From NCBI GenBank assembly GCA_009668945.1, contig SBEH01000001.1, forward strand, positions 367,776-431,775: a stretch of 64,000 nucleotides of DNA. The letters are read 5' to 3'. Within the stretch, counting starts at the first letter, position 1, and each line of letters starts with the position of its first letter. A program made the position numbers and the translations under genes. Origin of the DNA: Actinomycetota bacterium. Lineage in GTDB: Bacteria > Actinomycetota > Coriobacteriia > Anaerosomatales > Anaerosomataceae. Positions 1 to 64,000 of this stretch are shown here, piece after piece. The notes under the pieces were generated by a model. It was given only the letters and a program-made list of their open reading frames with translations, searched no databases and was not told the DNA's origin.

Positions 1-1605
1 GATCGCGGGCCCGTCGAAGTCGAAGGCCGCCTTGAGGGCGCGGTCAAGCTCGGACAGCTTCGTCACGCGCGCCCCGAAGGCGCCGTACGCCTCGGCGAGC
101 TTGACGAAATCCGGGCAGTCCTGCGGCAGCGTCGAGGACGAGTACCGGTGCTCGTAGAAGAGCTCCTGCCACTGCCGCACCATGCCGAGGTAGCCGTTGT
201 TGAGGATCACGACCTTCACCGGCAGCTTGTTGATGCTCGCCGTGGCCAGCTCCTGCGAGTTCATCTGGATCGAACCGTCGCCTGCGATGTCCACCACGAG
301 GTAGTCGGGCCGGCCGAGCTGCGCGCCGATCGCCGCCGGCAGGCCGAAGCCCATGGTGCCGAGGCCGCCGGAGGACGCCCACGTGCGCGGCTCGCGGATC
401 TTGAGGTACTGGCACGCCCACATCTGGTTCTGGCCCACCTCGGTGCAGTAGACTGTCGGCCGGTCCTTCGTGAGCTCGCGAACGCGCTCGACGACCTGCT
501 GCGGCAGAATGGCGCCGTCTTGCGCGTGGTAGTGGAACGGGTAGCGCGTGCGCCAGTCGTCGATCACGCGCATCCAGGCCTCGGTACGCGGCTCGGCGTT
601 CATCTTGCGCAGCTCAGCGGTAATGCCGGTGATCACGGCTTTCGCATCGCCCACTATCGGAAGATCTACGCGGCGGTTCTTGCCGATCTCCGCGGGATCG
701 ATATCGGCGTGGACGACCTTCGCTTTCGTCGCGAACGTGGCGAGCTTGCCCGTCACGCGGTCGTCGAAGCGCACGCCGATGCCGAAGAGCAGGTCGGTCT
801 CGGTGATCGCGTAGTTGGTGAACTTGCCGCCGTGCATGCCGGGCATGCCCACGAAGAGATGATGGTCCTCCGGAAACGCGCCCTTGCCCATGAGGGTCGT
901 CACCACAGGCAGCTGCATAAGCTCAGCGAGCTCCTTGAGTTCCTTCGAGGCGTTGGCGGCCAGCACGCCGCCGCCCACGTACAGCAGCGGCTTGCGCGCC
1001 TTGGAGATGAGCGTGGCGGCGTCCTTGATCTGCTTCGCGTGGCCCTTGACGGTGGGCTTGTAGCCCGGCAGGTTCACCCGCTCGGGGTACTTGTACGCCA
1101 CCTCACCGCGCGAGATGTCCACCGGCAGGTCGATGAGCACGGGCCCCGGACGGCCGGTAGAGGCGATGTGGAACGCCTCGGCCATGATCTCGGGAATCTG
1201 CTCGGAATCATCACACAGGTAGTTGTGCTTGGTGATCGGGATCGTGATGCCGGTGATGTCGGTCTCCTGGAACGCGTCCGTGCCGAGGACGTGGGTGGCC
1301 ACCTGGCCGGTGATCACCACTAGCGGCACGGAGTCCATGTACGCGTTCGCGATGCCGGTGACGGTGTTGGCCGCCCCCGGACCGCTCGTGACGATCACGA
1401 CGCCGACCTTGCCCGTCACACGCGCGTACGCGTCGGCCGCGTGCGCCGCGCCCTGCTCGTGACGCGTGAGGATGACGCGGATGCCCTCGGTGTCGTACAG
1501 CGCGTCGAACAGTGGCAGTACCACGCCGCCGGGGTAGCCGAATACGACTTCCACTCCCTCTGCCTGGAGTGATTTCACGATGGCCTGTGCGCCGGTCACT
1601 TTCAT
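1..1605 (-). CDS. ilvB: Acetolactate synthase large subunit (partial, 3' end outside window)
   Basis: This is the thiamine-diphosphate and FAD enzyme that joins two pyruvates, or pyruvate plus 2-oxobutyrate, in the first common step of branched-chain amino-acid synthesis. The window holds 535 codons with no stop, so roughly the last 20-60 residues of a normal 560-600 aa subunit lie beyond base 1. The N-terminus MKVTGAQAIVKSLQ is family-typical. The catalytic Glu lies in LTRHEQGAAH (about residue 50), and the ThDP-binding GDGS..N motif is near residue 440. The ATG at 1605 is preceded by a strong GCAGGAGG site. It lies 60 bp after ilvD on the same strand, so both are probably transcribed from the T-box leader. 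Any regulatory subunit (ilvN) would be outside the window. Confidence 0.95.
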   Translation of the reverse strand, partial: MKVTGAQAIVKSLQAEGVEVVFGYPGGVVLPLFDALYDTEGIRVILTRHEQGAAHAADAYARVTGKVGVVIVTSGPGAANTVTGIANAYMDSVPLVVITGQVATHVLGTDAFQETDITGITIPITKHNYLCDDSEQIPEIMAEAFHIASTGRPGPVLIDLPVDISRGEVAYKYPERVNLPGYKPTVKGHAKQIKDAATLISKARKPLLYVGGGVLAANASKELKELAELMQLPVVTTLMGKGAFPEDHHLFVGMPGMHGGKFTNYAITETDLLFGIGVRFDDRVTGKLATFATKAKVVHADIDPAEIGKNRRVDLPIVGDAKAVITGITAELRKMNAEPRTEAWMRVIDDWRTRYPFHYHAQDGAILPQQVVERVRELTKDRPTVYCTEVGQNQMWACQYLKIREPRTWASSGGLGTMGFGLPAAIGAQLGRPDYLVVDIAGDGSIQMNSQELATASINKLPVKVVILNNGYLGMVRQWQELFYEHRYSSSTLPQDCPDFVKLAEAYGAFGARVTKLSELDRALKAAFDFDGPAI

Positions 1606-1665
1606 GCGTTCACCTCCTGCTGGTGCCTCCGATTCCAGGGTTCGCAGAAATGCGAACCTGCGTGC

Positions 1666-3330
1666 TCACTCGAGCACTGCGCCCTTGTCGGCGCTCGTCA
1701 CGAACCGTCCGTACCGCGCGAGATAGCCGGTCTTGACCTTTGGATCGGGGGCTGTCCACTCGCGCGCGCGGACTGCGAGGAACTCGTCGGTGACCTCGAG
1801 GGTGAGCGTGCCGGCATCGATGTCGATCGAGATGGTGTCGCCCTCCTCCACGAGCGCAATCGGCCCGCCCTCGGCGGCCTCCGGGCTCACGTGCCCGATC
1901 GACGCGCCGCTCGTGGCGCCGCTGAAGCGGCCGTCGGTGATGAGCGCAACGCTCTTGGCGAGCCCCATGCCCTTCACCGACGAGGTCGGCGAGAGCATCT
2001 CGCGCATCCCCGGACCGCCCTTGGGGCCTTCGTAGCGGATGACGATCACGTCACCCTCGCGGATCTTCCCGCCGAGGATCGCCGCGCTCGCCTCCTCCTC
2101 GCTCTCGAAGACGCGCGCGGGTCCCGCGTGCCGCCGCATCTCCGGCGCCACCGCCGACTGCTTGACCACCGCACCGCGTGGCGCCAGGTTGCCCCGCATC
2201 ACGCGCAGACCGCCCACGGCGGCGTACGGGTCGTCGATAGAGCGGATGACCACACCGTCAGCGCCAGCGAGGTGCTTGATGGTGTCGCCTATCGTGCCGC
2301 CCGTGACCGTGAGCGCGTGCGTGTCAATGAGTCCACCCTTGGCGAGCTCGGCCATGATCGCCGGGATGCCGCCGGCGAAGTACAGGTCCTCGATGTGGTA
2401 GTCGCTCGCCGGCGAGACGCGAACGAGGTTCGGCGTCTTCGCCGAGACTGCCTGCCAGTCGTCGAGCGTGATCGGATGACCCGCCTCGGAAGCGATGGCG
2501 GTGAGATGCAGCACGGTGTTGCTCGACCCGCCGAAGGCCATGTCGAGCGTCATCGCGTTCCTGATGGCGGCGGGCGTCATGATCTTTCGCGCGGTGATGC
2601 CGTGCTTGAGCAGCTCCATCACCGCCATGCCGGCGTGCTTCGCCAGCCGGATGCGCTCCGAATAGACGGCTGGCACCGTGCCGTTGCCCGGCAGACCCAT
2701 GCCGATGGCCTCCGTGAGGCAGTTCATCGAGTTCGCGGTGAACATGCCGGCGCAGCTACCGGACGTGGGGCACGCATCGTTCTCCAGCGCGAGCAGGCTC
2801 TCGTCGGAGACCTCGCCTTTGGCATGCGCGCCTATGGCGGTGAAGACGGTGTCGAGGTCGACGTGCTTGTTCTCCCAGCGGCCGGCGAGCATGGGCCCCG
2901 CCGAGACAACGACCGTCGGCAGGTCCATGCGTGCGGCTGCCATGAGCATGCCCGGGATGACCTTGTCGCAGTTCGGGATGAGCACGACGGCGTCGAACGC
3001 GTGGGCGCTCACGGCGATCTCCACCGAGTCCGCGATGACCTCGCGGCTGGCGAGCGAGTAGCGCATGCCCTCGTGGCCCATCGCGATGCCGTCGCACACG
3101 CCGATCGTGGAGATCTCAAGCGGGGTGCCGCCGGCGATGCGCACGCCGGTCTTCACGGCATCTGCGATGCGGTCCATGCCGACGTGGCCGGGGATGATGT
3201 CGTTCGCCGAGTTGATCACGGCTACAAGCGGGCGCGCGATCTCCTCGTCGGTGAGGCCGTCGGCCTTCAGGAGGCTGCGGTGGGGCGCACGGAGGGCGCC
3301 CTTCTTCATGCGATCGCTGCGATGCTCCAT
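1666..3330 (-). CDS. ilvD: Dihydroxy-acid dehydratase
   Basis: IlvD dehydrates 2,3-dihydroxy-isovalerate and 2,3-dihydroxy-3-methylvalerate to the 2-oxo acids that precede valine, leucine and isoleucine. The protein has 554 aa, normal for the IlvD/Edd family. Its three cluster-binding cysteines lie in GVCDG (about 79), PNCDK (121) and TSGSCAGMF (193), so it should carry an Fe-S cluster. The N-terminus [20 protein letters not shown] matches the family. I chose the ATG at 3330, which follows GGGGAG with 5-6 nt spacing. A GTG two codons upstream (3336) is possible and makes little difference. ilvB follows 60 bp downstream. Expression is probably set by the T-box leader immediately upstream. Confidence 0.96.
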
Positions 3331-3360
3331 GCGCACTCCCCTGCCTCATTCGGGCGGGGC

Positions 3361-3636
3361 CCCGCGTGCCGCATAGAGCGAGGAGGCGCAAGCGGGCCTG
3401 CTTGGGTCCGTGCGCGTGTCTTCATGACTCATGCGGCAGGTAACGGATGCCACCGACCCGTCTTACTGGTCCGGCGCCCTGGCGGAGGTCGTCCGCCCTG
3501 GTGACGCCGGCACGTTCTTCCGGGTGGCTCGGGGGTGAGTTTCGAAGCGTCCCGCGCCGGGTTTCCACCGTCCCCGACTCTCTGCAGCTGGGATTGGCCC
3601 CTACTGTTCCCCGTCAACGCCGATAGAGCTGTGTCA
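3361..3636 (-). promoter_or_regulatory. T-box riboswitch leader of ilvD-ilvB (probable leucine specifier)
   Basis: On the minus strand the leader has the landmarks of a T-box. The 5' arm of the specifier loop contains ACAGTAG (3601-3608). The distal Stem I signature AGAGAGTCGGGGACGG begins at 3583. The 3' arm reads GAAACTCACCCCC (3543-3531), with basal CGGGG/CCCCG pairing. A Stem III-like hairpin follows, then the T-box-like GGTCGGTGGCATCCG (about 3440-3457). Read as GAAA-CUC-A, the specifier is Leu CUC (3539-3537). Further downstream TGCCGCAT pairs perfectly with ATGCGGCA (3438 to 3368), forming a hairpin next to the ilvD ribosome site. That fits control of either termination or translation. 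The bulge reads TGGC rather than the TGGT expected for an A73 tRNA, so the amino-acid assignment is tentative. Confidence 0.8.
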
Positions 3637-3650
3637 TTGACAGGGCATGA

Positions 3651-3656
3651 AGTATA
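3651..3656 (-). promoter_or_regulatory. -10 element of the ilvD T-box transcript
   Basis: TATACT reads on the minus strand about 15 nt before the first base of Stem I, which places the start of transcription near 3644. There is no good -35 hexamer at 17-18 bp; the best is a weak TTTGCG. Confidence 0.5.
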
Positions 3657-3778
3657 GGCGAGCGGCGGCGATGCCGCAAACGCCGACCTGCGCCGAGGCA
3701 CTGCGGCGTTGCGCGACGGCTGCCTTCGGGCATCAACTCGCCAGAAGGTGTCCCATGCGGCGAAAGGCCACGTGACAC

Positions 3779-4921
3779 GTGGAAGTCGGATTCGCATACA
3801 CCCCAAGCCTCGATGCCTACGACCTCGGCCCGGAGCATCCGTTCAGGCCCGAGCGCGTGACGCTCGCGGTGAAGCTGATGGAAGCGTACGGCCTCATCGC
3901 AGAGGGCGCGCTCCGGCCGATCGAGTTCCAGCCGGCCACACGGGAGCAGCTCGAGCGCGTCCACGATGGCGCCTACATCGACACGGTGATTCGCGCATCG
4001 GGCCCGGGCGGGCTGTGGCCTCCGGAACGGGGGATCGGTCCCGGCGACACACCCGCGTTCCCGGGCATGCACGACGCCGCAGCGCTCGTGGCGGGCGCGA
4101 CGTCGGCGTCGCTCCGAACGGTACTAGACGGCCGCTACACCCGGGCCTTCTCTCCCGCCGGCGGTCTCCATCACGCGCATCGCGACCGCGCGGCGGGCTT
4201 CTGCGTGTACAACGACCTCGCGGTGGCAATCGCCGACGCGCTCGCCCGCGACCCCGACCTACGCGTACTCTACGTCGACATCGACGCCCACCACGGTGAC
4301 GGAGTGCAGGAGGCCTTCTACACCGGCCCGCGCGTGCTCACGATATCCCTCCACGAAAGCGGACAGTACCTCTATCCGGGGACAGGCTTCATCGAGGAGC
4401 GCGGGAGCGGCGCGGGGAGGGGAACTGCGATCAACGTGCCGATGCCGCCGCTGGCAACTGACGAGTGCTATCTGCTGGCATTCGACGAAGTGGTCGCACC
4501 CGCAGCGCGAGCGTTCAAACCCGGGGTCATCGTGGCGCAATGCGGCACCGACGCCCACTGGAGCGATCCGCTCACATCGCTCGGCGTCACGCTCGCCGGG
4601 TTCAGCGCGCTGTACGCCCGCATCGTGGCGCTTGCTGATCAGTTGTGTGCGGGACGCCTGCTCGCCTGCGGCGGAGGCGGCTACGCCTGGACCAGGGTGG
4701 TGCCGCGGGCCTGGACGATGTTGGCCGCGATTCTCGTAGAACGAGAACTGCCCGAAGACCTCCCGGCGGCCTGGCTCGCGGCACTCGGCCGGTACACGGA
4801 CGCACCCCCAGCATCTCTCACCGGCGATCCGGCGCCCTCTGTGCCCGCAGGCGCAGCCCATCGGCAGCTCGCAACCACAGAGGCGGTCATCGCCAAGCTC
4901 CGCGACCTCGGGGCGGTCTGA
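3779..4921 (+). CDS. acuC: AcuC-type histone-deacetylase-superfamily protein
   Basis: This 380 aa, single-domain member of the arginase/deacetylase fold is a Zn-dependent amidohydrolase of the acetoin-utilisation AcuC type. Homologues remove acyl groups from lysines, classically on acetyl-CoA synthetase. Visible active-site segments are GGLHHAHRDRAAGFC (about 125-140, His dyad), DIDAHHGDG (167-175, metal ligands) and the late GGGGY. The start is GTG at 3779, with GAAAGG 11 nt upstream; no better start is in frame. It stands alone between the divergent ilv leader and the convergent cytochrome gene. No acetoin or acetyl-CoA-synthetase gene is in view, so its target here is unknown. Confidence 0.88.
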   Translation: MEVGFAYTPSLDAYDLGPEHPFRPERVTLAVKLMEAYGLIAEGALRPIEFQPATREQLERVHDGAYIDTVIRASGPGGLWPPERGIGPGDTPAFPGMHDAAALVAGATSASLRTVLDGRYTRAFSPAGGLHHAHRDRAAGFCVYNDLAVAIADALARDPDLRVLYVDIDAHHGDGVQEAFYTGPRVLTISLHESGQYLYPGTGFIEERGSGAGRGTAINVPMPPLATDECYLLAFDEVVAPAARAFKPGVIVAQCGTDAHWSDPLTSLGVTLAGFSALYARIVALADQLCAGRLLACGGGGYAWTRVVPRAWTMLAAILVERELPEDLPAAWLAALGRYTDAPPASLTGDPAPSVPAGAAHRQLATTEAVIAKLRDLGAV

Positions 4922-5021
4922 CCCTCTCGGCGCGACTGCCAAAGGGACGCGCCCCCGCCGGCGTCCGACGGAGGCGCCCTACCCCTCCCGCTCAAGCGAC
5001 CCTGAGAGCCGCCTGCCTCGC

Positions 5022-8000
5022 CTAGTAGCCCCAGGCCTCCAGCTCCCAGATCCGGTAGTTGCTGCTGTTGGCGGTAGTGCAGTACACGCGCACGTAGCGC
5101 GCACTCACGGAGTTGAGCGTCACCGTCTTGATGCCGACGGAGCCGTTGGTCGTGCCGTATTGCATCGTCCAGTTGGTGCCGTCGGTCGACGTTTGCACCT
5201 CGTACGACTTTGCGTAGTAGGTGCTCGGCCAATTGACGACGATGCTCGTGAGCGTCTTGACGGCGCCCAAATCCACGCGCAGCCACTGCATGCCGGTGCT
5301 CAACGAGCGCCAGTCCGTAGTCGTGCTGCCGTCGATCGCCTTCGCTGCAGAGTATGTCGAGCTGTACTGGCTCGATGCCGAAGCGCTACCCGTGCGCGCG
5401 ATGTTCGTCGGTGTCGGATTCGCAGTGAGTGTCACATTCTGCGTCTCCGTGGCGCCAGCGGTGATCGCCACCGGGCCGGACCACGGGGTGTAGCCGGTGG
5501 CACTCACCGTCATCGTGTACGTCCCGGCGGTGATGTCAGCGATCGAGTACGCGCCGGTGCTGCTCGTCGTGGCGGTCTTGCCCGCGATGCTCACCGTCGC
5601 CCCGGCGAGTGCGCCTCCAGTCGACTTGGTGACCGTGCCAGCCGCCGTCCCCGCTGTGGGCGCCGTCGCGTTCGCCGGCCAGCTCGAGCCGGAAAGCGGG
5701 TGCTTGTCGGATGCGCAAGCCGCGCCGCAGTCCGACTTGCCCCAACCGTTCGGCGTGTAGCTCTTGAGCGATATCCGCTGCACTCCACCGGTGTACGCGG
5801 AGTACGGTGCCGGGTCGGTCGTGTACGCGAGCAGGCGCGGGCGCGTCCATCCGTGCGGCACCGCCGTGTGGCAGTAGTGGCAGTAGCCACCCTCCCCGCC
5901 CCGGTCATCGTGCTCCTTGTGGACGATGTTGCTCCACGAGCCGCTCGCCGACAGGTCGTGACACTTCTCGCAGATGATGCCCGCGGCAGAGCTTCCGCCC
6001 TTGGACATGCTCATGCCCGTCGAAGAACTCGCCGAGAGCTGCGCGGTGCCGCCGGTGCCGCCAGCGCGGAAGGACTTCGGGTACGCCGGATCGATGTTGA
6101 CCTTCATCGTCGCACCATGCGGCCCGGTGGCGCCGCTGTACGAGTGGCAGTCGGTGCAGCCCGTCATCGAGCTTGTCGTCCAGCCCGACTTGAGGAAGCT
6201 GCTCGCGCTCGGCAGTGTCCATGTGTACGTGGTCCCATTCGCTGAGAACACCGACCGCATTCCGGGCAGATCCGCTCTTGTACGGTGAAGTGACAGGCGC
6301 GCCGGGTTGAACTCGTAGGCGAGTGCCGCATGGGCCGCTGGATGGCATGTCGCGCAGCGCCTGTCGTGCGCGGTGATCGAACCCCGAACGGCGGCCGACG
6401 TCGAGTCGTGGCAGGTCGCGCAGTTGTAGCCGAGTGCCTCGTGCTCGTCGTCGAGGTACATGAAGTGACACGCGGCGCACTCGGAGCCGTTCGCGGCCGC
6501 CGCGTTGTGCGATTCATGGTGGTTGGTGCCCACGTTGGGGTGACAGGCCGCGTCCGCACAGTTGGTGGTGCGTGCGGGCGTGGCCGCATTGACGTGGCAG
6601 GCTGCGCAGCCAGGTCCGGTCGGCTTGCCGTGGATCGCCTCGACGTTGGTGATGTCGTGGCAGCCGGAACCGCTGCATCCCGTGGTAGTCGACACGTGCT
6701 TGCTCGCCTGCGCGCCGTGCTTGGTGGCGTGGCAAGCAGCGCACGTCTTGTTCCACGCAGCGGTGAAGTTGTCGACCTTCGCTTCATGGCAAGAAACGCA
6801 CGTCACGACTGGCGAGACGGAGGTCTTGGAGTGCTCGGCCTTCATGTCCTTGTAGTGACACTGATCGCAGGCCGTCTCCGCCGAGGCGTTGTGCGCAGAC
6901 GCCGGGTAGTGGTTCGGATCGATCTGTGTGTAGCCGCCGTGGCAGTAGGTGCATTCGATCGACGGGTTCGTCCAGTTGATCCGACCCGCCGGCGCGCTGT
7001 GGCACACCGGACACGAGCCATTCACCGTCGTAGCGTGTATCTGTCGCACGTCCCCTGTCTCGTGGCAGTCCACGCAGGTCCGGCTCGCCGTTGCAGTGTG
7101 AATCGTTGCGATGTCGCCGTGAACTGTGTGGCAGCTAGAGCAGTCAGCCGTTGCGGTGGCTGGAATGCGACCTGGCGTCACGTTCTTGTGGCAAAGGTCG
7201 CAGGTGGACGAGTACCCCCACTTCGCAATGGTGCGCTGGTGCTCCTCGGGAAGGGTGTTCGCAACGTGGCACGGCGTGCCCGTGGTGCAGGATGGATCCA
7301 TCGCCGAGTAGGTGTGCTTGGATGTCATCAGCTCGTGATAGTCCACACCCTCGGCGGCGTGGCAGCTCGCGCACTCGGCAGTATGTCCGCTGATGACCTC
7401 TATTCGCGAGCTCGCATGACAGACCTTGCACGGACCGGCCGCCGCAGTCGCATGCACTGCGGTCACGTCGATCGCGGTCTGCCCGGTCGCGTGACAGACG
7501 CCGCACTCGAGACTGGCAGCCGTCGCCGCTGTGTGCGCCGACGCGTTCGTATGGTACGCCGCGTGGCATGCCGAGCAGCGCGTGTCGTTCGCAGTCGAGA
7601 TTGCCGACTGAGCGGTGTCACCCGTCACGGCGCCGCTCGTCTGGCCCGTGTACAGAGCGTGGCACACGTCACAACCGGTGAGACCCGCAGTGCTGGTGTA
7701 GCCGCCATTGTGCTCGGCAGCGATGTTCGCGCTGTGGCAGTCGGCGCATGCAAGCAGTGGGCTGTCGACGAACGCCGACGTATGCGCCACCGGAATCGGA
7801 GCGTGGACCGAGTGGCAGCCCTCGCAGGCACTCAGCCGCGCGGCGATCACGTTCCGGACCTGCGAGCCCACCGGCTGATCGTGACAGGTTCCGCATGTGA
7901 GCGCGGCGCCTGCCGCGTCCCGCCGCGGGAAGACGACCCACGCGCCGGACAGCTGCAGTCCGACATGCTCGTCAACGAGGTTGGCGGTATGGCAGCCCGC

Positions 8001-9428
8001 ACAGTCGCCCGTCGGCGCTGTGCCCGCGGAACCCGTCACGTACGAATAGTTCGGCGAGCCGTCGGCGTTCGCGAGCGGCGGAACGGCATTGTGAGCGTCA
8101 CGGTGTCCGCCAAGCGCGCTGATCGAGCCGTGGCAGTCACCGCAGCCGGTCAGGTGGTTCACGATGGCGTACTGCACTTCGGCGCGAACGCTGGAGTGGC
8201 AGCCGCTGCAGCCGAAGGCGGCGTTGCGCTGCGCGTGCACCGCGGGCAGATCCGGCGTGGCGTGGCAGCCAGTACCGCCACAGGTCACCGAGACCGACTG
8301 ATGCCTCGCCGAGTCGTAGTGAGCCTCGAAGGTGAAGTGGCAGACGGTGCAGTCGCTCGAGGCCGGCTTGCCCGCCAACGTATGACAGACGCGGCAGGAG
8401 GTTGCGCCGGGCACGGTCTTGCTCTTGGCTGCTACGTGGATGGAGCCGAGATCCGTGCCAGGGTGACACTGAAGACAACGCTGGTTCGCGTTGGAGACCT
8501 CATGCTTCACCGGTGCGTCTGCATGCATCGGCTTCGTCGAGCCTGCTGTGTGGCAGCCACCGGTGGCGCAGGTCTGGTCCCAGGCGGCGAACGACTTGCG
8601 AGGCATCGGGTGGCATTTGACGCAGCTTGTGCCGGTCGCACCGGGATCTGCGTGCGCCGTGGCCAGATCGAGCGAATGGCACGACGAGCATGCGATCGTG
8701 TCCAGCGCGCCGTCATCGGCAACATGATCGACGGTGTCATACCAGTGGTACGTGACCCTCAGCGGATGACAGGAACCGCACGACGGCACGAAGTCAGCCG
8801 TCGCCGCCTTCGCGGGATCGTGACATGAAGAGTTGACGCAGGTGGAGGGCGCGGTGACCGCGGAAGTGCCGGTGGCCTGGAGGTACGTCACTGGCGGGTA
8901 CTGTGACACAGCGTGGTTGGTGTGCTGCACGTCGCCGTGGCATGCCGAGCAGGCAACCGGCTTGTGACATGGCTGGCACTTGGAGGAGTTGGCCCAGGTC
9001 AGCGAGTTGACCCATCCCGCACCAGAGTGCTGTGCGTGAAGCGTCTGCGGAGAAGCAGTAAGCGACTCCGGCCAACCGAATCTGCCGTACTGTGTCAGCG
9101 TGTAGCCCTGGAAGAACCTGCTGCTGTCCGGCATGGTGGGAGCGTACACTCCGTGGCAGTTCGAGCAACGGCTGTAGAGGTTGTGCCAGTGCTGGGGCGT
9201 GGTTTCGTTGTGTTCGATCGCCCCGTGGCAGGTCTTGCAGCGGTTGTAGTCGACCGGCGCCACGGCGAAGTCGACCTTCCCCACCGCACCAGTACCGGCG
9301 ACCCCATGACAGGTGTAGCAGTCGCCTGGCGTGGTGTACGTCGGCGCAGTCTGCGCAGCCGCCACACCCCCGACCGCGAACACCAGAACGAGTGTGAGCG
9401 CTACCAGAACCAGGACGCGAACACGCAT
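5022..9428 (-). CDS. Giant secreted multiheme c-type cytochrome with discoidin (F5/8C) C-terminus
   Basis: The protein has 1,468 aa. It has a signal peptide (about 1-26, LVLVALTLVLVFAVGG then AAAQT) and then some 43 covalent haem sites from C37 to about residue 1185. I count 37 CxxCH, five CX4CH (such as CVNSSCH, CATGGCH, CGGTGCH) and one CX5CH (CTTGTPCH), plus many free His for axial ligation. The tail holds a carboxypeptidase-regulatory-like beta-sandwich (about 1263-1333) and an F5/8-type C (discoidin) carbohydrate-binding domain (about 1340-1468). There is no transmembrane anchor, so it is probably exported and held to the cell surface or matrix by the discoidin domain. Long-range extracellular electron transfer is the likely role. 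The ATG at 9428 was chosen because it opens the signal peptide. The ORF stays open 42 codons further, but without signal-peptide or domain sense. Confidence 0.92.
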   Translation of the reverse strand: MRVRVLVLVALTLVLVFAVGGVAAAQTAPTYTTPGDCYTCHGVAGTGAVGKVDFAVAPVDYNRCKTCHGAIEHNETTPQHWHNLYSRCSNCHGVYAPTMPDSSRFFQGYTLTQYGRFGWPESLTASPQTLHAQHSGAGWVNSLTWANSSKCQPCHKPVACSACHGDVQHTNHAVSQYPPVTYLQATGTSAVTAPSTCVNSSCHDPAKAATADFVPSCGSCHPLRVTYHWYDTVDHVADDGALDTIACSSCHSLDLATAHADPGATGTSCVKCHPMPRKSFAAWDQTCATGGCHTAGSTKPMHADAPVKHEVSNANQRCLQCHPGTDLGSIHVAAKSKTVPGATSCRVCHTLAGKPASSDCTVCHFTFEAHYDSARHQSVSVTCGGTGCHATPDLPAVHAQRNAAFGCSGCHSSVRAEVQYAIVNHLTGCGDCHGSISALGGHRDAHNAVPPLANADGSPNYSYVTGSAGTAPTGDCAGCHTANLVDEHVGLQLSGAWVVFPRRDAAGAALTCGTCHDQPVGSQVRNVIAARLSACEGCHSVHAPIPVAHTSAFVDSPLLACADCHSANIAAEHNGGYTSTAGLTGCDVCHALYTGQTSGAVTGDTAQSAISTANDTRCSACHAAYHTNASAHTAATAASLECGVCHATGQTAIDVTAVHATAAAGPCKVCHASSRIEVISGHTAECASCHAAEGVDYHELMTSKHTYSAMDPSCTTGTPCHVANTLPEEHQRTIAKWGYSSTCDLCHKNVTPGRIPATATADCSSCHTVHGDIATIHTATASRTCVDCHETGDVRQIHATTVNGSCPVCHSAPAGRINWTNPSIECTYCHGGYTQIDPNHYPASAHNASAETACDQCHYKDMKAEHSKTSVSPVVTCVSCHEAKVDNFTAAWNKTCAACHATKHGAQASKHVSTTTGCSGSGCHDITNVEAIHGKPTGPGCAACHVNAATPARTTNCADAACHPNVGTNHHESHNAAAANGSECAACHFMYLDDEHEALGYNCATCHDSTSAAVRGSITAHDRRCATCHPAAHAALAYEFNPARLSLHRTRADLPGMRSVFSANGTTYTWTLPSASSFLKSGWTTSSMTGCTDCHSYSGATGPHGATMKVNIDPAYPKSFRAGGTGGTAQLSASSSTGMSMSKGGSSAAGIICEKCHDLSASGSWSNIVHKEHDDRGGEGGYCHYCHTAVPHGWTRPRLLAYTTDPAPYSAYTGGVQRISLKSYTPNGWGKSDCGAACASDKHPLSGSSWPANATAPTAGTAAGTVTKSTGGALAGATVSIAGKTATTSSTGAYSIADITAGTYTMTVSATGYTPWSGPVAITAGATETQNVTLTANPTPTNIARTGSASASSQYSSTYSAAKAIDGSTTTDWRSLSTGMQWLRVDLGAVKTLTSIVVNWPSTYYAKSYEVQTSTDGTNWTMQYGTTNGSVGIKTVTLNSVSARYVRVYCTTANSSNYRIWELEAWGY

Positions 9429-9642
9429 ACGGATCGCCACCTCTTCTTCGGCACTTGCATGTCGAAAGAGCCCCCACAGGCGGTCCGGCCGCTTCCCGCT
9501 GTCCCCTGGCGAGAAATGAAGAACCGGCCGAACTCGATCAGCCGGTTGCGCCACTGGCTCCCCGTCACCCAGGCGCCCAAATGCAGGTGACGGTTCTATG
9601 CCGAAGATCTGACTACGGGCACTTCCAATCCACCCACAGTCA
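9429..9642 (-). promoter_or_regulatory. Long structured 5' leader of the multiheme cytochrome (unassigned)
   Basis: From the inferred transcription start (about 9642) to the ATG is about 214 nt. It holds a perfect 8-bp hairpin, CCGTCACC/GGTGACGG around a 16-nt loop (about 9565-9596). A second hairpin is AACCGGC/GCCGGTT with a 12-nt loop (9522-9547), enclosed by TGGCG...CGCCA. A G-rich stretch then leads to the ribosome site GAAGAAGAGG. The architecture is riboswitch-like. I could not match it to a cyclic-di-GMP (GEMM), SAM, TPP or cobalamin consensus, so function is left open. Confidence 0.5.
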
Positions 9643-9648
9643 TTCGGG

Positions 9649-9678
9649 ATTATCGAGGGACATCCTGCCTCAGGTCAA
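9649..9678 (-). promoter_or_regulatory. Sigma-70-type promoter of the multiheme cytochrome
   Basis: TTGACC (9678-9673) and GATAAT (9654-9649) each match consensus at 5 of 6 positions and are separated by 18 bp. The predicted start is near 9642. This is the best-looking promoter in the window. Confidence 0.72.
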
Positions 9679-9684
9679 CGGATT

Positions 9685-9702
9685 TTGTGACGAATCTCAC
9701 AA
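9685..9702. promoter_or_regulatory. CRP/FNR-like palindrome upstream of the cytochrome promoter
   Basis: TTGTGA-N6-TCACAA is a perfect 18-bp inverted repeat. It is essentially the core recognised by cAMP-receptor-protein-type regulators and close to FNR half-sites. Its centre (9693.5) is about 51 bp before the predicted start and just upstream of the -35, a position typical of activator binding. Confidence 0.6.
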
Positions 9703-9759
9703 TCATCCGAAAGTATGACCTCGCATCGCCCGTGAGGGGGCGGACCGGGGCGCGGGCCT

Positions 9760-10923
9760 CTACCGCGCGGCGCCGTCGACCAGGAATCTTCGGGAATCCC
9801 CGGTCGACTGCGCCCGCATGAGCGCGGTCGGATCGCCCTGAAGTGCGTTACCTTCGATGAACAGCACGCCGTCGCCATCGGCGGTCCAGCGCAGCGGATA
9901 GCACTCGCGCCGCACGCATAGCGATGCCGGCGCACCGCCCGCCGTCGGCACCGCGAACATCCGTGAGTACCCGTCGTCACCGCGCTCGGCGTAGACGAGA
10001 TGGGTCGCGTCCGGAGACAGAAGCATGTCCCCCAGCGTGACCGCGCGCTCCGAATCCGGTGCGCCCACGAGCGTGCGCTCGCCCTGCCCGGTCGCGCCTA
10101 TCGCCCGCAGCGACGCCGCACCGTCGGCGGCCATCGCGCCGAAGAAGATCGTGGCGCCGTCAGCTGCAATCCCGGTCACGGTACGGCTCGCGCGCAGGCG
10201 GGTGAGCGCGCCGGCGCGCCAGACCGAGATCTCACCTGTCGGCGCCAGTCCCACAACCGTCCCGTCGGCCACAGAGACGCTAGGCATCTCGCCGGCGAAG
10301 AGCTCGGCTGCGCCACTGCCGTCGCGGGCGACGCGCAGCACGCTAGGTCCCGGTGCCGTGTACGCGAGCCACGCCGAATCCGGCGCCCACGACGGCGGGT
10401 CCTGCAGCGCCGGCCCGATCGCGACCACGACGCCGGATGCTGTGTCCGCCAGCGCGAGCGCACCGGTGCCCGCGTCAACGAACGCGATCAGCGTGCCGTC
10501 GGGCGAGAGCGTCTGCACGCCCGCAGCCGAGGCCGCCACCCGCCGCTCCCCACTGCCGTCCTCGGCAGCCACGCACAGCCAGCCGTCCCGCCGGTACGAG
10601 ACCAGCGCGGCGCGCACGAACTCGCTCTGCGCGGGAGCCGCAGTTCCGGTATCGGCGACAGGCTCCTGCTCGTTGGCGGCCGTATCCGCTCCCGGTCGCA
10701 CCGGCAGCGTGGTCTCGCTCGTCTCCTCGGCGGGGACTATGGTGCGGCTCGTCTCGCCCCCGGGCGCCTGCGCGGGCCCGCGCGCGGCCGACGCCGCAAG
10801 CGCACCCGCGACCGCGACCAGCGCGAACGCGGCGGCTCCGGCGACGTACGCCCACCGCCGCCTGCGCGAGAGCGACCGCCAGTACGAGCCGCGCATCGCC
10901 TCGAAGTCGGGCCGCTCCGTCAC
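9760..10923 (-). CDS. Membrane-anchored TolB-like beta-propeller protein
   Basis: The protein has 387 aa. A short basic cytoplasmic segment is followed by one transmembrane helix (about 25-47), an acidic Thr/Glu/Pro-rich linker to about residue 100, and then repeated blades. The blades carry the LSPDGTLIAFV / WAPDSAWLAYT / LSPDATHLVYA signature of PD40/WD40-like (TolB-type) propellers. It is therefore probably an extracytoplasmic sensor or scaffold tethered to the membrane. The start is GTG at 10923 behind a G-rich GGGGGG. The gene begins 27 bp after the isocitrate/isopropylmalate dehydrogenase stop and is likely co-transcribed with it. No enzymatic motif is visible. It has no obvious link to the dehydrogenase reaction. 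Confidence 0.7.
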   Translation of the reverse strand: MTERPDFEAMRGSYWRSLSRRRRWAYVAGAAAFALVAVAGALAASAARGPAQAPGGETSRTIVPAEETSETTLPVRPGADTAANEQEPVADTGTAAPAQSEFVRAALVSYRRDGWLCVAAEDGSGERRVAASAAGVQTLSPDGTLIAFVDAGTGALALADTASGVVVAIGPALQDPPSWAPDSAWLAYTAPGPSVLRVARDGSGAAELFAGEMPSVSVADGTVVGLAPTGEISVWRAGALTRLRASRTVTGIAADGATIFFGAMAADGAASLRAIGATGQGERTLVGAPDSERAVTLGDMLLSPDATHLVYAERGDDGYSRMFAVPTAGGAPASLCVRRECYPLRWTADGDGVLFIEGNALQGDPTALMRAQSTGDSRRFLVDGAAR

Positions 10924-10950
10924 CGTCGGCGCCCCCCGGGTCGTGTGCCG

Positions 10951-12042
10951 CTACAGGCGCTCGATCAGCGCGTCGGCGTACGCCTGCGTGCCCACGGCAC
11001 CGTCGGTGGTGCCGAATCGCGAGCGCTTGATGTCGTACGTCACGCGCTCGCCCTCGCCGATGACCGCGCGCACTGCGGCGAGAATCCGTCCGGCGGCATC
11101 GGTCTCACCGAGGTGCTTGAGCATCAGCATCGCCGAGAGGATCTCGGCAGTCGGGTTGGCCATGTCCTTGCCCGCGTACTTCGGCGCGCTGCCGTGCACC
11201 GGCTCGAAGACCGCGCACTCGGCGCCGATGTTCGCGCCCGGCGCGATGCCCAGGCCCCCGATGAGGCCGGCCGAGAGGTCGGAGAGGATGTCGCCGTAGA
11301 GGTTCGGCAGCACGAGCACGTCCCACCACTCGGGATGGAGCACGAGCTGCATGCATGTTGCGTCGACGATGTAGTCCTCGAACGCGACGCCCGAGCCCGC
11401 GTACTCCTCGGCCACCTCGCGCGCGACTTTGAGGAACAGGCCGTCGCTGTGCTTCAGGATGTTGGCCTTGTGGACCGCGGTGACCTTCTTCCGGCCGTTG
11501 GCGATCGCGTAGTCGAACGCGTACTTCACGATGCGCCGAGTGCCGGTGATGCTGATCGGCTTCAGCGAGATGCCGGAATCCGGCCGGATCGTGCCGACGC
11601 CTTCCGCGGCCGCGAACTCGATGAGCCTGCGAGCACCGTCGCTCCCTTCGGGGAACTCGATGCCGGCGTAGAGGTCCTCCGTATTCTCGCGCACGAGCAC
11701 GATGTCGATGTCGTCGTAGCGCGCGCCGCTGCCGGCGATCGAGAACGCCGGGCGCAGGCAGGCGTAGAGGTCGAGTTCCTTGCGGATGGCCACGTTCACG
11801 CTGCGGAAGCCGGTGCCCACGGGCGTGGTGATCGGGCCCTTGATCGCGACCTTGTTCTTGCGGATCGAGTCAAGCACATGCTGCGGAAGCGGCGTGCCGT
11901 ACTTGTCCATCACGTCCGCGCCGGCTTCCGCGATCTCCCACTCGATGTCGACGCCGGCGGCTTCCACCACGCGGCGCATCGCGGTCGTGAGCTCCGGACC
12001 GATGCCGTCGCCGGGGATGAGGGTCACGGTGTGCTTGGCCAT
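10951..12042 (-). CDS. NAD-type isocitrate/isopropylmalate dehydrogenase family protein
   Basis: This 363 aa beta-decarboxylating dehydrogenase converts a 3-substituted malate to a 2-oxo acid, reducing NAD(P) and releasing CO2. It has the family opening LIPGDGIGPEL, the substrate segment GFRSVNVAIRKELDLYACLRP, the conserved Tyr in RENTEDLYAGIE (about 138) and the metal-site GDILSDLSAGLIGG. The S-x-N-x3-R pattern plus RENTEDLYAG resembles NAD-dependent isocitrate dehydrogenases more than canonical LeuB. Homoisocitrate or isopropylmalate use cannot be excluded from sequence. It is the only such enzyme in the window and could serve the leuA/leuC/leuD-like genes 4-7 kb away. The ATG at 12042 follows GGAGG with 10 nt spacing. 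Confidence 0.85.
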   Translation of the reverse strand: MAKHTVTLIPGDGIGPELTTAMRRVVEAAGVDIEWEIAEAGADVMDKYGTPLPQHVLDSIRKNKVAIKGPITTPVGTGFRSVNVAIRKELDLYACLRPAFSIAGSGARYDDIDIVLVRENTEDLYAGIEFPEGSDGARRLIEFAAAEGVGTIRPDSGISLKPISITGTRRIVKYAFDYAIANGRKKVTAVHKANILKHSDGLFLKVAREVAEEYAGSGVAFEDYIVDATCMQLVLHPEWWDVLVLPNLYGDILSDLSAGLIGGLGIAPGANIGAECAVFEPVHGSAPKYAGKDMANPTAEILSAMLMLKHLGETDAAGRILAAVRAVIGEGERVTYDIKRSRFGTTDGAVGTQAYADALIERL

Positions 12043-12103
12043 GCTCGGACTACCTCCGAAGGTTCGTCGTCGTGTCCTGCGATTGTACGCGAGCCTGCAC
12101 AGT

Positions 12104-12131
12104 TTGGCTTCTGGTTACACATTGGTATACT
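12104..12131 (+). promoter_or_regulatory. Promoter of the antitoxin-doc operon
   Basis: TTGGCT (12104-12109) and TATACT (12126-12131) are 16 bp apart. The start would be near 12138, leaving about 40 nt of leader before the antitoxin ATG. The intergenic segment is AT-richer than its surroundings. A minus-strand TACAAT facing the dehydrogenase lies in the same gap. Confidence 0.55.
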
Positions 12132-12176
12132 CACGGTAAGTACATTCCTCTACGCTGCCGCGTGGAGGTGATGCCG

Positions 12177-12425
12177 ATGGGATGTGCAACGACTATGCGC
12201 AAGAAGCTCGTGAAGCACGGGAACAGCAGGGCGCTCATCATCGACAAGGCGATTCTGGAGCTGCTGCATGCCGACGATGACACGACGTTCGAGATCGAGA
12301 TGCACGCCCAGGGTGTGCTCTTGACTCCGGTGACGAACGCGACCGAGCGTGCCAGCAGGTTCGAGACCGCAGTCCGCGAGTCGTTGGAGAAGTACGGCGA
12401 CGTGTATCGCAGACTGGCCGAGTAG
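12177..12425 (+). CDS. AbrB/MazE-type antitoxin
   Basis: The protein has 82 aa. An N-terminal swapped-hairpin DNA-binding segment (MRKKLVKHGNSRALIIDKAI, about residues 7-26) is followed by DTTFEIEMHAQGVLLTPV, the AbrB/SpoVT/MazE pattern. A C-terminal helix (FETAVRESLEKYGDVYRRLAE) probably caps the toxin. It should bind its own promoter and neutralise the downstream Doc toxin. The ATG at 12177 has GGAGG 8 nt upstream; 12171 is too close to that site and 12195 would need no ribosome site. Its stop and the toxin GTG are separated by 2 bp. Confidence 0.85.
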   Translation: MGCATTMRKKLVKHGNSRALIIDKAILELLHADDDTTFEIEMHAQGVLLTPVTNATERASRFETAVRESLEKYGDVYRRLAE

Positions 12426-12427
12426 CC

Positions 12428-12823
12428 GTGGATCCGCTGTTTCTCACCTACGACGAGGTGATTCGAATCCACGTCATCCAAGTCGAGTTGTACGGTGGCT
12501 CGCATGGTGTGCGCGACCAGGGGCTCCTCGATTCGGCGCTCGCCATGCCGAAGGCCGGTTTCGGTGATGACTACCTGCACGTGGACATCTTCGAGATGGC
12601 GGCGGCGTACCTGTATCACATCGCCCTGAACCACCCGTTCGTCGACGGGAACAAGCGCACGGCCACCCACGCCACCGATGTCTTCCTGCGCCTGAACGGG
12701 CACTCGCTGGAGTTCGCTGACGATGCGCTGTACGACCTCGTCATCGGCGTGTGCGAGGGCACGGTCACCAAGAAGCAGCTGGCGGCAGCTTTCCGGGAGA
12801 ACTCCGCGCCGTTCGGGGACTAG
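12428..12823 (+). CDS. doc: Doc (death-on-curing) family toxin
   Basis: This 131 aa Fic-fold protein has the motif HPFVDGNKRT (69-78). As in phage P1 Doc, Lys replaces the second Gly of the Fic HxFx(D/E)GNGR loop. Doc proteins with this variation phosphorylate elongation factor Tu rather than adding AMP, and so stop translation. The GTG start at 12428 lies 2 bp after the antitoxin stop, so the two are translationally coupled. The AbrB-type antitoxin replaces the Phd antitoxin of the classical system. The pair occupies about 700 bp between two minus-strand gene groups, a common place for insertion of such modules. Confidence 0.9.
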   Translation: MDPLFLTYDEVIRIHVIQVELYGGSHGVRDQGLLDSALAMPKAGFGDDYLHVDIFEMAAAYLYHIALNHPFVDGNKRTATHATDVFLRLNGHSLEFADDALYDLVIGVCEGTVTKKQLAAAFRENSAPFGD

Positions 12824-12834
12824 CGAGCGGTCTG

Positions 12835-13290
12835 CTACAGCCAGCCCAGCCTCTGTAGCGTCACGATGTGGTAGCCCACGAGCCCCGCGAACAGCGCAAG
12901 CGCGACAAGCGCCAGCGCCAGGACCGACCGGCGTCGACGCCCGTGCCAGATCACGACACTCACGACGAGCATGGCGCCGACCTTCGTCCACACAGCGATC
13001 CACGGACTCTCAGCGCTTGCCGCGGCCAGTACCGGGTTGGACTCCCGCGCGATTCCCAGACCGAGCTCGGCGGCCGTGAACCACCCGTCAACGAGCGAGA
13101 GCACGTTCAGCAGCACGATGACGGCCGCAACCGTCCACGGATGGTCGCGCATTCCGCCCAGCAAGGGATAGCGCTTCCTTCGATCGAAGCCGTGCCGGCG
13201 CTCAAAGAAGCGGTACCGTCGCCTCGTCCGTTGTTGGGCCGTGCGGCGGTCGGCGCCGTCCCAGACGGTCCGCGGACTGGCGTCACTCAC
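12835..13290 (-). CDS. DUF5658-like small membrane protein
   Basis: The protein has 151 aa. A basic N-terminal 45 residues (TRRRYRFFERRHGFDRRKR) is followed by three or four transmembrane segments: about 53-72 (AAVIVLLNVLSLVDGWFTAAEL), about 97-112, and 119-142 (VLALALVALALFAGLVGY). The order and the DGWFTAAELGLG..ESNP segment resemble the DUF5658 family, whose function is unknown. Its GTG (13290) overlaps the TGA of the upstream GGDEF-EAL gene by 4 bp. The two are therefore translationally coupled, which suggests a linked role, but no partner function can be read from sequence. Confidence 0.65.
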   Translation of the reverse strand: MSDASPRTVWDGADRRTAQQRTRRRYRFFERRHGFDRRKRYPLLGGMRDHPWTVAAVIVLLNVLSLVDGWFTAAELGLGIARESNPVLAAASAESPWIAVWTKVGAMLVVSVVIWHGRRRRSVLALALVALALFAGLVGYHIVTLQRLGWL

Positions 13291-15959
13291 GCGGGCAGTC
13301 CGCCACCCAGTGTCGCCGTGTCCGCAAGGACGGCCCGGAACTCATCGGCAGGCATGTCCTTGGCGAACAGGAATCCCTGCGCGCTCGGACATGCCGCCTC
13401 CACTAGCACGCGTCTCTGGGCCTCGGTCTCGACTCCCTCGGCGATGACCTCTAGGTGCAGCGCCTTGCCGAGCGAGACGATCGCGCCAGCGATCGCTTTG
13501 CTCCCCTCGTCCTCGCACACGTCGCTCACGAACGTTCGGTCGACCTTCAGAACGTCGACCGGCAGCTGCTTGAGGTAGTCGAACGTGGAGTAGCCCGTTC
13601 CGAAGTCGTCGATCGCGATGCGCACACCCATGTCGCGAAGATCGCGGAATGCGCCGATGAGACGCGGCGCGTCTCGCATCGCCACCGATTCCGTCAGTTC
13701 GAGCGAGAGCTGCTTTGGGTCCAGCCCCGACTCGCCGAGCGCGGCGGCGACCTGCGTCACCAGATCGCAATCAGCTGCCTGCCGGGGCGAGAGGTTGACG
13801 GAGACCACCAGATCGTCGTGCCCCTGCTCGGCCCACTGCCGGGCCTCGCGACACGCCTGACGCAGCACCCAAGTTCCCAGCTCGGAGATGATCCCGGTCT
13901 CTTCGGCAAGCGGTATGAAGGTAAGCGGAGGAATAGGGCCGTGCACGGGATGACGCCACCGGCACAGAGCCTCCGCGCCCAACACGTGTCCGTCCGCGAG
14001 GCGCACGATCGGCTGATAGTGAAGCGCGATCTCGTCGCGCTCGATCGCATGCATCAGGTCGTTCTTCAGCGCAAACCGCTGCAGGGCAGCTTCGTTCATC
14101 GACGGCTCGAACTGCCGGTACGAGTTGCGTCCTTGCTCCTTGGCGACGTACATCGCCAGGTCCGCGTTCCGAAGCAGCATATCGGAGGGCGTGTCGTCTC
14201 CGTAGTGGAGCGAAATGCCTAGGCTCGCGGTCATCGAGATCTCGCCGGCGCTGGTCATGAACGGTTCGCGGAAGGTGTCGAGCACCTTCTCTGCGAGTAT
14301 CCCTGCGTCCTCCTCCGAGCGCACTTCCGGAAGCACCAGGACGAACTCATCGCCGGCGAGGCGCGCGAGGGTGTCATCCGCGCGGATGACGTCGTGCAGC
14401 CGCTCGGCGACGGCGAGCAGCAGCAGATCGCCGGTTCCGTGTCCTGCGGTGTCATTCACGCTCTTGAAGTGGTCGATATCCAGGACGATCAGGCCCAGGG
14501 GCTCACCAGAGCGCTTGGCGTGCGCGACCGCGACCTCGATGCGGTCCTGCAACAGCGCGCGGTTCGCAAGCCCCGTGAGCGGGTCGTGAAGCTCCATGTG
14601 TTCGATGGCCTCCTGCGCCAGGCGACGCTCGGAGATGTTGCGCACTACGCTGAGCAGCGCCTTGCGGCCGTGGTACGCGATAGCCGACGTCCTGACCTCG
14701 ACCGGGATCTGCTCGCCCGTGTCCGACTCCGCTATCGTCTCGATCACGCCACCGCCGGAATGCAGTGAGCCAAGAAGATGACGCCGGTACCCTTCGCGTT
14801 CCTCGGCTGTGACCCACCAGAGCTCGGGCGTCGAGAAGAACTGCTCGCGCGGCCGCCCGACGAGCACGCACATCGCTTCGTTGACGTAGAGCACGCAGAG
14901 ATCGTCGGCGTCTCGCACGATGATCCCGTCGCCGGCGTTGTCGAGAAGGAACGACTTGAACTCGAGCTCCTCCTCGGTCGCGAGGCTCTCGGTCTGCTCC
15001 CGCATGATGACCTGGATCCCCGGCTTCCCCTCGAAGACAAGCGGGGTGGCGATCGCCTCGGCGTAGAACGCACTCCCGTCCAGGCGCACGAAGCGTTCGA
15101 GCATCCTGGGCGCCTTCACCTTCTGTTCGGACATCATCTTGATGCGGCCCGCGACTGTGGGAAGGCTGTCGGGGTGCACGAAACTCATGACGGGCCTGCC
15201 GAGTACGTCTTCCGGCGAGGCCGCTCCGACCATTCGCGCGGCCGCCCGGTTCACGAACACGAGACCGCCGCCCGAGTGCACGAAGATGGCGTCGGGGGAG
15301 TCGTCTACGAGCACCCTGTACTGCTGCAGACGCTCCTCAGCCGCACGCCTGTTCTCCTCCGCATCGTGAAGACCGCTCAGGATCCGCTCGACGAGCAGCG
15401 GCGCTCCCTCCGCGGAGGTCATCTCATCCGGCGAGACGAACATCGCGTTCTCGCATGGGATGTCCGCCATGAGCAGCCAGGGGGTGCAGAGGATCGCGTC
15501 CGCAACCGCGTCGGCGTCGAAACAGCTGGCATCATACAGAAGCACCGCGACCACCCCGGCTTCGGGCAGTTGCCCGTCCATCGCGGATTGAATGGACAGT
15601 ACGCGCGGAGATTGCGCGAGCGAGCCGAAAGCGCTCACGGCCTCGATGAGTAGGATGGGGACGGTGGCGTCCAGTCCGGTGCCGCAAGCGGTGATGGCGG
15701 CAGCTACGTCATCCGGTCCGTCCCAGGGACGTTCGATCGCCGAACAGCGGCAGTCCGGGGCAGCCTTAGTGACCTCGGCGATGAACGCAGCGTCCCCGAG
15801 CGCTCCCACCGAGCGTCCCGCGGTCACGGCCTCCGCGGCAAGCGCCGCAGCGACCTCGTGGACTTCGGCGGTCGAGCGCAGCACCGCACACGCCCGTGCC
15901 GGCGCGGTGAGGCGCGACACAGACTCGCGAAGAGCCTCGGGCGTCCATCCGCTCGTCAC
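13287..15959 (-). CDS. Sensor diguanylate cyclase/phosphodiesterase (MEDS-like - PAS - PAS - GGDEF - EAL)
   Basis: The protein has 890 aa and no transmembrane helix. In order it has an N-terminal MEDS-like sensory region (about 10-180), two PAS domains (about 215-335 and 345-470), a GGDEF domain (about 480-640) with motif LAGDEF (about 536), and an EAL domain (640-885). The EAL domain carries GAEALCRW, DDFGTGYS and VIAEGVET. The AGDEF variant is often still active, and the EAL residues look intact, so it could make and/or break cyclic-di-GMP. I chose the GTG at 15959, which has GGAAGGA 6 nt upstream. Extending to the TTG at 16037 would run through the likely -10 (TATACT, near 16026). The coupled membrane protein follows. 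Confidence 0.9.
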   Translation of the reverse strand: MTSGWTPEALRESVSRLTAPARACAVLRSTAEVHEVAAALAAEAVTAGRSVGALGDAAFIAEVTKAAPDCRCSAIERPWDGPDDVAAAITACGTGLDATVPILLIEAVSAFGSLAQSPRVLSIQSAMDGQLPEAGVVAVLLYDASCFDADAVADAILCTPWLLMADIPCENAMFVSPDEMTSAEGAPLLVERILSGLHDAEENRRAAEERLQQYRVLVDDSPDAIFVHSGGGLVFVNRAAARMVGAASPEDVLGRPVMSFVHPDSLPTVAGRIKMMSEQKVKAPRMLERFVRLDGSAFYAEAIATPLVFEGKPGIQVIMREQTESLATEEELEFKSFLLDNAGDGIIVRDADDLCVLYVNEAMCVLVGRPREQFFSTPELWWVTAEEREGYRRHLLGSLHSGGGVIETIAESDTGEQIPVEVRTSAIAYHGRKALLSVVRNISERRLAQEAIEHMELHDPLTGLANRALLQDRIEVAVAHAKRSGEPLGLIVLDIDHFKSVNDTAGHGTGDLLLLAVAERLHDVIRADDTLARLAGDEFVLVLPEVRSEEDAGILAEKVLDTFREPFMTSAGEISMTASLGISLHYGDDTPSDMLLRNADLAMYVAKEQGRNSYRQFEPSMNEAALQRFALKNDLMHAIERDEIALHYQPIVRLADGHVLGAEALCRWRHPVHGPIPPLTFIPLAEETGIISELGTWVLRQACREARQWAEQGHDDLVVSVNLSPRQAADCDLVTQVAAALGESGLDPKQLSLELTESVAMRDAPRLIGAFRDLRDMGVRIAIDDFGTGYSTFDYLKQLPVDVLKVDRTFVSDVCEDEGSKAIAGAIVSLGKALHLEVIAEGVETEAQRRVLVEAACPSAQGFLFAKDMPADEFRAVLADTATLGGGLPA

Positions 15960-16054
15960 TGCCGGTCCTTCCGCATGCGGACATGCGCGAGCGCCGGGCC
16001 CCTTCCGGAACGCGCACAAGGAGTATACCCGACGCAAGACCCGTTCGCGCGACT

Positions 16055-16555
16055 CTAGACCGCGAAGCCACCGTGCTTGCGGAAGTGCGCGACAAGGCCG
16101 CCGTCGGCGAGAAGCTGCGCCATCACCGGCGGGAGCGGTGCGAAGGGGATCTCCGTGCCCTGCGCGAGGTTCTTGAGCACGCCGGCCTCAAGATCGAGTT
16201 CGAGATCATCGCCATCGGAGATGAGGTCCGTGTCGCACTCCACCACCGGCAGGCCGGTGTTGATCGCGTTGCGGTAGAAGATGCGCGCGAAGCTCTTGGC
16301 GAGCACCGCCTTCGTGTTGGAGTGGATGAGCACGAGCGGCGCCTGCTCGCGGCTCGAACCCATGCCGAAGTTCTTGCCGGCCACGAGGAAGCCGCCGGAA
16401 GGCTTCACCTTGTTGTAGTACTCGGCATCCAGGTCCTCCATCGCATGGACCGCCATCGCCTCCATGTCCGCCGACTTGAACTTGTACTTGCCGCTGATGA
16501 TGTAGTCGGTGTTGATGTCGTCACCGTACTTGAACGCCCTAGCCGTGATCGCCAT
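16055..16555 (-). CDS. leuD: 3-isopropylmalate dehydratase small subunit (LeuD family)
   Basis: The protein has 166 aa, the swivelling domain of the split aconitase family. With the adjacent LeuC it isomerises 2-isopropylmalate, or a related tricarboxylic acid, through a dehydrated intermediate. It has DDINTDYII (12-20) and the substrate-positioning GSSREQAPL (about 67-75). The specificity loop reads SGKYKFKS (about 21-28). It is neither the YLVM type of isopropylmalate isomerases nor the YLRT type of homoaconitases. It resembles LeuD/DmdB proteins of anaerobes, so substrate is not certain. The ATG immediately abuts the leuC stop. Confidence 0.9.
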   Translation of the reverse strand: MAITARAFKYGDDINTDYIISGKYKFKSADMEAMAVHAMEDLDAEYYNKVKPSGGFLVAGKNFGMGSSREQAPLVLIHSNTKAVLAKSFARIFYRNAINTGLPVVECDTDLISDGDDLELDLEAGVLKNLAQGTEIPFAPLPPVMAQLLADGGLVAHFRKHGGFAV

Positions 16556-17836
16556 CTAGCCCTCCCCTCCACTGAAGTACTTCCGCGGGTCGGTGATGGC
16601 ACCCTCGATGACCGACGCGGCCACCGTGGCCGGGCTGCCGAGGTAGATGAATGCGTTGCTGTTGCCCATGCGGCCCTTGAAGTTGCGGTTTGCCGTGGAG
16701 ATCACGTTCTCGCCGTCGCTCGGCACGCCGTTGTGCGTGCCCACGCACGGCCCGCAGCCGGGCGTGACCAGCACGGCCCCGGCCTCAACGAGGTCGCGGA
16801 TGTAGCCGGCCTCCATGGCATCGAGCAGGATCTGCTTGCTCGCCGGCGCGACGATGAGGCGAACGTCGGGGTGCACCTTCCTCCCGCGCAGGATGTCCGC
16901 CGCGATCTTCAGGTCCTCGAGCCGGCCGTTCGTGCAGGTGCCGATGAAGCCCTGCGCGACCCTTGTGCCGGCAACGTCCTCGATCGGCGAGACGTTGTCC
17001 ACCGAGTGCGGCCTGGCGACCTGCGGGCCGATCGCGGAGGCGTCGAACACGAGCGACTCCGCGTAGATGGCATCGGCATCGGGATCCACCGGCCGCGGCG
17101 CGCGCTTGCCACGCCCTTCGTACCATGCGAGCGTCTTCGCGTCGGCCCTCATGAGGCCCGCCTTCGCGCCCACCTCGATGGCCATGTTGGAGATCGTCAT
17201 GCGCGCGTCCACCGAAAGCGCGTCGATGACCGGGCCGTCGAACTCGAGCGCCATGTAGGTCGCTCCGTCGGCGCCGATCCTTCCCGCCAGGGCGAGGACG
17301 AGGTCCTTGCTGAACACGCCCGGCTGAAGGGCGCCGTCATACGTCACGCGCATCGTGTCCGGAACCTTGAACCACAGCTTGCCTGCGGCCATCGCGGCGG
17401 CGCCATCGGTCGAGCCCACGCCGGTGGAGAAGACGTTCACGGCACCGTAGGTGCAGGTATGGCTGTCGCAGCCCACCATGAGGTCCCCCGGCACGACGTG
17501 GCCGTTCTCGGGAATCAGCTGGTGGCACACGCCGCAGCCGACGTCGTAGACCTTCGCGCCGGTCTTCTTCCCGAATTCGCGCATCATCGTGTGCAGCGCC
17601 GAGACGCCCTCGATCGGGCTCGGGCTCGAATGGTCCATCACCACGGCCACCTTCGCCGGGTCGAAGACCTCGGTCACACCCATGTTCTCGAGCGCACGGA
17701 TGGCAAGCGGCGTGGTGCCGTCCTGGCCCATCACGAAGTCGACGTCGGCGACGACGATGTCGCCGGCGCGTGCGTCAGTGCCCGAGTGTGCCGAGAAGAT
17801 CCTCTCGGCGATCGTCTTGCCGGGAATGGTGCTCAC
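16556..17836 (-). CDS. leuC: 3-isopropylmalate dehydratase large subunit (LeuC family)
   Basis: The protein has 426 aa, the short archaeal-type length of the aconitase-family large subunit. The [4Fe-4S] ligands are in FIGTCTNGR (about C301) and PGCGPC (about C360 and C363). Other conserved segments are DHSSPSP, CGVCHQL and GCDSHTCTYGA. It works with LeuD as a heterodimer. The GTG at 17836 gives the family N-terminus STIPGKTIAERIF; its ribosome site is weak, and translation may be coupled to the leuA-like gene that ends 28 bp upstream. The reading frame stays open further upstream into leuA but without family similarity. Confidence 0.93.
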   Translation of the reverse strand: MSTIPGKTIAERIFSAHSGTDARAGDIVVADVDFVMGQDGTTPLAIRALENMGVTEVFDPAKVAVVMDHSSPSPIEGVSALHTMMREFGKKTGAKVYDVGCGVCHQLIPENGHVVPGDLMVGCDSHTCTYGAVNVFSTGVGSTDGAAAMAAGKLWFKVPDTMRVTYDGALQPGVFSKDLVLALAGRIGADGATYMALEFDGPVIDALSVDARMTISNMAIEVGAKAGLMRADAKTLAWYEGRGKRAPRPVDPDADAIYAESLVFDASAIGPQVARPHSVDNVSPIEDVAGTRVAQGFIGTCTNGRLEDLKIAADILRGRKVHPDVRLIVAPASKQILLDAMEAGYIRDLVEAGAVLVTPGCGPCVGTHNGVPSDGENVISTANRNFKGRMGNSNAFIYLGSPATVAASVIEGAITDPRKYFSGGEG

Positions 17837-17864
17837 CCCTTCGAGTACCGCCGGGAAGCCCTGC

Positions 17865-19058
17865 CTACTTGGCAGCCGCCGTCTTCTCGGCCTTCCAGTC
17901 GTTGTAGATGTAGATGAGCTCTTTGTCGAACAGCGACCTCTTGAGCTCGATGGCCATCTGCCGGACGCGCGGCAGCATCTCCGATGCCTGTTCCTTGGTG
18001 ACCTCGATGCCGTACTCGCTGAACTTGAGCTCGAGGGAACGCGAGCCGGAGTGCTTGCCGATGACGATCTGACGCTCGAGCCCCACTTCGGTGGGGGCGA
18101 AGACCTCGTAGGTCTTCGGGTTCTTGATGACACCGTCGGCGTGGATGCCGCTCTCGTGCGCGAACATGTTCGTCCCGATGACCGACTTCCACACGGGGAT
18201 CTGCCGTCCGGCTGCGTGCATGACGTACTCGCCGATCTCGCGGAAGCGCGTGGTGTCCATCTGGGTCTCGAAGCCCTCGATGTACTTGAGCGCCATCGCC
18301 ACCTCTTCCAGGGCCGCGTTGCCCGCACGCTCGCCGAGACCGCCGACGGTGACGTTCACCCACGTGGCGCCTGCGTGCGCACCGGCGATCGCGTTGGCCA
18401 CTGCCATGCCGAAGTCGTTGTGCGTGTGCATCTCGACCTCAAGCCCGCTCTCCTCGCGGAGGTGCTTCACGACCTCGTAGGTGCGAAACGGCTCCATGAG
18501 CCCGATCGTGTCGCAGAAACGGATGCGGTCGGCGCCTTCGGCCTTGGCGGTCTTCGCGTATTCGATCAGGAATCCCAGTTCGGTACGCGACGCGTCTTCG
18601 GCATTCACCGAGATGTAGATGTCGGGGTTCTTGTCCTTGGCGAACGCGACGCACTCCCTGATCGTGGCGAGCACCCACGGCCGATCCTTCTTGAGCTTCG
18701 TATCGATGTGGATGTCCGAGGTCGCGAGCGAGATCGCGATGGCGTCGACCCCGCAGTCGAGCGTGGTCTGGATATCGGCCGTGTTCGCGCGGTTCCACCC
18801 GAGCACCGAAGCCTTGAGACCGAGGTGCGCGATCTCCTCTATGACGTCGCGCTCGTCGCCGCCCATCGCCGGGATGCCGGCCTCGATCTGGTCTATGCCG
18901 ATCTCGTCGAGCAGTTTCGCGATGCGGACCTTCTCCTTGTTGGCGAACACGACGCCGGCTGTCTGCTCGCCGTCGCGCAGGGTGGTGTCGTCGAACTTGA
19001 CCCGGACGGCGCCGAGCTTGCTCTCGAGAGGGAAGTTCTTGGCGAGCTGGGTCTCCAC
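17865..19058 (-). CDS. 2-isopropylmalate/homocitrate synthase family protein (short, NifV-like)
   Basis: This 397 aa DRE-TIM metallolyase condenses acetyl-CoA with a 2-oxo acid. The metal and acid-base motif is DDTTLRDGEQ (about 23-32), and HTHNDFG and GLGERAGNA are conserved. The segment IEAGIPAMG and overall length are closer to NifV/AksA-type homocitrate synthases than to classical LeuA. The roughly 130-residue leucine-sensing C-terminal domain is absent, so feedback by leucine through that domain is not possible. Position next to leuC-leuD argues for leucine synthesis; homocitrate or citramalate chemistry is the alternative. The GTG at 19058 has GAGGAGG 7 nt upstream. Confidence 0.88.
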   Translation of the reverse strand: METQLAKNFPLESKLGAVRVKFDDTTLRDGEQTAGVVFANKEKVRIAKLLDEIGIDQIEAGIPAMGGDERDVIEEIAHLGLKASVLGWNRANTADIQTTLDCGVDAIAISLATSDIHIDTKLKKDRPWVLATIRECVAFAKDKNPDIYISVNAEDASRTELGFLIEYAKTAKAEGADRIRFCDTIGLMEPFRTYEVVKHLREESGLEVEMHTHNDFGMAVANAIAGAHAGATWVNVTVGGLGERAGNAALEEVAMALKYIEGFETQMDTTRFREIGEYVMHAAGRQIPVWKSVIGTNMFAHESGIHADGVIKNPKTYEVFAPTEVGLERQIVIGKHSGSRSLELKFSEYGIEVTKEQASEMLPRVRQMAIELKRSLFDKELIYIYNDWKAEKTAAAK

Positions 19059-19150
19059 GGCAGATCCTCCTCGTTGCGGCCACGCGGCCGGTGCCTCGTC
19101 GTGAACGGTCGCGCGCGGCAACTGCCGTAGGTGCCGCGAGCGGAATCCAT

Positions 19151-19179
19151 AGTGTAAGTCACCCCTCACCCCGCGTCCA
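19151..19179 (-). promoter_or_regulatory. Promoter of the leuA-like/leuC/leuD operon
   Basis: TGGACG (19179-19174) and TACACT (19156-19151) are separated by exactly 17 bp. The leader to the GTG is only about 85 nt, with no T-box landmarks and no leucine-rich leader peptide. A promoter of the same design (TGGACG-17-TACAGT) precedes the methionine leader. Confidence 0.6.
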
Positions 19180-19294
19180 TGTGAACACGAGCACGTTGTT
19201 GGCTGTGACGCCATGCGGCCCCACGCTTTGCCGCTGGCGGCACAGAACCGCTGGGGGTACCGTGATACCGGCAGGCAGCTCCGGAAGGGGCACG

Positions 19295-19780
19295 ATGCAG
19301 ATCAGATCCGCTACGGCCGAGGACGTCCCGGCCATCACGAGAATCTACAACCAGGCGGTCACGGACACGACCGCGAGCTTCGATCTGGAACCCCAGACCA
19401 ACGAGCAGCGCGTCCGCTGGCTCACCGCCCGCGCTGTACACCATCCCGTGTTCGTCGCCGAAGAGAAGGGGCGGATCGCAGGCTGGGGCTCGCTTTCGCC
19501 GTACTCGGACCGCGCCGCCTACGATGCGACCGCCGAGATCTCCGTGTACATCGACCGCGACTACCACCGCCGTGGCCTGGGAGCCGCCATGGGCGAGCGG
19601 CTTGTAGCCGAGGCGCGCGTTCACGGACTCCACGTGCTCGTCGCGCGCGTCTGCACCGAGAACGACGCGAGCCTGCGCCTGTTCCGCCGGATGGGCTTCG
19701 CCGACTGCGGGCGCATGCACGAGGTCGGGCGCAAGTTCGGACGCTGGCTCGATGTCGCTATTCTCGAGTTGCCGCTGTAG
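19295..19780 (+). CDS. GNAT N-acetyltransferase, phosphinothricin/methionine-sulfoximine acetyltransferase-like
   Basis: This 161 aa single GNAT domain has the acetyl-CoA motif A region DRDYHRRGLGAAMGERLV (about 90-107). The opening IRSATAEDVPAITRIYNQAV..TASF and the closing FGRWLDVAILEL are typical of the Pat/MnaT subfamily. Members acetylate the amino group of phosphinothricin, methionine sulfoximine or methionine sulfone. The true substrate here is not known. The ATG at 19295 follows GGAAGGGG with about 6 nt spacing. It is followed 83 bp later by a small ferredoxin on the same strand. Confidence 0.88.
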   Translation: MQIRSATAEDVPAITRIYNQAVTDTTASFDLEPQTNEQRVRWLTARAVHHPVFVAEEKGRIAGWGSLSPYSDRAAYDATAEISVYIDRDYHRRGLGAAMGERLVAEARVHGLHVLVARVCTENDASLRLFRRMGFADCGRMHEVGRKFGRWLDVAILELPL

Positions 19781-19863
19781 GCAGCCGGACTTCGGGTGTT
19801 GCGCCGGGTGCCCGAGTGGGGACACTCAAACGTGACGCTTCCGCAACGCGAGGAGGTGCCGGC

Positions 19864-20052
19864 ATGAAGCCCGTCGTGGACCGCGACCTCTGTATCGGGT
19901 GCGGGCTGTGCGAGCAGGCGGCGCCGGAGGTGTTCCGGCTCTCCGAGGACGGCCTCGCATACGTGATCGCCGATGACCCGCCGGCCGAGGCCTACCCCGA
20001 CATCGAGGGGTGCGTCGAGCTCTGCCCTGTGTCGGCTATCGGCGTGGGCTAG
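19864..20052 (+). CDS. Single [4Fe-4S] ferredoxin
   Basis: This 62 aa protein is an electron carrier of the short bacterial ferredoxin type. It has the cluster motif CIGCGLC (C10, C13, C16) and a remote CP (C54); C50 is extra. The spacing fits one [4Fe-4S] cluster. The ATG at 19864 follows GAGGAGG with good spacing. The last 17 bp overlap the 3' end of the convergent glycosyltransferase gene. No dedicated partner enzyme is adjacent, so it is probably a general low-potential donor. Confidence 0.93.
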   Translation: MKPVVDRDLCIGCGLCEQAAPEVFRLSEDGLAYVIADDPPAEAYPDIEGCVELCPVSAIGVG

Positions 20053-21358
20053 CGAGTACCCGCTCGTAGAGTCCCTCGAGCCGCGTGACGACGTCCGGCA
20101 GCGAGTGCGGCTGCACGTCGGCCATCGCCGCAGTGCCTAGCCGCGCCCGCAAGGCCTCGTCGGTCACCAGCCGCTCGGTCACCCCGGCCAGCGCCCGTTC
20201 GTCGCCCGGCTCCACGAGCAGCCCATCACGCCCGTCGACCACGAGTTCCGGGATTGCGAGCGCACGGACGCCCGCGATGGGCAGGCCCGCCGCCATCGCC
20301 TCCAACAGCACGATCCCCTGCGTCTCGATGGTGCTGGCCGTGACGAAGGCGTCGTATTCGCGATAGACCTTGCCCAGCGAACGCCGATCCATGAACCCGC
20401 GCATCCGCACGCGGTCGGAGATTCCGAGACGCTCGGCCTGCCGCGTGAGACTCTCGCACGCCGGCCCGTCGCCGAGTATGTCCAGCGTGAGTTGCGGTTG
20501 CGTCTCGAGGAGGATGGCGAACGCGCTCACCACGATGTCGATGTTCTTCTCGAAGCCCAACCGCCCCGCGTGCAGGAGACGCCCCGTGGGCGAGTACGAC
20601 TCCTTCGGCTTGACGAGCGAGAGGTCGATGCCGTTGCTCAGATGCTCCACAGGCACGGTGACACCGTTCTCGACCAGCGCACGCTGCAGTGTGGCCGAGG
20701 GCGTGATGACGAGGTCCGCACGGTTGTAGACGGTCCTCGTGAACTCCCAGGCGAAGCGCGTGGTCAGATCGGCCGGCCGTTCCACCGTCTGCCCGCCGAG
20801 CGCACCGAGCGCCTCACGCGCCACGGACGTGATCTCCTCGGCGGCGCGCCTGCCCTTCTCTTCGAGCGCCTCGAGGCCGTGGAAGGTACCCGATGTGAAC
20901 ATGCGCTCGAAGATGATCGAGTTCCTCACGCGGTCCTGGAGGTCGTCCAGGCGAAGCAACCTATGCGGCTCCAGGTACTGCATGAAGTCCGGGATGTAAG
21001 TGTGGTACGTCTCGACGATCGGCAGCTTCATCATCCGCGCGGTCGCGAGGCCGATGATGCCGATGGAAAGCGGCGTGTGGACGTGCACGACGTCGGGCCG
21101 GAACTTCCGCAGCTTGCGCGCCACCGAGGCCATAGTGGGAAGCGCGATCCGGGTGTCCTTGTTCGAGATGAAGCTGAAGCTGTGGTAGCGCTGGATCGTC
21201 ACGTGAGGCACGACGTAGAGGATCGGCTTTCGGTAGCGCGGACAGATGATGAGGACCTCATGGCCGCGCTCGCCGAGCAGGCGCGTATGCGAGTCGATGC
21301 TCGTCACGGCGCCGTTGACCTCGGGCAGGTACGTGTCGGTGAAGAGCGCTATGCGCAT
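20036..21358 (-). CDS. Glycosyltransferase family 4 (diacylglycerol glucosyltransferase-like)
   Basis: This 440 aa GT-B fold enzyme transfers a sugar from a nucleotide or lipid donor with retention. The acceptor half opens with MRIALFTDTYLPEVNGAVTSI and carries DVVHVHTP. The donor half has GRLGFEKNIDIVV and the E-x7-E motif ETQGIVLLEAM (about 360-370). An unusual insert of roughly 60 residues (about 150-210) precedes the linker. The pattern is that of 1,2-diacylglycerol 3-glucosyltransferase/GtfB-like enzymes involved in membrane glycolipid or cell-envelope glycan synthesis. The NYN-domain gene lies 17 bp upstream on the same strand and may be co-transcribed. Confidence 0.87.
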   Translation of the reverse strand: MRIALFTDTYLPEVNGAVTSIDSHTRLLGERGHEVLIICPRYRKPILYVVPHVTIQRYHSFSFISNKDTRIALPTMASVARKLRKFRPDVVHVHTPLSIGIIGLATARMMKLPIVETYHTYIPDFMQYLEPHRLLRLDDLQDRVRNSIIFERMFTSGTFHGLEALEEKGRRAAEEITSVAREALGALGGQTVERPADLTTRFAWEFTRTVYNRADLVITPSATLQRALVENGVTVPVEHLSNGIDLSLVKPKESYSPTGRLLHAGRLGFEKNIDIVVSAFAILLETQPQLTLDILGDGPACESLTRQAERLGISDRVRMRGFMDRRSLGKVYREYDAFVTASTIETQGIVLLEAMAAGLPIAGVRALAIPELVVDGRDGLLVEPGDERALAGVTERLVTDEALRARLGTAAMADVQPHSLPDVVTRLEGLYERVLASPRR

Positions 21359-21374
21359 GCTCGTGCAGCGCCGC

Positions 21375-22178
21375 CTATCGCTTCTCGGCGAACCCCGAGA
21401 CGACCCACGTGCCGGACTTCTGGTCGGCGCGCAGCGTGATGATGCCGAGCCGCTCGGCGTCCTGCAGGAACTCGGTGAACGAGCGGTAGCCGTAGCTCGA
21501 CTCCGAGAACTGCGGCTGCTTGCGCCGCATCGTGTCCTTGACCGCCGAGGCGAGCATGACGTCCTTGTTCTCGCGCTGTAGCGCCTGCACGGACTCGATC
21601 ATCAGGTTCATCGCGGGGCGCTTCGTCTTCGGGATCGCAGCTACAGGCACGGCCGGCGTCGCGGGACCGCGCACGACGTCCTCGTAGTAGATGAACTCGT
21701 CGCAACTGGCGGCCAGCAGGTCGCTCGTGGAGTCCTTGATGCCGAGGCCGATGACGCTCTTGCCGTTCTCCTTCAGCTTGGACACGAGCGGCGTGAAGTC
21801 GCTATCGCCGGAGACGATCACGAACGTGTCGATGTGCTCCTTGCTGTAGCACATGTCCATCGCATCGACGCACAGCTGGATGTCCGCGTGGTTCTTGCCG
21901 GTCTTGCCCCGCTCGGGGATCTCCATCATCTGCACGCCGGCATCGTGCATGCTCTCGCGGTACTTCTCGAACCGCCCCCAGTCGGCGTACGCGCGCTTGA
22001 CGATGACCTTGCCCTTCTCCACCAGGCGCTCGAGAACGAGTCTGATGTCGAATGTGGTGCTTGCGGTCTTGACCCGGGAACGGCGCCCGGACGGCGTGGC
22101 CCCGTTGGGACGCTCGATGCCGAGCGCCAGGTTCTCGAAGTCGATCAGGACCGCGAGTGAGTGTGCTTCATCTGCCAT
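21375..22178 (-). CDS. NYN-domain (LabA/DUF88) protein with C-terminal OST-HTH/LOTUS domain
   Basis: The protein has 267 aa. The N-terminal NYN/PIN-like nuclease domain (about 6-155) shows the acidic residues expected of a metal-dependent RNase: VLIDFENLA, DIQLCVDAMDM and VSGDSDFTPLV. The C-terminal segment (about 190-260, QFSESSYGYRSFTEFLQDAE..LGIITL) matches the OST-HTH/LOTUS RNA-binding fold. This nuclease-plus-LOTUS layout suggests RNA processing or decay; targets are unknown. The ATG at 22178 has GGAAGG upstream at long spacing (about 12 nt). It is divergent from the 2,3-diphosphoglycerate synthetase homologue. Confidence 0.88.
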   Translation of the reverse strand: MADEAHSLAVLIDFENLALGIERPNGATPSGRRSRVKTASTTFDIRLVLERLVEKGKVIVKRAYADWGRFEKYRESMHDAGVQMMEIPERGKTGKNHADIQLCVDAMDMCYSKEHIDTFVIVSGDSDFTPLVSKLKENGKSVIGLGIKDSTSDLLAASCDEFIYYEDVVRGPATPAVPVAAIPKTKRPAMNLMIESVQALQRENKDVMLASAVKDTMRRKQPQFSESSYGYRSFTEFLQDAERLGIITLRADQKSGTWVVSGFAEKR

Positions 22179-22308
22179 GATCTGGCACGACCTTCCATGT
22201 TATCCGCGCGAGGATTCGATCCCCGCCCCGGCAATCATGCCACACGGGGCGAATCCGTGGGATGATGCATAAGAATGCACCGCCTTCGTATACGCGATCG
22301 GAGAAGAC

Positions 22309-23643
22309 ATGACCGAGCGTCGCATCGTCATCATGGGAGCGGCGGGACGCGACTTCCACGACTTCCTCACCCGCTACCGCGACGACGAGTCGGTGCGTGT
22401 CGTGGCGTTCACTGCCACGCAGATCCCCGGGATCGACTCCCGAACCTTCCCGGCGGCGCTCGCCGGTCCGCGCTACCCAGGGGGAATCCGCATCGTGCCG
22501 GAGAGCACGCTGCGCAGGCTCATTGCCGAGGAGTCCGTGGACGAGGTCGTCTTCGCATACAGCGACGTGAGCCATGAGTACGTGATGCACCACGCCGAGG
22601 CCGTCATCGCGGCCGGCGCGGACTTCACGCTCCTAGGCGCCGAGCCGACGATGATCCGCTCGACGAAGCCGGTCGTCTCGGTATGCGCCGTGCGCACCGG
22701 CGTCGGCAAGAGCGGCATCAGCCGCCACCTCTTCAAGCTGTTCCGCGAACGCGGCATCCGCGCGGTGGACATACGCCACCCCATGCCCTACCGCGACCTC
22801 GAGAAGATGGCCGTCGAACGGTACGCATCACTTCAGGACCTCGACTCACTCGGCGCCACGATCGAGGAGCGCGAGGAGTACGAGCCTCTCATCGAGGAGG
22901 GCGCTGTCGTGATGGCGGGTGTCGACTACGAGCGGATCTTGCGCGAGGCTGAGAAGGAAGCGGACGTCATCGTCTGGGACGGCGGCAACAACGACATGCC
23001 GTTCTACCGAAGCGACCTCGAGATCGTCGCGCTCGACCCGCACCGCGCCGGCCACGAGCGCCTGTATCACCCCGGAGAAGCCAACTTCCTCCGCGCCGAC
23101 GTGCTCGTGGTGAACAAGGTCGACAGCGCCGATCCCGCCAAGGTCGAAGCCGTGCGGACGGCTGCACGACAGTTCAACCAGACCGCGACGGTAATCGAGA
23201 CGAACTCGGCGATCGACGTCGAAGGTACGGCTCTCACCGGCAAGCGCGTGCTGGTCATCGAGGACGGCCCCACCGTCACCCACGGCGGGATGCCCTACGG
23301 CGCCGGAGCGATCGCGGCCCGGCAGGCCGGGGCGGCCCGGCTCGTCGACCCGCGGCCGTTCGCGAAGGGCTCGATCGCCGATACGCTCGCGGCCTACCCG
23401 CACCTGACGGAAGTCCTGCCCGCCATGGGCTACTCGGCCGAGCAGCTCGCAGACCTCGAGGCGACCGTACAGGCGTCCGATGCCGATGTCGTGCTGGTGG
23501 CCACGCCGGTGGACCTGTCGCGACTGCTGGAGATGGGCAAGCCGACGGTCCGGGCACGGTACCGCATCGAGGAGCGGCCGGGCGGCGGGTCACTGACCGA
23601 GGTGATCGGCGCCTTCTGCCGCGACCACGGCCTGGGCGGCTAG
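22309..23643 (+). CDS. Cyclic 2,3-diphosphoglycerate synthetase homologue (P-loop GTPase-like)
   Basis: The protein has 444 aa. An N-terminal Rossmann-like region (RRIVIMGAAGRDFHDF) precedes a P-loop domain with AVRTGVGKSGISR (about 127-139). Next comes VIVWDGGNNDMPF, a Walker-B/DxxG-like strand, and VVNKVDSAD, an NKxD-like guanine motif (about 268). The whole resembles archaeal cyclic 2,3-diphosphoglycerate synthetase, which makes a compatible solute in hyperthermophilic methanogens. Mesophilic bacterial homologues have uncertain function and may be GTPases of another pathway. The ATG at 22309 has only a weak ribosome site. The 130-bp divergent region upstream holds the inverted repeat TGCAT-AAGA-ATGCA (22266-22279). 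Confidence 0.8.
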   Translation: MTERRIVIMGAAGRDFHDFLTRYRDDESVRVVAFTATQIPGIDSRTFPAALAGPRYPGGIRIVPESTLRRLIAEESVDEVVFAYSDVSHEYVMHHAEAVIAAGADFTLLGAEPTMIRSTKPVVSVCAVRTGVGKSGISRHLFKLFRERGIRAVDIRHPMPYRDLEKMAVERYASLQDLDSLGATIEEREEYEPLIEEGAVVMAGVDYERILREAEKEADVIVWDGGNNDMPFYRSDLEIVALDPHRAGHERLYHPGEANFLRADVLVVNKVDSADPAKVEAVRTAARQFNQTATVIETNSAIDVEGTALTGKRVLVIEDGPTVTHGGMPYGAGAIAARQAGAARLVDPRPFAKGSIADTLAAYPHLTEVLPAMGYSAEQLADLEATVQASDADVVLVATPVDLSRLLEMGKPTVRARYRIEERPGGGSLTEVIGAFCRDHGLGG

Positions 23644-23651
23644 CAGGCAGA

Positions 23652-24524
23652 CTACCACGACTTGCGCATCGGTCCGTTCGTGTAGTAGACAACGGCCACG
23701 GTTCCCGGCCCCACATGCGAACCGACACCGGGGCCGACGTCGATGATCTCGACGGCACGGCCGGCGATCTCGGCGACGCGGTCCGCGAGCGCGCGTCCCG
23801 CCTTCGCATCATGGATGTGGTGCACGTAGACCTCTCCAAGGCCACCCTTGTCACGCACGTCGGCGGCAAACGTGTCCACGATCAAGTCGTGCGACTTCTG
23901 AAGCGTCCGCACTTTTGCGAACGTGTCGGTGACACCGTCTACCACCGTGAGCACCGGCTTGATCTGCAGCAGCGTCGCCAGCAGCGCCTTCGCATTGCCG
24001 ATCCGACCGCCGCGCCGCAGGTACTCGAGCGTGAGAGGCGTGAAGAGGAAACGCGTGTGCCGCGTCATCTCCTCGGCGGCCTGCACGACCTCGGCAACGC
24101 TGCCACCGTCGGCGGCCTTGCGCGCCGCCGCGAGTACCGCGAAGCCGAGCTCCATCGAGTTGCTGCGGCCGTCTACGATCTCGATCACCGCGTCCGGATA
24201 CGTCTCCCGCACCATGTCGCGTGCGAGCAAGGCGTTCGCGTACGTGCCGCTCATGAGCTCCGAGATGAACACGCCTACCACCTCGTGACCCTCGGCCACC
24301 GGTGCCTGGAGCAGGTCGACCATCGCCTGCACCGACGGCTGGGAGGTCGTGGGAAGCTCGCTTGAGGCCGCAAGCGCATCGTAGAACTCGCTGTAGTCCT
24401 CCGCATCGTCCGGATAGGTGACGCCGCCGAGCGTGGAGGACAGGCTCACGATGCCGATTCCGAGCGCCTCGCGAAGCGGGCGCGGGATGTACGAAGTGCT
24501 GTCGGCAACAACTCTAACCGCCAT
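23652..24524 (-). CDS. DegV family fatty-acid-binding protein
   Basis: The protein has 290 aa, the usual length. The DegV/FakB fold binds a single fatty acid; in organisms with FakA it presents fatty acid for phosphorylation and incorporation into phospholipid. Family motifs are VADSTSYIP (6-14), TTSQPS (about 59-64, ligand loop), SGTYANA, DGRSNSMELGF, LEYLRRGGRIG (about 160-170) and IKPVLTVVDG. No fakA kinase is in the window. The gene is convergent with the preceding gene, with 8 bp between stops. It begins only 11 bp after the coiled-coil protein stop, so it may belong to the TetR-MMPL transcript. Confidence 0.93.
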   Translation of the reverse strand: MAVRVVADSTSYIPRPLREALGIGIVSLSSTLGGVTYPDDAEDYSEFYDALAASSELPTTSQPSVQAMVDLLQAPVAEGHEVVGVFISELMSGTYANALLARDMVRETYPDAVIEIVDGRSNSMELGFAVLAAARKAADGGSVAEVVQAAEEMTRHTRFLFTPLTLEYLRRGGRIGNAKALLATLLQIKPVLTVVDGVTDTFAKVRTLQKSHDLIVDTFAADVRDKGGLGEVYVHHIHDAKAGRALADRVAEIAGRAVEIIDVGPGVGSHVGPGTVAVVYYTNGPMRKSW

Positions 24525-24535
24525 GCGGATCCTCC

Positions 24536-26434
24536 CTACTTCGAAACGCCGTCGACCTTGTACAGGAAGCTCAGGTGCCCGGTCGCGCCTTCCGGCAGGC
24601 CGAGGAAGCTCGTGTACTCCTCGGCAGCGGCCTTCATCGCGTTCGTGAGCGCCTCGCCTTCGCGCATCTCCTCGGCACCGGTGCCTAGGCCGGATGCAAC
24701 CTCGTCGAGCGCGTCGACCGTCGTGCTGATCCCCGGCATCTGCTGGCCCCGCAGCGTGCCGCCGGCCGCAAGCACCTGGAGCGTCGATTTCAACTCGCCC
24801 ATCATCTCCGGCATTTCGCTCAATAGCGCGAGGCTTCCAGCCGAACTGGCAAAGCCGGTCTTGGCCTGCGTGAGCCCGGAGGCGAGACCGGTGAGTCCGT
24901 CCTTCGTCGCGCCGAAGCCGGGCATAAAGGGGGCCGGACCCGCGCCGTCGGGGTCGCCGCCGTCGCGCAGGACGACCAACGCGGCCCTGAGCTGCGTGAA
25001 CGCGCCGGGCACCGCGGAGAGACCCGCGGCGCTGGCTTCCATCGCCTCCAGGCCCTGCCGCAGCCCGGTGAGGCCGGAACCGATGCCCGCGAGCTGCGCT
25101 CGCAGGTACGGCAGACCGGGCGCAGACGCGCCGAGCAGCTGGTCGTACATGGCGTCGAGCTGGCCGAGCCGCGCCGCGAGTGCCTGCGCCTCGGCGTCGG
25201 CGGGATAGCGGCCGGCAAGCGTCTGCGCGTCGGCGAGCGACGCGGAGTTGAGCGCGTCCATCTGCTGCGCGAGCGCGATCTGGCCATCAACGAGGCCGAG
25301 CAGTCCACTCACGCCGGACTCGAGATCGGCGGCCCCCTGCCGCATGGACGTGATGCCCGCGACGAGTTCGTCGAGCGAATCGAACTGCGAGGTATCTATG
25401 CCGGCGATCACGCTGTCGAGGTACGCGTACTGCCCCGCAGCCAGCTGCGAGAGCCCTGTGGCCCCGCCCTCCATCTGGGCGAGCGCCGTCTGCAGCTGAG
25501 CGATACCCTGCGCTGCGCCGCTCATCCCCGAGAGGTCGTACTCGTCCATGCCCCCCACGATGCCCTGCACGAGCTGCAGGTGCCCCTCGGAGAGCAGACC
25601 GAGCTGCGAGAGCCCGTCGCGCATCTCGATGAAGCTGTCCACCACCGAGAAGTCGGGTGAGGCGGGGAGCCCCGGGAACGCCGAGACGATCATCGGCGCG
25701 AGCTCGATGTCGCGCGCGGTCATCTCGATCGCCACCGTCTCCTCAGGAGACGGCACCACGGGAATCGCGTAGGTGAGCGTCGAGCCCGCGATTGCGAGTT
25801 GAGCCCCGTCCGGCGGGACTATGTCGGTCATCTTCGTGCCGTCGATCTCGAGTTGCGGGATGCACAGGATCGGCACGGTGTAGGTGACCTCGGAAGACTC
25901 TAGCGCACCGTCGGCGTTCTCGTACTCCACTGTCTCGGTGCGCTCGAGGCGGTTCACGATCGTGATCTCGATGCGAAGCCGCCCGTCCTTGCCCGCGAGG
26001 TCGGCCGGTGCGGTCTCCTGGCCGTCGAGCAGGTAGACGACGCGCACGTCGAAGGGCAGGGGCGCAGTCGTCTCGGCGCGGTAGAAGTAGTCTCCGTAGC
26101 CGTCCTGCTCCACCGACGCGGTCACCATGTCGCCCGACTTGGCGGGTGTGAAGCCCTCGCTGAGCGACTCAATCTCACCTGCGGCGCCGGCGGGATCGGC
26201 GAGAGCCAGGAGGCCAGTGCCCTGCACCTGCAGCCAGTCGACCACGACCGTGGTCTGTGGCGTGCCCAAGGCGTCGGCCACCACGTACACCGTCTCGTTG
26301 TCGACGATGCTCTCCGGCTTGCCCGGCGCCGGCGCCGACGATGCGACAGTAGTGCTCAGCAGCATGAACGTCACGAACGCCGCCAGCCCGGGGGCACGGC
26401 GGCCGAGACGGACGATCTTCAGTGGTTTGGCCAT
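24536..26434 (-). CDS. Secreted YhgE/Pip-like coiled-coil protein paired with MMPL transporter
   Basis: The protein has 632 aa. A signal or anchor segment (about 15-38) precedes a beta-rich globular part (40-255). The rest is long helical heptad-like repeats rich in GLSQL, GLTGLRQGL and ASGLTQAKTG (about 260-600). This repeat type is found in YhgE/Pip-family proteins. The ATG at 26434 (AAGGTG 7 nt upstream) follows the MMPL TAG by 1 bp, so the two are tightly coupled. A periplasmic/extracytoplasmic adaptor that works with the RND-like pump is the natural inference. There are no transmembrane helices after the N-terminus, unlike full-length YhgE. The substrate is unknown. Confidence 0.75.
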   Translation of the reverse strand: MAKPLKIVRLGRRAPGLAAFVTFMLLSTTVASSAPAPGKPESIVDNETVYVVADALGTPQTTVVVDWLQVQGTGLLALADPAGAAGEIESLSEGFTPAKSGDMVTASVEQDGYGDYFYRAETTAPLPFDVRVVYLLDGQETAPADLAGKDGRLRIEITIVNRLERTETVEYENADGALESSEVTYTVPILCIPQLEIDGTKMTDIVPPDGAQLAIAGSTLTYAIPVVPSPEETVAIEMTARDIELAPMIVSAFPGLPASPDFSVVDSFIEMRDGLSQLGLLSEGHLQLVQGIVGGMDEYDLSGMSGAAQGIAQLQTALAQMEGGATGLSQLAAGQYAYLDSVIAGIDTSQFDSLDELVAGITSMRQGAADLESGVSGLLGLVDGQIALAQQMDALNSASLADAQTLAGRYPADAEAQALAARLGQLDAMYDQLLGASAPGLPYLRAQLAGIGSGLTGLRQGLEAMEASAAGLSAVPGAFTQLRAALVVLRDGGDPDGAGPAPFMPGFGATKDGLTGLASGLTQAKTGFASSAGSLALLSEMPEMMGELKSTLQVLAAGGTLRGQQMPGISTTVDALDEVASGLGTGAEEMREGEALTNAMKAAAEEYTSFLGLPEGATGHLSFLYKVDGVSK

Positions 26435-26435
26435 G

Positions 26436-28517
26436 CTACTCACCTTTCACGGTGTGGCGGGGCCATCCGATGCTCAGTCGCTCGTAGAGCGGCTGGCCGA
26501 CGACCAGGACTGCGGGCAGGATCACCATGACCACCGCGAAGCTGATGAGAGCCCCGCGGGCGATGAGCATAGTGAGCGAGGATATGATGCCGACGCTCGA
26601 CATCACCGCAAGCGCGATAGTGGCCGCGAACATTGTGCCCGCGCTCACCAGGATCGACTGGCTGGACTCGGCGACGGCTACCTTGATCGCCTCGAGCCGG
26701 TCCCTAGAACGCGTGAGTTCCTCCTCGTAGCGCGATGTCACCAGGATGGCGTAGTCCACCGTCGCGCCGAGCTGGATGGCGCCGATGGCAAGCGAGGCGA
26801 CGAAGATCATCTCGCCTGAGCCAGCGGCAACGAACCCCTGGTTGATGAGGATCGCGAGCTGGATGCAGCCCACGAGCGCCACCGGGATCGCGAGCGACTT
26901 GAATGTAATCCCCACGATCAGAAGGATCGCGATCACCGAGATGATGTTGATGCGCGTATCGTCGCCCTGGGACACTCGCTCCATGTCGTTCATCAAGACC
27001 GACTGCCCGGTCACGTACGTTGCGCCGGGCCACTCGGCACCTGCCACCTCGCGCACCGCATCGAGTGCGCCTGCCATCTCCGGATCATCCATGCTGTACG
27101 CGAGGTCGAGCGTGAGGTACGTGAAGCCGCCCGCGTAGAAAGCGTCCCGAGCTTCGCTCGGAATGAACTCCACCGGGATGCGCGGGTCCACGAGCGAGCC
27201 GTAGCCGAAAACGCGCGTCACTCCCTCGACGTCGGCGAGCGCGCCCGAGAGCCGTTCGAGGTCCATCGACGTGCCCACGTCCTCAAGCGCGATGAAGAGC
27301 GTCTGCTGCCTGCCGAAGACCTCGGCGACCTGCTCTTCGGCGGCCGTGGAGGGCAGGTTCTCGGGCAGGCTCTTCGAGAGGTCGTACGTGATCTTCACCT
27401 GCGAGTTGGCCCAGATGGCCGGCACGAACAGCAGCACGCCCACGACCGTCACGACACCGGCGTGCTTGGCGATGAGGTGACCGAGCCTGGAGAAGTCGAA
27501 CTTCGGTGTCTTGTGCCGGATGCGGTCAATCAGCGGGAGCGCGGCAAGGACGAGCGCTGGCAAGAGCGTCACGACCGCGACGAGCGTGATACCCACACCG
27601 CGCGCGAGCGTGAGGCCCATGTCCTTGCCGAAGCCGAGGTGCATCACGGTGAGCGCCATGAAGCCGGCCACGGTGGTCGCTGCTGCGGCGAAGATCGACT
27701 TGAACGTGGCCGCAACCGCCCTGGTCATGGCCTCAACGGGCTCGTGTGCGCGCCGCTCCTCGTCGAAGCGGTGGTAGAGGAACAGCGCGTAGTCCATCGT
27801 CACGGCGAACTGCAGCGCGAAGACGATCACGCCGGTGATGTAGGACATCTCCTGCCCGATGTAGTAGGCCAAGCCGAGGTTCATCACCACGGCCGCGCCG
27901 ATGGTGAGAACGAACAGGACGGGCACGACGATCGACGGCATGGTGAGCAGCAGCACCGCCGTCACGAGCACGAGCGCCGCCGCGGCAAAGCGCACCGTGT
28001 CCTTGTTCATCACCTCTTCGAGCTCGACTTGCTGCGCGCCGGCGAGCTGGCTGTCGTACGGCTCGATCAGATTGCGGATCTCGCCGATCGCCGACTTCAC
28101 CTCGGGGTCGTTCGAACCCTTGTTGAAGCTCACCTGCAGAAGCGTTGCGTCCTCGGCGTAGTAGTTCTCGGTCACCACTTCGTCCCGGAACTCGGCAGGC
28201 TCGGCGATCGATGCAAGGTCCGTCACCCAGTGGACGGCCTTCACGCCCTCCACTGCCCCGATGCGCTCCACGAGGCCGTCGACCGTGGCGTCGCTCTCAC
28301 CGCGCACGAGGACCTGGATCATGTTGCCCATCGCAAACTGCTCGTCGATGATGTCCAAACCCTTGACGGAGTCGAGCGATGACGGCAGGTACGACAGCAT
28401 GTCGTAGTTGATGCGGCTATTCATGATGCCCCACGTGCCCACGACCACGAGCAGCGCCGAGATGGCCATGATGGCCTTGCGGTTCTTCACAATCGCCGAG
28501 GCAAGCTTCAGGATCAC
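26436..28517 (-). CDS. MMPL/RND-superfamily transporter
   Basis: The protein has 693 aa with twelve predicted transmembrane helices in the RND 1+5+1+5 layout. Helix 1 is at about 15-32, a 140-residue outer loop follows, then the first helical bundle (about 175-335), a second loop (about 375-530) and the final bundle (545-690). Family segments include VTMDYALFLYHRFDEER and the matching VDYAILVTSRYEEEL. MMPL proteins export lipids or hydrophobic compounds using proton motive force. The GTG at 28517 overlaps the TetR stop by 4 bp (GTGA). The operon order is TetR, MMPL, coiled-coil partner, so substrate-induced export is likely. Confidence 0.92.
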   Translation of the reverse strand: MILKLASAIVKNRKAIMAISALLVVVGTWGIMNSRINYDMLSYLPSSLDSVKGLDIIDEQFAMGNMIQVLVRGESDATVDGLVERIGAVEGVKAVHWVTDLASIAEPAEFRDEVVTENYYAEDATLLQVSFNKGSNDPEVKSAIGEIRNLIEPYDSQLAGAQQVELEEVMNKDTVRFAAAALVLVTAVLLLTMPSIVVPVLFVLTIGAAVVMNLGLAYYIGQEMSYITGVIVFALQFAVTMDYALFLYHRFDEERRAHEPVEAMTRAVAATFKSIFAAAATTVAGFMALTVMHLGFGKDMGLTLARGVGITLVAVVTLLPALVLAALPLIDRIRHKTPKFDFSRLGHLIAKHAGVVTVVGVLLFVPAIWANSQVKITYDLSKSLPENLPSTAAEEQVAEVFGRQQTLFIALEDVGTSMDLERLSGALADVEGVTRVFGYGSLVDPRIPVEFIPSEARDAFYAGGFTYLTLDLAYSMDDPEMAGALDAVREVAGAEWPGATYVTGQSVLMNDMERVSQGDDTRINIISVIAILLIVGITFKSLAIPVALVGCIQLAILINQGFVAAGSGEMIFVASLAIGAIQLGATVDYAILVTSRYEEELTRSRDRLEAIKVAVAESSQSILVSAGTMFAATIALAVMSSVGIISSLTMLIARGALISFAVVMVILPAVLVVGQPLYERLSIGWPRHTVKGE

Positions 28518-29110
28518 GCGCGAATCCCTTCCAGGAACAGGCTGGTCATGAACGCCGCCTGGTGCTCGACGTCTGCGCTCGCCGACTGTCCGAGCGGCGC
28601 CTCGATGATCCGGGCGGTCGTGAGAGTGTTCACCAGCGCGAAGAGCGCCGTTGCCGCCAGGTGCGCATCGACAGGCCGGAACTCACCGCACCCGATGCCT
28701 TCCTCGATCACCGACTGCACGCGGTCGATCGTGGAGGCCGTGCGCATGAGCACGTGCTGCGGGGCGTGGCCGTCGCTGTCGGTGAAGCTGCGCACGAGCA
28801 GGCGCATGACGGCCGGATGACCCTCGAGGAGCCCCATGTACTCCGACACGAACGAGCGGATGCGCTCGATCGGGCGGCCGTCGCTGACAAGGGTGCGGAC
28901 CGCTGTCTCTTCGAGCAGGTGGATGCTCTCCCGGACAACGGTCTCGTACAGGGTCTGTTTGTCCTTGAAGTGGTAGTAGATCAGGCCGGTTGAGATGGCG
29001 CTTGCGCCCGCGATGTCAGCGACCGACACCGCGTCGAACCCGCGTTCGGCGAACAACGCTCCGGCTACCTCGAGAATGCGTTCGCGCGCACCCCGCTCCT
29101 CTTTGGACAC
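28514..29110 (-). CDS. TetR/AcrR family repressor of the MMPL operon
   Basis: The protein has 198 aa. The N-terminal helix-turn-helix (about 10-57) reads RILEVAGALFAERGF..SVADIAG..STGLIYYHFKDKQTLYE, followed by a helical ligand domain. The GTG start at 29110 follows GAGGAGG. It is the first gene of its transcript, and its own promoter contains a perfect 26-bp palindrome 14 bp upstream of the start codon. Autorepression that also silences the transporter is therefore the simplest model. The ligand may be the exported compound; its identity cannot be read from sequence. Confidence 0.92.
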   Translation of the reverse strand: MSKEERGARERILEVAGALFAERGFDAVSVADIAGASAISTGLIYYHFKDKQTLYETVVRESIHLLEETAVRTLVSDGRPIERIRSFVSEYMGLLEGHPAVMRLLVRSFTDSDGHAPQHVLMRTASTIDRVQSVIEEGIGCGEFRPVDAHLAATALFALVNTLTTARIIEAPLGQSASADVEHQAAFMTSLFLEGIRA

Positions 29111-29123
29111 CGGTCACCTCCTC

Positions 29124-29149
29124 ATACTGACTGAACGTTCAGTCAGTAT
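29124..29149. promoter_or_regulatory. 26-bp perfect palindromic operator for the TetR repressor
   Basis: The 13-bp half ATACTGACTGAAC is followed directly by its exact reverse complement, with no spacer. It sits between the probable promoter and the ribosome site of the tetR gene. Length and symmetry are typical of TetR-family operators. Confidence 0.8.
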
Positions 29150-29259
29150 CGTGACACGAGGCTGCACGGCTGTCCAGGCGGCACTTGTCGCCGTAGCGAA
29201 GGCGACCCCGCGTCCCGTAGACTGTTCGCGAGATAGGCCCGCAGATTCGGAGGCCCACT

Positions 29260-31002
29260 ATGCGCGAGACGTCTGAGGGTTCCCGGCCCAAGCGCCGCCC
29301 GCTGCTCGGCTGGCTGCTCCCAGTGATGGCGCTGCTTGCCTCCCTCGGCCTGTCCTACGGGGCGTACAAGCTTGCGTCGTACTCCTGGGACCAGGTCGTC
29401 TCCTACGAGAGCCCCTACACGACCATGAGCGGCGTCGACTTCTCGGGCGCGCGCCCCGACCTCGAAGACCCGATCCCGGGCGCGGAGAAGCGGCGCGTGG
29501 TGGTCGTGCTGATCGACGGCCTGCGGGATGACGCGTCGCGAACGATGGCGTCGATCTCGGGCCTGCGGGCAAAGGGCGCTGACGTGCGCCTCACCGTCCC
29601 GCAGCCCAGCCTCTCGTACCCCACCTGGACGGCGATCGTGACCGGCGCGCCGCAGCAGATCTCAGGCGTCACCACCAACTGGTTCGAGGGACCCGTGAAG
29701 ATCGAGACCCTGCTCGATGTCGCTGTCGGATCGGGGCGGACGGTAGTCGTGGCGGGTCCCGAAGACCTCGACACGCTCTTCCGCGCTTCTGAGGTCGCGA
29801 CCGCCACCGCCATCTCCGAGTGGCCCGAAGGCGAGTACGCCACCGCCGGCATCGTGGACGACACGCTCAGGCTCGACGCCGAGGTCGGCGGCGCGGACTT
29901 CATCTTCGTAGTGTTCCCGGACGTGGACAACGCCGGGCACGACTTCGGCGGGGCGTCGCCGGAGTACGCCGGCGTCGTGGCGCAGGTCGACGCCGATCTC
30001 GCACGACTGATCGAGGGCCTGGACGACGGCGCCACGACCTTCGTGGTGCTGCCCGACCACGGCCACATCGACACCGGCGGCCACGGCGGATGGGAGGGGC
30101 CGGCGATTCGAACCTCCGCCGCACTGGCTGGCCCCGGCGTGGCACAGACCGAGGCCGAGGCAGACCTCACCGACATCGCCTCCACTGTTGCGGTGCTCGC
30201 CGGAATGCAGGCACCACTCCAGGGCACGGGCACCGCGATCGACGCCGTGCTCGCCGACACGAACGGCAGTGCGCGCGACGCTGAGTTCGTCCGCGCGGCC
30301 GGCATCACCCTGTCGTACATCCGCAAGGTGCTCGGTGATGAGGGCGTGCGGGACATCCAGTCGATCGACTCGCCGAACGCGCTTGTGTCCTTGCGCGACG
30401 AGGCCGACCAGGAACGCCTCGCAGACGAGCGGGACGGCCGGTTCGCGGTCTTCCTCGGCGCGGCGTTCGCGATGCTCGTCTTCGCCGCGATAGTCGGAAT
30501 CGCCTCGTGGCGCGCGCTACTCGCCGCCCTGGCGGGCGGGGCGACCTACGCGGCGGTTTACAACGCCCTCTTCTTCGGCCTCCACAAGCTGCAGTGGTCA
30601 CTCTCGGCGTTCAACGAGGAGACGATGGTCGACGCCTTCTTCAACCAGCGGATGCTCGAAGCGGCGCTTTCCGGCCTGGCGGCGTGCGTCGTAGCGGCAC
30701 TCGTCTACCTCGCGCTGCGCCGGGAGCCGAAGGGCCCGCACGCCGGGTACGCGGTCGAGTGGCTCGCACTCGGAAGCGCAACCGTACTCGCGACACAGGG
30801 GACACTCGTGTTGCAGATCGCGTACTTCCTGTGGAAGTGGGGCGCCCAGGTGTCGTGGATCCTTCCCGACTTCAAGGCCGCGTTCAAGTACGATCTCGAC
30901 TTGATCCAGCTCACCGCCCTTGGCGCGGCGGCACTCATCGGACCTCTTGTGACCTGGGCCATCGGGCGACTGCATCCGCGCACGCGCAAGGCCCGCGCCT
31001 AG
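29260..31002 (+). CDS. Membrane alkaline-phosphatase-fold phosphodiesterase/transferase
   Basis: The protein has 580 aa. One N-terminal transmembrane helix (about 17-37) precedes a type I phosphodiesterase/nucleotide-pyrophosphatase domain (about 78-330). About five further helices follow (about 403-425, 428-450, 470-490, 505-528, 550-572). Metal and nucleophile positions are visible: LIDGLRDD, SLSYPTWTAI (nucleophile Thr or Ser), DVDNAGHDFG, LPDHGHID and GGHGG. The combined layout is reminiscent of phosphoethanolamine transferases that modify membrane glycans or GPI, but that is inference. The ATG is at 29260. The gene stands alone, divergent from the TetR-MMPL operon and convergent with the second TetR gene. 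Confidence 0.82.
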   Translation: MRETSEGSRPKRRPLLGWLLPVMALLASLGLSYGAYKLASYSWDQVVSYESPYTTMSGVDFSGARPDLEDPIPGAEKRRVVVVLIDGLRDDASRTMASISGLRAKGADVRLTVPQPSLSYPTWTAIVTGAPQQISGVTTNWFEGPVKIETLLDVAVGSGRTVVVAGPEDLDTLFRASEVATATAISEWPEGEYATAGIVDDTLRLDAEVGGADFIFVVFPDVDNAGHDFGGASPEYAGVVAQVDADLARLIEGLDDGATTFVVLPDHGHIDTGGHGGWEGPAIRTSAALAGPGVAQTEAEADLTDIASTVAVLAGMQAPLQGTGTAIDAVLADTNGSARDAEFVRAAGITLSYIRKVLGDEGVRDIQSIDSPNALVSLRDEADQERLADERDGRFAVFLGAAFAMLVFAAIVGIASWRALLAALAGGATYAAVYNALFFGLHKLQWSLSAFNEETMVDAFFNQRMLEAALSGLAACVVAALVYLALRREPKGPHAGYAVEWLALGSATVLATQGTLVLQIAYFLWKWGAQVSWILPDFKAAFKYDLDLIQLTALGAAALIGPLVTWAIGRLHPRTRKARA

Positions 31003-31047
31003 CGGGGCTGCACGCGACGCCGCCGCGAACGATCCATGCCCGCGAAG

Positions 31048-31656
31048 TCAGTCCGGCATCAAGATGCCACGAAGAACGATGTCGACGGCGCCGACCATGT
31101 AGTTGTCGGCTGATGCGCCCGTCGCCCGCGCGAGGCGGTTCATGGTGACGGCCGCGAATGGGATGGCGAAGAGCGCGAACGCCGCGGATGCGCAGTCAAC
31201 GTCGACGCGAATCCGACCCAACCGCTGCTCGGCCTCGAGGTAGTGGGTCAACGGCTCGAGCGGGCCAACGGCGGTACCAGCCGCGCTGGCCGAGCGCGCC
31301 GAGACTAGGGCGACTGCAAGGTCTGCATCGGTCGAGGCCGCGGCGCGCAACGGCGCCACCTCGCGCTCCACGTCCTGTATCGCTTCGATCAGGAACAGCA
31401 GGTTCTCTCGTACCGTCTTGGTACCTGCCAGCGCAGGAAGCGCGGTGATGGCCTCGAAGTCGGCCGCGTTGCGGCTCGCAAACACCGCGCCGAAGAGATC
31501 ACGCTTGTCGGTGAAGTGGCGGTAGATCGTGCCCTCGGAAACACCGGCGCGCTCCGCAATCTCTCTTGTGGTCGCGCGCGCAAATCCCCGCTCCGTGAAG
31601 ACTGCGGCAGCGGCATCGACGAGCTGGTGCTTGGTGGTATCGCCCCGTTGGCTCAT
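31048..31656 (-). CDS. TetR/AcrR family regulator of the adjacent ABC exporter
   Basis: The protein has 202 aa. The N-terminal HTH reads LVDAAAAVFTERGFARATTREIAERAGVSEGTIYRHFTDKRD (in about 10-50), followed by an effector domain. The ATG at 31656 follows GAGG with 7 nt spacing. The frame stays open for 129 codons upstream, but that is antisense-like noise inside the permease. It starts 14 bp after the permease stop, as third gene of an ATPase-permease-regulator run. The two related inverted repeats in front of the ATPase gene are likely its binding sites. Confidence 0.88.
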   Translation of the reverse strand: MSQRGDTTKHQLVDAAAAVFTERGFARATTREIAERAGVSEGTIYRHFTDKRDLFGAVFASRNAADFEAITALPALAGTKTVRENLLFLIEAIQDVEREVAPLRAAASTDADLAVALVSARSASAAGTAVGPLEPLTHYLEAEQRLGRIRVDVDCASAAFALFAIPFAAVTMNRLARATGASADNYMVGAVDIVLRGILMPD

Positions 31657-31670
31657 CGCCCCATCCTCGC

Positions 31671-32453
31671 CTAGTACGTGATCTCCCGGAAGTGCATCAC
31701 CGCAACTGCAATCAAGATGCCGCCGGCGAAATAGGCCGCACCCAGCTGCAGCGCTGATTCGAATGCGATTGCCGGCGTACCACCTGCGGCCAGCGATGTG
31801 AGCGTAGCGCCAAGTAGCCAGTCTGACGCGTCGCTCGCCACTGCGACGATCATGTTCTCGAATACGACCAGATATCCAATCCCTATCGCTGTGGCGACGC
31901 CGGAGCTTCGCGCGAGAAGTGCGATGAGCATACCGAGCGTTCCCCACACGGTTGCCGAGAGTGCCAGGTTGCGGAACGACTCGAGAAGTGTAGGCAGCAC
32001 CTCCGCCCACGCGGCCGTCGAGACGTCGAACGCCGGAGCACATGCAAGCGCCGCGCCGTATGCCGCGACCGTGGCTGCGAGCGTCCCGGCAAGCGTAAAC
32101 AGTGCGAGGGCCAGGGCCTTGCCGACGATGAGCCGCCAGCGCCGGGGCTCGGCCTGAGCGAGCAGACGGATCAGGCCCGTGGAGTAGTCCGATGCTGTCG
32201 CGATCGCCCAGAAGGAGAGTGCGACGATGCCGATGAGGTTCGCCGCGAGCATCAGTCCTGCCACGTAGCCGTCCGGCGCTGCCAGCGCGGCCTCAGACGG
32301 GATGTACGCGCCAGGACCGGCGCCGGTCTTTCCTGCCGCGGCGAAGCCGATGAAGGTCGAGATCGCGCCGAAGACCGCCATACCCCCGATGCCGCCCGCG
32401 AGGAACGAGGGGCGGTTCAAGCGGATGAGCTCTGACCTGAGGACTCTAAGCAT
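31671..32453 (-). CDS. ABC-2 type transporter permease
   Basis: The protein has 260 aa with six predicted transmembrane helices: about 18-38, 62-82, 108-130, 144-166, 176-198 and 230-250. It opens MLRVLRSELIRLNRPSF, the usual start of ABC-2 membrane subunits that work with a separate ATPase. The ATG at 32453 overlaps the ATPase stop by 8 bp, so the subunits are made together. Homologous pairs export antibiotics, lipids or peptides, or confer self-protection. The exported compound here is not indicated. The ORF is open further upstream but that overlaps the ATPase gene. Confidence 0.85.
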   Translation of the reverse strand: MLRVLRSELIRLNRPSFLAGGIGGMAVFGAISTFIGFAAAGKTGAGPGAYIPSEAALAAPDGYVAGLMLAANLIGIVALSFWAIATASDYSTGLIRLLAQAEPRRWRLIVGKALALALFTLAGTLAATVAAYGAALACAPAFDVSTAAWAEVLPTLLESFRNLALSATVWGTLGMLIALLARSSGVATAIGIGYLVVFENMIVAVASDASDWLLGATLTSLAAGGTPAIAFESALQLGAAYFAGGILIAVAVMHFREITY

Positions 32454-33444
32454 CGGCGGCCCCCTTGCCGGTCGACGACTTGCGGCTAGCGAATAGCGCG
32501 CGACGCCCCGCGCGCTGACGGGACCTGACGAGCGCGTTACCGCCATCGGTGGCACCGGTCATCTGAAGGAACGTGTCTTCGAGTGTTTCCTCGTGCGCGG
32601 AGAGTTTCCGCAGGGTGATCCCTCCCGATGCCGCGATGCGGTTGAGTTCAGGCGCGACTGAGACTGCGACTTCGACCACCACGTCCCCGCTGGCGCGGCG
32701 CACGGCGTACCCTCTGTCGACGAGAAGCTCCGCGAGGCGGGTCGTGTCCTGCTCGTGCTCGGGTGCGAGTTCGATATGCGCGCTGGAGCGGGCCTTGAGT
32801 TCCGAGAGCGGCCCGGAGAACAGCATCTCGCCGAAGCGGATGATGACCACCTGCTCGCAAGCCGCCTCGATCTCCGAGAGCAGGTGCGAGGAGACCAGGA
32901 GAGTGCGTCCTTGCCGGCCGAGTTCGATCAGCAGGTTGCGCACCTCCACGATGCCCGCGGGGTCCAGCCCGTTGGTGGGCTCATCAAGGATGAGGAGCTC
33001 CGGGTCGGGAAGCAGCGCAGCCGCAATCGCGAGGCGCTGCTTCATACCGAGCGAATACGTGCTCACCAGGTCGCGGTCGCGACCGGCGAGTCCGACCGTT
33101 TCGACGACCGCATCAACTCGCGCGACCTGCAGCCCGCGCAGCGCGGCGAGCGAGAGCAGGTTCGCCCGCGCGGACAGGGACGGGACGAAGGACGGGCTCT
33201 CGATGAGCGCACCGACGCGATGCGCATACCTCGACGGGTGGGCGATCGATGAGCCCAGAACCTCGCCGCCGCCCGACGTCGGAGATAGCAGGCCGAGCAG
33301 CATCCTGATGGTCGTGGACTTTCCTGAGCCGTTAGGCCCGACAAACCCCACCACGCCACCGCTCGAGACCAGCAGGTCTAGACCGTCCACGGCCAGCAGA
33401 TCGCCGAAGCGTTTCGTAAGGCCGCTCGTGACGATGGCTTCCAT
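32446..33444 (-). CDS. ABC transporter ATP-binding protein
   Basis: The protein has 332 aa with a complete nucleotide-binding domain: Walker A GPNGSGKST (about 37-45), Q-loop region, signature YSLGMKQRL (about 130-138), Walker B LLILDEPTNGLDP (about 152-164) and the switch His in SSHLLSE. A C-terminal extension of about 110 residues resembles the accessory domain of bacitracin/lantibiotic-type exporters. The ATG at 33444 has GGAGG 4 nt upstream. Upstream in-frame codons run into the operator region and were not used. It is the first gene of the ATPase-permease-TetR operon. Confidence 0.93.
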   Translation of the reverse strand: MEAIVTSGLTKRFGDLLAVDGLDLLVSSGGVVGFVGPNGSGKSTTIRMLLGLLSPTSGGGEVLGSSIAHPSRYAHRVGALIESPSFVPSLSARANLLSLAALRGLQVARVDAVVETVGLAGRDRDLVSTYSLGMKQRLAIAAALLPDPELLILDEPTNGLDPAGIVEVRNLLIELGRQGRTLLVSSHLLSEIEAACEQVVIIRFGEMLFSGPLSELKARSSAHIELAPEHEQDTTRLAELLVDRGYAVRRASGDVVVEVAVSVAPELNRIAASGGITLRKLSAHEETLEDTFLQMTGATDGGNALVRSRQRAGRRALFASRKSSTGKGAADA

Positions 33445-33465
33445 GCATCCTCCTGAAGTATGCGA

Positions 33466-33510
33466 GTGCCCGCTCACATAGCATCTAGCACAATGTAAGT
33501 GAGCGCTCAC
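33466..33510. promoter_or_regulatory. Paired inverted-repeat operators upstream of the ABC exporter operon
   Basis: GTGAGCGCTCAC (33499-33510) is a perfect 12-bp palindrome. A degenerate copy, GTGCCCGCTCAC (33466-33477), lies 33 bp away centre to centre, three helical turns. Both share CGCTCACA. They bracket the presumed promoter, as expected for cooperative repression by the TetR protein at the end of the operon. Confidence 0.6.
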
Positions 33511-33567
33511 ACCGCGGTCAAGCGGAAGACATCGTGTTGTCGAACCTAACCCTCCGCTCGAGACGCA

Positions 33568-33602
33568 CGAAGACCGGGGCTCGCAATGAGTCCCGGTCTT
33601 CG
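33568..33602 (-). terminator. Hairpin terminator after the acidic secreted protein gene
   Basis: A 15-bp stem beginning CGAAGACCGGG pairs with CCCGGTCTTCG around a GCAAT loop; one G-T wobble extends the helix inwards. It sits 20 bp past the stop codon of the minus-strand gene. No T-run follows, which is common in high-GC actinobacteria. Confidence 0.6.
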
Positions 33603-33622
33603 AGGGGGGCGTGCCGAAGGAC

Positions 33623-34141
33623 CTACTCGACCTCAGGGACCTCCGGCGTCTCCGGGGAGTCGACGGGTTCGTCTTCTGGTTCGTCGGCCGGCTCCTCGTC
33701 TTCTATCTCATCCGACTCGTCCTCGCCCACGTCTGTGTCCTCGGCGTCGTCGTCGGACTCGATCCCAAGCCATGACATGAACTTCGCGATCACGCTCTGC
33801 AGCCCCTCGGGAAGCTCGGTGCGCTTGCCGGCCTCGAGCTGCGCCTGCATGCGCTCAAGGTTCCGCTGGAGGCGAGAGAGTGCATTCTCGCGACCGGTGA
33901 GCTTCTCGGACTCTCCGGCCGGGTCATCCTCAACGGCATCCTTCTTCTTGTCCTTGCCCTTCTCGGGCTTGCTCTCTTCAGTGCCTTCGTCGTCCGTGGA
34001 GTCGTCCTCACCCGCCACGGAAGGCGCGCCCTTGTCGTTGCCGTTTGCCGGGACGCCACCCTTCTTCGCGTAGGCCGTCGTCGGGAAGACGAGAACGAGC
34101 ACAAGCGCCAGGATCAGCGCAATGCTCAATGTGCGCTTCAT
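33623..34141 (-). CDS. Secreted acidic low-complexity protein
   Basis: The protein has 172 aa. A clear signal peptide (about 1-25, LALVLVLVFPTTAYAKK) precedes a charged Lys/Asp/Glu segment (about 40-85). A short helical block follows (about 87-128, RENALSRLQRNLERMQAQLEAGKR). The tail of about 40 residues is almost entirely Asp/Glu with Pro near the end. I do not recognise a family. The tail could bind Ca2+ or cationic surfaces; that is conjecture. The ATG at 34141 follows GGAGGTG. The gene is monocistronic and is followed by a strong hairpin. Confidence 0.72.
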   Translation of the reverse strand: MKRTLSIALILALVLVLVFPTTAYAKKGGVPANGNDKGAPSVAGEDDSTDDEGTEESKPEKGKDKKKDAVEDDPAGESEKLTGRENALSRLQRNLERMQAQLEAGKRTELPEGLQSVIAKFMSWLGIESDDDAEDTDVGEDESDEIEDEEPADEPEDEPVDSPETPEVPEVE

Positions 34142-34298
34142 GTGTTCCACCTCCGGTCGGAACATTCCCCGCATTCCTGCATCATAGACTATCGGGCTAC
34201 TGACCTGCGGCTCTTGAGTCCGAACTGACGGGCGGTCGGCACACGCATGGAGCGCAGATGCCTGCCGTGACATCTCGCACGCGACACCGACGGATGGC

Positions 34299-34886
34299 TT
34301 ACCGCCGGCGCGCCTCGGCGGTCAGCTTCAGCAGCCAAGCCATGTTCTTGCCCAGGGTATCCATCGTCGCCATTCCCTCGTCGTCCTCCGCGACTGCGCC
34401 CGCCGGCCCGCCGATGCCGAGGTTCCAATACGTCGACCCAGGAATCACCATCTGCCGGATCAGGAACATGTGGTTGATTGAGTCGAATGCATGCACGGCG
34501 CCCGCTCGCCGCTCGGCCACGACCGCCGCCCCGGTCTTGCGGACGAGCATGTCGGGATTGGCGCCGCCGACGTATCCGAGCCTGTCGATGAGCGCCTTGG
34601 CCTCAGGCGTCACGTCGGCGAAGTACACCGGCGAGCCGATGACGATGCCGTCGGCGGCGTCGGCCTTCGCGATGCACTCGTTGATGAAGTCGTTCCGGCC
34701 GTGACACTTCCGATCCTTGAGCTCCCTGCACTTGAGGCAGGCCGTGCAGCCCTGCGCCTTCTTGCCGGCAAGCTCAACCAGCTCCGTCTCGATTCCTTCG
34801 CTATCGAGCGAGTCGAGCAGTCTGCGCAGCATGATCGCAGTGTTCCCGCCCTTGCGCGGACTCCCCGAGAATGCGACGACCTTCAT
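34299..34886 (-). CDS. NADPH-dependent FMN reductase / iron-sulfur flavoprotein-like
   Basis: This 195 aa flavodoxin-fold protein has the FMN-phosphate loop SGSPRKGGNTA (about 7-17) and GSPVYFADVTPEAKALIDR (about 86-104). A cysteine cluster CTACLKC..RKC (about 48-61) lies where iron-sulfur flavoproteins (Isf) bind a [4Fe-4S] cluster. Isf-type proteins reduce O2, peroxide or quinones using ferredoxin in anaerobes. The spacing here is not canonical, so cluster binding is likely but not sure. The ATG at 34886 follows GGAGG at 6 nt. It lies 33 bp after the nicotinamidase gene. Confidence 0.85.
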   Translation of the reverse strand: MKVVAFSGSPRKGGNTAIMLRRLLDSLDSEGIETELVELAGKKAQGCTACLKCRELKDRKCHGRNDFINECIAKADAADGIVIGSPVYFADVTPEAKALIDRLGYVGGANPDMLVRKTGAAVVAERRAGAVHAFDSINHMFLIRQMVIPGSTYWNLGIGGPAGAVAEDDEGMATMDTLGKNMAWLLKLTAEARRR

Positions 34887-34919
34887 CAGTGCCTCCCTGC
34901 CAGCGGTGCACACACACCG

Positions 34920-35534
34920 CTATGAGAATCCCCCAAGGTCAACGATCCGTGCCCCCGCCGAGCGCATCTCGGCGAAGGCACGCTCACCGTCGCCTTCGGA
35001 CAGATCCACGGCCCGGCATCCGTCGGCGATGACCGTTACGCCGAAGCCGAGCCCCGCCGCATCAAGCACCGTGAACTTCACGCAGTAGTCGGTCGCGAGC
35101 CCAAGCACCACAAGATCGGTGGCACACCGCTCCTCAAGGAACGCGGCGAGCCCGGTGTCCTTGGCGTGGTCGTTGTCGAAGAACGCGCTGTAGCTATCGA
35201 TCCCGGGATCGGTCCCCTTGCGGGTGACGCGATCGATCCCTGCTACATCGAGCCCGGAATGTAAGGACGCGCCAGCCGAGTTCTGCACGCAGTGGTCGGG
35301 CCAGAGCACCTGCTGCACTCCGCCGAGCTCGACGACCTCGCCTGGCGCGCGGCCCTCGTGCGCGGATGCGAAGCTTCCGTGTCCCGCCGGGTGCCAGTCC
35401 TGCGTCGCCACGACGAGAGAGAACCGCGGGATCAGCGCGTTTGCGACGGCGACCACCGCATCGCCGTCCGGCACGGCCAGGGCGCCGCCGGGGCAGAAGT
35501 CGTTCTGGATGTCGACGAGCAACAATGCGCGCAT
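34920..35534 (-). CDS. pncA: Nicotinamidase (isochorismatase family)
   Basis: PncA hydrolyses nicotinamide to nicotinate for NAD salvage. The protein has 204 aa. Catalytic residues are Asp in VDIQNDF (about 8), Lys in TRKGTD (about 106) and the nucleophile Cys in TDYCVKFT (about 150). The metal site is in DWHPAGHGSF (about 46-55). The start ATG at 35534 lies 8 bp after the pncB stop on the same strand, so pncB and pncA form an operon that carries nicotinamide to nicotinate mononucleotide. Confidence 0.94.
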   Translation of the reverse strand: MRALLLVDIQNDFCPGGALAVPDGDAVVAVANALIPRFSLVVATQDWHPAGHGSFASAHEGRAPGEVVELGGVQQVLWPDHCVQNSAGASLHSGLDVAGIDRVTRKGTDPGIDSYSAFFDNDHAKDTGLAAFLEERCATDLVVLGLATDYCVKFTVLDAAGLGFGVTVIADGCRAVDLSEGDGERAFAEMRSAGARIVDLGGFS

Positions 35535-35542
35535 GGCGCCCC

Positions 35543-37018
35543 CTATCCCTCCGCGATACCACGAGCGGCCAGTATCAGCGCAGTCTTGCGCTCGTGCAGG
35601 CCGAGTTCGACACCGACCTTGTAGACGTGCGGATTGAGGAACCGCACGTGGCTCGGATCAAGCCTGCCGACCTGCGCGATCGCGCGTTCTCGGCTCTCTG
35701 CGATCGGCGGGACGTCGTAGACGCGCTCGCCGTTCGCGAACACCGGCACGAGCAGCTCCTCGGCGCCTGCCATCCCGCAATACGAGCTGCGCCGCGTGGC
35801 GTCGGCGGGATCGACCATCACGCACTGCTCGGCCGGCTCGGCTAGTTCGTCGTAGATCATGTCGCCGGTGAACCGGCCCCCGGCGTCGGAGTACCGACGC
35901 ACGCGCAGGAGGCCGGGCGTGGTGATCTTCGCCGTCTGCTCCGAAACCTTCACTCGCGGCTCCCACTCACCGCCCGGCTCGCGGACCGCGGATAGCTTGT
36001 ACACTCCGCCGAGGGCGGGCTGATCGTAGGCGGTCACCATCTTCGTGCCCACACCCCATACGTCGATCGCCGCACCCTGCTCTTTGAGGCTCTCGATCGT
36101 GTACTCGTCGAGCTCGTTGCTCGCGTACACCTTCACGTCCGGGAATCCGGCGGAATCGAGCATCTCCCGCGCGTGCACCGACAGCCACGCCAGGTCGCCT
36201 GAGTCGATGCGCACGCCGATGAGGTCGCTCCCGAGTTCCCGCAGGTGCTGCCCTGCGCGAATGGCGTTCGCAACGCCCTCAAGTGTGTCGTAGGTGTCCA
36301 CCAGCAGCACCGCGTTGTTCGGCATCGCCTCCGCATACGCGAGGAACGCCTCGAGCTCGGAGTCGTAGACCATCACGAGGCTGTGCGCGTGGGTCCCGCC
36401 GACCGGGATGCCATAGGTCTGTCCCGCAAGCACGTCCGAGGTCGCCGCGCAGCCGCCGACGTACGCGGCGCGGCTCGCCGAGAGCGCGCCGTTCGGCCCC
36501 TGGGCGCGCCTCAAGCCGAACTCGATCACCGGATCGCCCTGCGCCGCCAGACGCACGCGTGCGGCCTTGGTGGCAACGAGCGTCTGGAAGTTCACGATGT
36601 TGAGCAGCGCGGTCTCGACCATCTGGCACTCGGCGACTGGACCTGTCACGCGCAGCACAGGCTCGTTCGGGAAGACGACCGTGCCCTCGGGAACGGCAAG
36701 CACATCGCCGGTGAAGCGGAACGCGCGGAGCCACTCCAGGAACCCGGCCGAGAGGAGCGGCGTGCCGCCGCGTCCGGTCAGCGTGGCGAGATAGGAGGTG
36801 TCGTCGTCGGTGAAGCCCAGGTTCTCGATGTACTCGATCGCCTGGGCGAGCCCGCAGGCGACACTGAATCCGCCTCTGAACGGGTTCTCGCGGAAGTACA
36901 GGTGGAAGCAAGCCTCCGTGCTCGTGATCCCGGCCTTCCAGTACGCGAAGGCCATCGTGAGCTGATAGAGGTCGGTGAGCATACCTGAGGCGCGATCCGC
37001 TGCGCCCGGACGTGCCAT
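35543..37018 (-). CDS. pncB: Nicotinate phosphoribosyltransferase
   Basis: PncB joins nicotinate with phosphoribosyl pyrophosphate to give nicotinate mononucleotide, using ATP. The protein has 491 aa. Family segments are SGMLTDLYQLTMAFAYWK (about 11-28), EFGLRRAQGPNGALSASRAAY (His loop region, about 165-185), GIPVGGTHAHS (about 206-216), GVRIDSGDL (about 275-283) and GVGTKMVT. The ATG at 37018 has GGAGGAGG upstream; an open frame continues 24 codons more without similarity. It is the first gene of the pncB-pncA pair and is divergent from the Rrf2 regulator. Confidence 0.95.
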   Translation of the reverse strand: MARPGAADRASGMLTDLYQLTMAFAYWKAGITSTEACFHLYFRENPFRGGFSVACGLAQAIEYIENLGFTDDDTSYLATLTGRGGTPLLSAGFLEWLRAFRFTGDVLAVPEGTVVFPNEPVLRVTGPVAECQMVETALLNIVNFQTLVATKAARVRLAAQGDPVIEFGLRRAQGPNGALSASRAAYVGGCAATSDVLAGQTYGIPVGGTHAHSLVMVYDSELEAFLAYAEAMPNNAVLLVDTYDTLEGVANAIRAGQHLRELGSDLIGVRIDSGDLAWLSVHAREMLDSAGFPDVKVYASNELDEYTIESLKEQGAAIDVWGVGTKMVTAYDQPALGGVYKLSAVREPGGEWEPRVKVSEQTAKITTPGLLRVRRYSDAGGRFTGDMIYDELAEPAEQCVMVDPADATRRSSYCGMAGAEELLVPVFANGERVYDVPPIAESRERAIAQVGRLDPSHVRFLNPHVYKVGVELGLHERKTALILAARGIAEG

Positions 37019-37132
37019 GCGTCCTCCTCCGGAGATAGCGTGTCCCCAAGCATAGCAGGAGCCTCCAGCAAGGCCCGACCACTCGGCCACTTGACGCAGC
37101 GTGCCTGCGGGCGTAACGTCCGTTCCTGTACC

Positions 37133-37147
37133 TGACTATTTCAGTCA
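37133..37147. promoter_or_regulatory. Rrf2-type operator upstream of the Fe-S regulator
   Basis: TGACT-N5-AGTCA is a perfect inverted repeat about 20 bp before the regulator start codon. A TTGACG hexamer (37091-37096) with 17-bp spacing to a weak TAACGT would place the transcription start just before the repeat, as expected for autorepression. Confidence 0.5.
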
Positions 37148-37167
37148 ACTTTGTAGGTGAACGCACC

Positions 37168-37614
37168 ATGCGGCTCTCGGCACGAAGCGAATACGGCCTG
37201 CTGGCTCTCATCGACATGGCCTCATCAGAAGGCGGCCGCCCATTGGCCACTCGCGAGCTTGCCGAATCCCGCGGCATCCCCGCCGCATTCCTCGAGCAGC
37301 TGCTGGCCGACTTGCGGCGCGCCGGACTCGTCCGCGCGACCCGCGGCCCGCGCGGCGGCTTCGCGCTCGCTCGGCCCGCCGGCGACATCACCGCGCTCGA
37401 GATCGTCGAGGCGCTGGAGGGCGCGATCGCGCCGTCGGTGTGCGCGCCAGACGGCTGCGGACGCGGTGAGGGCTGTGCGGCCGCGAGCGTCTGGGGCGAG
37501 GTGTCGGGAGCAGTCCGAGCGGCGCTGTCCGGCTTCTCGCTCGCCCGCCTCGCCGAAGAACAGACGCGCCTCGACCGCGCGCCGCTGACCTGCACCACAC
37601 GGAGGACCGACTGA
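37168..37614 (+). CDS. IscR-like Rrf2 family Fe-S regulator
   Basis: The protein has 148 aa. The winged helix-turn-helix (about 1-65) carries RLSARSEYGLLALIDMA and RGPRGGFALARP. A cysteine triad CAPDGCGRGEGC (C92, C97, C103) matches the cluster-binding loop of IscR, so it should sense Fe-S status. It heads a plus-strand run with cysteine desulfurase, IscU and mnmA; the desulfurase ATG overlaps its TGA. This is the usual autoregulated Fe-S assembly operon, without a chaperone pair or ferredoxin. Confidence 0.92.
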   Translation: MRLSARSEYGLLALIDMASSEGGRPLATRELAESRGIPAAFLEQLLADLRRAGLVRATRGPRGGFALARPAGDITALEIVEALEGAIAPSVCAPDGCGRGEGCAAASVWGEVSGAVRAALSGFSLARLAEEQTRLDRAPLTCTTRRTD

Positions 37615-38810
37615 TGGAACACAAGGCATACCTCGACTACGCGGCAACGACGCCCACCGACCAGCGGGTGGTCGACGCCATTCTCCCCTTCTTCACCGAG
37701 CGATACGGCAACGCGAACAGCCTCTACGCCCTCGGGCGCGACGCGGCCCGGGCGCTAGAGGACGCCCGGGAGCGTGTAGCAGCATCCATCGGCGCGCGCC
37801 CCGACGAGGTGATCTTCACCTCCGGCGGCACGGAGTCGGACAACACCGCGATCATCGGGCTCGCCACGGCTGGCGGCCGAGCGACGGGGCACGTCATCGT
37901 CTCGGCATTCGAGCACCACGCTGTCCTGGAGCCGGCCTGGTGGCTCGGGAAGCACGGCTTCGATGTCACCGAGCTCAAGCCCCGCACCGACGGCATCGTC
38001 CACCCCGAGGACCTCGCTGCCGCGCTGCGCGACGACACGGTCCTTGTCTCGGTAATGCACGGCAACAACGAGATCGGGACGCTGCAGCCTGTTCGAGAGC
38101 TCGCGGCTGCGGCTCACGCCCGCGGCGCGCTGTTCCACACCGACGCCGCGCAGACGCTCGGCAAGGCCGACTTCGACGTGACCGAACTCGGCATCGATGC
38201 GGCATCGTTCTCCGGCCACAAGATCTACGGGCCGAAAGGCACGGGTGCGCTGTTCCTCAAGAAGGGCGTGCGCATGGCGCCGTATCTCATGGGCGGCGGG
38301 CAGGAGTCCAAGCGCCGGAGCGGCACGCAGAACGTGGCCGGCAACGTCGGCTTCGCCACGGCGCTCGAGATCATGGACGCCGAGCGGCCCACCGAAGCGC
38401 CGCGGCTGGCCGCGCTTCGCGACCACCTCGTGGAACGGCTGCTCGGCGAGATCCACTACGCACGCCTGAACGCCGTCGACGCGGCCACTCGCCTCCCGCA
38501 CATCGCGAACTTCGTGATCCCGGGCGTCGAGGGCGAGGCGATGCTGCTGCACTTGGACGCGGCGGGCATCGCGGTCTCCACCGGCTCGGCATGCAGCTCG
38601 GGATCGCTCAAGCCGAGCCACGTCCTGCTCTCCATCGGCTGCCCGGTGGAGTTCGCCCATGGCTCACTGCGGGTGAGCACGGGCCGCTTCACCACCGAGG
38701 CGGACGTGGACTACCTCGTGGAGAAGCTGGTTCCGATCGTCGAGCGGCTGCGTTCGATGAACCCTCTGTACGAGAAGACTGTCGCCGAGCTCGTCGGCGC
38801 GAAAGGATAG
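37614..38810 (+). CDS. iscS: Cysteine desulfurase (NifS/IscS)
   Basis: This 398 aa PLP enzyme takes sulfur from cysteine as a persulfide, for Fe-S clusters and tRNA thiolation. It has YLDYAATTP at the N-terminus, the His in EHHAVLEP, the PLP-binding Lys in SGHKIYGPKGTG (about 204) and the persulfide Cys in STGSACSSGS (about 327). The SSGS loop is of the IscS/NifS class. The ATG at 37614 overlaps the regulator stop (TGATG). The IscU scaffold begins 10 bp after its stop. Confidence 0.95.
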   Translation: MEHKAYLDYAATTPTDQRVVDAILPFFTERYGNANSLYALGRDAARALEDARERVAASIGARPDEVIFTSGGTESDNTAIIGLATAGGRATGHVIVSAFEHHAVLEPAWWLGKHGFDVTELKPRTDGIVHPEDLAAALRDDTVLVSVMHGNNEIGTLQPVRELAAAAHARGALFHTDAAQTLGKADFDVTELGIDAASFSGHKIYGPKGTGALFLKKGVRMAPYLMGGGQESKRRSGTQNVAGNVGFATALEIMDAERPTEAPRLAALRDHLVERLLGEIHYARLNAVDAATRLPHIANFVIPGVEGEAMLLHLDAAGIAVSTGSACSSGSLKPSHVLLSIGCPVEFAHGSLRVSTGRFTTEADVDYLVEKLVPIVERLRSMNPLYEKTVAELVGAKG

Positions 38811-38820
38811 GAGCACGCAG

Positions 38821-39273
38821 GTGATCTACAGCGAGAAGGTCATGGAGCACTTCGGCAACCCGCACAACGTCGGCGTCATCGAGGACGCCGACGGCATCGG
38901 CGAGGTCGGCAACCCGGTGTGCGGCGATGTCATGAAGATCACGATCAAGGTGGATGACGACCGCATCGACGACATCAAGTTCCAGACGCTCGGGTGCGGT
39001 GCCGCAATAGCCACCTCGTCGATCGTGACGGACATGGCGAAGGGCATGACGCTTGCGGAGGCCGTGGCTATCACGAAGAACCAGGTGGCCGAGGAACTCG
39101 GCGGGCTGCCGCCGGCGAAGATGCACTGCTCCGTGCTCGCCACAGACGGTCTTAAGGTCGCCGTCGACGACTACCTCGTGAAGCGTGGCCGCGAGCCGAT
39201 CGCCGGGGAGATCAAGTCCAGCGACCCTCACTTCGACCCGCACGAGGACGATGATGAGGACCACACACACTAG
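38821..39273 (+). CDS. iscU: Fe-S cluster scaffold IscU/NifU N-terminal type
   Basis: The protein has 150 aa. Cluster ligands are C34 (NPVCGD), C59 (TLGCGAA) and C103 (KMHCSV), the conserved IscU triad; Asp36 is present as well. It accepts sulfur from the upstream desulfurase and builds clusters for transfer. The LPPAKMHCS segment is the usual partner-contact motif. The C-terminus carries an unusual Asp/His-rich tail (DPHFDPHEDDDEDHTH) that could bind metal. The GTG at 38821 follows AGGAG. Confidence 0.93.
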   Translation: MIYSEKVMEHFGNPHNVGVIEDADGIGEVGNPVCGDVMKITIKVDDDRIDDIKFQTLGCGAAIATSSIVTDMAKGMTLAEAVAITKNQVAEELGGLPPAKMHCSVLATDGLKVAVDDYLVKRGREPIAGEIKSSDPHFDPHEDDDEDHTH

Positions 39274-39302
39274 CAGTTCCCGCCGAGCGGGGATCCCACG
39301 CC

Positions 39303-40346
39303 ATGCCTGAGATCGCGATCGCGCTCTCAGGTGGAGTCGACTCGTCGGTGGCCGCGGCGCTCCTCGTGGAGTCCGGTCGCGACGTCTTCGGCGTGACGAT
39401 GCGCCTCGGCCTGGCTGAGATCGCCGGGCGAGCGTGCTGCGGCGAGGAGGAGGTCGCGCTCGCACGGCGGGTATGCGCGCAGCTCGGCATCCCGCATGTG
39501 GTGATCGACATCGCCGACGAGTTCCGCGCCGAGGTCGTGGAGCCGTTCTGCGACGCATACGCGAGCGGGCTCACGCCGAACCCCTGCGTCCGCTGCAACG
39601 AGCGGGTCAAGTTCGGCGCGTTCGCGCAGCGCGTTCGCGCACTCGGGGCAACCGTTCTCACGACGGGTCACTATGCGCGCGTCGAGCGCGATGCGGACGG
39701 CCAGGCGTGGCTCGCACGGGCGGCGGATGAGGCCAAGGACCAGTCGTACTTCCTCTACCGCGTAGCGCCAGAGGTGCTCGGGGAGCTCGAGTTCCCTCTC
39801 GGCGACCTCACGAAGGCCGAGGTCAGAGCCATGGCCGCCGAGCGCGGTCTGCCCACTGCCGAACGCCGCGAGAGCCAGGAAGTGTGCTTCTCGAGCGATC
39901 ACGTGGCACTCGTGGGCGAGCTGCACCCCGGGGCACTCGAACCGGGACCGATAGAGGACGGGGACGGGCGCGTGCTCGGACACCACCGCGGGATCGCGCG
40001 ATACACGGTGGGACAGCGAAAGGGGCTCGGCGTGGGAGGGCCCGAGGGGCCGTACCGCGTGTCAGGCATCGACGCCAGGCGCAACGCCGTGATCGTGGAG
40101 CCGGCCAGCGGTCCCGGAGTCTCCCGCGTCACGCTCACCGACCCGGTATGGCGCTTGCCGGAAGCGTCCGCGCGTGTGTCGGCGCAGGTCCGCTACCAGG
40201 CGCGGCCGGTGCCCGCCACCGCAACCGTTGCCGCCGGGGCGATCGGCATCGCTTTCGACGAACCCGGAGAGCCGGCGGCTCCGGGCCAGTCCGTCGTGCT
40301 GTACCAAGGGGACCGGGTCGTCGGAGGAGGAATCGTCTCGGCCTAG
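39303..40346 (+). CDS. mnmA: tRNA-specific 2-thiouridylase
   Basis: MnmA thiolates U34 of tRNA-Lys, -Glu and -Gln using sulfur from a cysteine desulfurase. The protein has 347 aa. The PP-loop SGGVDSSVAA (about 9-18) binds ATP. The catalytic Cys is in NPCVRCNERVKFG (about 95) and the second in SQEVCFSSDH (about 194). The short family length and C-terminal barrel are as usual. It lies 29 bp after iscU on the same strand, so sulfur donor and acceptor are co-expressed. The end overlaps the convergent activase gene by 4 bp. Confidence 0.95.
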   Translation: MPEIAIALSGGVDSSVAAALLVESGRDVFGVTMRLGLAEIAGRACCGEEEVALARRVCAQLGIPHVVIDIADEFRAEVVEPFCDAYASGLTPNPCVRCNERVKFGAFAQRVRALGATVLTTGHYARVERDADGQAWLARAADEAKDQSYFLYRVAPEVLGELEFPLGDLTKAEVRAMAAERGLPTAERRESQEVCFSSDHVALVGELHPGALEPGPIEDGDGRVLGHHRGIARYTVGQRKGLGVGGPEGPYRVSGIDARRNAVIVEPASGPGVSRVTLTDPVWRLPEASARVSAQVRYQARPVPATATVAAGAIGIAFDEPGEPAAPGQSVVLYQGDRVVGGGIVSA

Positions 40347-41083
40347 GCCGACAGCGCCGCGCCGAGCGCACCCACACTCTGAGCATCGGCCGGGACGACG
40401 ACTTCGCCGGCGAAACCGTCTCGCACGAGCGCGACCATCGCGACGTTGCGGGCCACACCCCCGGCGAACACGAGTGGCCCTGACGCACACACACGCGCCA
40501 GCGACCCGAGCGTTCGGGTCGCGATCGCCGAGTGCAGGCCGCGCGCTATCCGCCCGCGGTCCTCGCCCCTGTGGACGAGCCCGGTCACCTCGCTCTCGGC
40601 GAACACCGTGCACATCGAGGAGATCGAGATCCCCGTGGCCGCCGCGCATGCGGCCGTCGACATCTCTTCCAGCGAGAATCCGAGCGCGCGGGCCATCACC
40701 TCGAGGAACTTGCCTGTACCGGCCGCGCACTTGTCGTTCATCTCGAAGTCGACCACGCGCCCACCATCGTCCAATGCGATGGACTTCGTGTCCTGCCCGC
40801 CGATGTCGAGCACCGCCGCGGCGTCGGGGAACAGCGCTCTGGCGCCGCGGGCGTACGCCTTGATCTCCGTGACCACCCGAGCACCGAACAGGTCGCGCGC
40901 GAGGTGGCGACCGTAGCCGGTCGCCACCAGCGCGTCGTGAGCTCGGCGCTCCACTAGTGACCGCGCGACTTCCTGAGGGTCGAAACCCGAGTCGAGGACG
41001 ACGCTCTCCACCATCTGTCCGTCATTCAGCCACACCGCATCGACGGTACGCGAACCGATGTCGAGGCCGAGCACGAGACTCAT
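40343..41083 (-). CDS. ATP-driven reductase/activator of a 2-hydroxyacyl-CoA dehydratase or double-cubane protein
   Basis: This 246 aa protein has the BcrAD/BadFG/HgdC ASKHA fold. It uses ATP hydrolysis to fire a low-potential electron into its partner. A homodimer-bridging [4Fe-4S] is held by Cys in NDKCAAGTGKF (C119) and SSMCTVFAESE (C158), as in the HgdC activator. The nucleotide loops are LGLDIGSRTVD, LDIGGQDTK and FAGGVARN. The ATG (41083) overlaps the stop of the dehydratase-type partner by 4 bp, so it serves that single protein. Confidence 0.92.
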   Translation of the reverse strand: MSLVLGLDIGSRTVDAVWLNDGQMVESVVLDSGFDPQEVARSLVERRAHDALVATGYGRHLARDLFGARVVTEIKAYARGARALFPDAAAVLDIGGQDTKSIALDDGGRVVDFEMNDKCAAGTGKFLEVMARALGFSLEEMSTAACAAATGISISSMCTVFAESEVTGLVHRGEDRGRIARGLHSAIATRTLGSLARVCASGPLVFAGGVARNVAMVALVRDGFAGEVVVPADAQSVGALGAALSA

Positions 41084-42366
41084 TCGGAGAGCATCTCCAC
41101 GAACGCCTCGACGTGCGTCTGGAGCTGACCGATGTCTTCCGCCGAGTAGTCGGTGTCGATGCGCAGCACCGGCAGGCCGGCCGCCTTGGCGGCCTTCTCC
41201 ACACCGTGCGCCTCGATCTGGTACGGGGCGCAGAACTGCAGCGCATAGTGCACGATGCCCTGCGCACCCGACTCCTGCGCCATGCGCACCACGTCCTCCA
41301 TGCGCCCCTCATTGGGCGTGAAGCACGCGCAGTTGATGCCCAGATACTTCTTCGCGATGCCGTCCAGCATGCCTTCAAGCGTGTCGGCATCCTCAGGCGT
41401 CAGCGTGTCGTAGTAGCGCGAGCCCGTGCACATCTCGTCGGCGACCACGACCGCGCCGGACTTCTCTATCACGTCGTGGAGCTTCCAGTTGGGAATGGCC
41501 ATCGGCGAGCCGGTCACAAGCACGCGGGGAGCGTTCGCCGGAGCGACCCCCTCGCCCGCTGCGACGCGCGCTTCGAGTTCATCGGCGATCTTGTCCACCA
41601 TCTGCGTGAAGCGCGGCACGTCGTCGTAGAACGCAACCTGCGACGCCAGCAGTGCGTCCTTGCCCGAGATCGGCGCAGGGGTGGCCCTGCGGGCGGCGTT
41701 CAGCCGGTGCAGTGCGCGCCGCTTGCCGTTCACCTCGCGTGTGGCGGCCTTCAGGTTCTCCAGCGTCAGCTTCCGGCCGGTGAGCTCCTCGAGCTGCGCC
41801 ACGAGCCGGTCTATCTCCGAGCGCCATAGATTGAAGTCCTCCGGGCGCTTCATCTGGGGCAGCTCCATGACGTACACGGACGCCATCTCGCCGAAGATCT
41901 CATACGCCTTCTTCTTGCCGTCGCACGTGGTCTCGCCGATGACGAGATCGGCCGACTCCACGTACGGGCACACGCGGTCCATCTTGAACCCGACGAAGCT
42001 CTTGATGAGCGCGCAGGTGTTCCGCGGCAGGACCTTCTCGACCTCGTTGTAGCCCCACTCGGCGCCGGCGCACAGACCCACGTCGATCGCCCCGAGCGCC
42101 CGGATGATCTCCTCGGGCACGTACAGACAGAACGTGCCGACGACCTTGCCGCCTGCGGCTTTGTGGTCGACCAACTCCTTGATGCGAAGACCGTGGATCT
42201 CCGAGACGACGAAGTCGAAGTACGACATGCCCTCCGGACGATTCTGCTGCGAAAGGTACGCGTTCTGGTACATCACCGGGATCGCTCCCAGCAGGGCGCA
42301 GTGCGCCCGCAGGTTCATCCCTAGATCCTGCCACATCTCACCGTAGGTCTCGTTCGGATCAGACAT
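41080..42366 (-). CDS. HgdB/YjiM-type protein, candidate double-cubane cluster protein
   Basis: This 428 aa protein is of the 2-hydroxyglutaryl-CoA dehydratase D-component family. It contains an unusually high number of spaced cysteines: C80, C99, C118, C133, C148, then about C323, C358, C360 and C385. It is encoded with only its activator and no second dehydratase subunit. That matches the double-cubane cluster protein/reductase arrangement (two-gene YjiM/YjiL type), in which an [Fe8S9] cluster performs low-potential reductions of small molecules. A classic heterodimeric dehydratase would need a further subunit that is not next door. The in-frame start at 42366 follows a spaced G-rich site; upstream is AT-rich, shared with the cysK promoter. 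Confidence 0.85.
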   Translation of the reverse strand: MSDPNETYGEMWQDLGMNLRAHCALLGAIPVMYQNAYLSQQNRPEGMSYFDFVVSEIHGLRIKELVDHKAAGGKVVGTFCLYVPEEIIRALGAIDVGLCAGAEWGYNEVEKVLPRNTCALIKSFVGFKMDRVCPYVESADLVIGETTCDGKKKAYEIFGEMASVYVMELPQMKRPEDFNLWRSEIDRLVAQLEELTGRKLTLENLKAATREVNGKRRALHRLNAARRATPAPISGKDALLASQVAFYDDVPRFTQMVDKIADELEARVAAGEGVAPANAPRVLVTGSPMAIPNWKLHDVIEKSGAVVVADEMCTGSRYYDTLTPEDADTLEGMLDGIAKKYLGINCACFTPNEGRMEDVVRMAQESGAQGIVHYALQFCAPYQIEAHGVEKAAKAAGLPVLRIDTDYSAEDIGQLQTHVEAFVEMLSE

Positions 42367-42477
42367 CGTGGGCTCTCCAACTCGCCGGGTTCATAGCGCT
42401 CGTGAGATTACCACACGTAATATCTTGCTTGCTAGTATCTTATATTGCTGCGGCGGACCCCGTGCGGCCCTATTTAA

Positions 42478-42510
42478 CGCACTAATCGCATAGTATTAGT
42501 GCGCTATAAT
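42478..42510 (+). promoter_or_regulatory. cysK promoter with Rrf2-type inverted-repeat operator
   Basis: CGCACTAAT (42478-42486) and its exact reverse complement (42495-42503) flank an 8-bp spacer. The consensus -10 TATAAT follows at 42505-42510. The repeat covers the -35 to -10 interval, a repressor position. The likely regulator is the Rrf2 protein encoded just downstream of cysK. Confidence 0.65.
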
Positions 42511-42577
42511 CCCTTGAATGCGCTGCCACCGAGTCGTAGCCTCAGAACGTGAACAACGCCGACCTGGAGGAGCGAGA

Positions 42578-43537
42578 ATGCCGAACATCAACGCCTCGGT
42601 GGACGAGACCATCGGATCGACGCCGCTCGTCCGCCTGAACCGGCTGTCCGAGGGGCTCCCCGCCGCGGTCGCCGTGAAGCTCGAGTCCCGGAATCCCGGC
42701 GGCTCCGTCAAGGACCGCATCGGTCGCGCGATGATCGACGATGCCGAGGTTCGCGGGGTCATAGAGCGCGGCAAGTCCGTACTCGTAGAGCCCACCTCGG
42801 GCAACACCGGTATCGCGCTGGCGATGATAGGCGCCGCGCGAGGCTACCGGGTCATCCTCACCATGCCCGAATCGATGTCGATCGAGCGGCGCAAGCTGCT
42901 CGCCTCCTACGGCGCGGAGCTTATCCTGACTCCCAGGGCCGACGGAATGCGCGGCGCCGTCGAGGCCGCGGAGCGGATAGCCGCCGAGACCGACAGAGCG
43001 TTCATTCCGGCTCAGTTCGATAACCCTGCCAACCCCGCCATCCACTACGCCACCACCGGGCCGGAGATCGACGACGCGATCGGCCCCGAACGTCTCGGCG
43101 CATTCGTGGCAGGCGTGGGTACGGGAGGAACGATCTCCGGGGCGGGCCGCTACCTTCGCGAGCGTCACCCCGGCACACTGATCGTGGCCGTCGAGCCGGC
43201 GGAGTCGCCGATCATCACTCAGAGACTAGCAGGCGAGGATCTCACGCCCGCCGGTCACGGGATCCAGGGAATCGGTGCGAACTTCATCCCTTCGGTACTC
43301 GACCTAGAACTGCTCTCGGAGGTCGAGAGGGTGTCGGCGCCGGAGGCGATCGAGACCGCGCGTCGTGCCGCCGATGAGGAGGGGTTGTTCGTCGGCATAT
43401 CGTCAGGAGCGAACATCACAGCCGCGCTCCGTATCGCTGCTTGTCCCGAGCTCGCCGGCGGACTCGTAGTCACCGTGGCGCCGGACACCGGCGAGCGCTA
43501 CCTCTCGACCCCCCTCTGGGAAGGGTACGGTGAGTAG
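42578..43537 (+). CDS. cysK: Cysteine synthase (O-acetylserine sulfhydrylase)
   Basis: This 319 aa PLP enzyme makes cysteine from O-acetylserine and sulfide. The PLP Lys is K45 in GGSVKDRIG, followed by [11 protein letters not shown] (substrate loop) and [15 protein letters not shown] (phosphate loop). The ATG at 42578 follows GGAGGAGC. An in-frame ATG at 42518 lies 7-8 nt after the -10, where transcription would begin. A leaderless longer form with 20 extra N-terminal residues is possible but less likely. The Rrf2 regulator starts 2 bp after the stop. Confidence 0.95.
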
Positions 43538-43539
43538 AG

Positions 43540-43956
43540 ATGCGCGTGTCCCAGAGACTCGACTACACCCTCAGGATGCTCGTCGCGCTCGCCCGGCTAC
43601 CTGCGGGGACGACCATCGCCGCAGGTGATCTTGCCGAGACGCTCGGGCTGCCGCGTCGCTTCGGAGAGCAGCAGATGACCGCGCTTGCCAAGACCGGGCT
43701 GGTCGACTCGCGCCGCGGGACCGGCGGCGGGATCGCGCTGGCTCAGTCTGCTGCGCTGATCACGGTTCACGACATCGTGAGGGCTTTGCAGGGCGAGGCG
43801 CTGGACGTGCCGCGAGCCACGGGCCAGGCCACGTCCGAGTTCTGGGCGGCCGCTGCAAACGCCTTGGATGCCGCACTCGAGAAGACCACGATCGCCGACC
43901 TTGCCGCCCGGCAGGCGATTCTGGACGCGGAACGCGAACCCGTGTACTTCATCTGA
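43540..43956 (+). CDS. Rrf2 family regulator, CymR-like (no cysteine cluster)
   Basis: The protein has 138 aa. The winged HTH reads MRVSQRLDYTLRMLVALARLP..RRGTGGGIALAQ. It entirely lacks the Cys triad of IscR-type members, so it is of the type that senses a metabolite or protein partner. CymR of Firmicutes works with cysteine synthase CysK as co-repressor. This gene begins 2 bp after cysK, and the cysK promoter holds a matching inverted repeat, so a CymR-like circuit is the natural model. That is inference from context. Confidence 0.85.
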   Translation: MRVSQRLDYTLRMLVALARLPAGTTIAAGDLAETLGLPRRFGEQQMTALAKTGLVDSRRGTGGGIALAQSAALITVHDIVRALQGEALDVPRATGQATSEFWAAAANALDAALEKTTIADLAARQAILDAEREPVYFI

Positions 43957-44006
43957 TCGGCTCCGCACGGGGAGGCAACCCCGGTGCAGAGGTGCGGTTG
44001 GAGCGA

Positions 44007-44035
44007 TGGACGCGCATTTCCCGCGCTGATACAGT
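44007..44035 (+). promoter_or_regulatory. Promoter of the methionine leader and metY-metX-metW
   Basis: TGGACG (44007-44012), a 17-bp spacer and TACAGT (44030-44035). The predicted start is about 44042, giving a leader of some 210 nt before metY. The same -35 and spacing occur at the leuA-like promoter. Confidence 0.55.
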
Positions 44036-44099
44036 ACGGGCTCAACGTAGGGGACTTCCCCGCCGTTTCGGACTAGCGAAGGAGGTGAGACGAGGCACC

Positions 44100-44207
44100 A
44101 TGGCACGCCCTGTGTTCGTGATGGCGATGGACATGATGATGACCCAGCCCGGGTCTGCGCTCGCATGCGCGGAGTCCGGGCGGCTTCAGTACCCCGCGCT
44201 TCCGTAA
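44100..44207 (+). CDS. Methionine-rich leader peptide
   Basis: This small ORF has 35 codons, from ATG at 44100 to TAA at 44205-44207. It follows the ribosome site GGAGGTG (44081-44087), with a nearer GAGG. The peptide opens MARPVFVMAMDMMMT; six of its first 14 residues are Met (1, 8, 10, 12, 13, 14). Just beyond these codons are two stable hairpins, and 48 bp after its stop begins the methionine operon. This is the arrangement of a translated attenuator in which a shortage of Met-tRNA stalls the ribosome. No SAM riboswitch landmarks were found in the leader. Confidence 0.72.
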   Translation: MARPVFVMAMDMMMTQPGSALACAESGRLQYPALP

Positions 44208-44211
44208 GCGC
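44147..44211 (+). promoter_or_regulatory. Attenuator hairpins in the met leader
   Basis: Hairpin 1 pairs GCCCGG/CCGGGC and CTGCGC/GCGCGG around TCGCAT (44147-44181), beginning 5-30 nt after the Met codon run. Hairpin 2 pairs GCGCTT/AAGCGC around CCGT (44196-44211) and contains the leader stop. No T-run follows, so the effect may be on termination by other means or on access to the metY ribosome site. Confidence 0.55.
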
Positions 44212-44255
44212 CGGGCATCAGTCCGCTTCATCAAAGACACAGGAAATGAGGAGCC

Positions 44256-45554
44256 ATGAGCGCTTCGCCGCACCGCTTCGACACCCGCGCCGTCCACGGC
44301 GGCGCTACGCCGGATCCCACCACCGGCTCACGTGCCGTACCGATCTACCAGACGGTGGCGTACAACTTCAACGACGCCGACCACGCGGCCGATCTCTTCG
44401 GCCTGCGCGCCTTCGGCAACATCTACTCCCGGATCATGAACCCCACCAACGACGTGCTCGAGCAGCGCATCGCGGCGCTCGAGGGCGGAAGCGCGGCGCT
44501 GGCTGTCGCGTCAGGCCACGCTGCCGAGGTGCTAGGCCTGCTGAACGTGGCAGGCTCCGGCGATTCGATCGTCGCCTCCACTTCGCTTTACGGAGGCACC
44601 TGGAACATCTTCCTGCATACCTTCCGACGACTTGGGATCGAGGTCCGCTTCGTAGAGACGACCGACACGGCGGGCTTTGCCGCCGCATCGGATGACACCA
44701 CGAGGGCGTGGTTCGTGGAGACCATCGGCAACCCGCGCCTCGACGTGCCCGACATCGGCGGACTCGCCGAAGCCGGCCGCGCGCTGGGCATACCGCTGTT
44801 CGTCGACAACACGTTCGCCACGCCCTACCTGTGCCGTCCAATCGAGCACGGCGCTGCTGTGGTGATCGAGTCGCTCACGAAGTGGCTCGGCGGGCATGGC
44901 ACGTCGATCGGCGGCATCCTCGTCGACGGCGGCAATTTCGACTGGGGAACCGGCAGGCACCCCTTCTTCACCGAGCCTGACGACAGCTACCACGGTCTCA
45001 AGTTCTGGGACGTCTTCGGCGACTTCCCCGGGCTCGGCAACGTCGCCTTCGGCATCCGTGCGCGCGTCAACCTGCTGCGCGACCTCGGCGCGTCGCTCTC
45101 GCCCTTCAGTGCGCAGCAGTTCCTGCTAGGCGTGGAAACGCTCTCGCTTCGCGTTCAGCGCCACAGCGACAACGCACTCGCAGTCGCGAAGTATCTCGAG
45201 TCACATCCCAGGGTCGAGTGGGTCGCCTACCCGGGACTCGACTCACATCCCACCAGGGCCAACGCCGACAAGTACCTCGAGAATGGCTACGGCGGCGTGG
45301 TCGTATTCGGTGTGAAAGGCGGACTTGCGGCAGGCAAGACGCTCATCAACTCCGTCGAACTGTTCAGCCACCTCGCCAACGTGGGCGATGCCAAGTCGCT
45401 CATCATCCACCCCGCTTCGACGACGCACTCCCAGCTGTCCGCCGAGGAACTCGCGCGCGCGGGCATCAGCGAGGACTTCGTGCGGTTGTCGGTCGGCATC
45501 GAGAACGTTGAGGACATCATCGCTGACCTCGATAGAGCACTGGAGGCGGTCTAG
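44256..45554 (+). CDS. metY: O-acetylhomoserine sulfhydrylase (aminocarboxypropyltransferase)
   Basis: This 432 aa PLP enzyme of the Cys/Met metabolism family makes homocysteine directly from O-acetylhomoserine and sulfide. It has YSRIMNPTNDVLEQRIAALEGG (about 56-77), the cofactor loop SGHAAE, and the PLP-binding Lys in ESLTKWLGGHGT (about 208-211). The length of about 430 and the DSYHGLKFWDVFGD segment distinguish MetY from shorter cystathionine synthases. It heads the metY-metX-metW operon, so sulfide is fixed on carbon by direct sulfhydrylation. The start ATG has AGGAAATGAGGAG upstream. Confidence 0.95.
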   Translation: MSASPHRFDTRAVHGGATPDPTTGSRAVPIYQTVAYNFNDADHAADLFGLRAFGNIYSRIMNPTNDVLEQRIAALEGGSAALAVASGHAAEVLGLLNVAGSGDSIVASTSLYGGTWNIFLHTFRRLGIEVRFVETTDTAGFAAASDDTTRAWFVETIGNPRLDVPDIGGLAEAGRALGIPLFVDNTFATPYLCRPIEHGAAVVIESLTKWLGGHGTSIGGILVDGGNFDWGTGRHPFFTEPDDSYHGLKFWDVFGDFPGLGNVAFGIRARVNLLRDLGASLSPFSAQQFLLGVETLSLRVQRHSDNALAVAKYLESHPRVEWVAYPGLDSHPTRANADKYLENGYGGVVVFGVKGGLAAGKTLINSVELFSHLANVGDAKSLIIHPASTTHSQLSAEELARAGISEDFVRLSVGIENVEDIIADLDRALEAV

Positions 45555-45558
45555 GTCC

Positions 45559-46683
45559 ATGAGCGAAGCAAGCGGACCTCGGACTCTTCGAATCGAGGGG
45601 GCGTTCCGCCTGGCGGGCGGGCGCTCCCTTGAGGGGGTCGACGTCGCATACGAGACTTTCGGCACGCTTTCTCCGAATGGCGACAACGCCGTGCTTGTGT
45701 GTCATGCCCTGTCAGGCGATGCCCACGTCGCCACCGGACCAGGCCTCGACGGCGCAACATGTCCCGGTTGGTGGGACTCGCTCGTCGGTCCCGGGCTGGC
45801 GATCGATACGGCGCGCTACTTCGTCGTCTGCGCGAACGTACTCGGCGGCTGTTCGGGGACCACAGGCCCCGGCAGCATCGATCCGGAGACCGGCAACCGC
45901 TGGGGCCTCCGCTTCCCGCTCGTGACGATCGAGGACATGGTCGATGTGGAGGCGAGACTACTCGACGCGCTCGGAATCGAACGGCTGTTAGCAGTCGTCG
46001 GCGGGTCGATGGGCGGCATGCAGGCACTCGCGTGGGCCAGGAGGTATCCCGAACGTACTGACGCTGTGATCGCCGCGGCGACAACGTCTCGGCTAGGCGC
46101 CCAGGCGATCGCATTCAATGAGGTGGGACGATCGGCGATCATCGCCGATCCGAGATTCGCCGGCGGTGACTACGCGCCCGACGCCCAGCCCGCCGACGGC
46201 CTGGCCATCGCCCGGATGGTCGGCCACATCACGTACCTGTCCCAGGACGGCATGCGCGAGAAGTTCGGCCGAAGGCTCCGCGACCGAGAGGATCACGCGT
46301 TCGACTTCGTGAGCGAATTCGAAGTCGAGAGCTACCTTGCGTATCAAGGGCGCCGCTTCGTCGAGCGATTCGATGCGGACACGTATCTCTACATGACCAA
46401 GGCGATGGACTACTTCGACTGGCAGCCACCCGCCGGAACGGACATGCCGCGGTTCCTCGTGACGTCTTTCACCTCGGACTGGCTTTTCCCCACCGCCCAG
46501 GCGCGTGAAATCGTCCGCGCGCTGCTGTCGCGCGGAGCCGAGCTCACATTCGCAGAGATCGACAGTCCTTATGGGCATGACGCATTCCTGCTCGAGACCG
46601 AGCAGCAGGGCGCGCTGATTGGAGCATTCCTGGAGCGGATACTTGCCGATCGGAACCGTTGCGCAGAGAGGAGGGTGTCGTGA
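45559..46683 (+). CDS. metX: Homoserine O-acetyltransferase
   Basis: MetX makes the O-acetylhomoserine used by MetY. This 374 aa alpha/beta hydrolase has the nucleophile Ser in VGGSMGGMQAL (about 150), the Asp in SDWLFP (about 307) and the His in GHDAF (about 339). Other family segments are CHALSGDAHV and FVVCANVLGGCSGTTGP. The ATG at 45559 lies 4 bp after the metY stop, with GGAGGCGG before it. Its TGA overlaps the metW GTG. Confidence 0.95.
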   Translation: MSEASGPRTLRIEGAFRLAGGRSLEGVDVAYETFGTLSPNGDNAVLVCHALSGDAHVATGPGLDGATCPGWWDSLVGPGLAIDTARYFVVCANVLGGCSGTTGPGSIDPETGNRWGLRFPLVTIEDMVDVEARLLDALGIERLLAVVGGSMGGMQALAWARRYPERTDAVIAAATTSRLGAQAIAFNEVGRSAIIADPRFAGGDYAPDAQPADGLAIARMVGHITYLSQDGMREKFGRRLRDREDHAFDFVSEFEVESYLAYQGRRFVERFDADTYLYMTKAMDYFDWQPPAGTDMPRFLVTSFTSDWLFPTAQAREIVRALLSRGAELTFAEIDSPYGHDAFLLETEQQGALIGAFLERILADRNRCAERRVS

Positions 46684-47297
46684 CAGCCGCCGAGGCGCTA
46701 CGCGCCGACTTGCGCCTGCTAGCGGACTTCGTCCCCCCGGGCGCGCGCGTGCTGGACCTGGGCTGCGGTGACGGCGCGCTGCTAGCGTTCCTGCGCGACG
46801 AACGTGGCTGCGCCGTGCGGGGAATCGAGATCTCGCCACAGGGCGTCCTCGGCTGCGTTCGGAGGGGAATCCCGGTGATCCAGGCCAACCTCGACGAAGG
46901 CCTTCGAGACATCCCTGACGATTCGTTCGACGTTGTGGTCCTTTCGCAGACTCTCCAGGAGGTACGGCACCTGCGGCCGCTCATCGCCGAGACCGCGCGC
47001 GTAGGCAGGCGCGCGATCATCTCGTATCCGAACTTCGGCCTGCTGTCCGCCCGAATCCGGCTCGGGATCTTCGGCCGCATGCCGGTATCCGATGCGCTGC
47101 CATACCAGTGGTACGACACACCCAATGTGCACTACACGACAATCCGGGACTTCCGGCTTCTAGCGCAGCAAGCCGGATTGGAGATCGAGCGCGAGGTGGC
47201 GCTACGCCTTCGCGGCGACGCGGTAGCGCGCGTGCACTTGTTGCCAAACCTGCGCGCCGAACTCGCCGTGACGATGCTTCGGCGTCCAAACGAATGA
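46680..47297 (+). CDS. metW: Methionine biosynthesis protein MetW
   Basis: This 205 aa Rossmann methyltransferase-fold protein has the SAM-loop VLDLGCGDGALLAFL (about 26-40) and the characteristic MetW segments GIEISPQGVLGCV, SQTLQEV and PYQWYDTPNVHYTTIRDF. MetW partners MetX, raising its activity, in many bacteria. It is translated from a GTG that overlaps the metX stop (GTGA), with GAGAGGAGGG upstream. It ends the methionine operon; the copper module begins 90 bp later. Confidence 0.92.
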   Translation: MTAAEALRADLRLLADFVPPGARVLDLGCGDGALLAFLRDERGCAVRGIEISPQGVLGCVRRGIPVIQANLDEGLRDIPDDSFDVVVLSQTLQEVRHLRPLIAETARVGRRAIISYPNFGLLSARIRLGIFGRMPVSDALPYQWYDTPNVHYTTIRDFRLLAQQAGLEIEREVALRLRGDAVARVHLLPNLRAELAVTMLRRPNE

Positions 47298-47386
47298 GAG
47301 GCGTCTAGAGGTCGGCACTGCCAACAACTGGCATACTCGTTGCTTATGTCCGACAGACTCGCACCTGCGCTACGATTGAGGGTGGA

Positions 47387-47734
47387 ATGACCCGCGAGCT
47401 AGACATCGTGAAGATGCTTGCGGCTGCCATGGTGATGGTGGCGGTTCTCGGCGTTGCCACCCCGGTCTGTGCCATGCCCGACTGCGGCGACATGGCCGCC
47501 GGTCCGTGCTCCGACTTCACGCCGGCGTGCGACGACTGCCCGAAGACCGTCGCCATGAAGCACACCGACGACGATGCCGTCTCGGTTGCCGCACAGGCAC
47601 TCCCGGTGCCGGTCATGATCGGCACCGCACTGGCACTCGAGTCGCCGGATGTTGTCACCACGACGCTCACCGCGCCCGAGGCAACCGCCTCGCCGCCGCC
47701 ACTCGACCCACTCGGGGTCCGCCTCACGGTCTAG
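47387..47734 (+). CDS. Small secreted Cys/Met protein at the head of the copper module
   Basis: The protein has 115 aa. A signal peptide (about 8-29, MLAAAMVMVAVLGVATPVCA) precedes MPDCGDMAAGPCSDFTPACDDCP (Cys at about 33, 41, 48 and 51), HT, acids, and a hydrophobic Pro-rich tail. I recognise no family. The clustered Cys, Met and His and its place before a copper exporter, cupredoxin and CopA suggest a small copper-binding or sensing protein. It starts at ATG 47387, with a modest ribosome site. An inverted repeat TGCCA-N5-TGGCA lies upstream (47319-47333). About 80 bp separate it from the next gene. Confidence 0.65.
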   Translation: MTRELDIVKMLAAAMVMVAVLGVATPVCAMPDCGDMAAGPCSDFTPACDDCPKTVAMKHTDDDAVSVAAQALPVPVMIGTALALESPDVVTTTLTAPEATASPPPLDPLGVRLTV

Positions 47735-47814
47735 AAGCACCTCCTCGCCAAAGCGCGCTCGGGCATATACCTTGCGCGCCAGCGTCCGTATTCGCGATAC
47801 GAGGAGTGCTTCAC

Positions 47815-49062
47815 TTGAACCTGTTCCTACCATCCCTGGCTCTCGGGCTCGTGACCAGTCTGCACTGTGTTTCCATGTGCGGACCGATGGTCGTCACGTA
47901 CGCCCTCAAGGGTACCGAGGAAGGGACGATCGCCCAGCGCGTCGTCCCCAACCTCGCCTACCAGGGCGCTAAGATACTCAGCTACATGCTGGTCGGCCTG
48001 CTGCTCGGCGGCGTCGGCTCGGCGTTCGATCTCGACGCAATCCGGCCGTACGTGATGGTGCTCGCCGGCGTGTTCATGATCGTGCTCGCACTCGGGATGA
48101 CCGGCAGGGTGCCGTGGGCGCTCAAGCTCACCCCCCGTCCACCGAAGTTCCTGATGCGCGCACTTTCGTCCGTGCGGCGCAAGGCTGTCTCCGACGCCGA
48201 GGCCGAACAGTCCACGCTCGCCACGCCGATCACCTTCGGGCTGCTCACCGGCCTGATGCCGTGCGCGCCGCTGATGGCGGCACAGCTGAACGCCGCTGCA
48301 AGCGGCAGCGCGGTATCCGGAGCGGTCTCGATGTTCGCGTTCGGCCTGGGCACCACTCCGCTGATGCTCGGTTTCGGCACCGCGTCCAGCCTGATCCCCA
48401 AGCGCCTCAAGGAGCGCGTGATGGTGGCGCTAGCCATCGTGGTGCTGGTCTTCGGCGTCACGTACCTGAACCGCGGCGCACAACTCCTTGGCTCGACGGT
48501 CACGCTGCAGTCCGTCAAGCAGGCGGTCTTCGGTGGCCAGACAGCCGCACCCACGGGCGCGTACTTCGTCGAGACGGACGGCGTCGTCGAGGTGCCGCTC
48601 ACGATCGTGAACACCACGTTCCAACCGCAGACGGTCGACATCCCCGCCGACACCCCGGTGAGGCTCGTGGTAGACCGCCAGGAAGCCAACGCATGCTCCG
48701 ACCAGCTGGCGGTGCCGCAACTCGGCGTGCTCGTGGATCTCGCGCCAAACGCCGTCACGACCGTCGACCTGCCGGCCACCGGTGCAGGCACGTACACGCT
48801 CACCTGCGGGATGGGCATGATGTCGGGGCAGCTGCGGGTCGGCGCCGAGGCAGGCGCGACCGGTAGCGATACCTCGGGCATCGTGCTTGTGCTCGTGATT
48901 GCCGGCGTGGTGGGTGCGGGCGCGGTCCTGGCCAAGACGGCGCCTGCGGGCGGAGACCCGCGGCGATTCCTCGGCTTGAGCGCACGTGAACTGATTCTCG
49001 CCGCGGCCGCCATCGCGGTCGCGATTTTCGCCGGACTCTTGTTCGGTGGCGTCATCAGGTAG
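47815..49062 (+). CDS. UreH/DsbD-like (COG2836) membrane protein fused to a cupredoxin domain
   Basis: The protein has 415 aa. The first half has six or seven transmembrane helices of the sulfite-exporter/UreH-like type, with SLHCVSMCGPMVV (C18, C22) near the start and GLMPCAPLMAAQL (about 145-155). A cupredoxin-like domain follows (about 258-345, with ..EANACSDQL.. and YTLTCGMGMMSGQL). Two more helices end the protein (about 355-375 and 392-412). Proteins of this family deliver copper or reductant to extracytoplasmic copper proteins; the fused Met/Cys-rich cupredoxin supports a copper role. I chose the TTG at 47815, with GAGGAG 8 nt upstream. A GTG three codons earlier is possible. Confidence 0.82.
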   Translation: MNLFLPSLALGLVTSLHCVSMCGPMVVTYALKGTEEGTIAQRVVPNLAYQGAKILSYMLVGLLLGGVGSAFDLDAIRPYVMVLAGVFMIVLALGMTGRVPWALKLTPRPPKFLMRALSSVRRKAVSDAEAEQSTLATPITFGLLTGLMPCAPLMAAQLNAAASGSAVSGAVSMFAFGLGTTPLMLGFGTASSLIPKRLKERVMVALAIVVLVFGVTYLNRGAQLLGSTVTLQSVKQAVFGGQTAAPTGAYFVETDGVVEVPLTIVNTTFQPQTVDIPADTPVRLVVDRQEANACSDQLAVPQLGVLVDLAPNAVTTVDLPATGAGTYTLTCGMGMMSGQLRVGAEAGATGSDTSGIVLVLVIAGVVGAGAVLAKTAPAGGDPRRFLGLSARELILAAAAIAVAIFAGLLFGGVIR

Positions 49063-49114
49063 TGGAAACCGCGGCGGAATACACCGTCGCAAACAGACTT
49101 GAAAGGAACGACCA

Positions 49115-49606
49115 ATGAGCCAGAAGAACACCAAGACAATGCGAACCGGACTGATCCTCCTGATCGTCGTCCTCGCGTTCGTGGCGTCATACCAGATAGC
49201 GACTGCGGGCGAGGGTGCCACCCCTGCCGGCACGAGCGTCCTGCCTGCGCTGGCGTCCTCCATCTCCGCAGGTCCACCCGCATGCGCATGCTGCCCCGGC
49301 GGCTCCTCCGAGCCCATCGAGGGTGCCGCGGCCGTTGAGAACGGCGTCCAGCGCATCACGGTCGACACATCGGCCGGATACTACGACCCGAACACCATCA
49401 GGCTCGCCGCGGGCATCCCCGCTGAGATCACCTTCACGCAGGCGAGCGGCTGCCTCGCACAGGTCGAGAGCCCGGACTTCGGCTTCTCCGAAGACCTCAC
49501 CGCAGGCGATGTGACCGTGCGCATCGAGGCCGACAAGCTCGTGCCGGGAACGTACGGGTTCAGCTGCGGAATGCAGATGGCCTTCGGCACTATCATTGTG
49601 GAGTAG
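49115..49606 (+). CDS. Membrane-anchored cupredoxin-domain protein
   Basis: The protein has 163 aa. One N-terminal helix (about 11-30) precedes a linker with [10 protein letters not shown] (three Cys, about 55-59). A cupredoxin fold follows (about 77-163). Its end [17 protein letters not shown] is nearly the same as the end of the cupredoxin domain in the preceding gene, so the two domains are homologous. C-x-M-x-M and the upstream Cys suggest Cu+ binding. It starts at ATG 49115, with GAAAGGAAC upstream, and CopA starts within 25 bp of its end. Confidence 0.85.
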
Positions 49607-49616
49607 CGAACACATC

Positions 49617-52265
49617 ATGGAGACAACGATGACGAGAACCTACCGGGTCGCGATCGAAGGCATGCACTGCCATGCCTGCGAGCGGCTCGTGACAGCAAGC
49701 ATCGGTGAGATGCCAGGCGTGACGGTGCTCTCCGCCGACGCACAGGGCGGCTTCGCGGTGATCGCTGCCGAGGCCGAGCCGGATACGGCCGCGATAGACG
49801 CTGCGATCCGCGCCGCCGGGTTCACGCCCGCTGGCGGAGCGGCGACGCTCGAGCCGTACGAGGGATCGGAGCCGGCCGACGGGGTCTGCGACACCGGCAC
49901 ATGCCCGGTCGTGCCCGGGAAGCCCGCCGAGGCCTTGATGGCCGCAAGCGCAGCTGCTGCCACCTCAAGCGCGACCTTCGGCATCATCGGTATGACGTGC
50001 TCGTCCTGCCAGGCGGTGATCGAGCGGACGCTGCAGCGGACGCCGGGTGTAGGCATCGCGGTCGTGAACCTCGCCGCCGAAACCGCGACCGTCACCTACG
50101 ACCCTCACATGCTCGGCGTGGACGACATCGTCGCTGCCGTTCGCGGTGCTGGCTACGACGCCGTGCCGCGGGCCGAGGATGCCGCCCCGGGCGCGGGGGA
50201 CGACGCGCAGCGCGAGGCGCAGCAGGCGCACATCGCGAAGGAGAAGCGGCTCTTCATCTTCTCGCTCGCGCTATCGCTGCCGCTGCTCCTCCTGATGATC
50301 CCGTCGGTGATGGAGTCGGTATCGCTTTCGGTCGCCACGTGGCTCGCGCAGACGTTCGGCGGCGCGTGGGACCCGATGATGGTATTCAAGTACATCGGCT
50401 TCGTGCTCGCCACGCCGGTACAGATCATCGCCGGCGGGCAGTTCTACCGCGGCTTCTACCACGCGCTGAAGCGCCGTACCGGCAACATGGACACGCTCAT
50501 CGCGATCGGCACCTCTTCGGCGTACTTCTACTCGCTTGCCGCGACGTTCATCCCCGCCTTCTCGATGGAACCCGTCTTCTACGAGACGGCCGCTCTGCTC
50601 ATCACCTTCGTGATCCTCGGCAAGCTCCTCGAGGCGCGCGCGAAGGGCAAGACGAGCGACGCCATCAAGAAGCTGATGGGCCTGGCCGCAAAGACCGCGC
50701 GCGTCGTGCGCGACGGCGCCGAGATCGACATCCCCGTCGAAGACGTCCTCGTGGGCGACATCATCGTGGTGCGCCCCGGCGAGAAGGTCCCGGTAGACGG
50801 CGTCGTTACAGAAGGCACGTCCGCGGTGGACGAGTCCATGCTCACCGGCGAGTCGATCCCCGTGGAGAAGCGTGAGGGCGACACCGTCATCGGCGCGACG
50901 CTGAACAAGCTCGGCTCGTTCCGGTTCCGCGCCACCAAGGTCGGCGCCGATACGGCGCTCGCCCAGATCGTGAAGCTCGTGGAGGAGGCGCAGGGCTCCA
51001 AGGCGCCGGTGCAGCGTTTCGCCGACCGTATCTCCGCGATCTTCGTGCCGGTCGTGGTCGCGCTTGCGGTGCTCACCTTCCTCGTGTGGCTGTTCGTGGC
51101 GCCGCGCTTCGTGGACCCGAGCATCTACATGGACGTCACGCCGTTCATCAAGGCCCTGCTCGCCGGCACCGCGGTCGTCGTGATCGCCTGCCCGTGCGCG
51201 CTCGGCCTCGCTACCCCAACGGCCATCATGGTCGGCACGGGCAAGGGCGCGGAGAACGGCATCCTCATCAAGAGCGGCGAAGCGCTCGAGACCGCCTACA
51301 AGATCAAGGCCATCGTCTTCGACAAGACCGGCACGCTGACACACGGCAAGCCGGTGGTGACCGATATCGAACTCGCCGAAGACCACGACCCCGAGCGGGT
51401 GTTCATGCTCGCCGCGGCGCTCGAGCGCGGCAGTGAGCATCCTCTGGCCGAAGCGATCGTCGCCCGCGCGAAGGAGCGCGAGATGCACCTGCCGGCCGTC
51501 GAGGAGTTCGCGGCGGTACCGGGGCACGGCGTCGAGGGACGCGTCGACGGCATGTGGGTCGCCTTCGGCAACCGCAGGCTCATGGCCCGCGAGGGCATCG
51601 AGATCTCGAAGCACGAGTCGCGCATCGAAGCGCTCGAGGCCGAGGGCAAGACCGTCATGCTCGTGGGCGTCAACAAGGCCAAGCTCGCCGGCATCATCGC
51701 GGTGGCCGACACCCTCAAGGCCGATTCGGCCGAGGCCGTCAGCCGGCTAGCGAAGATGGGCGTCGAAGTCTTCATGATCACAGGCGACAACCGGACGACG
51801 GCCGAGGCGATTGCCGCGCAGGCCGGCATTCCGGCCGACCACGTGCTCGCCGAGGTGCTTCCGGAGCACAAGGCCGAGGAGGTCGCAAAGCTCCAGGAAC
51901 GCGGGCTTGTGGTCGCAATGGTCGGCGACGGCATCAACGACACGCCAGCGCTCGCCCAGTCCGACATCGGCATCGCGATGGGCGCCGGCACCGATATCGC
52001 GATGGAGACCGGCGGCATCGTGCTCATCAAGAACGACCTGCGCGACGTGGTCACCGGCATCGAACTGTCGCGGGCCACTATCCGCAAGATCCGCCAGAAC
52101 TTCTTCTGGGCGCTCGGCTACAACTCGCTGGGCATCCCGGTTGCTGCACTCGGCCTGCTCAAGCCGGAACTCGCGGGCGCCGCGATGGCGCTTTCGAGCG
52201 TGAGCGTGGTGACGAGTTCACTCATGCTCCGCCGATTCCGCCCGAGCATGGCCAAGAACGCCTGA
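49617..52265 (+). CDS. copA: Copper-translocating P-type ATPase with two metal-binding domains
   Basis: CopA exports Cu+ using ATP. The protein has 882 aa. Two heavy-metal-associated domains carry GMHCHAC (C18, C21) and GMTCSSC (C128, C131), with an intervening CDTGTC pair (91-96). The eight-helix membrane domain has the CPC motif VIACPCALG (about 524-526). The phosphorylated Asp is in DKTGTLT (about 567), with SEHPLAEA and [10 protein letters not shown]. The ATG at 49617 or 49629 may be used; the latter has GGAGA 5 nt upstream. It is the fourth gene of the copper module. Confidence 0.95.
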
Positions 52266-52318
52266 CCATACAGCACTGGAGCGCCGAGTGCGCTCCGCTC
52301 ACGAAAGGAAGAACGAAG

Positions 52319-53155
52319 ATGAAGACCGCACTGACCCGTACCGCACTTGCAGCCATACTCGCCGGCGCGCTTGCACTCGCAGGCTGCGTCGCGAACCCGG
52401 CCGACACGGAGACAAGCGATAACCCCGATGTCTGGGGCTATGTCGCCTCCGCCGACGCCGCCCAGCTCAAGCTTGCCGAAGAGCAGCTCGATGTCGACAC
52501 GCTCGTTGTGGACCGCGTGCTCGCCCCCGGCGACGCGTGGATCGTCGTGCACCTCGACGACAACGGCAAGCCCGGCATGCGCGTCGGTCTCGCCCACGTC
52601 GACAAGGGTGAGTCTACGGACGTGGAAGTCGAGCTTGAGGGCGTCACCACCGCCAACGTGATCGTGGCCGTACATGCCGACCGCGCTGAAGCCGGCGAGT
52701 TCGACTTCGACATGATGAACGCGAAGATGAGCCCCGACCGACCGTACTTCGTCGACGAGAAGGAGCTCGCCAAAGTCGTGACCGTGCGTGAGTTCGGCGT
52801 GAAGGCGGAGGACGGTACCGCCGCGATCGAGGTCGCTGACCAGGACGTCTCGACCGGGACGCTCACCGTGGATCGCGCATTGGCCCCCACGGATGGCTGG
52901 ATCGTCGTGCACCTCGACGATGAGGGCGCACCCGGCCAGCGCGTCGGCCTCCTCCGCATCCCCGCAGGCGAGTCCCTTGCGTCGATCGTGGAGCTCTACC
53001 CGATTCCGCTCACCGAGACACTCTTCGTGGCGGTGCATGCGGATCGCGGCGAGGCTGGCCTGTTCGAGTTCGACATGATGGACAAGATCAACTCGGCCGA
53101 CCAGCCGTTCTTCGTAGACGGCGAGGAAGTGGCCACAGCAGTCAACATCAAGTAG
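52319..53155 (+). CDS. Lipoprotein with two DUF7282-like repeats
   Basis: The protein has 278 aa. A signal peptide with lipobox LALAGC (Cys about 22) precedes two homologous domains of about 115 residues. Each contains the sequence WIVVHLDD, then a G-x-R-VGL segment, and an A..HADR-EAG-F-FDMM ending. A duplicated unit of this kind matches the DUF7282 repeat of extracytoplasmic lipoproteins. Function is unknown. It lies 53 bp after copA, with GAAAGGAAGAAC upstream of ATG 52319, and is the last gene of the copper module. The acidic Asp/His/Met content could suit metal handling, but no site is proven. Confidence 0.75.
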   Translation: MKTALTRTALAAILAGALALAGCVANPADTETSDNPDVWGYVASADAAQLKLAEEQLDVDTLVVDRVLAPGDAWIVVHLDDNGKPGMRVGLAHVDKGESTDVEVELEGVTTANVIVAVHADRAEAGEFDFDMMNAKMSPDRPYFVDEKELAKVVTVREFGVKAEDGTAAIEVADQDVSTGTLTVDRALAPTDGWIVVHLDDEGAPGQRVGLLRIPAGESLASIVELYPIPLTETLFVAVHADRGEAGLFEFDMMDKINSADQPFFVDGEEVATAVNIK

Positions 53156-53162
53156 CGAAGTA

Positions 53163-53246
53163 CGGCCGACGGGGTAGACAGCGCTTGCTGTCCTCGGCGC
53201 AAAGCCCGCGCCTGCGGAGGCTACGCGCATGTCTCCCCGTCGGCCG
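53163..53246. terminator. Long inverted repeat, likely bidirectional terminator
   Basis: CGGCCGACGGGG (53163-53174) pairs perfectly with CCCCGTCGGCCG (53235-53246). AGAC/GTCT extends the stem past a one-base bulge. The 51-nt interior has smaller hairpins (GGCGC/GCGCC). It fills the gap between convergent genes, with 7 bp to the left stop and 4 bp to the right. Confidence 0.55.
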
Positions 53247-53250
53247 CGTC

Positions 53251-53526
53251 CTACTCGTCCACCTTCAGTCTGAAGATCACGGTGTTCGCCGGATCGGGGC
53301 AGGACACGACCGCCTCACCTTCGGCTTCCCAGGGGAAGGTGCCGCCAAAGCGCAGTGGCTGGAGAAACGGCACCATCGCCGCGTACGCCCAGCCGCAGAT
53401 GCCCGTGGGCACGATGGCCGAGTCGACCTCCCAGGTGTCGCCGACGTGGTGCCCGACGTCGCAGGCGCCGCCCCGGATCTCGACGACCTCAATCGCCACG
53501 CGGTGTCCCTCTGGAGGCACGCTCAC
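53251..53526 (-). CDS. TIGR04076 family small protein
   Basis: The protein has 91 aa. It matches the TIGR04076 pattern: a leading strand, GHHVGDTWEVDSAIVPTGICGWAYAAMVPFL (Cys about 44), FGGTFPWE, and CPDPANTVIFRL (Cys about 76). Function is unknown. It is found in many anaerobes. A GTG at 53526 overlaps the stop of the AIM24-like gene by 4 bp. An internal GTG at 53499 has a better ribosome site (AGAGGGA), so the first nine residues may not be translated. The coupled arrangement suggests co-expression with the AIM24 protein. Confidence 0.8.
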   Translation of the reverse strand: MSVPPEGHRVAIEVVEIRGGACDVGHHVGDTWEVDSAIVPTGICGWAYAAMVPFLQPLRFGGTFPWEAEGEAVVSCPDPANTVIFRLKVDE

Positions 53527-54233
53527 GCGCCGCCGCTGCTGGCTGCCACGATCTCCTCGTACGGCTGCACGACGACGAAGCCCTGGCCGTCGAACCGCAT
53601 CTGGAACGTCTCACCGCTCGCCCTGCCGAGCATCGTCTTGAGGTTCACGTCGGCTTTGACCGAGGTCTGCAGAGCGTCGGACCACGCCACCGTCGCGTTC
53701 GGGTCGGTGAACAGCGGGGAGTTCGGCGCCACGCCGAGTACGAGCGGCCTGCCGTTCGTAGTGATGGCCACGTAGCCGGTGCCCGACAGCTTGAGACTGA
53801 ACAGCCCGCCTGCCATCATCCCGGCGCCGCCGGTGAAGACAATGTCCCAGGACAGGGTCTCCGAGTATGCCAGGCAGTCGCTGCCGTTCACGTAGATCGA
53901 CTCGTTCTCCAGGTATAGGATCGAGATCTCCTTGCCCTGGTCGGCACAGTACAGGATGCCGGAGCCGGTCACCTTGGTCGTAGCTGCACGCTCGCCCGTC
54001 GCCATCGTCTTGAGGAACTTCCCGGCACTCCCTGCTCCCGCGCGCTCGAAGGTCAGGTTGCCGTAGTAGGCCACCATCGCGCCGAGCTTCGTGAACACGT
54101 TGCCGCCCGCGAGGTGGATCTCAAGCATCTTCTTGCTCTCGAGCTGCCACGTCCCGCCCGTGTCCGTCTGCGCGTTCGCGCTCACGAACTCACCGAGCCT
54201 GGTGGCCACACCCGCGCCCACGCTGTCGCTCAT
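53523..54233 (-). CDS. AIM24 family protein
   Basis: This 236 aa beta-helical TRAP-like protein shows the AIM24 pattern: LESKKMLEIHLAGGNVFTKLGAMVAYYGNLTFE (in segments at about 30-62), GSGILYCAD and DGQGFVVVQPYE at the end. Bacterial members have unknown function; mitochondrial AIM24 affects cristae organisation. The ATG at 54233 follows GGGAGGA at 6 nt. The TIGR04076 gene is coupled to its stop. Confidence 0.88.
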   Translation of the reverse strand: MSDSVGAGVATRLGEFVSANAQTDTGGTWQLESKKMLEIHLAGGNVFTKLGAMVAYYGNLTFERAGAGSAGKFLKTMATGERAATTKVTGSGILYCADQGKEISILYLENESIYVNGSDCLAYSETLSWDIVFTGGAGMMAGGLFSLKLSGTGYVAITTNGRPLVLGVAPNSPLFTDPNATVAWSDALQTSVKADVNLKTMLGRASGETFQMRFDGQGFVVVQPYEEIVAASSGGA

Positions 54234-54378
54234 GGAAGTCCTCCCTCTGCTGGCCGATGAAGCCCGCCCGGTCGTGCGGGCGCTACGCTTGTTCTCCCCG
54301 TTCGCGCCACTGCAGCAACGCCCGCGTGCCGAATCGCGCACGGCGGTGATGCGCGGTCCCGCGCACCTTGCGCCCGCC

Positions 54379-55200
54379 TCACGCGCGAACGGGCAGCTCC
54401 ATCTGCACACGCGTGTACGCGATGCGGAACCCGGCCCGAAGCTGGTTGCGCTGGGACGTGCCCGAAGGCTCCGCTTCGATCACCGCGATCTCGCACCCGG
54501 CATCGGCGGCGTAGCGCAGCCGCTCGGCAAGGACCGATGTCTGCACGCCGCGCCCGCGCGCACGCGGGAGCGTCGAGTCGCCGTTGAACATCGCGACGCC
54601 GTCTGAGATGTTCAGCATCCCCGTACCCGACGGCTCGCCCTCGAGGTAGCCGATGAAGGGCAGCGCCGCAGCGCGAAGCGCGATGGAGCGCGCAAGCACG
54701 CGGTGGTCCTCGGTGGGCGACTCGTCAGTGAAGCCGCGCGCCTCGAGATCGGCCCAAAGTTCGCGTTCCTCGCTCGAGCTCGCAAGTCGCACCTCGACGC
54801 CATCGGCCAGAGGCGCGCTCAGGGCGGCCGGAAGCGGCTGGTACAGCACGGTCTCGAAGCCGGTAGCGACGAAGCCGGACTCGGCACACCACCGCAGCAG
54901 CGATGCGTCGGCATGCGGACACACGTCGATCTTGGCCTGCGCGCCGCGCTCGGCGAAGAAGGCGGACAGCGCTGCTACCTCTTCCTGCTCGACGAGTCCG
55001 TGAAGGCCGAGGCCGTACGCGCCGTTGACGACATTGCCGGGCGAAAACCACAGCGCAACGCCGCCGCCGACGTGGAAGCACTCGGCGTCAGGGTAGGTCT
55101 CCTGCCTGCGCGAGTCCTCGAGCCACGCACACATGTCGTCTACGCCCGCGCGCTCGATTCGGCGGGCGAGATCGGTTGTGGCGAGCGGGAACGGGAGCAT
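54379..55200 (-). CDS. GNAT N-acetyltransferase (two-domain)
   Basis: The protein has 273 aa. The N-terminal half (about 1-125) is a degenerate GNAT-like domain. The C-terminal half (about 130-270) is a complete one with LPRARGRGVQTSVLAERL (acetyl-CoA loop, about 212-229) and EAEPSGTSQRNQLRAGF (about 247-263). The substrate is unknown. The start ATG lies at 55200, 8 bp after the stop of the propeller-protein gene, so the two may be co-transcribed. The 145 bp between its stop and the AIM24 start show no clear feature. Confidence 0.85.
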   Translation of the reverse strand: MLPFPLATTDLARRIERAGVDDMCAWLEDSRRQETYPDAECFHVGGGVALWFSPGNVVNGAYGLGLHGLVEQEEVAALSAFFAERGAQAKIDVCPHADASLLRWCAESGFVATGFETVLYQPLPAALSAPLADGVEVRLASSSEERELWADLEARGFTDESPTEDHRVLARSIALRAAALPFIGYLEGEPSGTGMLNISDGVAMFNGDSTLPRARGRGVQTSVLAERLRYAADAGCEIAVIEAEPSGTSQRNQLRAGFRIAYTRVQMELPVRA

Positions 55201-55208
55201 GCGCCGCC

Positions 55209-56663
55209 TCAGTCGAAGAGTCCGGCCAACCAGCGGAAGAAGCCGGCGATCGCGTCACCGATGCGGTCCCAGAAGCTCGTACCGCTCGAGTCCGTCTCCG
55301 CGTCGCCTTCCAGCGCGCCGTTCCCGTCAACGACCGGTGTCCATGCCGGCTGAGACGCCACGCCGGATGCGTTCTCGGCGCAACGTCGCACGTACGCGCC
55401 GTCGATGCTGGCGACCCACACCTCACGCGTGGTCGCGCTGCCCGGCAACTCCCCGACGGGCAGGATCATCGCGTCGAACGCGACGTACCGGTTCTGGTTC
55501 GAGACGCTCAGGTTGGAGCACGTGTAGTCGGCGAGCATGGTCGGGCTCAGCTGGACCTCGACATCCATCTCGAGCCCTCGCGAGTACACCTGCTGACGCG
55601 TCTGCCAGCTCGCCTCTTCGATGCTTCCTCCCGTGTAGATGACGTGCGACCCGTCGAGCGACAGGCAGAACTCCGTCGCCAAGCCCGACACCACGACCGG
55701 TTCGGGCGAAGACCCGTCAGCGGCGACTTCGAAGACGTACCGGCTGTCGCTGCGCCGCCCCTGAAGGAAGTACACCTTGCTCCCGTCGGGTGAGAAGCGG
55801 TGATCGAGTATGTCCGAAGGACCCCCCATATCGTCGTCCGGACCGTAGGCGGTGAGCAGCCGCTCTGCCCCTCCGTCGGCCGGAGCGATCGCCAGCTGCT
55901 CCGGATCGCCGCCCTCCCCACCGCTGTCGGTCCACGTCCGGTAGAGCACTTCGGCGCCGTCGGGCGAGAAAAGCGGCTCGCGGCCGAGCCCGAGGTCCAC
56001 CGAGCCGCCGCCGATCGTCCCCACGGTCACGTACGGACGCGCCGAGTCCAGGTCCGTTGCCTCGGGAACCGCACGGACGTACGCGATCCGTGCGCCATCG
56101 GGAGACCAGGCCGGCTCCACGCCGCTGCCTACAAGCTCGCCGGTGCCGTCGAGTCCGACCACGTAGATGTCGCCGAACGCGGGCGCGCCCTCTGCGAGCA
56201 CCGTCAGCGCCAGCTGCTGACCGTCGGGCGACCATGCGGACTCCGGACAGTCCCACAGCGCCCCAGGAGTCTCACCACGCCCGCGGAACACCCCTCCACC
56301 GGCCGTCACCTGAACGGGGTTCAGCCCGTCGTTCCCGCAGATGAACAAGCGCTGCTCGCCAGTGGCGGTACTCCGCGCACCGACGAGCACGTGCGTCCCG
56401 TCAGGTGCCCACCAATGCGCCGCCACCACAAGCGGTGCGGTGAAGCCGGGGTCCTCGGCAGGAAGGGAGGCCGGATCCACGAGCACGGTGGCCGAGTCGC
56501 TGCCCGCGAGCGCCTGCTCGAGCGCACCGTCGCGGATGAACGTCACGTATTCGGGAAGCGGGACCAGCGCGTCCGCCATGCCGCCGCGCGAAGGCGAGAG
56601 CGCCAGGACCGAAATGCCGAGCGCCGCCGCACAGAGCGCCGCGCAGAACCTTCTGCCGCTCAT
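55209..56663 (-). CDS. Secreted TolB-like PD40 beta-propeller protein
   Basis: The protein has 484 aa. A signal peptide (about 1-32, AALCAAALGISVLALSPSRGG) precedes blades with the repeating pattern SPDGQQLALT / WSPDGARIAYV / FSPDGAEVLYR / FSPDGSKVYFL / LDGSHVIYT (about 90-430), then a short C-terminal tail (WDRIGDAIAGFFRWLAGLF) that may be amphipathic. It resembles the other propeller protein at 9760-10923. Function is unknown; TolB-like propellers mediate protein contacts. The ATG at 56663 follows GGAGGGGGAG. Confidence 0.78.
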   Translation of the reverse strand: MSGRRFCAALCAAALGISVLALSPSRGGMADALVPLPEYVTFIRDGALEQALAGSDSATVLVDPASLPAEDPGFTAPLVVAAHWWAPDGTHVLVGARSTATGEQRLFICGNDGLNPVQVTAGGGVFRGRGETPGALWDCPESAWSPDGQQLALTVLAEGAPAFGDIYVVGLDGTGELVGSGVEPAWSPDGARIAYVRAVPEATDLDSARPYVTVGTIGGGSVDLGLGREPLFSPDGAEVLYRTWTDSGGEGGDPEQLAIAPADGGAERLLTAYGPDDDMGGPSDILDHRFSPDGSKVYFLQGRRSDSRYVFEVAADGSSPEPVVVSGLATEFCLSLDGSHVIYTGGSIEEASWQTRQQVYSRGLEMDVEVQLSPTMLADYTCSNLSVSNQNRYVAFDAMILPVGELPGSATTREVWVASIDGAYVRRCAENASGVASQPAWTPVVDGNGALEGDAETDSSGTSFWDRIGDAIAGFFRWLAGLFD

Positions 56664-56741
56664 CGCTCCCCCTCCGACGCAGACCGTACACTCCGTTCGT
56701 ACCCGAGTAGGCAGCACGGCACTATGGTCGGATTCGGCCAG

Positions 56742-57989
56742 CTAGGCGGTAGATTCGGCCGCCTGCACCTGCGGTACCTTCCGCAGCACCACGCGCGCGG
56801 CGAAGATGAACACTCCCAGGAACGCCAGCGCCGCCGTGCGCCCCCATCCGAGCCCGTCGGTCACCAGCGCCCACACCAGCGGCCCGAGCACGGTCGCAAA
56901 TCGTCCGACGGTCGCGTACAGGCCGAAGAACTCGCCGAGCAGATGATCGGGCGCAAGCCGCGTCATCAGCACTCGGTCCGACGTCCAAGCCGCGCCGATC
57001 CCCGCGCCCCCGCCGACAGCCACGAGCCAGCCAATACTCTGCGTGTGTGTCAGCGCAGCGGTGATCGCCGCCGCAAGACCCAGAAGCTGAGCGTAGAGCG
57101 CCAGGTTGAGCACGTGTTTCGGCCCGATTCGGTCTACGAGACGCCCCGCGGCCACCGCACCGAGGCAGGCGGCGATGATGCCCAGGAGTGCCAGTGCATC
57201 CGTCTGCTTGTCCGAGAAGCCCATCTCGAGCTTCGCGAAGATGGCGTTGAACAGGAACACCGTGTTGATCGCGTCCGTGTAGAGGAACCGCCCGATGAGG
57301 AACCGCACGACCCCCGGGTAGCCTGTCGCCGCCTTCCAGGCCCGTACCATCGTTGCGGGCGAATCGAGGATGCCGGGAGGCCTGCCTTCGCGCCGCGACC
57401 GGGGCCGCTCGCGGATCCACAGGAACGCCGGCAGCGCGAAGACGAGGAATGCGAGAGCCAGCCACCGGAACACAGCCGCGTACCCCTCCCGCGGCAACAC
57501 GTACACGCCGATTCCGAGCGCAAGCGCCGAGCCGGTGTAGCCGATCGCAACGCCAAGGCCGGAGATCCGACCGGCCGTTGCCGGCGTGCTCACGTCGGGA
57601 AGCATCGCATCGTAGACGACCGTGCCGCAGTGGAAGCCGATGGTGCCGAGCGCGTAGAAGACGAGCGAGGAAACCACTCCCCAAGTGGCAAGCATCGCCG
57701 TGGCGCCCACGCAGAGCAGCGTCGATCCGATGAGATACGGTCTGCGCGTACCGTGATGGTCCGAGAGCGCGCCGATCCACGGACCCAGGATGATGACCGC
57801 GATCATCGCGACGACTATCGCCGCCGAAAGCTGCCAGTCCGCTCCGCCGCGGTCCTCGATGAGCCACGGACCGAAGTAGCGGCTTCCGACGCCCAGGGCG
57901 AACGTGGTGTTGGCGAGGTCGTAGAGCAGCCACGAGATCACACTGCCCCGCCCGGGGCGCCAGGCCCCCGGCACATCTGTCGGCTCCAC
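56742..57989 (-). CDS. MFS transporter (UMF1/Atg22-like)
   Basis: The protein has 415 aa with about twelve transmembrane helices. It opens ISWLLYDLANTTFALGV and has GALSDHHGTRRP (about 75-86) at the loop 2-3 position. The VISW.LYDLANT start is the mark of the UMF1 branch that includes vacuolar amino-acid effluxers. The substrate is unknown. The GTG at 57989 follows GAGAGGAG at good spacing. The in-frame upstream region overlaps the likely -10 (TACACT, about 58023-58028) and would not be translated. It is the first gene of the leftward group ending at 53251. Confidence 0.85.
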   Translation of the reverse strand: MEPTDVPGAWRPGRGSVISWLLYDLANTTFALGVGSRYFGPWLIEDRGGADWQLSAAIVVAMIAVIILGPWIGALSDHHGTRRPYLIGSTLLCVGATAMLATWGVVSSLVFYALGTIGFHCGTVVYDAMLPDVSTPATAGRISGLGVAIGYTGSALALGIGVYVLPREGYAAVFRWLALAFLVFALPAFLWIRERPRSRREGRPPGILDSPATMVRAWKAATGYPGVVRFLIGRFLYTDAINTVFLFNAIFAKLEMGFSDKQTDALALLGIIAACLGAVAAGRLVDRIGPKHVLNLALYAQLLGLAAAITAALTHTQSIGWLVAVGGGAGIGAAWTSDRVLMTRLAPDHLLGEFFGLYATVGRFATVLGPLVWALVTDGLGWGRTAALAFLGVFIFAARVVLRKVPQVQAAESTA

Positions 57990-58111
57990 CCGGCTCCTCT
58001 CGGCGGGTCGCACTATGCGACGAGTGTACCGTACCGCCCGCCGCTCTCTTGCCATAGAACGCTCCGGTTCGGGAACATAGCGACAAGACGGTTCTGATGA
58101 AGGGACACCCG

Positions 58112-58459
58112 ATGGACGCACGCGAAGCTATCGAGCAGTGGCGTGATTCGATTCCGCAGGACGAGCGGGCCGAGGCCACGGCCGGAGTCGCACTCGTGGG
58201 GGCCGGTCTGGTATTCGGGGCGTTCGCGATGCTGCGGGGCAGACGCGGCCTCTTCGCCTGGGCCCTGCCCGGGGCGCTGATCGCGGCCGGGATCGTCATG
58301 CTTTCCGACGTTGCGTGGGACACGCGCACCGAGCGGATCGCCGAGACCGAGGAGCTCATCTCCGCCGAGCTCGCATCTCTCGATCCCGTCGCTCGCGCCC
58401 AGGTCCTCAAGGGCGTCGGCGAACGGCAGGTCAAGTCGTTCATCCCGGGCCGCGGCTGA
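58112..58459 (+). CDS. Small two-helix membrane protein
   Basis: The protein has 115 aa. An acidic N-terminal helix (DAREAIEQWRDSIPQDERAEA) precedes two transmembrane segments (about 24-41 and 46-65) and a soluble C-terminal helix. I recognise no family. The ATG at 58112 has AAGGGA 6-7 nt upstream; the earlier ATG at 58097 has none. It is followed at 37 bp by a strong hairpin terminator. Divergent from the MFS gene, it stands alone. Confidence 0.6.
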   Translation: MDAREAIEQWRDSIPQDERAEATAGVALVGAGLVFGAFAMLRGRRGLFAWALPGALIAAGIVMLSDVAWDTRTERIAETEELISAELASLDPVARAQVLKGVGERQVKSFIPGRG

Positions 58460-58496
58460 GGCGTACGCTCGCGGCACTCGCGCGACTGGGGATGTG

Positions 58497-58532
58497 ACGC
58501 AGAAGGCCGCCCGGGTGGGCGGCCTTCTGCGT
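58497..58532 (+). terminator. Strong hairpin terminator
   Basis: ACGCAGAAGGCCGCCC pairs perfectly with its complement over 16 bp around a GGGT tetraloop. No U-run follows. It ends the small membrane-protein transcript. Confidence 0.75.
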
Positions 58533-59030
58533 GCGAAACGGTGCTTCTCGCTCCTTGCGGAACGCCCTGAGAATAGAGGTGTCCCGAGAGACCTCGCCTG
58601 CGAGATCCGCTAATCCGTAGCTTCCCGTTTCACACCTTTGGAGCCTGCGAGCCTCCAGCCAGCTTGCGCGAAGCCTTCCGCCTGCACACCCCGCCGGCAG
58701 CTACTGGTACGCTACCTTTCGCGGTTCGCCCGGTCCAACCTCTCGGGACAAGACAGAATGTACCCCTACCGGAATCGGTCCGCAAGACCGATTTTCGGAA
58801 TTCCTTCCCTTGTCGCTGAGCGGTTGCGATTCGTCGCTGAACGGTCGGTTCTGGAGGATAATCGGCTCACCGCGAGGACCGGCGGCGCGCTACACACGCC
58901 CCGGGGCGTTTGCGGCCCGCGAATCCGCACCGGCGTGCCCGACCGACCGGGCGAGGTTCCCCCAGACGCTGCGCGCAAGCGGTGTCAGACCGTATACTCG
59001 GACCACGCTATCCCTCGCAAGGAGCGCCTG
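58533..59030. other. 498-bp intergenic region without a supported gene
   Basis: No credible protein or tRNA was found here. It contains AATCGGTC-CGCAA-GACCGATT followed by TTTCGG (58773-58793 plus tail), a terminator-like hairpin. It also has a TATACT -10 (58993-58998) for the following gene. The base composition is less regular than coding DNA. A small RNA between the two is possible but unsupported. Confidence 0.5.
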
Positions 59031-59924
59031 GTGAGCGATCAGATACCGACAGCCGCACCGCCGCCCGGGCAGCCGGAGGTCGTGGCCTCACTTCCGTCCG
59101 AGGCGAGCAGCGAACGCACGAGGAAGACCGCGATCATCGCGATCGGCGCTGTCGTGGCCGTCCTTCTCCTCTCCTGCTGCGTGAGCGTCGGGCTGTTCGC
59201 GTACGTGTCGCTCCGGTCCGATGCCCCACCCGCGGTCTTCGAGGAGCCGCGCCCCGACTTCGGCGAGATCACGGAAGACCTGCCGGCCGATGAAGGCGAC
59301 CGACTCCGGGAGTGGATCGACTGGTCTCCGGACTCGCCCGAGCTCATGCCGTCCCCTCCCCCGTCCAAGCGCGCGCAGATCGACAAAGCGCTGGCGGTCG
59401 TCGCCCCGGGCTTTGTGTACGAAGACGCCGTGTGGGAGGACGCCGAGTACGACGAAGCGAGCGACTCGTACTACTCGGACGCCGCGTATGTGCGGGCGAC
59501 TCATGAGTCGAGTGACCGGGTCTCCGCAGCGGTGGAGCTGTGGATCCAGAGCGACGAGATGGTCGCGGAGGAGATCGGCTTCGATCTCGATGAGGGCGAT
59601 CTCCTGGCGACGATCGAAGACGGTGGTCGCGAGCTCGTGTACTGGGAGCAGTGGGGAGAGGGCTTCGTCCTCGAAACCGAGGAGGACGTCGCGCTATGGC
59701 AGCAGCTCGGCGAGGACTGGCCCGACTGCGTGGTCGTCAACTCCGTGAAGGACGCGGCCGGAGCCGGCACGTTCGACGTGGAGCTCACCAAGTGGGACCT
59801 CTACGCGGTCTGGACCGACTACCCGTACGTGTATGCAACGTACGCGCAGGTGAACGGCGGGTGGACGCTTACCGACTGGGAGTACGTGGCCGCGGACTAC
59901 GACGAGCCGCTCATATTGAGCTGA
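59031..59924 (+). CDS. Hypothetical membrane-anchored acidic protein
   Basis: The protein has 297 aa. A Pro/Glu-rich cytoplasmic N-terminus (about 1-30) precedes one transmembrane helix (about 36-58, IIAIGAVVAVLLLSCCVSVGLF). The rest is a strongly acidic extracytoplasmic domain rich in Trp and Tyr. I recognise no family. The GTG at 59031 follows AAGGAG with about 6 nt spacing; the -10 TATACT lies at 58993-58998. An open frame continues 131 codons upstream but lies in the intergenic region and was not used. The last bases run towards the convergent gatB. Confidence 0.65.
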   Translation: MSDQIPTAAPPPGQPEVVASLPSEASSERTRKTAIIAIGAVVAVLLLSCCVSVGLFAYVSLRSDAPPAVFEEPRPDFGEITEDLPADEGDRLREWIDWSPDSPELMPSPPPSKRAQIDKALAVVAPGFVYEDAVWEDAEYDEASDSYYSDAAYVRATHESSDRVSAAVELWIQSDEMVAEEIGFDLDEGDLLATIEDGGRELVYWEQWGEGFVLETEEDVALWQQLGEDWPDCVVVNSVKDAAGAGTFDVELTKWDLYAVWTDYPYVYATYAQVNGGWTLTDWEYVAADYDEPLILS

Positions 59925-59930
59925 CGGTCC

Positions 59931-61439
59931 CTAGCCTTCGAGCATGCGTCGCAGTACGTCGTTTACGACCTGCGGGTTTCCCTGGCCGCGCATCTCGCGC
60001 ATGACGGCGCCTACGAAGAAACCGATGAGCCCGGACTTTCCGGCCCGGTAGCTCGCCACCTCATTCGGGTTCGCTTCGAGCACCGCAGCCGCCACCGCCT
60101 CGATCGCCGCCGTGTCCGAGACCTGCTTCATGCCAGCCGCCTCGACGATCGCTCCCGGGGCGTCGCCGGTTTCGGCCATCTCGGCGAACACGTCCTTGGC
60201 CTGCTTGCCCGAGATCGCCCCGTCCTCCACCAGCGCGACGATCTCGGCGATCATCGGCGGCCGAATCCTCGTGTCGGCGATTTCGGCGCCGTCGGCATTC
60301 AGACGTGCCGCCAGTTCGCCCAGCATCCAGTTCGCGATCTGCTTGGCGCGGTCGGCGCCGGCGATCTCGACCGCCTCCTCGAAGAAGCATGCCTGCGCGT
60401 ACTCGGCAGACAGCAGCGCCGCATCGTGCTTCGGCAGGCCGAATGCTGCGATGTAGCGGTCGCGGCGGGCGTCCGGCAGCTCCGGGAGCCGGCAGGCGAG
60501 CGAGTCCACCCATTCGGGGTCGAAGGCGAACGGCACCATGTCCGGCTCGGGGAAGTAGCGGTAGTCGTGCGCCTCCTCCTTGCTGCGCAGCCCGCTCGTC
60601 CGCCTTGCGCCCGCGTCCCAGTGGCGTGTCTCCTGCACCACGCGCCCGCCGCCGTCCAGCACGTCCGCCTGACGGACGATCTCGTAGGCGACGGCGTCGT
60701 GAAGCGCCTTGAACGAGTTCATGTTCTTGACCTCGCTCTTGACGCCGAGTTCGGTGGCACCGCGGGGCCGGATCGACACGTTCGCGTCCACCCGCATGGA
60801 CCCTTCCTCCATGTTGCAGTCGGAGATGCCGAGCGCGAGCCAGATGCTCCGCAGCTTCCGTGCGAAGCAGCGCGCCTCCTCGGGCGTGCGGATGTCCGGC
60901 TCGGTCACCAGCTCCATGAGCGGTGTGCCCGCGCGGTTGAAGTCCACCAGCGAGTGCGTGGCTCCAGCGATACGCCCCTCCGAGCCCCCGACGTGCACCA
61001 TCTTGCCTGTGTCCTCCTCCAGGTGGATGCGCGTGATGCCGACGGTCGTGCGGTACCCGCCCTCGTCACCCACCTCGATCTCGAGCGATCCGCCGCTGCA
61101 GAACGGCAGGTCGTACTGGGAGATCTGGTAGTCCTTGGGCATGTCGGGATAGAAGTACTGCTTGCGGTGGAACTGGCTCGCGAGCGCGATGTCGCAGTCG
61201 GTGGCGAGTCCGGCGAGCACCGTCCACTCGATGGCCGCCTGGTTGGGCACCGGCAGCGCGCCCGGCAAGCCTAGACATACCGGACACACCCGCGTGTTCG
61301 GCTCTCCGCCAAAAGCGACGGGGCAGCCGCAGAACATCTTCGTCGCGCTGGCCGTGATCTCGGTATGGATCTCGAGCCCGATGACGGCCTCATAGCGCGC
61401 GAGAACCTCCGCCAGACGGTCCTTCGCCACGCTACTCAC
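59931..61439 (-). CDS. gatB: Asp-tRNA(Asn)/Glu-tRNA(Gln) amidotransferase subunit B
   Basis: GatB is the tRNA-binding and kinase subunit of the complex that converts misacylated Glu-tRNA(Gln) or Asp-tRNA(Asn) to the correct amide. The protein has 502 aa. A zinc knuckle lies in CGCP..CPVC (about 37-55). The kinase segments include EIHTEI, KQYFYPDMPKDYQISQYD, and a C-terminal YqeY-like tail. The last residues PQVVNDVLRRML are typical. It starts with GTG at 61439 or at 61430, the latter with GGTGAG 5 nt upstream, overlapping the gatA stop. It is third in the gatC-gatA-gatB operon. Confidence 0.95.
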   Translation of the reverse strand: MSSVAKDRLAEVLARYEAVIGLEIHTEITASATKMFCGCPVAFGGEPNTRVCPVCLGLPGALPVPNQAAIEWTVLAGLATDCDIALASQFHRKQYFYPDMPKDYQISQYDLPFCSGGSLEIEVGDEGGYRTTVGITRIHLEEDTGKMVHVGGSEGRIAGATHSLVDFNRAGTPLMELVTEPDIRTPEEARCFARKLRSIWLALGISDCNMEEGSMRVDANVSIRPRGATELGVKSEVKNMNSFKALHDAVAYEIVRQADVLDGGGRVVQETRHWDAGARRTSGLRSKEEAHDYRYFPEPDMVPFAFDPEWVDSLACRLPELPDARRDRYIAAFGLPKHDAALLSAEYAQACFFEEAVEIAGADRAKQIANWMLGELAARLNADGAEIADTRIRPPMIAEIVALVEDGAISGKQAKDVFAEMAETGDAPGAIVEAAGMKQVSDTAAIEAVAAAVLEANPNEVASYRAGKSGLIGFFVGAVMREMRGQGNPQVVNDVLRRMLEG

Positions 61440-62937
61440 CGCCCTTCGCGACGCCGAGGGCCTTCACGAGCGGCGGCACGGAGTCGAAACCGGTGGCCTC
61501 CTCGAACGCAGCGGCCGCGCGCAGCAGCGTGGATTCGGCGAAGTAGTCGCCGATGATCTGCAGCCCCATCGGCATCCCCGTGGTGGTGCACAGCCCTGAC
61601 GGCACGCTGACAGCGCAGTTGCCGGCGAGGTTCACGGGGATCGTGTAGTAGTCGTTGAGGTACATCGTGTACGGGTCGTCGACCTTCTCGCCGAAGCGGA
61701 AGGCGACTTCCGGAGTCGTCGGTGTGAGCAGGATGTCGAACCGCTCGAACGCGGCGCGGAAGTCCTCGATGATGCGGGTCCGTGCCTTCTGCGCCTGGCC
61801 GTAGTACGCGTCGTAGTAGCCCGCCGACAGCGCATACGTGCCGAGCATGATCCTGCGGATGCTCTCGGGACCGAACCCTTCGGCGCGCGATCGCATGTAC
61901 AGGTCGAGCACGTCAGTAGCCTCTGCGGCGCGGTGGCCGTAGCGGATCCCGTCGAAGCGTGCGAGGTTCGAGGATGCCTCGGCGGGACCGATGATGTAGT
62001 AGGCCGCAAGACCGTGCTTCGCATTCGGCAGATCCACGCTCCCCACCTCGGCGCCGAGCGCCGCGAACGTTTCGGCGGCCTGGTCGACGACCGCGCGGAT
62101 CTCCTCGCCGCACCCTTCGGCTGCAAGCATGTCGCGCACTACACCCACGCGCAGGCCCTTCGCGCCGATGCCGAGGGCCTCCGAGTAGCGCTCCACCGGC
62201 TCCGGCGAGGAGGTGGCGTCCATCGCGTCCTCGCCCGCGATCGCCTCGAGCGTGAGCGCGACGTCCTCCACGGTCCTGCCGAACGGACCGATCTGGTCGA
62301 GCGACGAGCCGAACGCGACGATCCCGTAGCGGCTGACGCGCCCGTACGTGGGCTTCAGGCCCACGGTGCCGGTGAGCGCCCCCGGCTGCCGGATCGAACC
62401 GCCGGTGTCGCTGCCGAGAGAGATGCTGGCCATCCCGGCTGCCACGACTGCCGCGCTGCCCCCGCTCGAGCCGCCCGGAACGCGGTCGAGGTCCCAGGGG
62501 TTGCGTGTCGGGCCGTACGCCGAGTTCTCGGTGGAGGACCCGAATGCGAATTCGTCCATGTTGCACTTGCCGATCGGCAGCGCGCCGGCATCCAGCAGGC
62601 GGCGCACGGCCGTGCAGTCGTACACGCTCTCGTAGTCGCCGAGGATGCGGCTCGCGCACGTGGTCCGTGTGCCGACCAGATTCATGTTGTCCTTGATTCC
62701 CGCGGGCACACCCGCGAGCGACGGGAGATCCTCACCAGCCGCCCGGAGCGCGTCGATGCGGTCGGCGGCGGCGTATGCGAGCTCGGGCGTCAGCTGCAGG
62801 AACGCATGCACATCCGAATCGAGCGCGTCGATGCGTTCGTACGCGGCATCCGCCGCTTCCCGTGCCGAGAACTCGCCGGAGGCGATCGCGTCGCGGATCT
62901 GGCGCGCCGGGAACACCGACAGGTCGATGCCGCTCAC
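61432..62937 (-). CDS. gatA: Asp-tRNA(Asn)/Glu-tRNA(Gln) amidotransferase subunit A
   Basis: GatA is the glutaminase that supplies ammonia to GatB. This 501 aa amidase-signature enzyme has the catalytic triad Lys82 (GIKDNMN), Ser157 (PGGSSGGSAA) and Ser181 (SDTGGSIRQP). The length is normal. The GTG start overlaps the gatC stop by 4 bp, so the three subunits are translated as a set. Presence of GatCAB implies that at least one of glutaminyl- or asparaginyl-tRNA synthetase is missing in this organism. Confidence 0.96.
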   Translation of the reverse strand: MSGIDLSVFPARQIRDAIASGEFSAREAADAAYERIDALDSDVHAFLQLTPELAYAAADRIDALRAAGEDLPSLAGVPAGIKDNMNLVGTRTTCASRILGDYESVYDCTAVRRLLDAGALPIGKCNMDEFAFGSSTENSAYGPTRNPWDLDRVPGGSSGGSAAVVAAGMASISLGSDTGGSIRQPGALTGTVGLKPTYGRVSRYGIVAFGSSLDQIGPFGRTVEDVALTLEAIAGEDAMDATSSPEPVERYSEALGIGAKGLRVGVVRDMLAAEGCGEEIRAVVDQAAETFAALGAEVGSVDLPNAKHGLAAYYIIGPAEASSNLARFDGIRYGHRAAEATDVLDLYMRSRAEGFGPESIRRIMLGTYALSAGYYDAYYGQAQKARTRIIEDFRAAFERFDILLTPTTPEVAFRFGEKVDDPYTMYLNDYYTIPVNLAGNCAVSVPSGLCTTTGMPMGLQIIGDYFAESTLLRAAAAFEEATGFDSVPPLVKALGVAKGGE

Positions 62938-63236
62938 GACTCCTCACCCGCTCCGGTGATGGTCGGGATCAGGAAGGCCATGCCATCCGACTCGGGGGCG
63001 TTCGAGAGCGCCGCTTCCCGTGACAGCCCAGGGACGATCACGTCCGCACGCATGCGGTTGGTCATCGCAAGCGGGTGAGCGGTGGGCTGGACGCCTGTCA
63101 GGTCGAGCCGCTGCAGTTCGTCGATGTGGCCGAGCACCGACCCCAGCTCGGCCGTCAAAGTGGTCACCTGCTCGTCCGTGAGCGCCAGTCGCGCAAGCAT
63201 CGCGACGTGGCGGACGTCGGATTCGGTGATCGCCAT
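62934..63236 (-). CDS. gatC: Asp-tRNA(Asn)/Glu-tRNA(Gln) amidotransferase subunit C
   Basis: GatC is a 100 aa clamp that holds GatA and GatB together. The pattern ITESDVRHVAMLARLALTDEQV at the N-terminus and the later THPLAMTNRMRAD-like region (here TAHPLAMTNRMRAD) and PESDGMAFLIP are characteristic. The ATG at 63236 follows GGAGG. Upstream a minus-strand TATCAT (about 63295-63300) is the likely -10 of the operon. The gap to the CPBP gene is about 105 bp. Confidence 0.93.
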   Translation of the reverse strand: MAITESDVRHVAMLARLALTDEQVTTLTAELGSVLGHIDELQRLDLTGVQPTAHPLAMTNRMRADVIVPGLSREAALSNAPESDGMAFLIPTITGAGEES

Positions 63237-63341
63237 GCGTGTCGCCTCCGTGTGGGATAGCGCGGGTCGGGCCGCGTCTCGAGAACGCGTTACATGATAC
63301 CCGAGGCTGGCACGTGCTGGGACGCCTCCGCGGCCGTCGCC

Positions 63342-64000
63342 CTAGACCAGGGCGACGAGGAATGCCGCCGCAACGGTGATGGCGTTGTACAGCGCGTGCA
63401 GCAGTATCGGCGGCCAGAGACTCTCCCGCGCGTGCGCGAGCCATCCTAGAACGATGCCGAGCACCAGCGTCGGGAAGAGGAGCCAGAGGCTGCGGTGGAA
63501 TGCCGCGAAGAGTAGCGCCTGCACGACGATCGCCGGCCAGGCACCGATCTTCGCCGCTAGGCCCTCGAGCAGTGCTGCCCGGAACACCGCTTCCTCCACG
63601 ACGGGCCCGACGACCACGACCATCGCCACAGCCAGGATGAACCCCGTGGCGTTGGCGCCGAACAGCGTCGGCAGGTCGGAGGCGGACGACGGCATGAGAT
63701 TGAACGCCCGGGTGACGTAGGCGTACAGAGACGCGATCAGCCGCGTGACGATGAGGCCCGCGACGACGAGGCCCGCCGAGGTCAGGACGTGCCTGGCCGA
63801 TGTGCCGGCTCGCCGGAGGCCGAGCGCCGCAGCCGGCTCCCCGCCCCGCCTGCGCACGAGCCACATGAGGATCAGGATCTGGACGAGGTAGTAGAGCGCC
63901 AGCATGCCGACGCGTAGGGGAACCATGAGGTCCGGCGGCATGCTCTGGACGGCGGGCAACAGCCAGAGTGTCTCCTTGGCGGTGAACGCCGAGAACGTCA
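63342..64000 (-). CDS. CPBP family intramembrane metalloprotease (start at or beyond window edge)
   Basis: At least 219 residues, several transmembrane helices and the CPBP/Abi motifs are visible: EEAVFRAALLEG (metal Glu pair and Arg, about two thirds along), FAAFHRSLW and the final LHALYNAI His. CPBP proteases cleave within membranes and often serve in maturation or self-protection of peptides. No stop interrupts the frame up to the right edge. The first two bases seen there (TG, followed by ACG TTC TCG) fit an ATG lying across the edge, but the start cannot be proved. Any N-terminal extension is outside the window. Confidence 0.85.
   Translation of the reverse strand, partial: TFSAFTAKETLWLLPAVQSMPPDLMVPLRVGMLALYYLVQILILMWLVRRRGGEPAAALGLRRAGTSARHVLTSAGLVVAGLIVTRLIASLYAYVTRAFNLMPSSASDLPTLFGANATGFILAVAMVVVVGPVVEEAVFRAALLEGLAAKIGAWPAIVVQALLFAAFHRSLWLLFPTLVLGIVLGWLAHARESLWPPILLHALYNAITVAAAFLVALV

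Follow-up and report, generated by a model that had tools for sequence, protein, structure and literature searches.

A predicted 43-haem secreted cytochrome encoded behind a putative c-di-GMP-II riboswitch in an Anaerosomatales bacterium

The cytochrome gene and its product

The window analysed here is a stretch of 64,000 nucleotides from a bacterium of the order Anaerosomatales. One gene on its minus strand encodes an exceptionally haem-rich protein, the parts of which are as follows.

5022..9428, minus strand: gene of the 43-haem secreted cytochrome, uninterrupted, 1,468 aa, about 150 kDa without haem (motif count and Pfam)
9351..9428, minus strand: signal peptide, about residues 1-26 (hydropathy and an AxA-like cleavage site; homologous in orthologs)
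5868..9320, minus strand: haem region, residues 37-1187, with 43 motifs, about 27 residues per haem and weak internal repeats of ~130-145 residues
7266..7289, minus strand: CX5CH site CTTGTPCH, residues 714-721
5424..5642, minus strand: CarboxypepD_reg domain, residues 1263-1335 (Pfam, 1e-14; model pLDDT above 90)
5055..5384, minus strand: F5/8C domain (CBM32-type discoidin), residues 1349-1458 (Pfam F5_F8_type_C, 7.5e-25; model)

Counted on the translation, the haem motifs are 37 CX2CH, five CX4CH and one CX5CH, 43 in total, precisely the numbers given by the sequence-only reading, which had also described an exported protein of this length without stating its strand; the plus strand of 5022-9428 was checked for coding and none was found. 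The motifs hold 86 of the 89 cysteines, and there are 95 histidines in total. Its only hydrophobic stretch (residues 1-29) is the signal peptide, and a scan for anchors found neither an LPXTG/sortase motif nor a C-terminal anchor, which agrees with the earlier statement that the protein lacks a membrane anchor. With an export signal, multiple CXnCH motifs and CcsA/ResB homologs encoded in the same genome (C32), it belongs to the c-type multihaem cytochromes. The site at residues 714-721 is, judged from the alignment, a one-residue insertion peculiar to this protein, since CX4CH stands there in 17/17 orthologs compared, and haem attachment would be least certain at this site among the 43.

Pfam Cytochrome_C7 repeats match the protein (E 3e-25), and the internal repeats of the haem region are weak, with offsets mostly of 130-157 residues. 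PDB profile matches of this region include the 12-haem cytochrome 3ov0 and chain 6r2q_A, the latter presumably MtrA of the MtrCAB complex, although the molecule name printed for it is another. The match to 3ov0, a c7-polymer of the GSU1996 type, lies at profile positions 768-990 (E 2e-9) and likens the haem region to a chain of c7-like haems. GSU1996-type cytochromes carry 12 haems in triheme units; the window protein differs in having 43 haems and a repeat of about 130-145 residues. A phmmer comparison with the filament cytochromes OmcS, OmcE and OmcZ gave no sequence match. AlphaFold2 modelling of residues 28-1227 with 14 sequences reached a pLDDT of 33, and the model was discarded with no haem geometry read from it; structure prediction, which had been recommended as a check, served for the confidently modelled tail and failed for the haem part, where a continuous chain of closely spaced haems is putative.

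The C-terminal tail

Both C-terminal modules named in the sequence-only reading, a carboxypeptidase-regulatory-like module and an F5/8C domain, were placed by Pfam. The first is a probable rigid spacer, and between it and the haem region Cys 1234 and Cys 1238, invariant in orthologs, may form a disulphide. The F5/8C tail shows 41% identity to the chitosan-binding module of a Paenibacillus chitosanase, and its model (pLDDT above 90) superposes on 4zy9 with a TM-score of 0.87, which identifies a discoidin fold like that of the CBM32 modules of the strain IK-5 chitosanase (4zxe, 4zz5). The sugar contacts of those modules are Glu14, Arg31, Glu/Tyr36 and Glu61; unlike them, the window tail has Tyr1355, Asp1372, Ser1377 and Pro1401 at the matching positions, so that 4/4 are replaced. 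Chitosan bound in the known way was therefore rejected as the ligand. The earlier suggestion that the tail attaches the protein to polysaccharide keeps the CBM32-type fold in its favour and loses the chitosan-contact residues; a glycan ligand is plausible on the model. Nearly all large members of the family keep the tail, and tethering is not essential to the family, because one ortholog (G030) lacks it.

Conservation and distribution of the family

The cytochrome was matched in 54 of 61 kin genomes, in many of them at full length. An ortholog aligns with it from end to end at 60% identity, and nearly every ortholog with the region keeps the Cys, Cys and His of the haem sites, which disposes of the worry that the reading frame is a chance or frameshift artefact. 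Across 18 aligned orthologs, the same three residues are retained at practically every aligned haem site where the region is present. The 52 histidines outside the motifs divide into 43 that are conserved and nine that are not, and the conserved ones provide one candidate sixth ligand per haem; because these candidates equal the haems in number, mostly bis-His, low-spin haems are predicted.

This count bears on the improbable alternative that the protein is a terminal reductase whose catalytic five-coordinate haems act on a specific soluble or mineral acceptor, in the manner of OcwA of Thermincola potens and OmhA of Carboxydothermus ferrireducens. Both are multihaem cytochromes, secreted or at the surface, of Gram-positive bacteria that transfer electrons (PMC6703420, PMC7829351), and the conserved His-His pair 970-971 of the window protein recalls the distal His-His motifs of OcwA. 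Ligand counts can also mislead, in that OcwA has histidines enough for nine bis-His haems and yet two of its haems are five-coordinate (PMC6703420). Against the alternative, there are as many conserved candidate distal histidines as haems, 43 of each, so that no site is obviously left open, and OcwA is absent among the best 60 PDB profile matches. OcwA has nine haems, some of them open-site, in an NrfA-like core and OmhA has about 11 haems, whereas the window protein has 43, a ligand candidate for each and a glycan-binding-type tail; its haem number and its full set of ligand candidates place it outside the OcwA/OmhA terminal reductases.

Intact and partial large members of the family carry 37, 43-44, 50, 52, 58 and at least 60 haem motifs, and the variation in size stems from insertions at few places (after residues 206, 702, 776 and 947). 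The family also has mini-members, about 370-490 aa long and carrying 12-16 haems, which resemble both ends of the haem region. In three genomes (G001 C7/C11, G002 C19/C11 and G056 C24/C51) the assembly breaks inside the cytochrome gene, so that the ortholog begins at one contig edge and the riboswitch lies at the edge of another contig; the breaks are probably owed to the repeats of the gene, and the haem counts from these genomes (60 in G001) are probably too low. In-frame stops in matches to paralogs were considered as possible recoding, which was rejected because they are the true ends of genes sharing the last module (L002 checked).

Matches at E<=1e-20 occur only in Anaerosomatales among 199 sampled genomes of the class, and named records place the family in Anaerosomatales/Coriobacteriia. 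The last haem module (about residues 1036-1250) has a wider distribution and occurs in multihaem proteins of Proteobacteria, Nitrospirae and Chloroflexi. Its proteobacterial relatives at L092, L093 and L096 are 11-haem proteins adjoining 24-haem proteins, with the look of a PCC3-like cluster.

A c-di-GMP-II riboswitch aptamer in the leader

The 5′ leader of the gene contains three further features.

9531..9614, minus strand: c-di-GMP-II riboswitch aptamer (RF01786), scoring 61.9 bits (gathering score 53.5; E 2e-11 for the window as a whole)
9522..9547, minus strand: terminator-like hairpin AACCGGCTGA-TCGAGT-TCGGCCGGTT then CTTCATTTCT, -17.3 kcal/mol, z -3.6 when folded alone
9649..9678, minus strand: sigma-70-type promoter-like site TTGACC-18-GATAAT, 10/12 (consensus scan)

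The aptamer is the sole Rfam match in the window, covers the full model (1-84) and ends about 100 nt ahead of the cytochrome start codon. Besides the score, conserved helices with compensatory changes assign it to RF01786: 14 of 22 pairs are changed on both sides in the alignment, and the covariation score was reached in 0/500 shuffles, which ignore relatedness; slid controls were also far lower. The P1 stem of the window aptamer has four non-standard pairs and its end is poorly paired. The promoter-like site upstream is the only such match in 4700-11100, weak evidence when taken alone. Since the 5′ arm of the terminator-like hairpin is the conserved 3′ end of the aptamer, the two structures should be mutually exclusive, and from this exclusion it is inferred that the leader is an ON switch allowing transcription when c-di-GMP is bound. 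Such an overlapping hairpin with a T-rich tail is found in 18 of 30 leaders (0.05 expected by shuffling), and about 12 of the 30 are without an overlapping terminator.

In its own genome the window aptamer is the only RF01786 match above the gathering score. Above-cutoff matches occur in 31/61 kin genomes and in 0/14 control genomes. Thirty such loci were fetched. At three of them the contig stops too early for the next gene to be judged; at 25 of the remaining 27 the next gene is a member of the cytochrome family, and one of the two exceptions precedes an RCC1-like secreted protein. Nearly every family member whose 5′ end is intact has retained the riboswitch; no aptamer was found in the leaders of the G032 and G045 orthologs. 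No paper found in the open literature searched links a c-di-GMP-II riboswitch to a cytochrome, and the papers joining riboswitches to electron transfer concerned Geobacter or were reviews.

A gene for a PAS-PAS-GGDEF-EAL protein lies on the same strand 3.9 kb upstream of the cytochrome (13287-16037, minus), so the cell encodes enzymes of c-di-GMP turnover; this gene was not found beside the orthologs in relatives. The genome also contains one c-di-GMP-I riboswitch (63 bits) at C21:207293-207385, minus strand (L175), the neighbours of which encode a secreted protein, an LPFTG-type surface protein and a sortase-like protein.

Control of the c-di-GMP type and a CBM32-type tail together raise the tentative alternative of a matrix or cell-cell cytochrome, induced in biofilms and bound to exopolysaccharide by its tail, that serves direct interspecies transfer rather than mineral reduction. 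A large member of the family is present in EMTCatB1, a bacterium of electromethanogenic biocathodes that lives with a methanogen and highly expresses multihaem cytochromes, the identities of the genes not being resolved in that study (PMC7943316). The replacement of all four chitosan-contact positions tells against this alternative, in which exopolysaccharide binding and location are putative.

Gene neighbourhood and candidate partners

The orthologs occur in two kinds of surroundings. Some relatives have it in a cluster that also encodes a 15-haem cytochrome, 12-haem NapC-like cytochromes, NHL propellers, CcsA/ResB and a 6-haem protein; in the other set, which includes the window, it lies between leuB and the ilvD/ilvB genes. 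The arrangement beside leuB, ilvD and ilvB is seen in 10 genomes of several families (window 1-12042, L033-L037 and L041-L044), and the tree calls for at least two changes between the two contexts. The idea that the cytochrome works together with branched-chain amino acid synthesis was weighed and dropped, given the cytochrome-cluster context in the other relatives, and the leuB/ilv position is treated as location only. T-box leaders stand 3′ of cytochrome or mini-cytochrome genes at L027 (3353-3615), L006 (1165-1380), L007 (6174-6389) and L028-L030, the one at L027 alone being above the Rfam cutoff; they probably belong to the neighbouring amino acid operons. Between leuB and the cytochrome, the window has a gene for a membrane-anchored protein without a Pfam match (9760-10923, minus), and of the loci compared, G019 alone showed a similar gene. 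At 12072-12823 (plus) are two small genes whose products look like an antitoxin and a toxin of the Fic/Doc type, the second protein having the motif HPFVDGNKR.

No haem protein or quinol oxidase was found near the cytochrome gene in the window. To that extent the sequence-only reading, which reported no porin or quinol-oxidising partner nearby, was right; candidate partners are nonetheless encoded elsewhere in the genome. At C3 (L060) are an NHL propeller, a 7-haem and a 15-haem protein that are 68%, 57% and 60% identical to the cluster members of relatives, and at C11:352-358 kb (L059), outside the window and about 15 kb from the cytochrome, are genes for two 12-haem proteins, one 6-haem protein, and NHL and TPR proteins. 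The NapC/NirT-type domain is the usual quinol-oxidising module, and it is found above the Pfam cutoff in two cytochromes of this genome, one of 12 haems (C21) and one of 24 haems (C20). A protein of 2,651 aa that combines 33 haem motifs with an fn3-like region is encoded near the ResB/CcsA genes (L053 600-8555; C32). The lack of a porin or quinol-oxidising partner near the gene had led to the proposal of a single-gene conduit, which would need no partner at all; because the genome does encode partner proteins and NapC/NirT-type cytochromes, and relatives have such genes in one cluster with the ortholog, we regard that proposal as very improbable.

A cytochrome that is secreted without an anchor, and whose haem number varies freely by block insertion at few positions, suits a role in capacity no less than one in length. 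The 43 haems might accordingly act as an electron store, working like a capacitor in the wall or matrix to even out intermittent contact with an acceptor, with long-distance conduction secondary. Both the strict conservation of the haem sites and the clustering with quinol-oxidising-type and relay cytochromes in relatives fit a through-path better, and we consider the electron store unlikely.

Proposed role and comparison with known systems

We propose, with a probability of about 0.6, that this exported c-type cytochrome with all or nearly all haems bis-His coordinated is a long extra-membrane electron conductor of a Gram-positive bacterium and is switched on by c-di-GMP. At low c-di-GMP, the leader RNA would fold the terminator hairpin and transcription would stop; at high c-di-GMP, in the surface-attached state, the aptamer would hold the 5′ arm of the hairpin and the gene would be transcribed. 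The signal peptide would direct export of the protein, and the CcsA/ResB proteins encoded in the genome would supply it with haem. Electrons from the quinone pool may then pass through a NapC-type 12-haem cytochrome and the 15-haem and smaller cytochromes, a route suggested by their genes and clustering, into the 43-haem chain, and on to an acceptor, whether an Fe(III) mineral, an electrode or a partner cell; the flow may also run in reverse, as electron uptake. The CBM32-type domain would hold the protein to a putative glycan of the wall, matrix or surface. Haem loading, c-di-GMP binding and electron transfer by the 43-haem cytochrome are in each case what we infer.

Giant cytochromes, secreted electron-transfer cytochromes of Gram-positive bacteria and cyclic-dinucleotide riboswitches on Geobacter cytochromes are already known, and the haem number alone is no record. 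The protein is very haem-rich and from a Gram-positive-type lineage, as the sequence-only reading remarked, but that reading overstated the rarity: the PCC3 extracellular cytochromes have a median of 34 haems and up to 85 haem motifs in one protein (PMC5566968). The window protein resembles these giants in its very many haems and internal repeats, and differs in that a porin and an inner-membrane protein, in diderm cells, are part of the definition of PCC3 systems. No adjacent porin and no five-helix inner-membrane protein of the PCC3 type could be recognised, either in the window or in those clusters of relatives that were examined, and the absence of a porin at the locus is expected because the lineage is monoderm. 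In Geobacter, cGAMP-sensing GEMM-Ib riboswitches control the electron-transfer cytochromes PgcA, OmcS/T and OmcAHG (PMC6456294). Common to the two systems are a multihaem electron-transfer cytochrome gene, a cyclic-dinucleotide riboswitch and a terminator-based ON switch, the last deduced here from the overlap; the c-di-GMP-II aptamer, in contrast, is structurally unrelated, the phylum and envelope are different, and the cytochrome family is unrelated. The Anaerosomatales c-di-GMP-II system would thus be parallel to, and separate from, the Geobacter cGAMP system. The combination of an unrelated aptamer class, an order-specific Gram-positive family, up to at least 60 haem motifs and a CBM32-type tail was not found in the open literature searched.

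Cultured Anaerosomatales have Gram-positive walls, and one of them is an obligate Fe(III) reducer (PMC9686372). The link to extracellular electron transfer drawn by the sequence-only reading is probable. The two cultured members of the order have 17-18 multihaem genes each, yet only Parvivirga reduces Fe(III), a difference for which the authors offered no firm explanation (PMC9686372). In our set, G016 has a 37-haem member with a riboswitch and G012 only a 16-haem mini-member; if G016 is Parvivirga and G012 is Anaerosoma, possession of a large member or a mini-member may explain the difference.

The route of electrons through a thick Gram-positive wall is still an open question, and the cases characterised so far involve cytochromes of about 9-12 haems; here, one conserved cytochrome family could have haems enough to reach far beyond the wall, together with a built-in control element whose ligand is predictable. 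The near one-to-one link between the c-di-GMP-II riboswitch and the family, within an order that includes an iron-reducing isolate and a bacterium from a biocathode, points to electron transfer regulated by a surface-attachment signal. We would lean neither for nor against the wider proposal that a Gram-positive subsurface lineage, independently of Geobacter, tied extracellular electron transfer to surface attachment through a c-di-GMP-II riboswitch reserved almost wholly for one giant secreted cytochrome family, which grows by haem-block insertion to span wall and matrix. If true, how and when monoderms conduct electrons through their walls would become testable on one gene.

Follow-up and report, generated by a model that had tools for sequence, protein, structure and literature searches.

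The window, by which we mean the whole stretch of 64,000 nucleotides analysed, comes from a 1.9 Mb genome of the order Anaerosomatales (G000) and contains a short methionine-rich open reading frame (ORF) located between an rrf2-type regulator gene (43540–43956) and the rightwards-transcribed genes metY, metX and metW (Table 1). A preliminary description of this region, made without database searches, had proposed a 35-codon ORF with its own ribosome site and six Met codons among the first 14, three of them in a row, with the methionine operon metY-metX-metW beginning 48 bp downstream. These points hold: Met is encoded at leader codons 1, 8, 10, 12, 13 and 14, the leader stop codon and the metY start are separated by 48 nt, and the three genes are identified by curated models. 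The extent given for the ORF (44100–44211) is corrected, its end being at 44207. The claim that strong hairpins directly follow the ORF holds only in part; the strongest (H1) is within the ORF, and the second (H2) contains the stop codon. The distance from the Shine-Dalgarno (SD)-like sequence to the leader start, ~12 nt, is rather long, yet similar in relatives. The signs that the ORF is translated come only from sequence (the invariant GGAGG of the SD, in-frame insertions and deletions and, in the metN group described below, TANNNT followed after 7 nt by ATG), and there are no ribosome data.

Table 1. Features of the methionine leader and downstream genes (window coordinates).
Feature	Coordinates	Strand	Basis
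SD-like sequence of leader ORF, AGGAGGTG	44080..44087	+	Read from sequence; GGAGG invariant in 28/28 aligned relatives
Leader ORF, 35 codons, MARPVFVMAMDMMMTQPGSALACAESGRLQYPALP; stop TAA at 44205–44207	44100..44207	+	Frame and Met run conserved in 29 metY loci
P0 5′ strand, the leader codons preceding and including the Met run	44108..44146	+	Spacer complementarity; own-versus-other permutation
Met-codon run, ATG GCG ATG GAC ATG ATG ATG	44121..44141	+	4–6 Met codons (mean 5.6) per 10 codons, 29/29 loci
Hairpin H1 (GCCCGGG...CCGGGC), within the ORF, immediately 3′ of the Met codons	44147..44181	+	Folding z; conserved basal helix; compensated inner stem
Hairpin H2 (CCCCGCGCTT-CCGT-AAGCGCCGGG), includes the leader stop codon	44192..44215	+	Similar position in most metY loci; compensatory pairs
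P0 3′ strand, spacer up to the metY ribosome site	44213..44243	+	Complementarity to leader; in most loci, paired end ~18–23 nt 5′ of metY start
metY, O-acetylhomoserine sulfhydrylase; first controlled gene (control inferred)	44256..45554	+	TIGR01326, 645 bits (cut-off 495)
metX, homoserine O-acetyltransferase	45562..46683	+	NF001209, 483 bits (cut-off 331)
metW	46659..47297	+	TIGR02081, 235 bits (cut-off 189.5)

Several other features of the window are located nearby or elsewhere. A cysK gene and the Rrf2/CymR-like regulator gene (42518–43956) lie directly 5′ of the methionine leader, an arrangement also present at loci L003, L015 and L030, and between rrf2 and the leader there is a G+C-rich self-complementary stretch (43957–44050; CGCACGGGGAGGCAACCCCGGTGCAGAGGTGCGG). 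A small putative exported protein containing Met and Cys is encoded after metW (47387–47734), and a c-di-GMP-II riboswitch (61.9 bits) is located on the minus strand at 9531–9614. The sequence CATGGC at the leader start (44099–44104) is complementary to GCCATG at the metY start (44254–44259); the corresponding CATGG/CCATG pair recurs in most relatives, perhaps by chance via a shared ACCATG context.

Searches for MetY give matches in 32 of 61 genomes, with a close metY in 31 of them, and readable upstream DNA is available for 29 metY loci within Anaerosomatales, an order of the class Coriobacteriia. All 29 contain the leader ORF, the Met run and H1, and the presence of a Met-rich leader ORF before metY is therefore not a matter of chance. 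In each, the in-frame Met-rich ORF ends with ...MMMT[QRW]PGS... or a close variant, the Met codons tallied in Table 1 being those in the ten codons that precede T-x-P-G, and insertions and deletions among the leaders keep the reading frame. Of 69 genomes examined in the order, 29 contain a 20-base motif, ATGATGATGACNNRNCCNGG, in single copy in all but one. The motif lies at metY at every locus checked and is absent from the 327 other genomes searched in the class; a 23-base form occurs once in the window's genome. The motif-to-metY distance is similar across loci (115–135 nt, with a single outlier of 166 nt), and metX and metW are downstream of metY wherever the locus is long enough, metW not being seen within the available stretch at L029. 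A first, looser DNA pattern gave mostly chance matches outside the order and was discarded. One genome has a second metY-metX-metW copy (L183; G014:C14), which likewise bears the leader.

H1 folds with a mean z of −3.9 over the 29 metY loci (the value for L006, where H1 was misanchored, is to be disregarded). Its basal helix is kept in nearly all alignment cells, and its inner stem differs in sequence between genomes and still folds, with compensation. The last Met codon is immediately 5′ of the H1 5′ arm in the metY and metN groups alike, and in metY loci this arm is formed by CCC (28/29) and GGG (29/29) codons that are fixed 3′ of the Met run. The C-termini of the leader peptides vary. Because CCC GGG is fixed while the residue preceding this Pro-Gly changes (Q, R or W in metY leaders, K or S in metN leaders), and because L029 has a stop codon directly after PGS and nevertheless retains H1, the part of the leader 3′ of the Met run is kept as RNA. 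In a covariance-model-fitted alignment of metY matches, compensatory change is seen at each of the 10 pairs of H2; this figure leans towards structure because the alignment was fitted to that structure. RNAalifold applied to plain MAFFT alignments underestimates the leader structure because the stems shift register.

In folded leaders the Met codons pair with the spacer between H2 and metY, forming a long-range helix, P0. Compared with shuffled spacers, P0 has a mean z of −1.9 in the metY group (14 of 26 loci below −1.645; control 0.02) and −2.4 in the metN group (15 of 19 below −1.645; control +0.4); the test is weak when restricted to 14 nt of leader (mean z −1.0) and clear once the whole Met region is included. 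When spacers are swapped between genomes, the codons just 5′ of the Met run pair at −13.9 kcal/mol with their own spacer versus −9.9 kcal/mol with those of other genomes, and none of 20,000 permutations reaches the own value. Near relatives were thinned for this comparison (22 of 26 kept) and relatedness was otherwise ignored. Control segments 60 and 75 nt 5′ of H1, which start outside the leader ORF, show no own-spacer preference (p 0.95 and 0.76). The residues 5′ of the Met run vary, changing together with their P0 partners: GTTCGTG/CACGAAC in L011 corresponds by compensatory change to GTTTGTG/CACAAAC in L016, and P0 pairs elsewhere are GCATTCGC/GCGAATGC (L006), TTCGGGTT/AACCCGAA (L019) and CCTGTG/CACAGG (the window). 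Conservation of the helix is asymmetric, with the Met codons near-invariant and their partner strand variable, which points to selection on the codons.

Two covariance models, R1 built from metY leaders only and R2 built only from metN leaders of other Coriobacteriia families, describe the spread of the element. R1 detects homologous loci in two other families of the class, where the leader (e.g. the ORF MITTAAHITMMMVMEMPSPGHFAMPRNHRVHGETGRLR) precedes an ABC ATPase gene whose product is closest to MetN (TIGR02314, 315 bits), below the cut-off and with a match spanning only the first 240 of 343 model positions. At L268 this gene is followed by MetI- and MetQ/NlpA-type genes that score below the NCBIfam cut-offs and above those of Pfam. 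Among the 30 top-ranking metN loci in the class, 20 bear the leader (L207 is the same locus as L188, whose ORF is clear), and two more have a divergent form. In a third family, L220 and L225 have divergent leaders before metN (HTMDMMMPKPG and HITVMCMPKPG) that are not scored by R2. Five loci of one family (L258, L260, L262, L264 and L266) have metN leaders with only 2–3 internal Met codons in the same H1 context, QMPKPGH; weakened sensing or the use of other regulatory codons is possible there. H1 and H2 of the metN group covary, with 12 pairs changed on both sides versus 4.8 in shuffles, and H2 does so at 8 of 10 pairs. A TANNNT box, which resembles a −10 site, is located exactly 13 nt 5′ of the first tested in-frame ATG in 18 of 20 metN leaders (background rate 0.4%), and at L211 it is seen by eye before the second ATG. 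This spacing suggests that the transcripts are leaderless, without start-site data, and the apparently leaderless metN leaders are L197–L216 and L257–L269 (other Coriobacteriia).

R2 in turn finds all 31 metY loci offered, and the window's methionine leader stands out as its best match (42.3 bits, E 3.5e-10; next match 10.5 bits). It matches 103 of 392 Coriobacteriia genomes, and one metN leader (L269) is in a genome of the window's own genus; among 296 genomes sampled from the phylum, none outside the class gives a match. Every R2 match that was checked precedes metY or metN, as do all 12 loci from weaker or odd R2 matches that were inspected besides one known locus. R1 matches outside the metN and metY groups (L191–L195; E about 2e-4 to 6e-4) were rejected as, by eye, ordinary coding sequence, weaker ones being outside that inspection. 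That R1 finds metN leaders and R2 finds metY leaders supports the homology of the two groups, with two unrelated methionine gene sets sharing one signal. Lack of Met-codon enrichment or of small-ORF conservation in relatives would have refuted the idea of a translated sensor of Met-tRNA charging put forward in the preliminary description; the idea passes, given the 29/29 metY loci, the in-frame insertions and deletions and the homologous metN leaders. Paired alternatives, also sought in related leaders, are found as H1, H2 and the covarying P0. Conservation and paired alternatives thus support such a sensor; a response to methionine is not shown.

The conserved ORF, its Met codons, H1, H2, P0 with compensatory change and the link to methionine genes are established by sequence comparison. 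The likely interpretation is that the leader is a cis-acting sensor of Met-tRNA charging that acts via ribosome stalling and raises expression of the methionine genes in shortage, mainly via translation initiation; stalling, direction and translational output are all inferred, there being no expression, ribosome-profiling or start-site data. In such a scheme a ribosome would translate the short ORF. The Met codons of this ORF make up one strand of P0; the opposite strand is the spacer, which stops next to the ribosome site of the first methionine gene. With Met-tRNA well charged the ribosome would pass, P0, H1 and H2 would form or re-form, and expression would be low. With charged Met-tRNA scarce it would wait on the Met codons, where it would cover the base of H1 together with the P0 5′ strand; the spacer would then stay open and the methionine genes would be expressed. 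The direction, on in shortage, is inferred because of the genes present and known systems of the same design.

When a stalled ribosome is represented by a mask (30-nt footprint), structure predictions give a spacer opening of 0.45–0.59 in place of 0.19, and H1 and P0 are lost, indicating alternative pairings that could be selected by ribosome position; in metY leaders a mask at the last Met codon is predicted to abolish H1 and to leave segment 2 free for downstream pairing. Sequestration of the metY SD itself is not supported, its predicted pairing state changing little on stalling (0.43 to 0.44–0.48); only the upstream flank opens. A translational output is favoured because P0, of all helices involving the Met codons, has the best support and reaches as far as the ribosome site of the following gene, and because a U-tract terminator is absent from the window. 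The earlier proposal of attenuator hairpins is only partly right, since that terminator is absent and P0 beside the metY ribosome site points at least equally to translational control. Further points against the preferred reading are that a shortage of Met also limits initiator tRNA, which complicates Met-codon sensing, and that some metN leaders of one family (L258, L260 and L262) keep just 2–3 internal Met codons. A bolder reading, towards which we lean by a modest margin, is that the leaders constitute a new class-wide family in the Coriobacteriia that governs methionine synthesis (metY-metX-metW) as well as uptake (metN with its transporter genes). In this reading one strand of P0 consists of the Met codons themselves and the other guards the ribosome site downstream, so that a waiting ribosome would open the helix directly.

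The most serious rival, above all for the metN leaders, is transcription attenuation by the same Met-codon sensor, with H2 (3:4) as terminator, H1 as 1:2, and a 2:3 antiterminator formed on stalling. The order of segments matches the classical scheme, H2 covaries strongly in the metN group (at the 8 of 10 pairs given above), and in several genomes of this group H2 is followed by CGCCTTCTT, CGCCTTTTT or CGCCTTCTTTTT, with CTTCTT or TTTTT tails. The 2:3 pairing is present in 85.8% of alignment cells in the metN group, and the predicted loss of H1 on masking the last Met codon of metY leaders would free segment 2. Against it, a scan for canonical promoters and terminators finds neither at the window leader, which has no U-tract and no terminator-like site, and only a subset of the metN leaders has U-rich tails; covariation specific to 2:3 is absent in the metN group, and in the metY group this pairing does not exceed shuffles; and the covarying P0 is left unexplained. 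We judge this rival to be less likely than not, though far from remote.

Nascent-peptide arrest, in which the Met run with T/P-x-P-G would sense methionine or S-adenosylmethionine (SAM) in the exit tunnel in the manner of TnaC or SpeFL, is unlikely. M-[TP]-x-P-G follows the last Met in almost all leaders, but Pro and Gly are fixed at the codon level (CCC 28/29, GGG 29/29) while the preceding residue varies, which fits the RNA arm of H1, and the residues 5′ of the Met run vary with their P0 partners. A metabolite-binding riboswitch (an aptamer for SAM, S-adenosylhomocysteine (SAH) or methionine) that overlaps an ORF by chance would account for a conserved structured RNA before methionine genes; we regard it as very improbable, as there is no Rfam match at gathering or permissive thresholds nor, apart from the coding run and the arms of the hairpins, any conserved loop core, and frame, SD and Met codons are all conserved. 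Met-rich peptides can bind copper(I), and a functional Met-rich small protein unrelated to metY control, e.g. a copper-binding one, is all but ruled out by the L029 stop right after PGS with H1 kept, the variable C-termini, the RNA covariation and the association with metY or metN at every locus checked.

The preferred reading, a Met-codon sensor with mainly translational output, has no described counterpart for methionine that we could find. The usual regulators of methionine genes are SAM riboswitches, T-boxes or repressors. Rfam searches at gathering and permissive thresholds, with the SAM-I, SAM/SAH riboswitch and T-box models included, give no family matching the leader, and the earlier statements that it lacks a SAM or T-box RNA and that no standard family is known for it both hold; the SAM-I-like element of this genome is instead located before metK only (L001 1501–1632, G000:C16; RF00162, 40.8 bits versus a cut-off of 44.4). 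With this element and the methionine leader, the window's genome would have two different sensors for one pathway. A 2005 survey of actinobacterial amino-acid genes reported leader peptides for Trp, Cys and Leu/Ilv and no conserved structures for other pathways (PMC1262725), and later actinobacterial leader peptides are those of ilvB (PMC10272879, PMC13236596). No Met leader peptide is described in that part of the literature which could be searched, and while we found no earlier report of methionine as the signal of a ribosome-read leader, priority is not certain. Because there is neither an Rfam match nor a described Met leader peptide, we consider the leader a new form of amino-acid leader-peptide control. 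Sensing through Met codons is a conceptual oddity, as Met also feeds translation initiation; the system thus probes how translation can report on the supply of an amino acid that initiation itself requires. The presence of the leader in about a quarter of the sampled Coriobacteriia genomes (103/392) provides ~100 natural variants on which a translational output could be tested against a transcriptional one.

The leader shares with the classical attenuators of the trp, his, leu, ilv, thr and phe operons a short ORF, rich in codons for the pathway product, before the operon and alternative RNA pairings. It differs in that Met is the amino acid sensed, that the window lacks a U-tract terminator, and that a long covarying helix joins the ORF to the spacer beside the following ribosome site. 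Without that terminator, which the translational type does not need, we do not class it as a transcription attenuator of the classical kind. The leaderless poly-cysteine uORFs of mycobacteria (predicted by Seliverstov et al. 2005, PMC1262725; Canestrari et al. 2020, cited in PMC13236596) are likewise actinobacterial amino-acid-run uORFs with no clear terminator, and the metN leaders also look leaderless; however, the leader described here has methionine rather than cysteine, conserved hairpins and a long-range helix, and in the window version an SD. The Corynebacterium ilvB-II uORF motif (PMC10272879) and the M. tuberculosis ilvB1 attenuator (PMC13236596) also combine an actinobacterial uORF, regulatory codons and RNA structure, but respond to branched-chain amino acids by transcription attenuation, ilvB1 with a U-tract terminator. 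SAM-I riboswitches and Met T-boxes control the same kind of genes in other bacteria, whereas the methionine leader matches neither in sequence or structure and its signal would be read via translation. In the translational attenuation of ermC and cat, the helix hiding the downstream ribosome site is opened by a ribosome that has stalled in the leader ORF. The same opening by a stalled ribosome is proposed for the methionine leader, with the differences that the signal would be amino-acid supply rather than an antibiotic and that the helix abuts the ribosome site without covering it.
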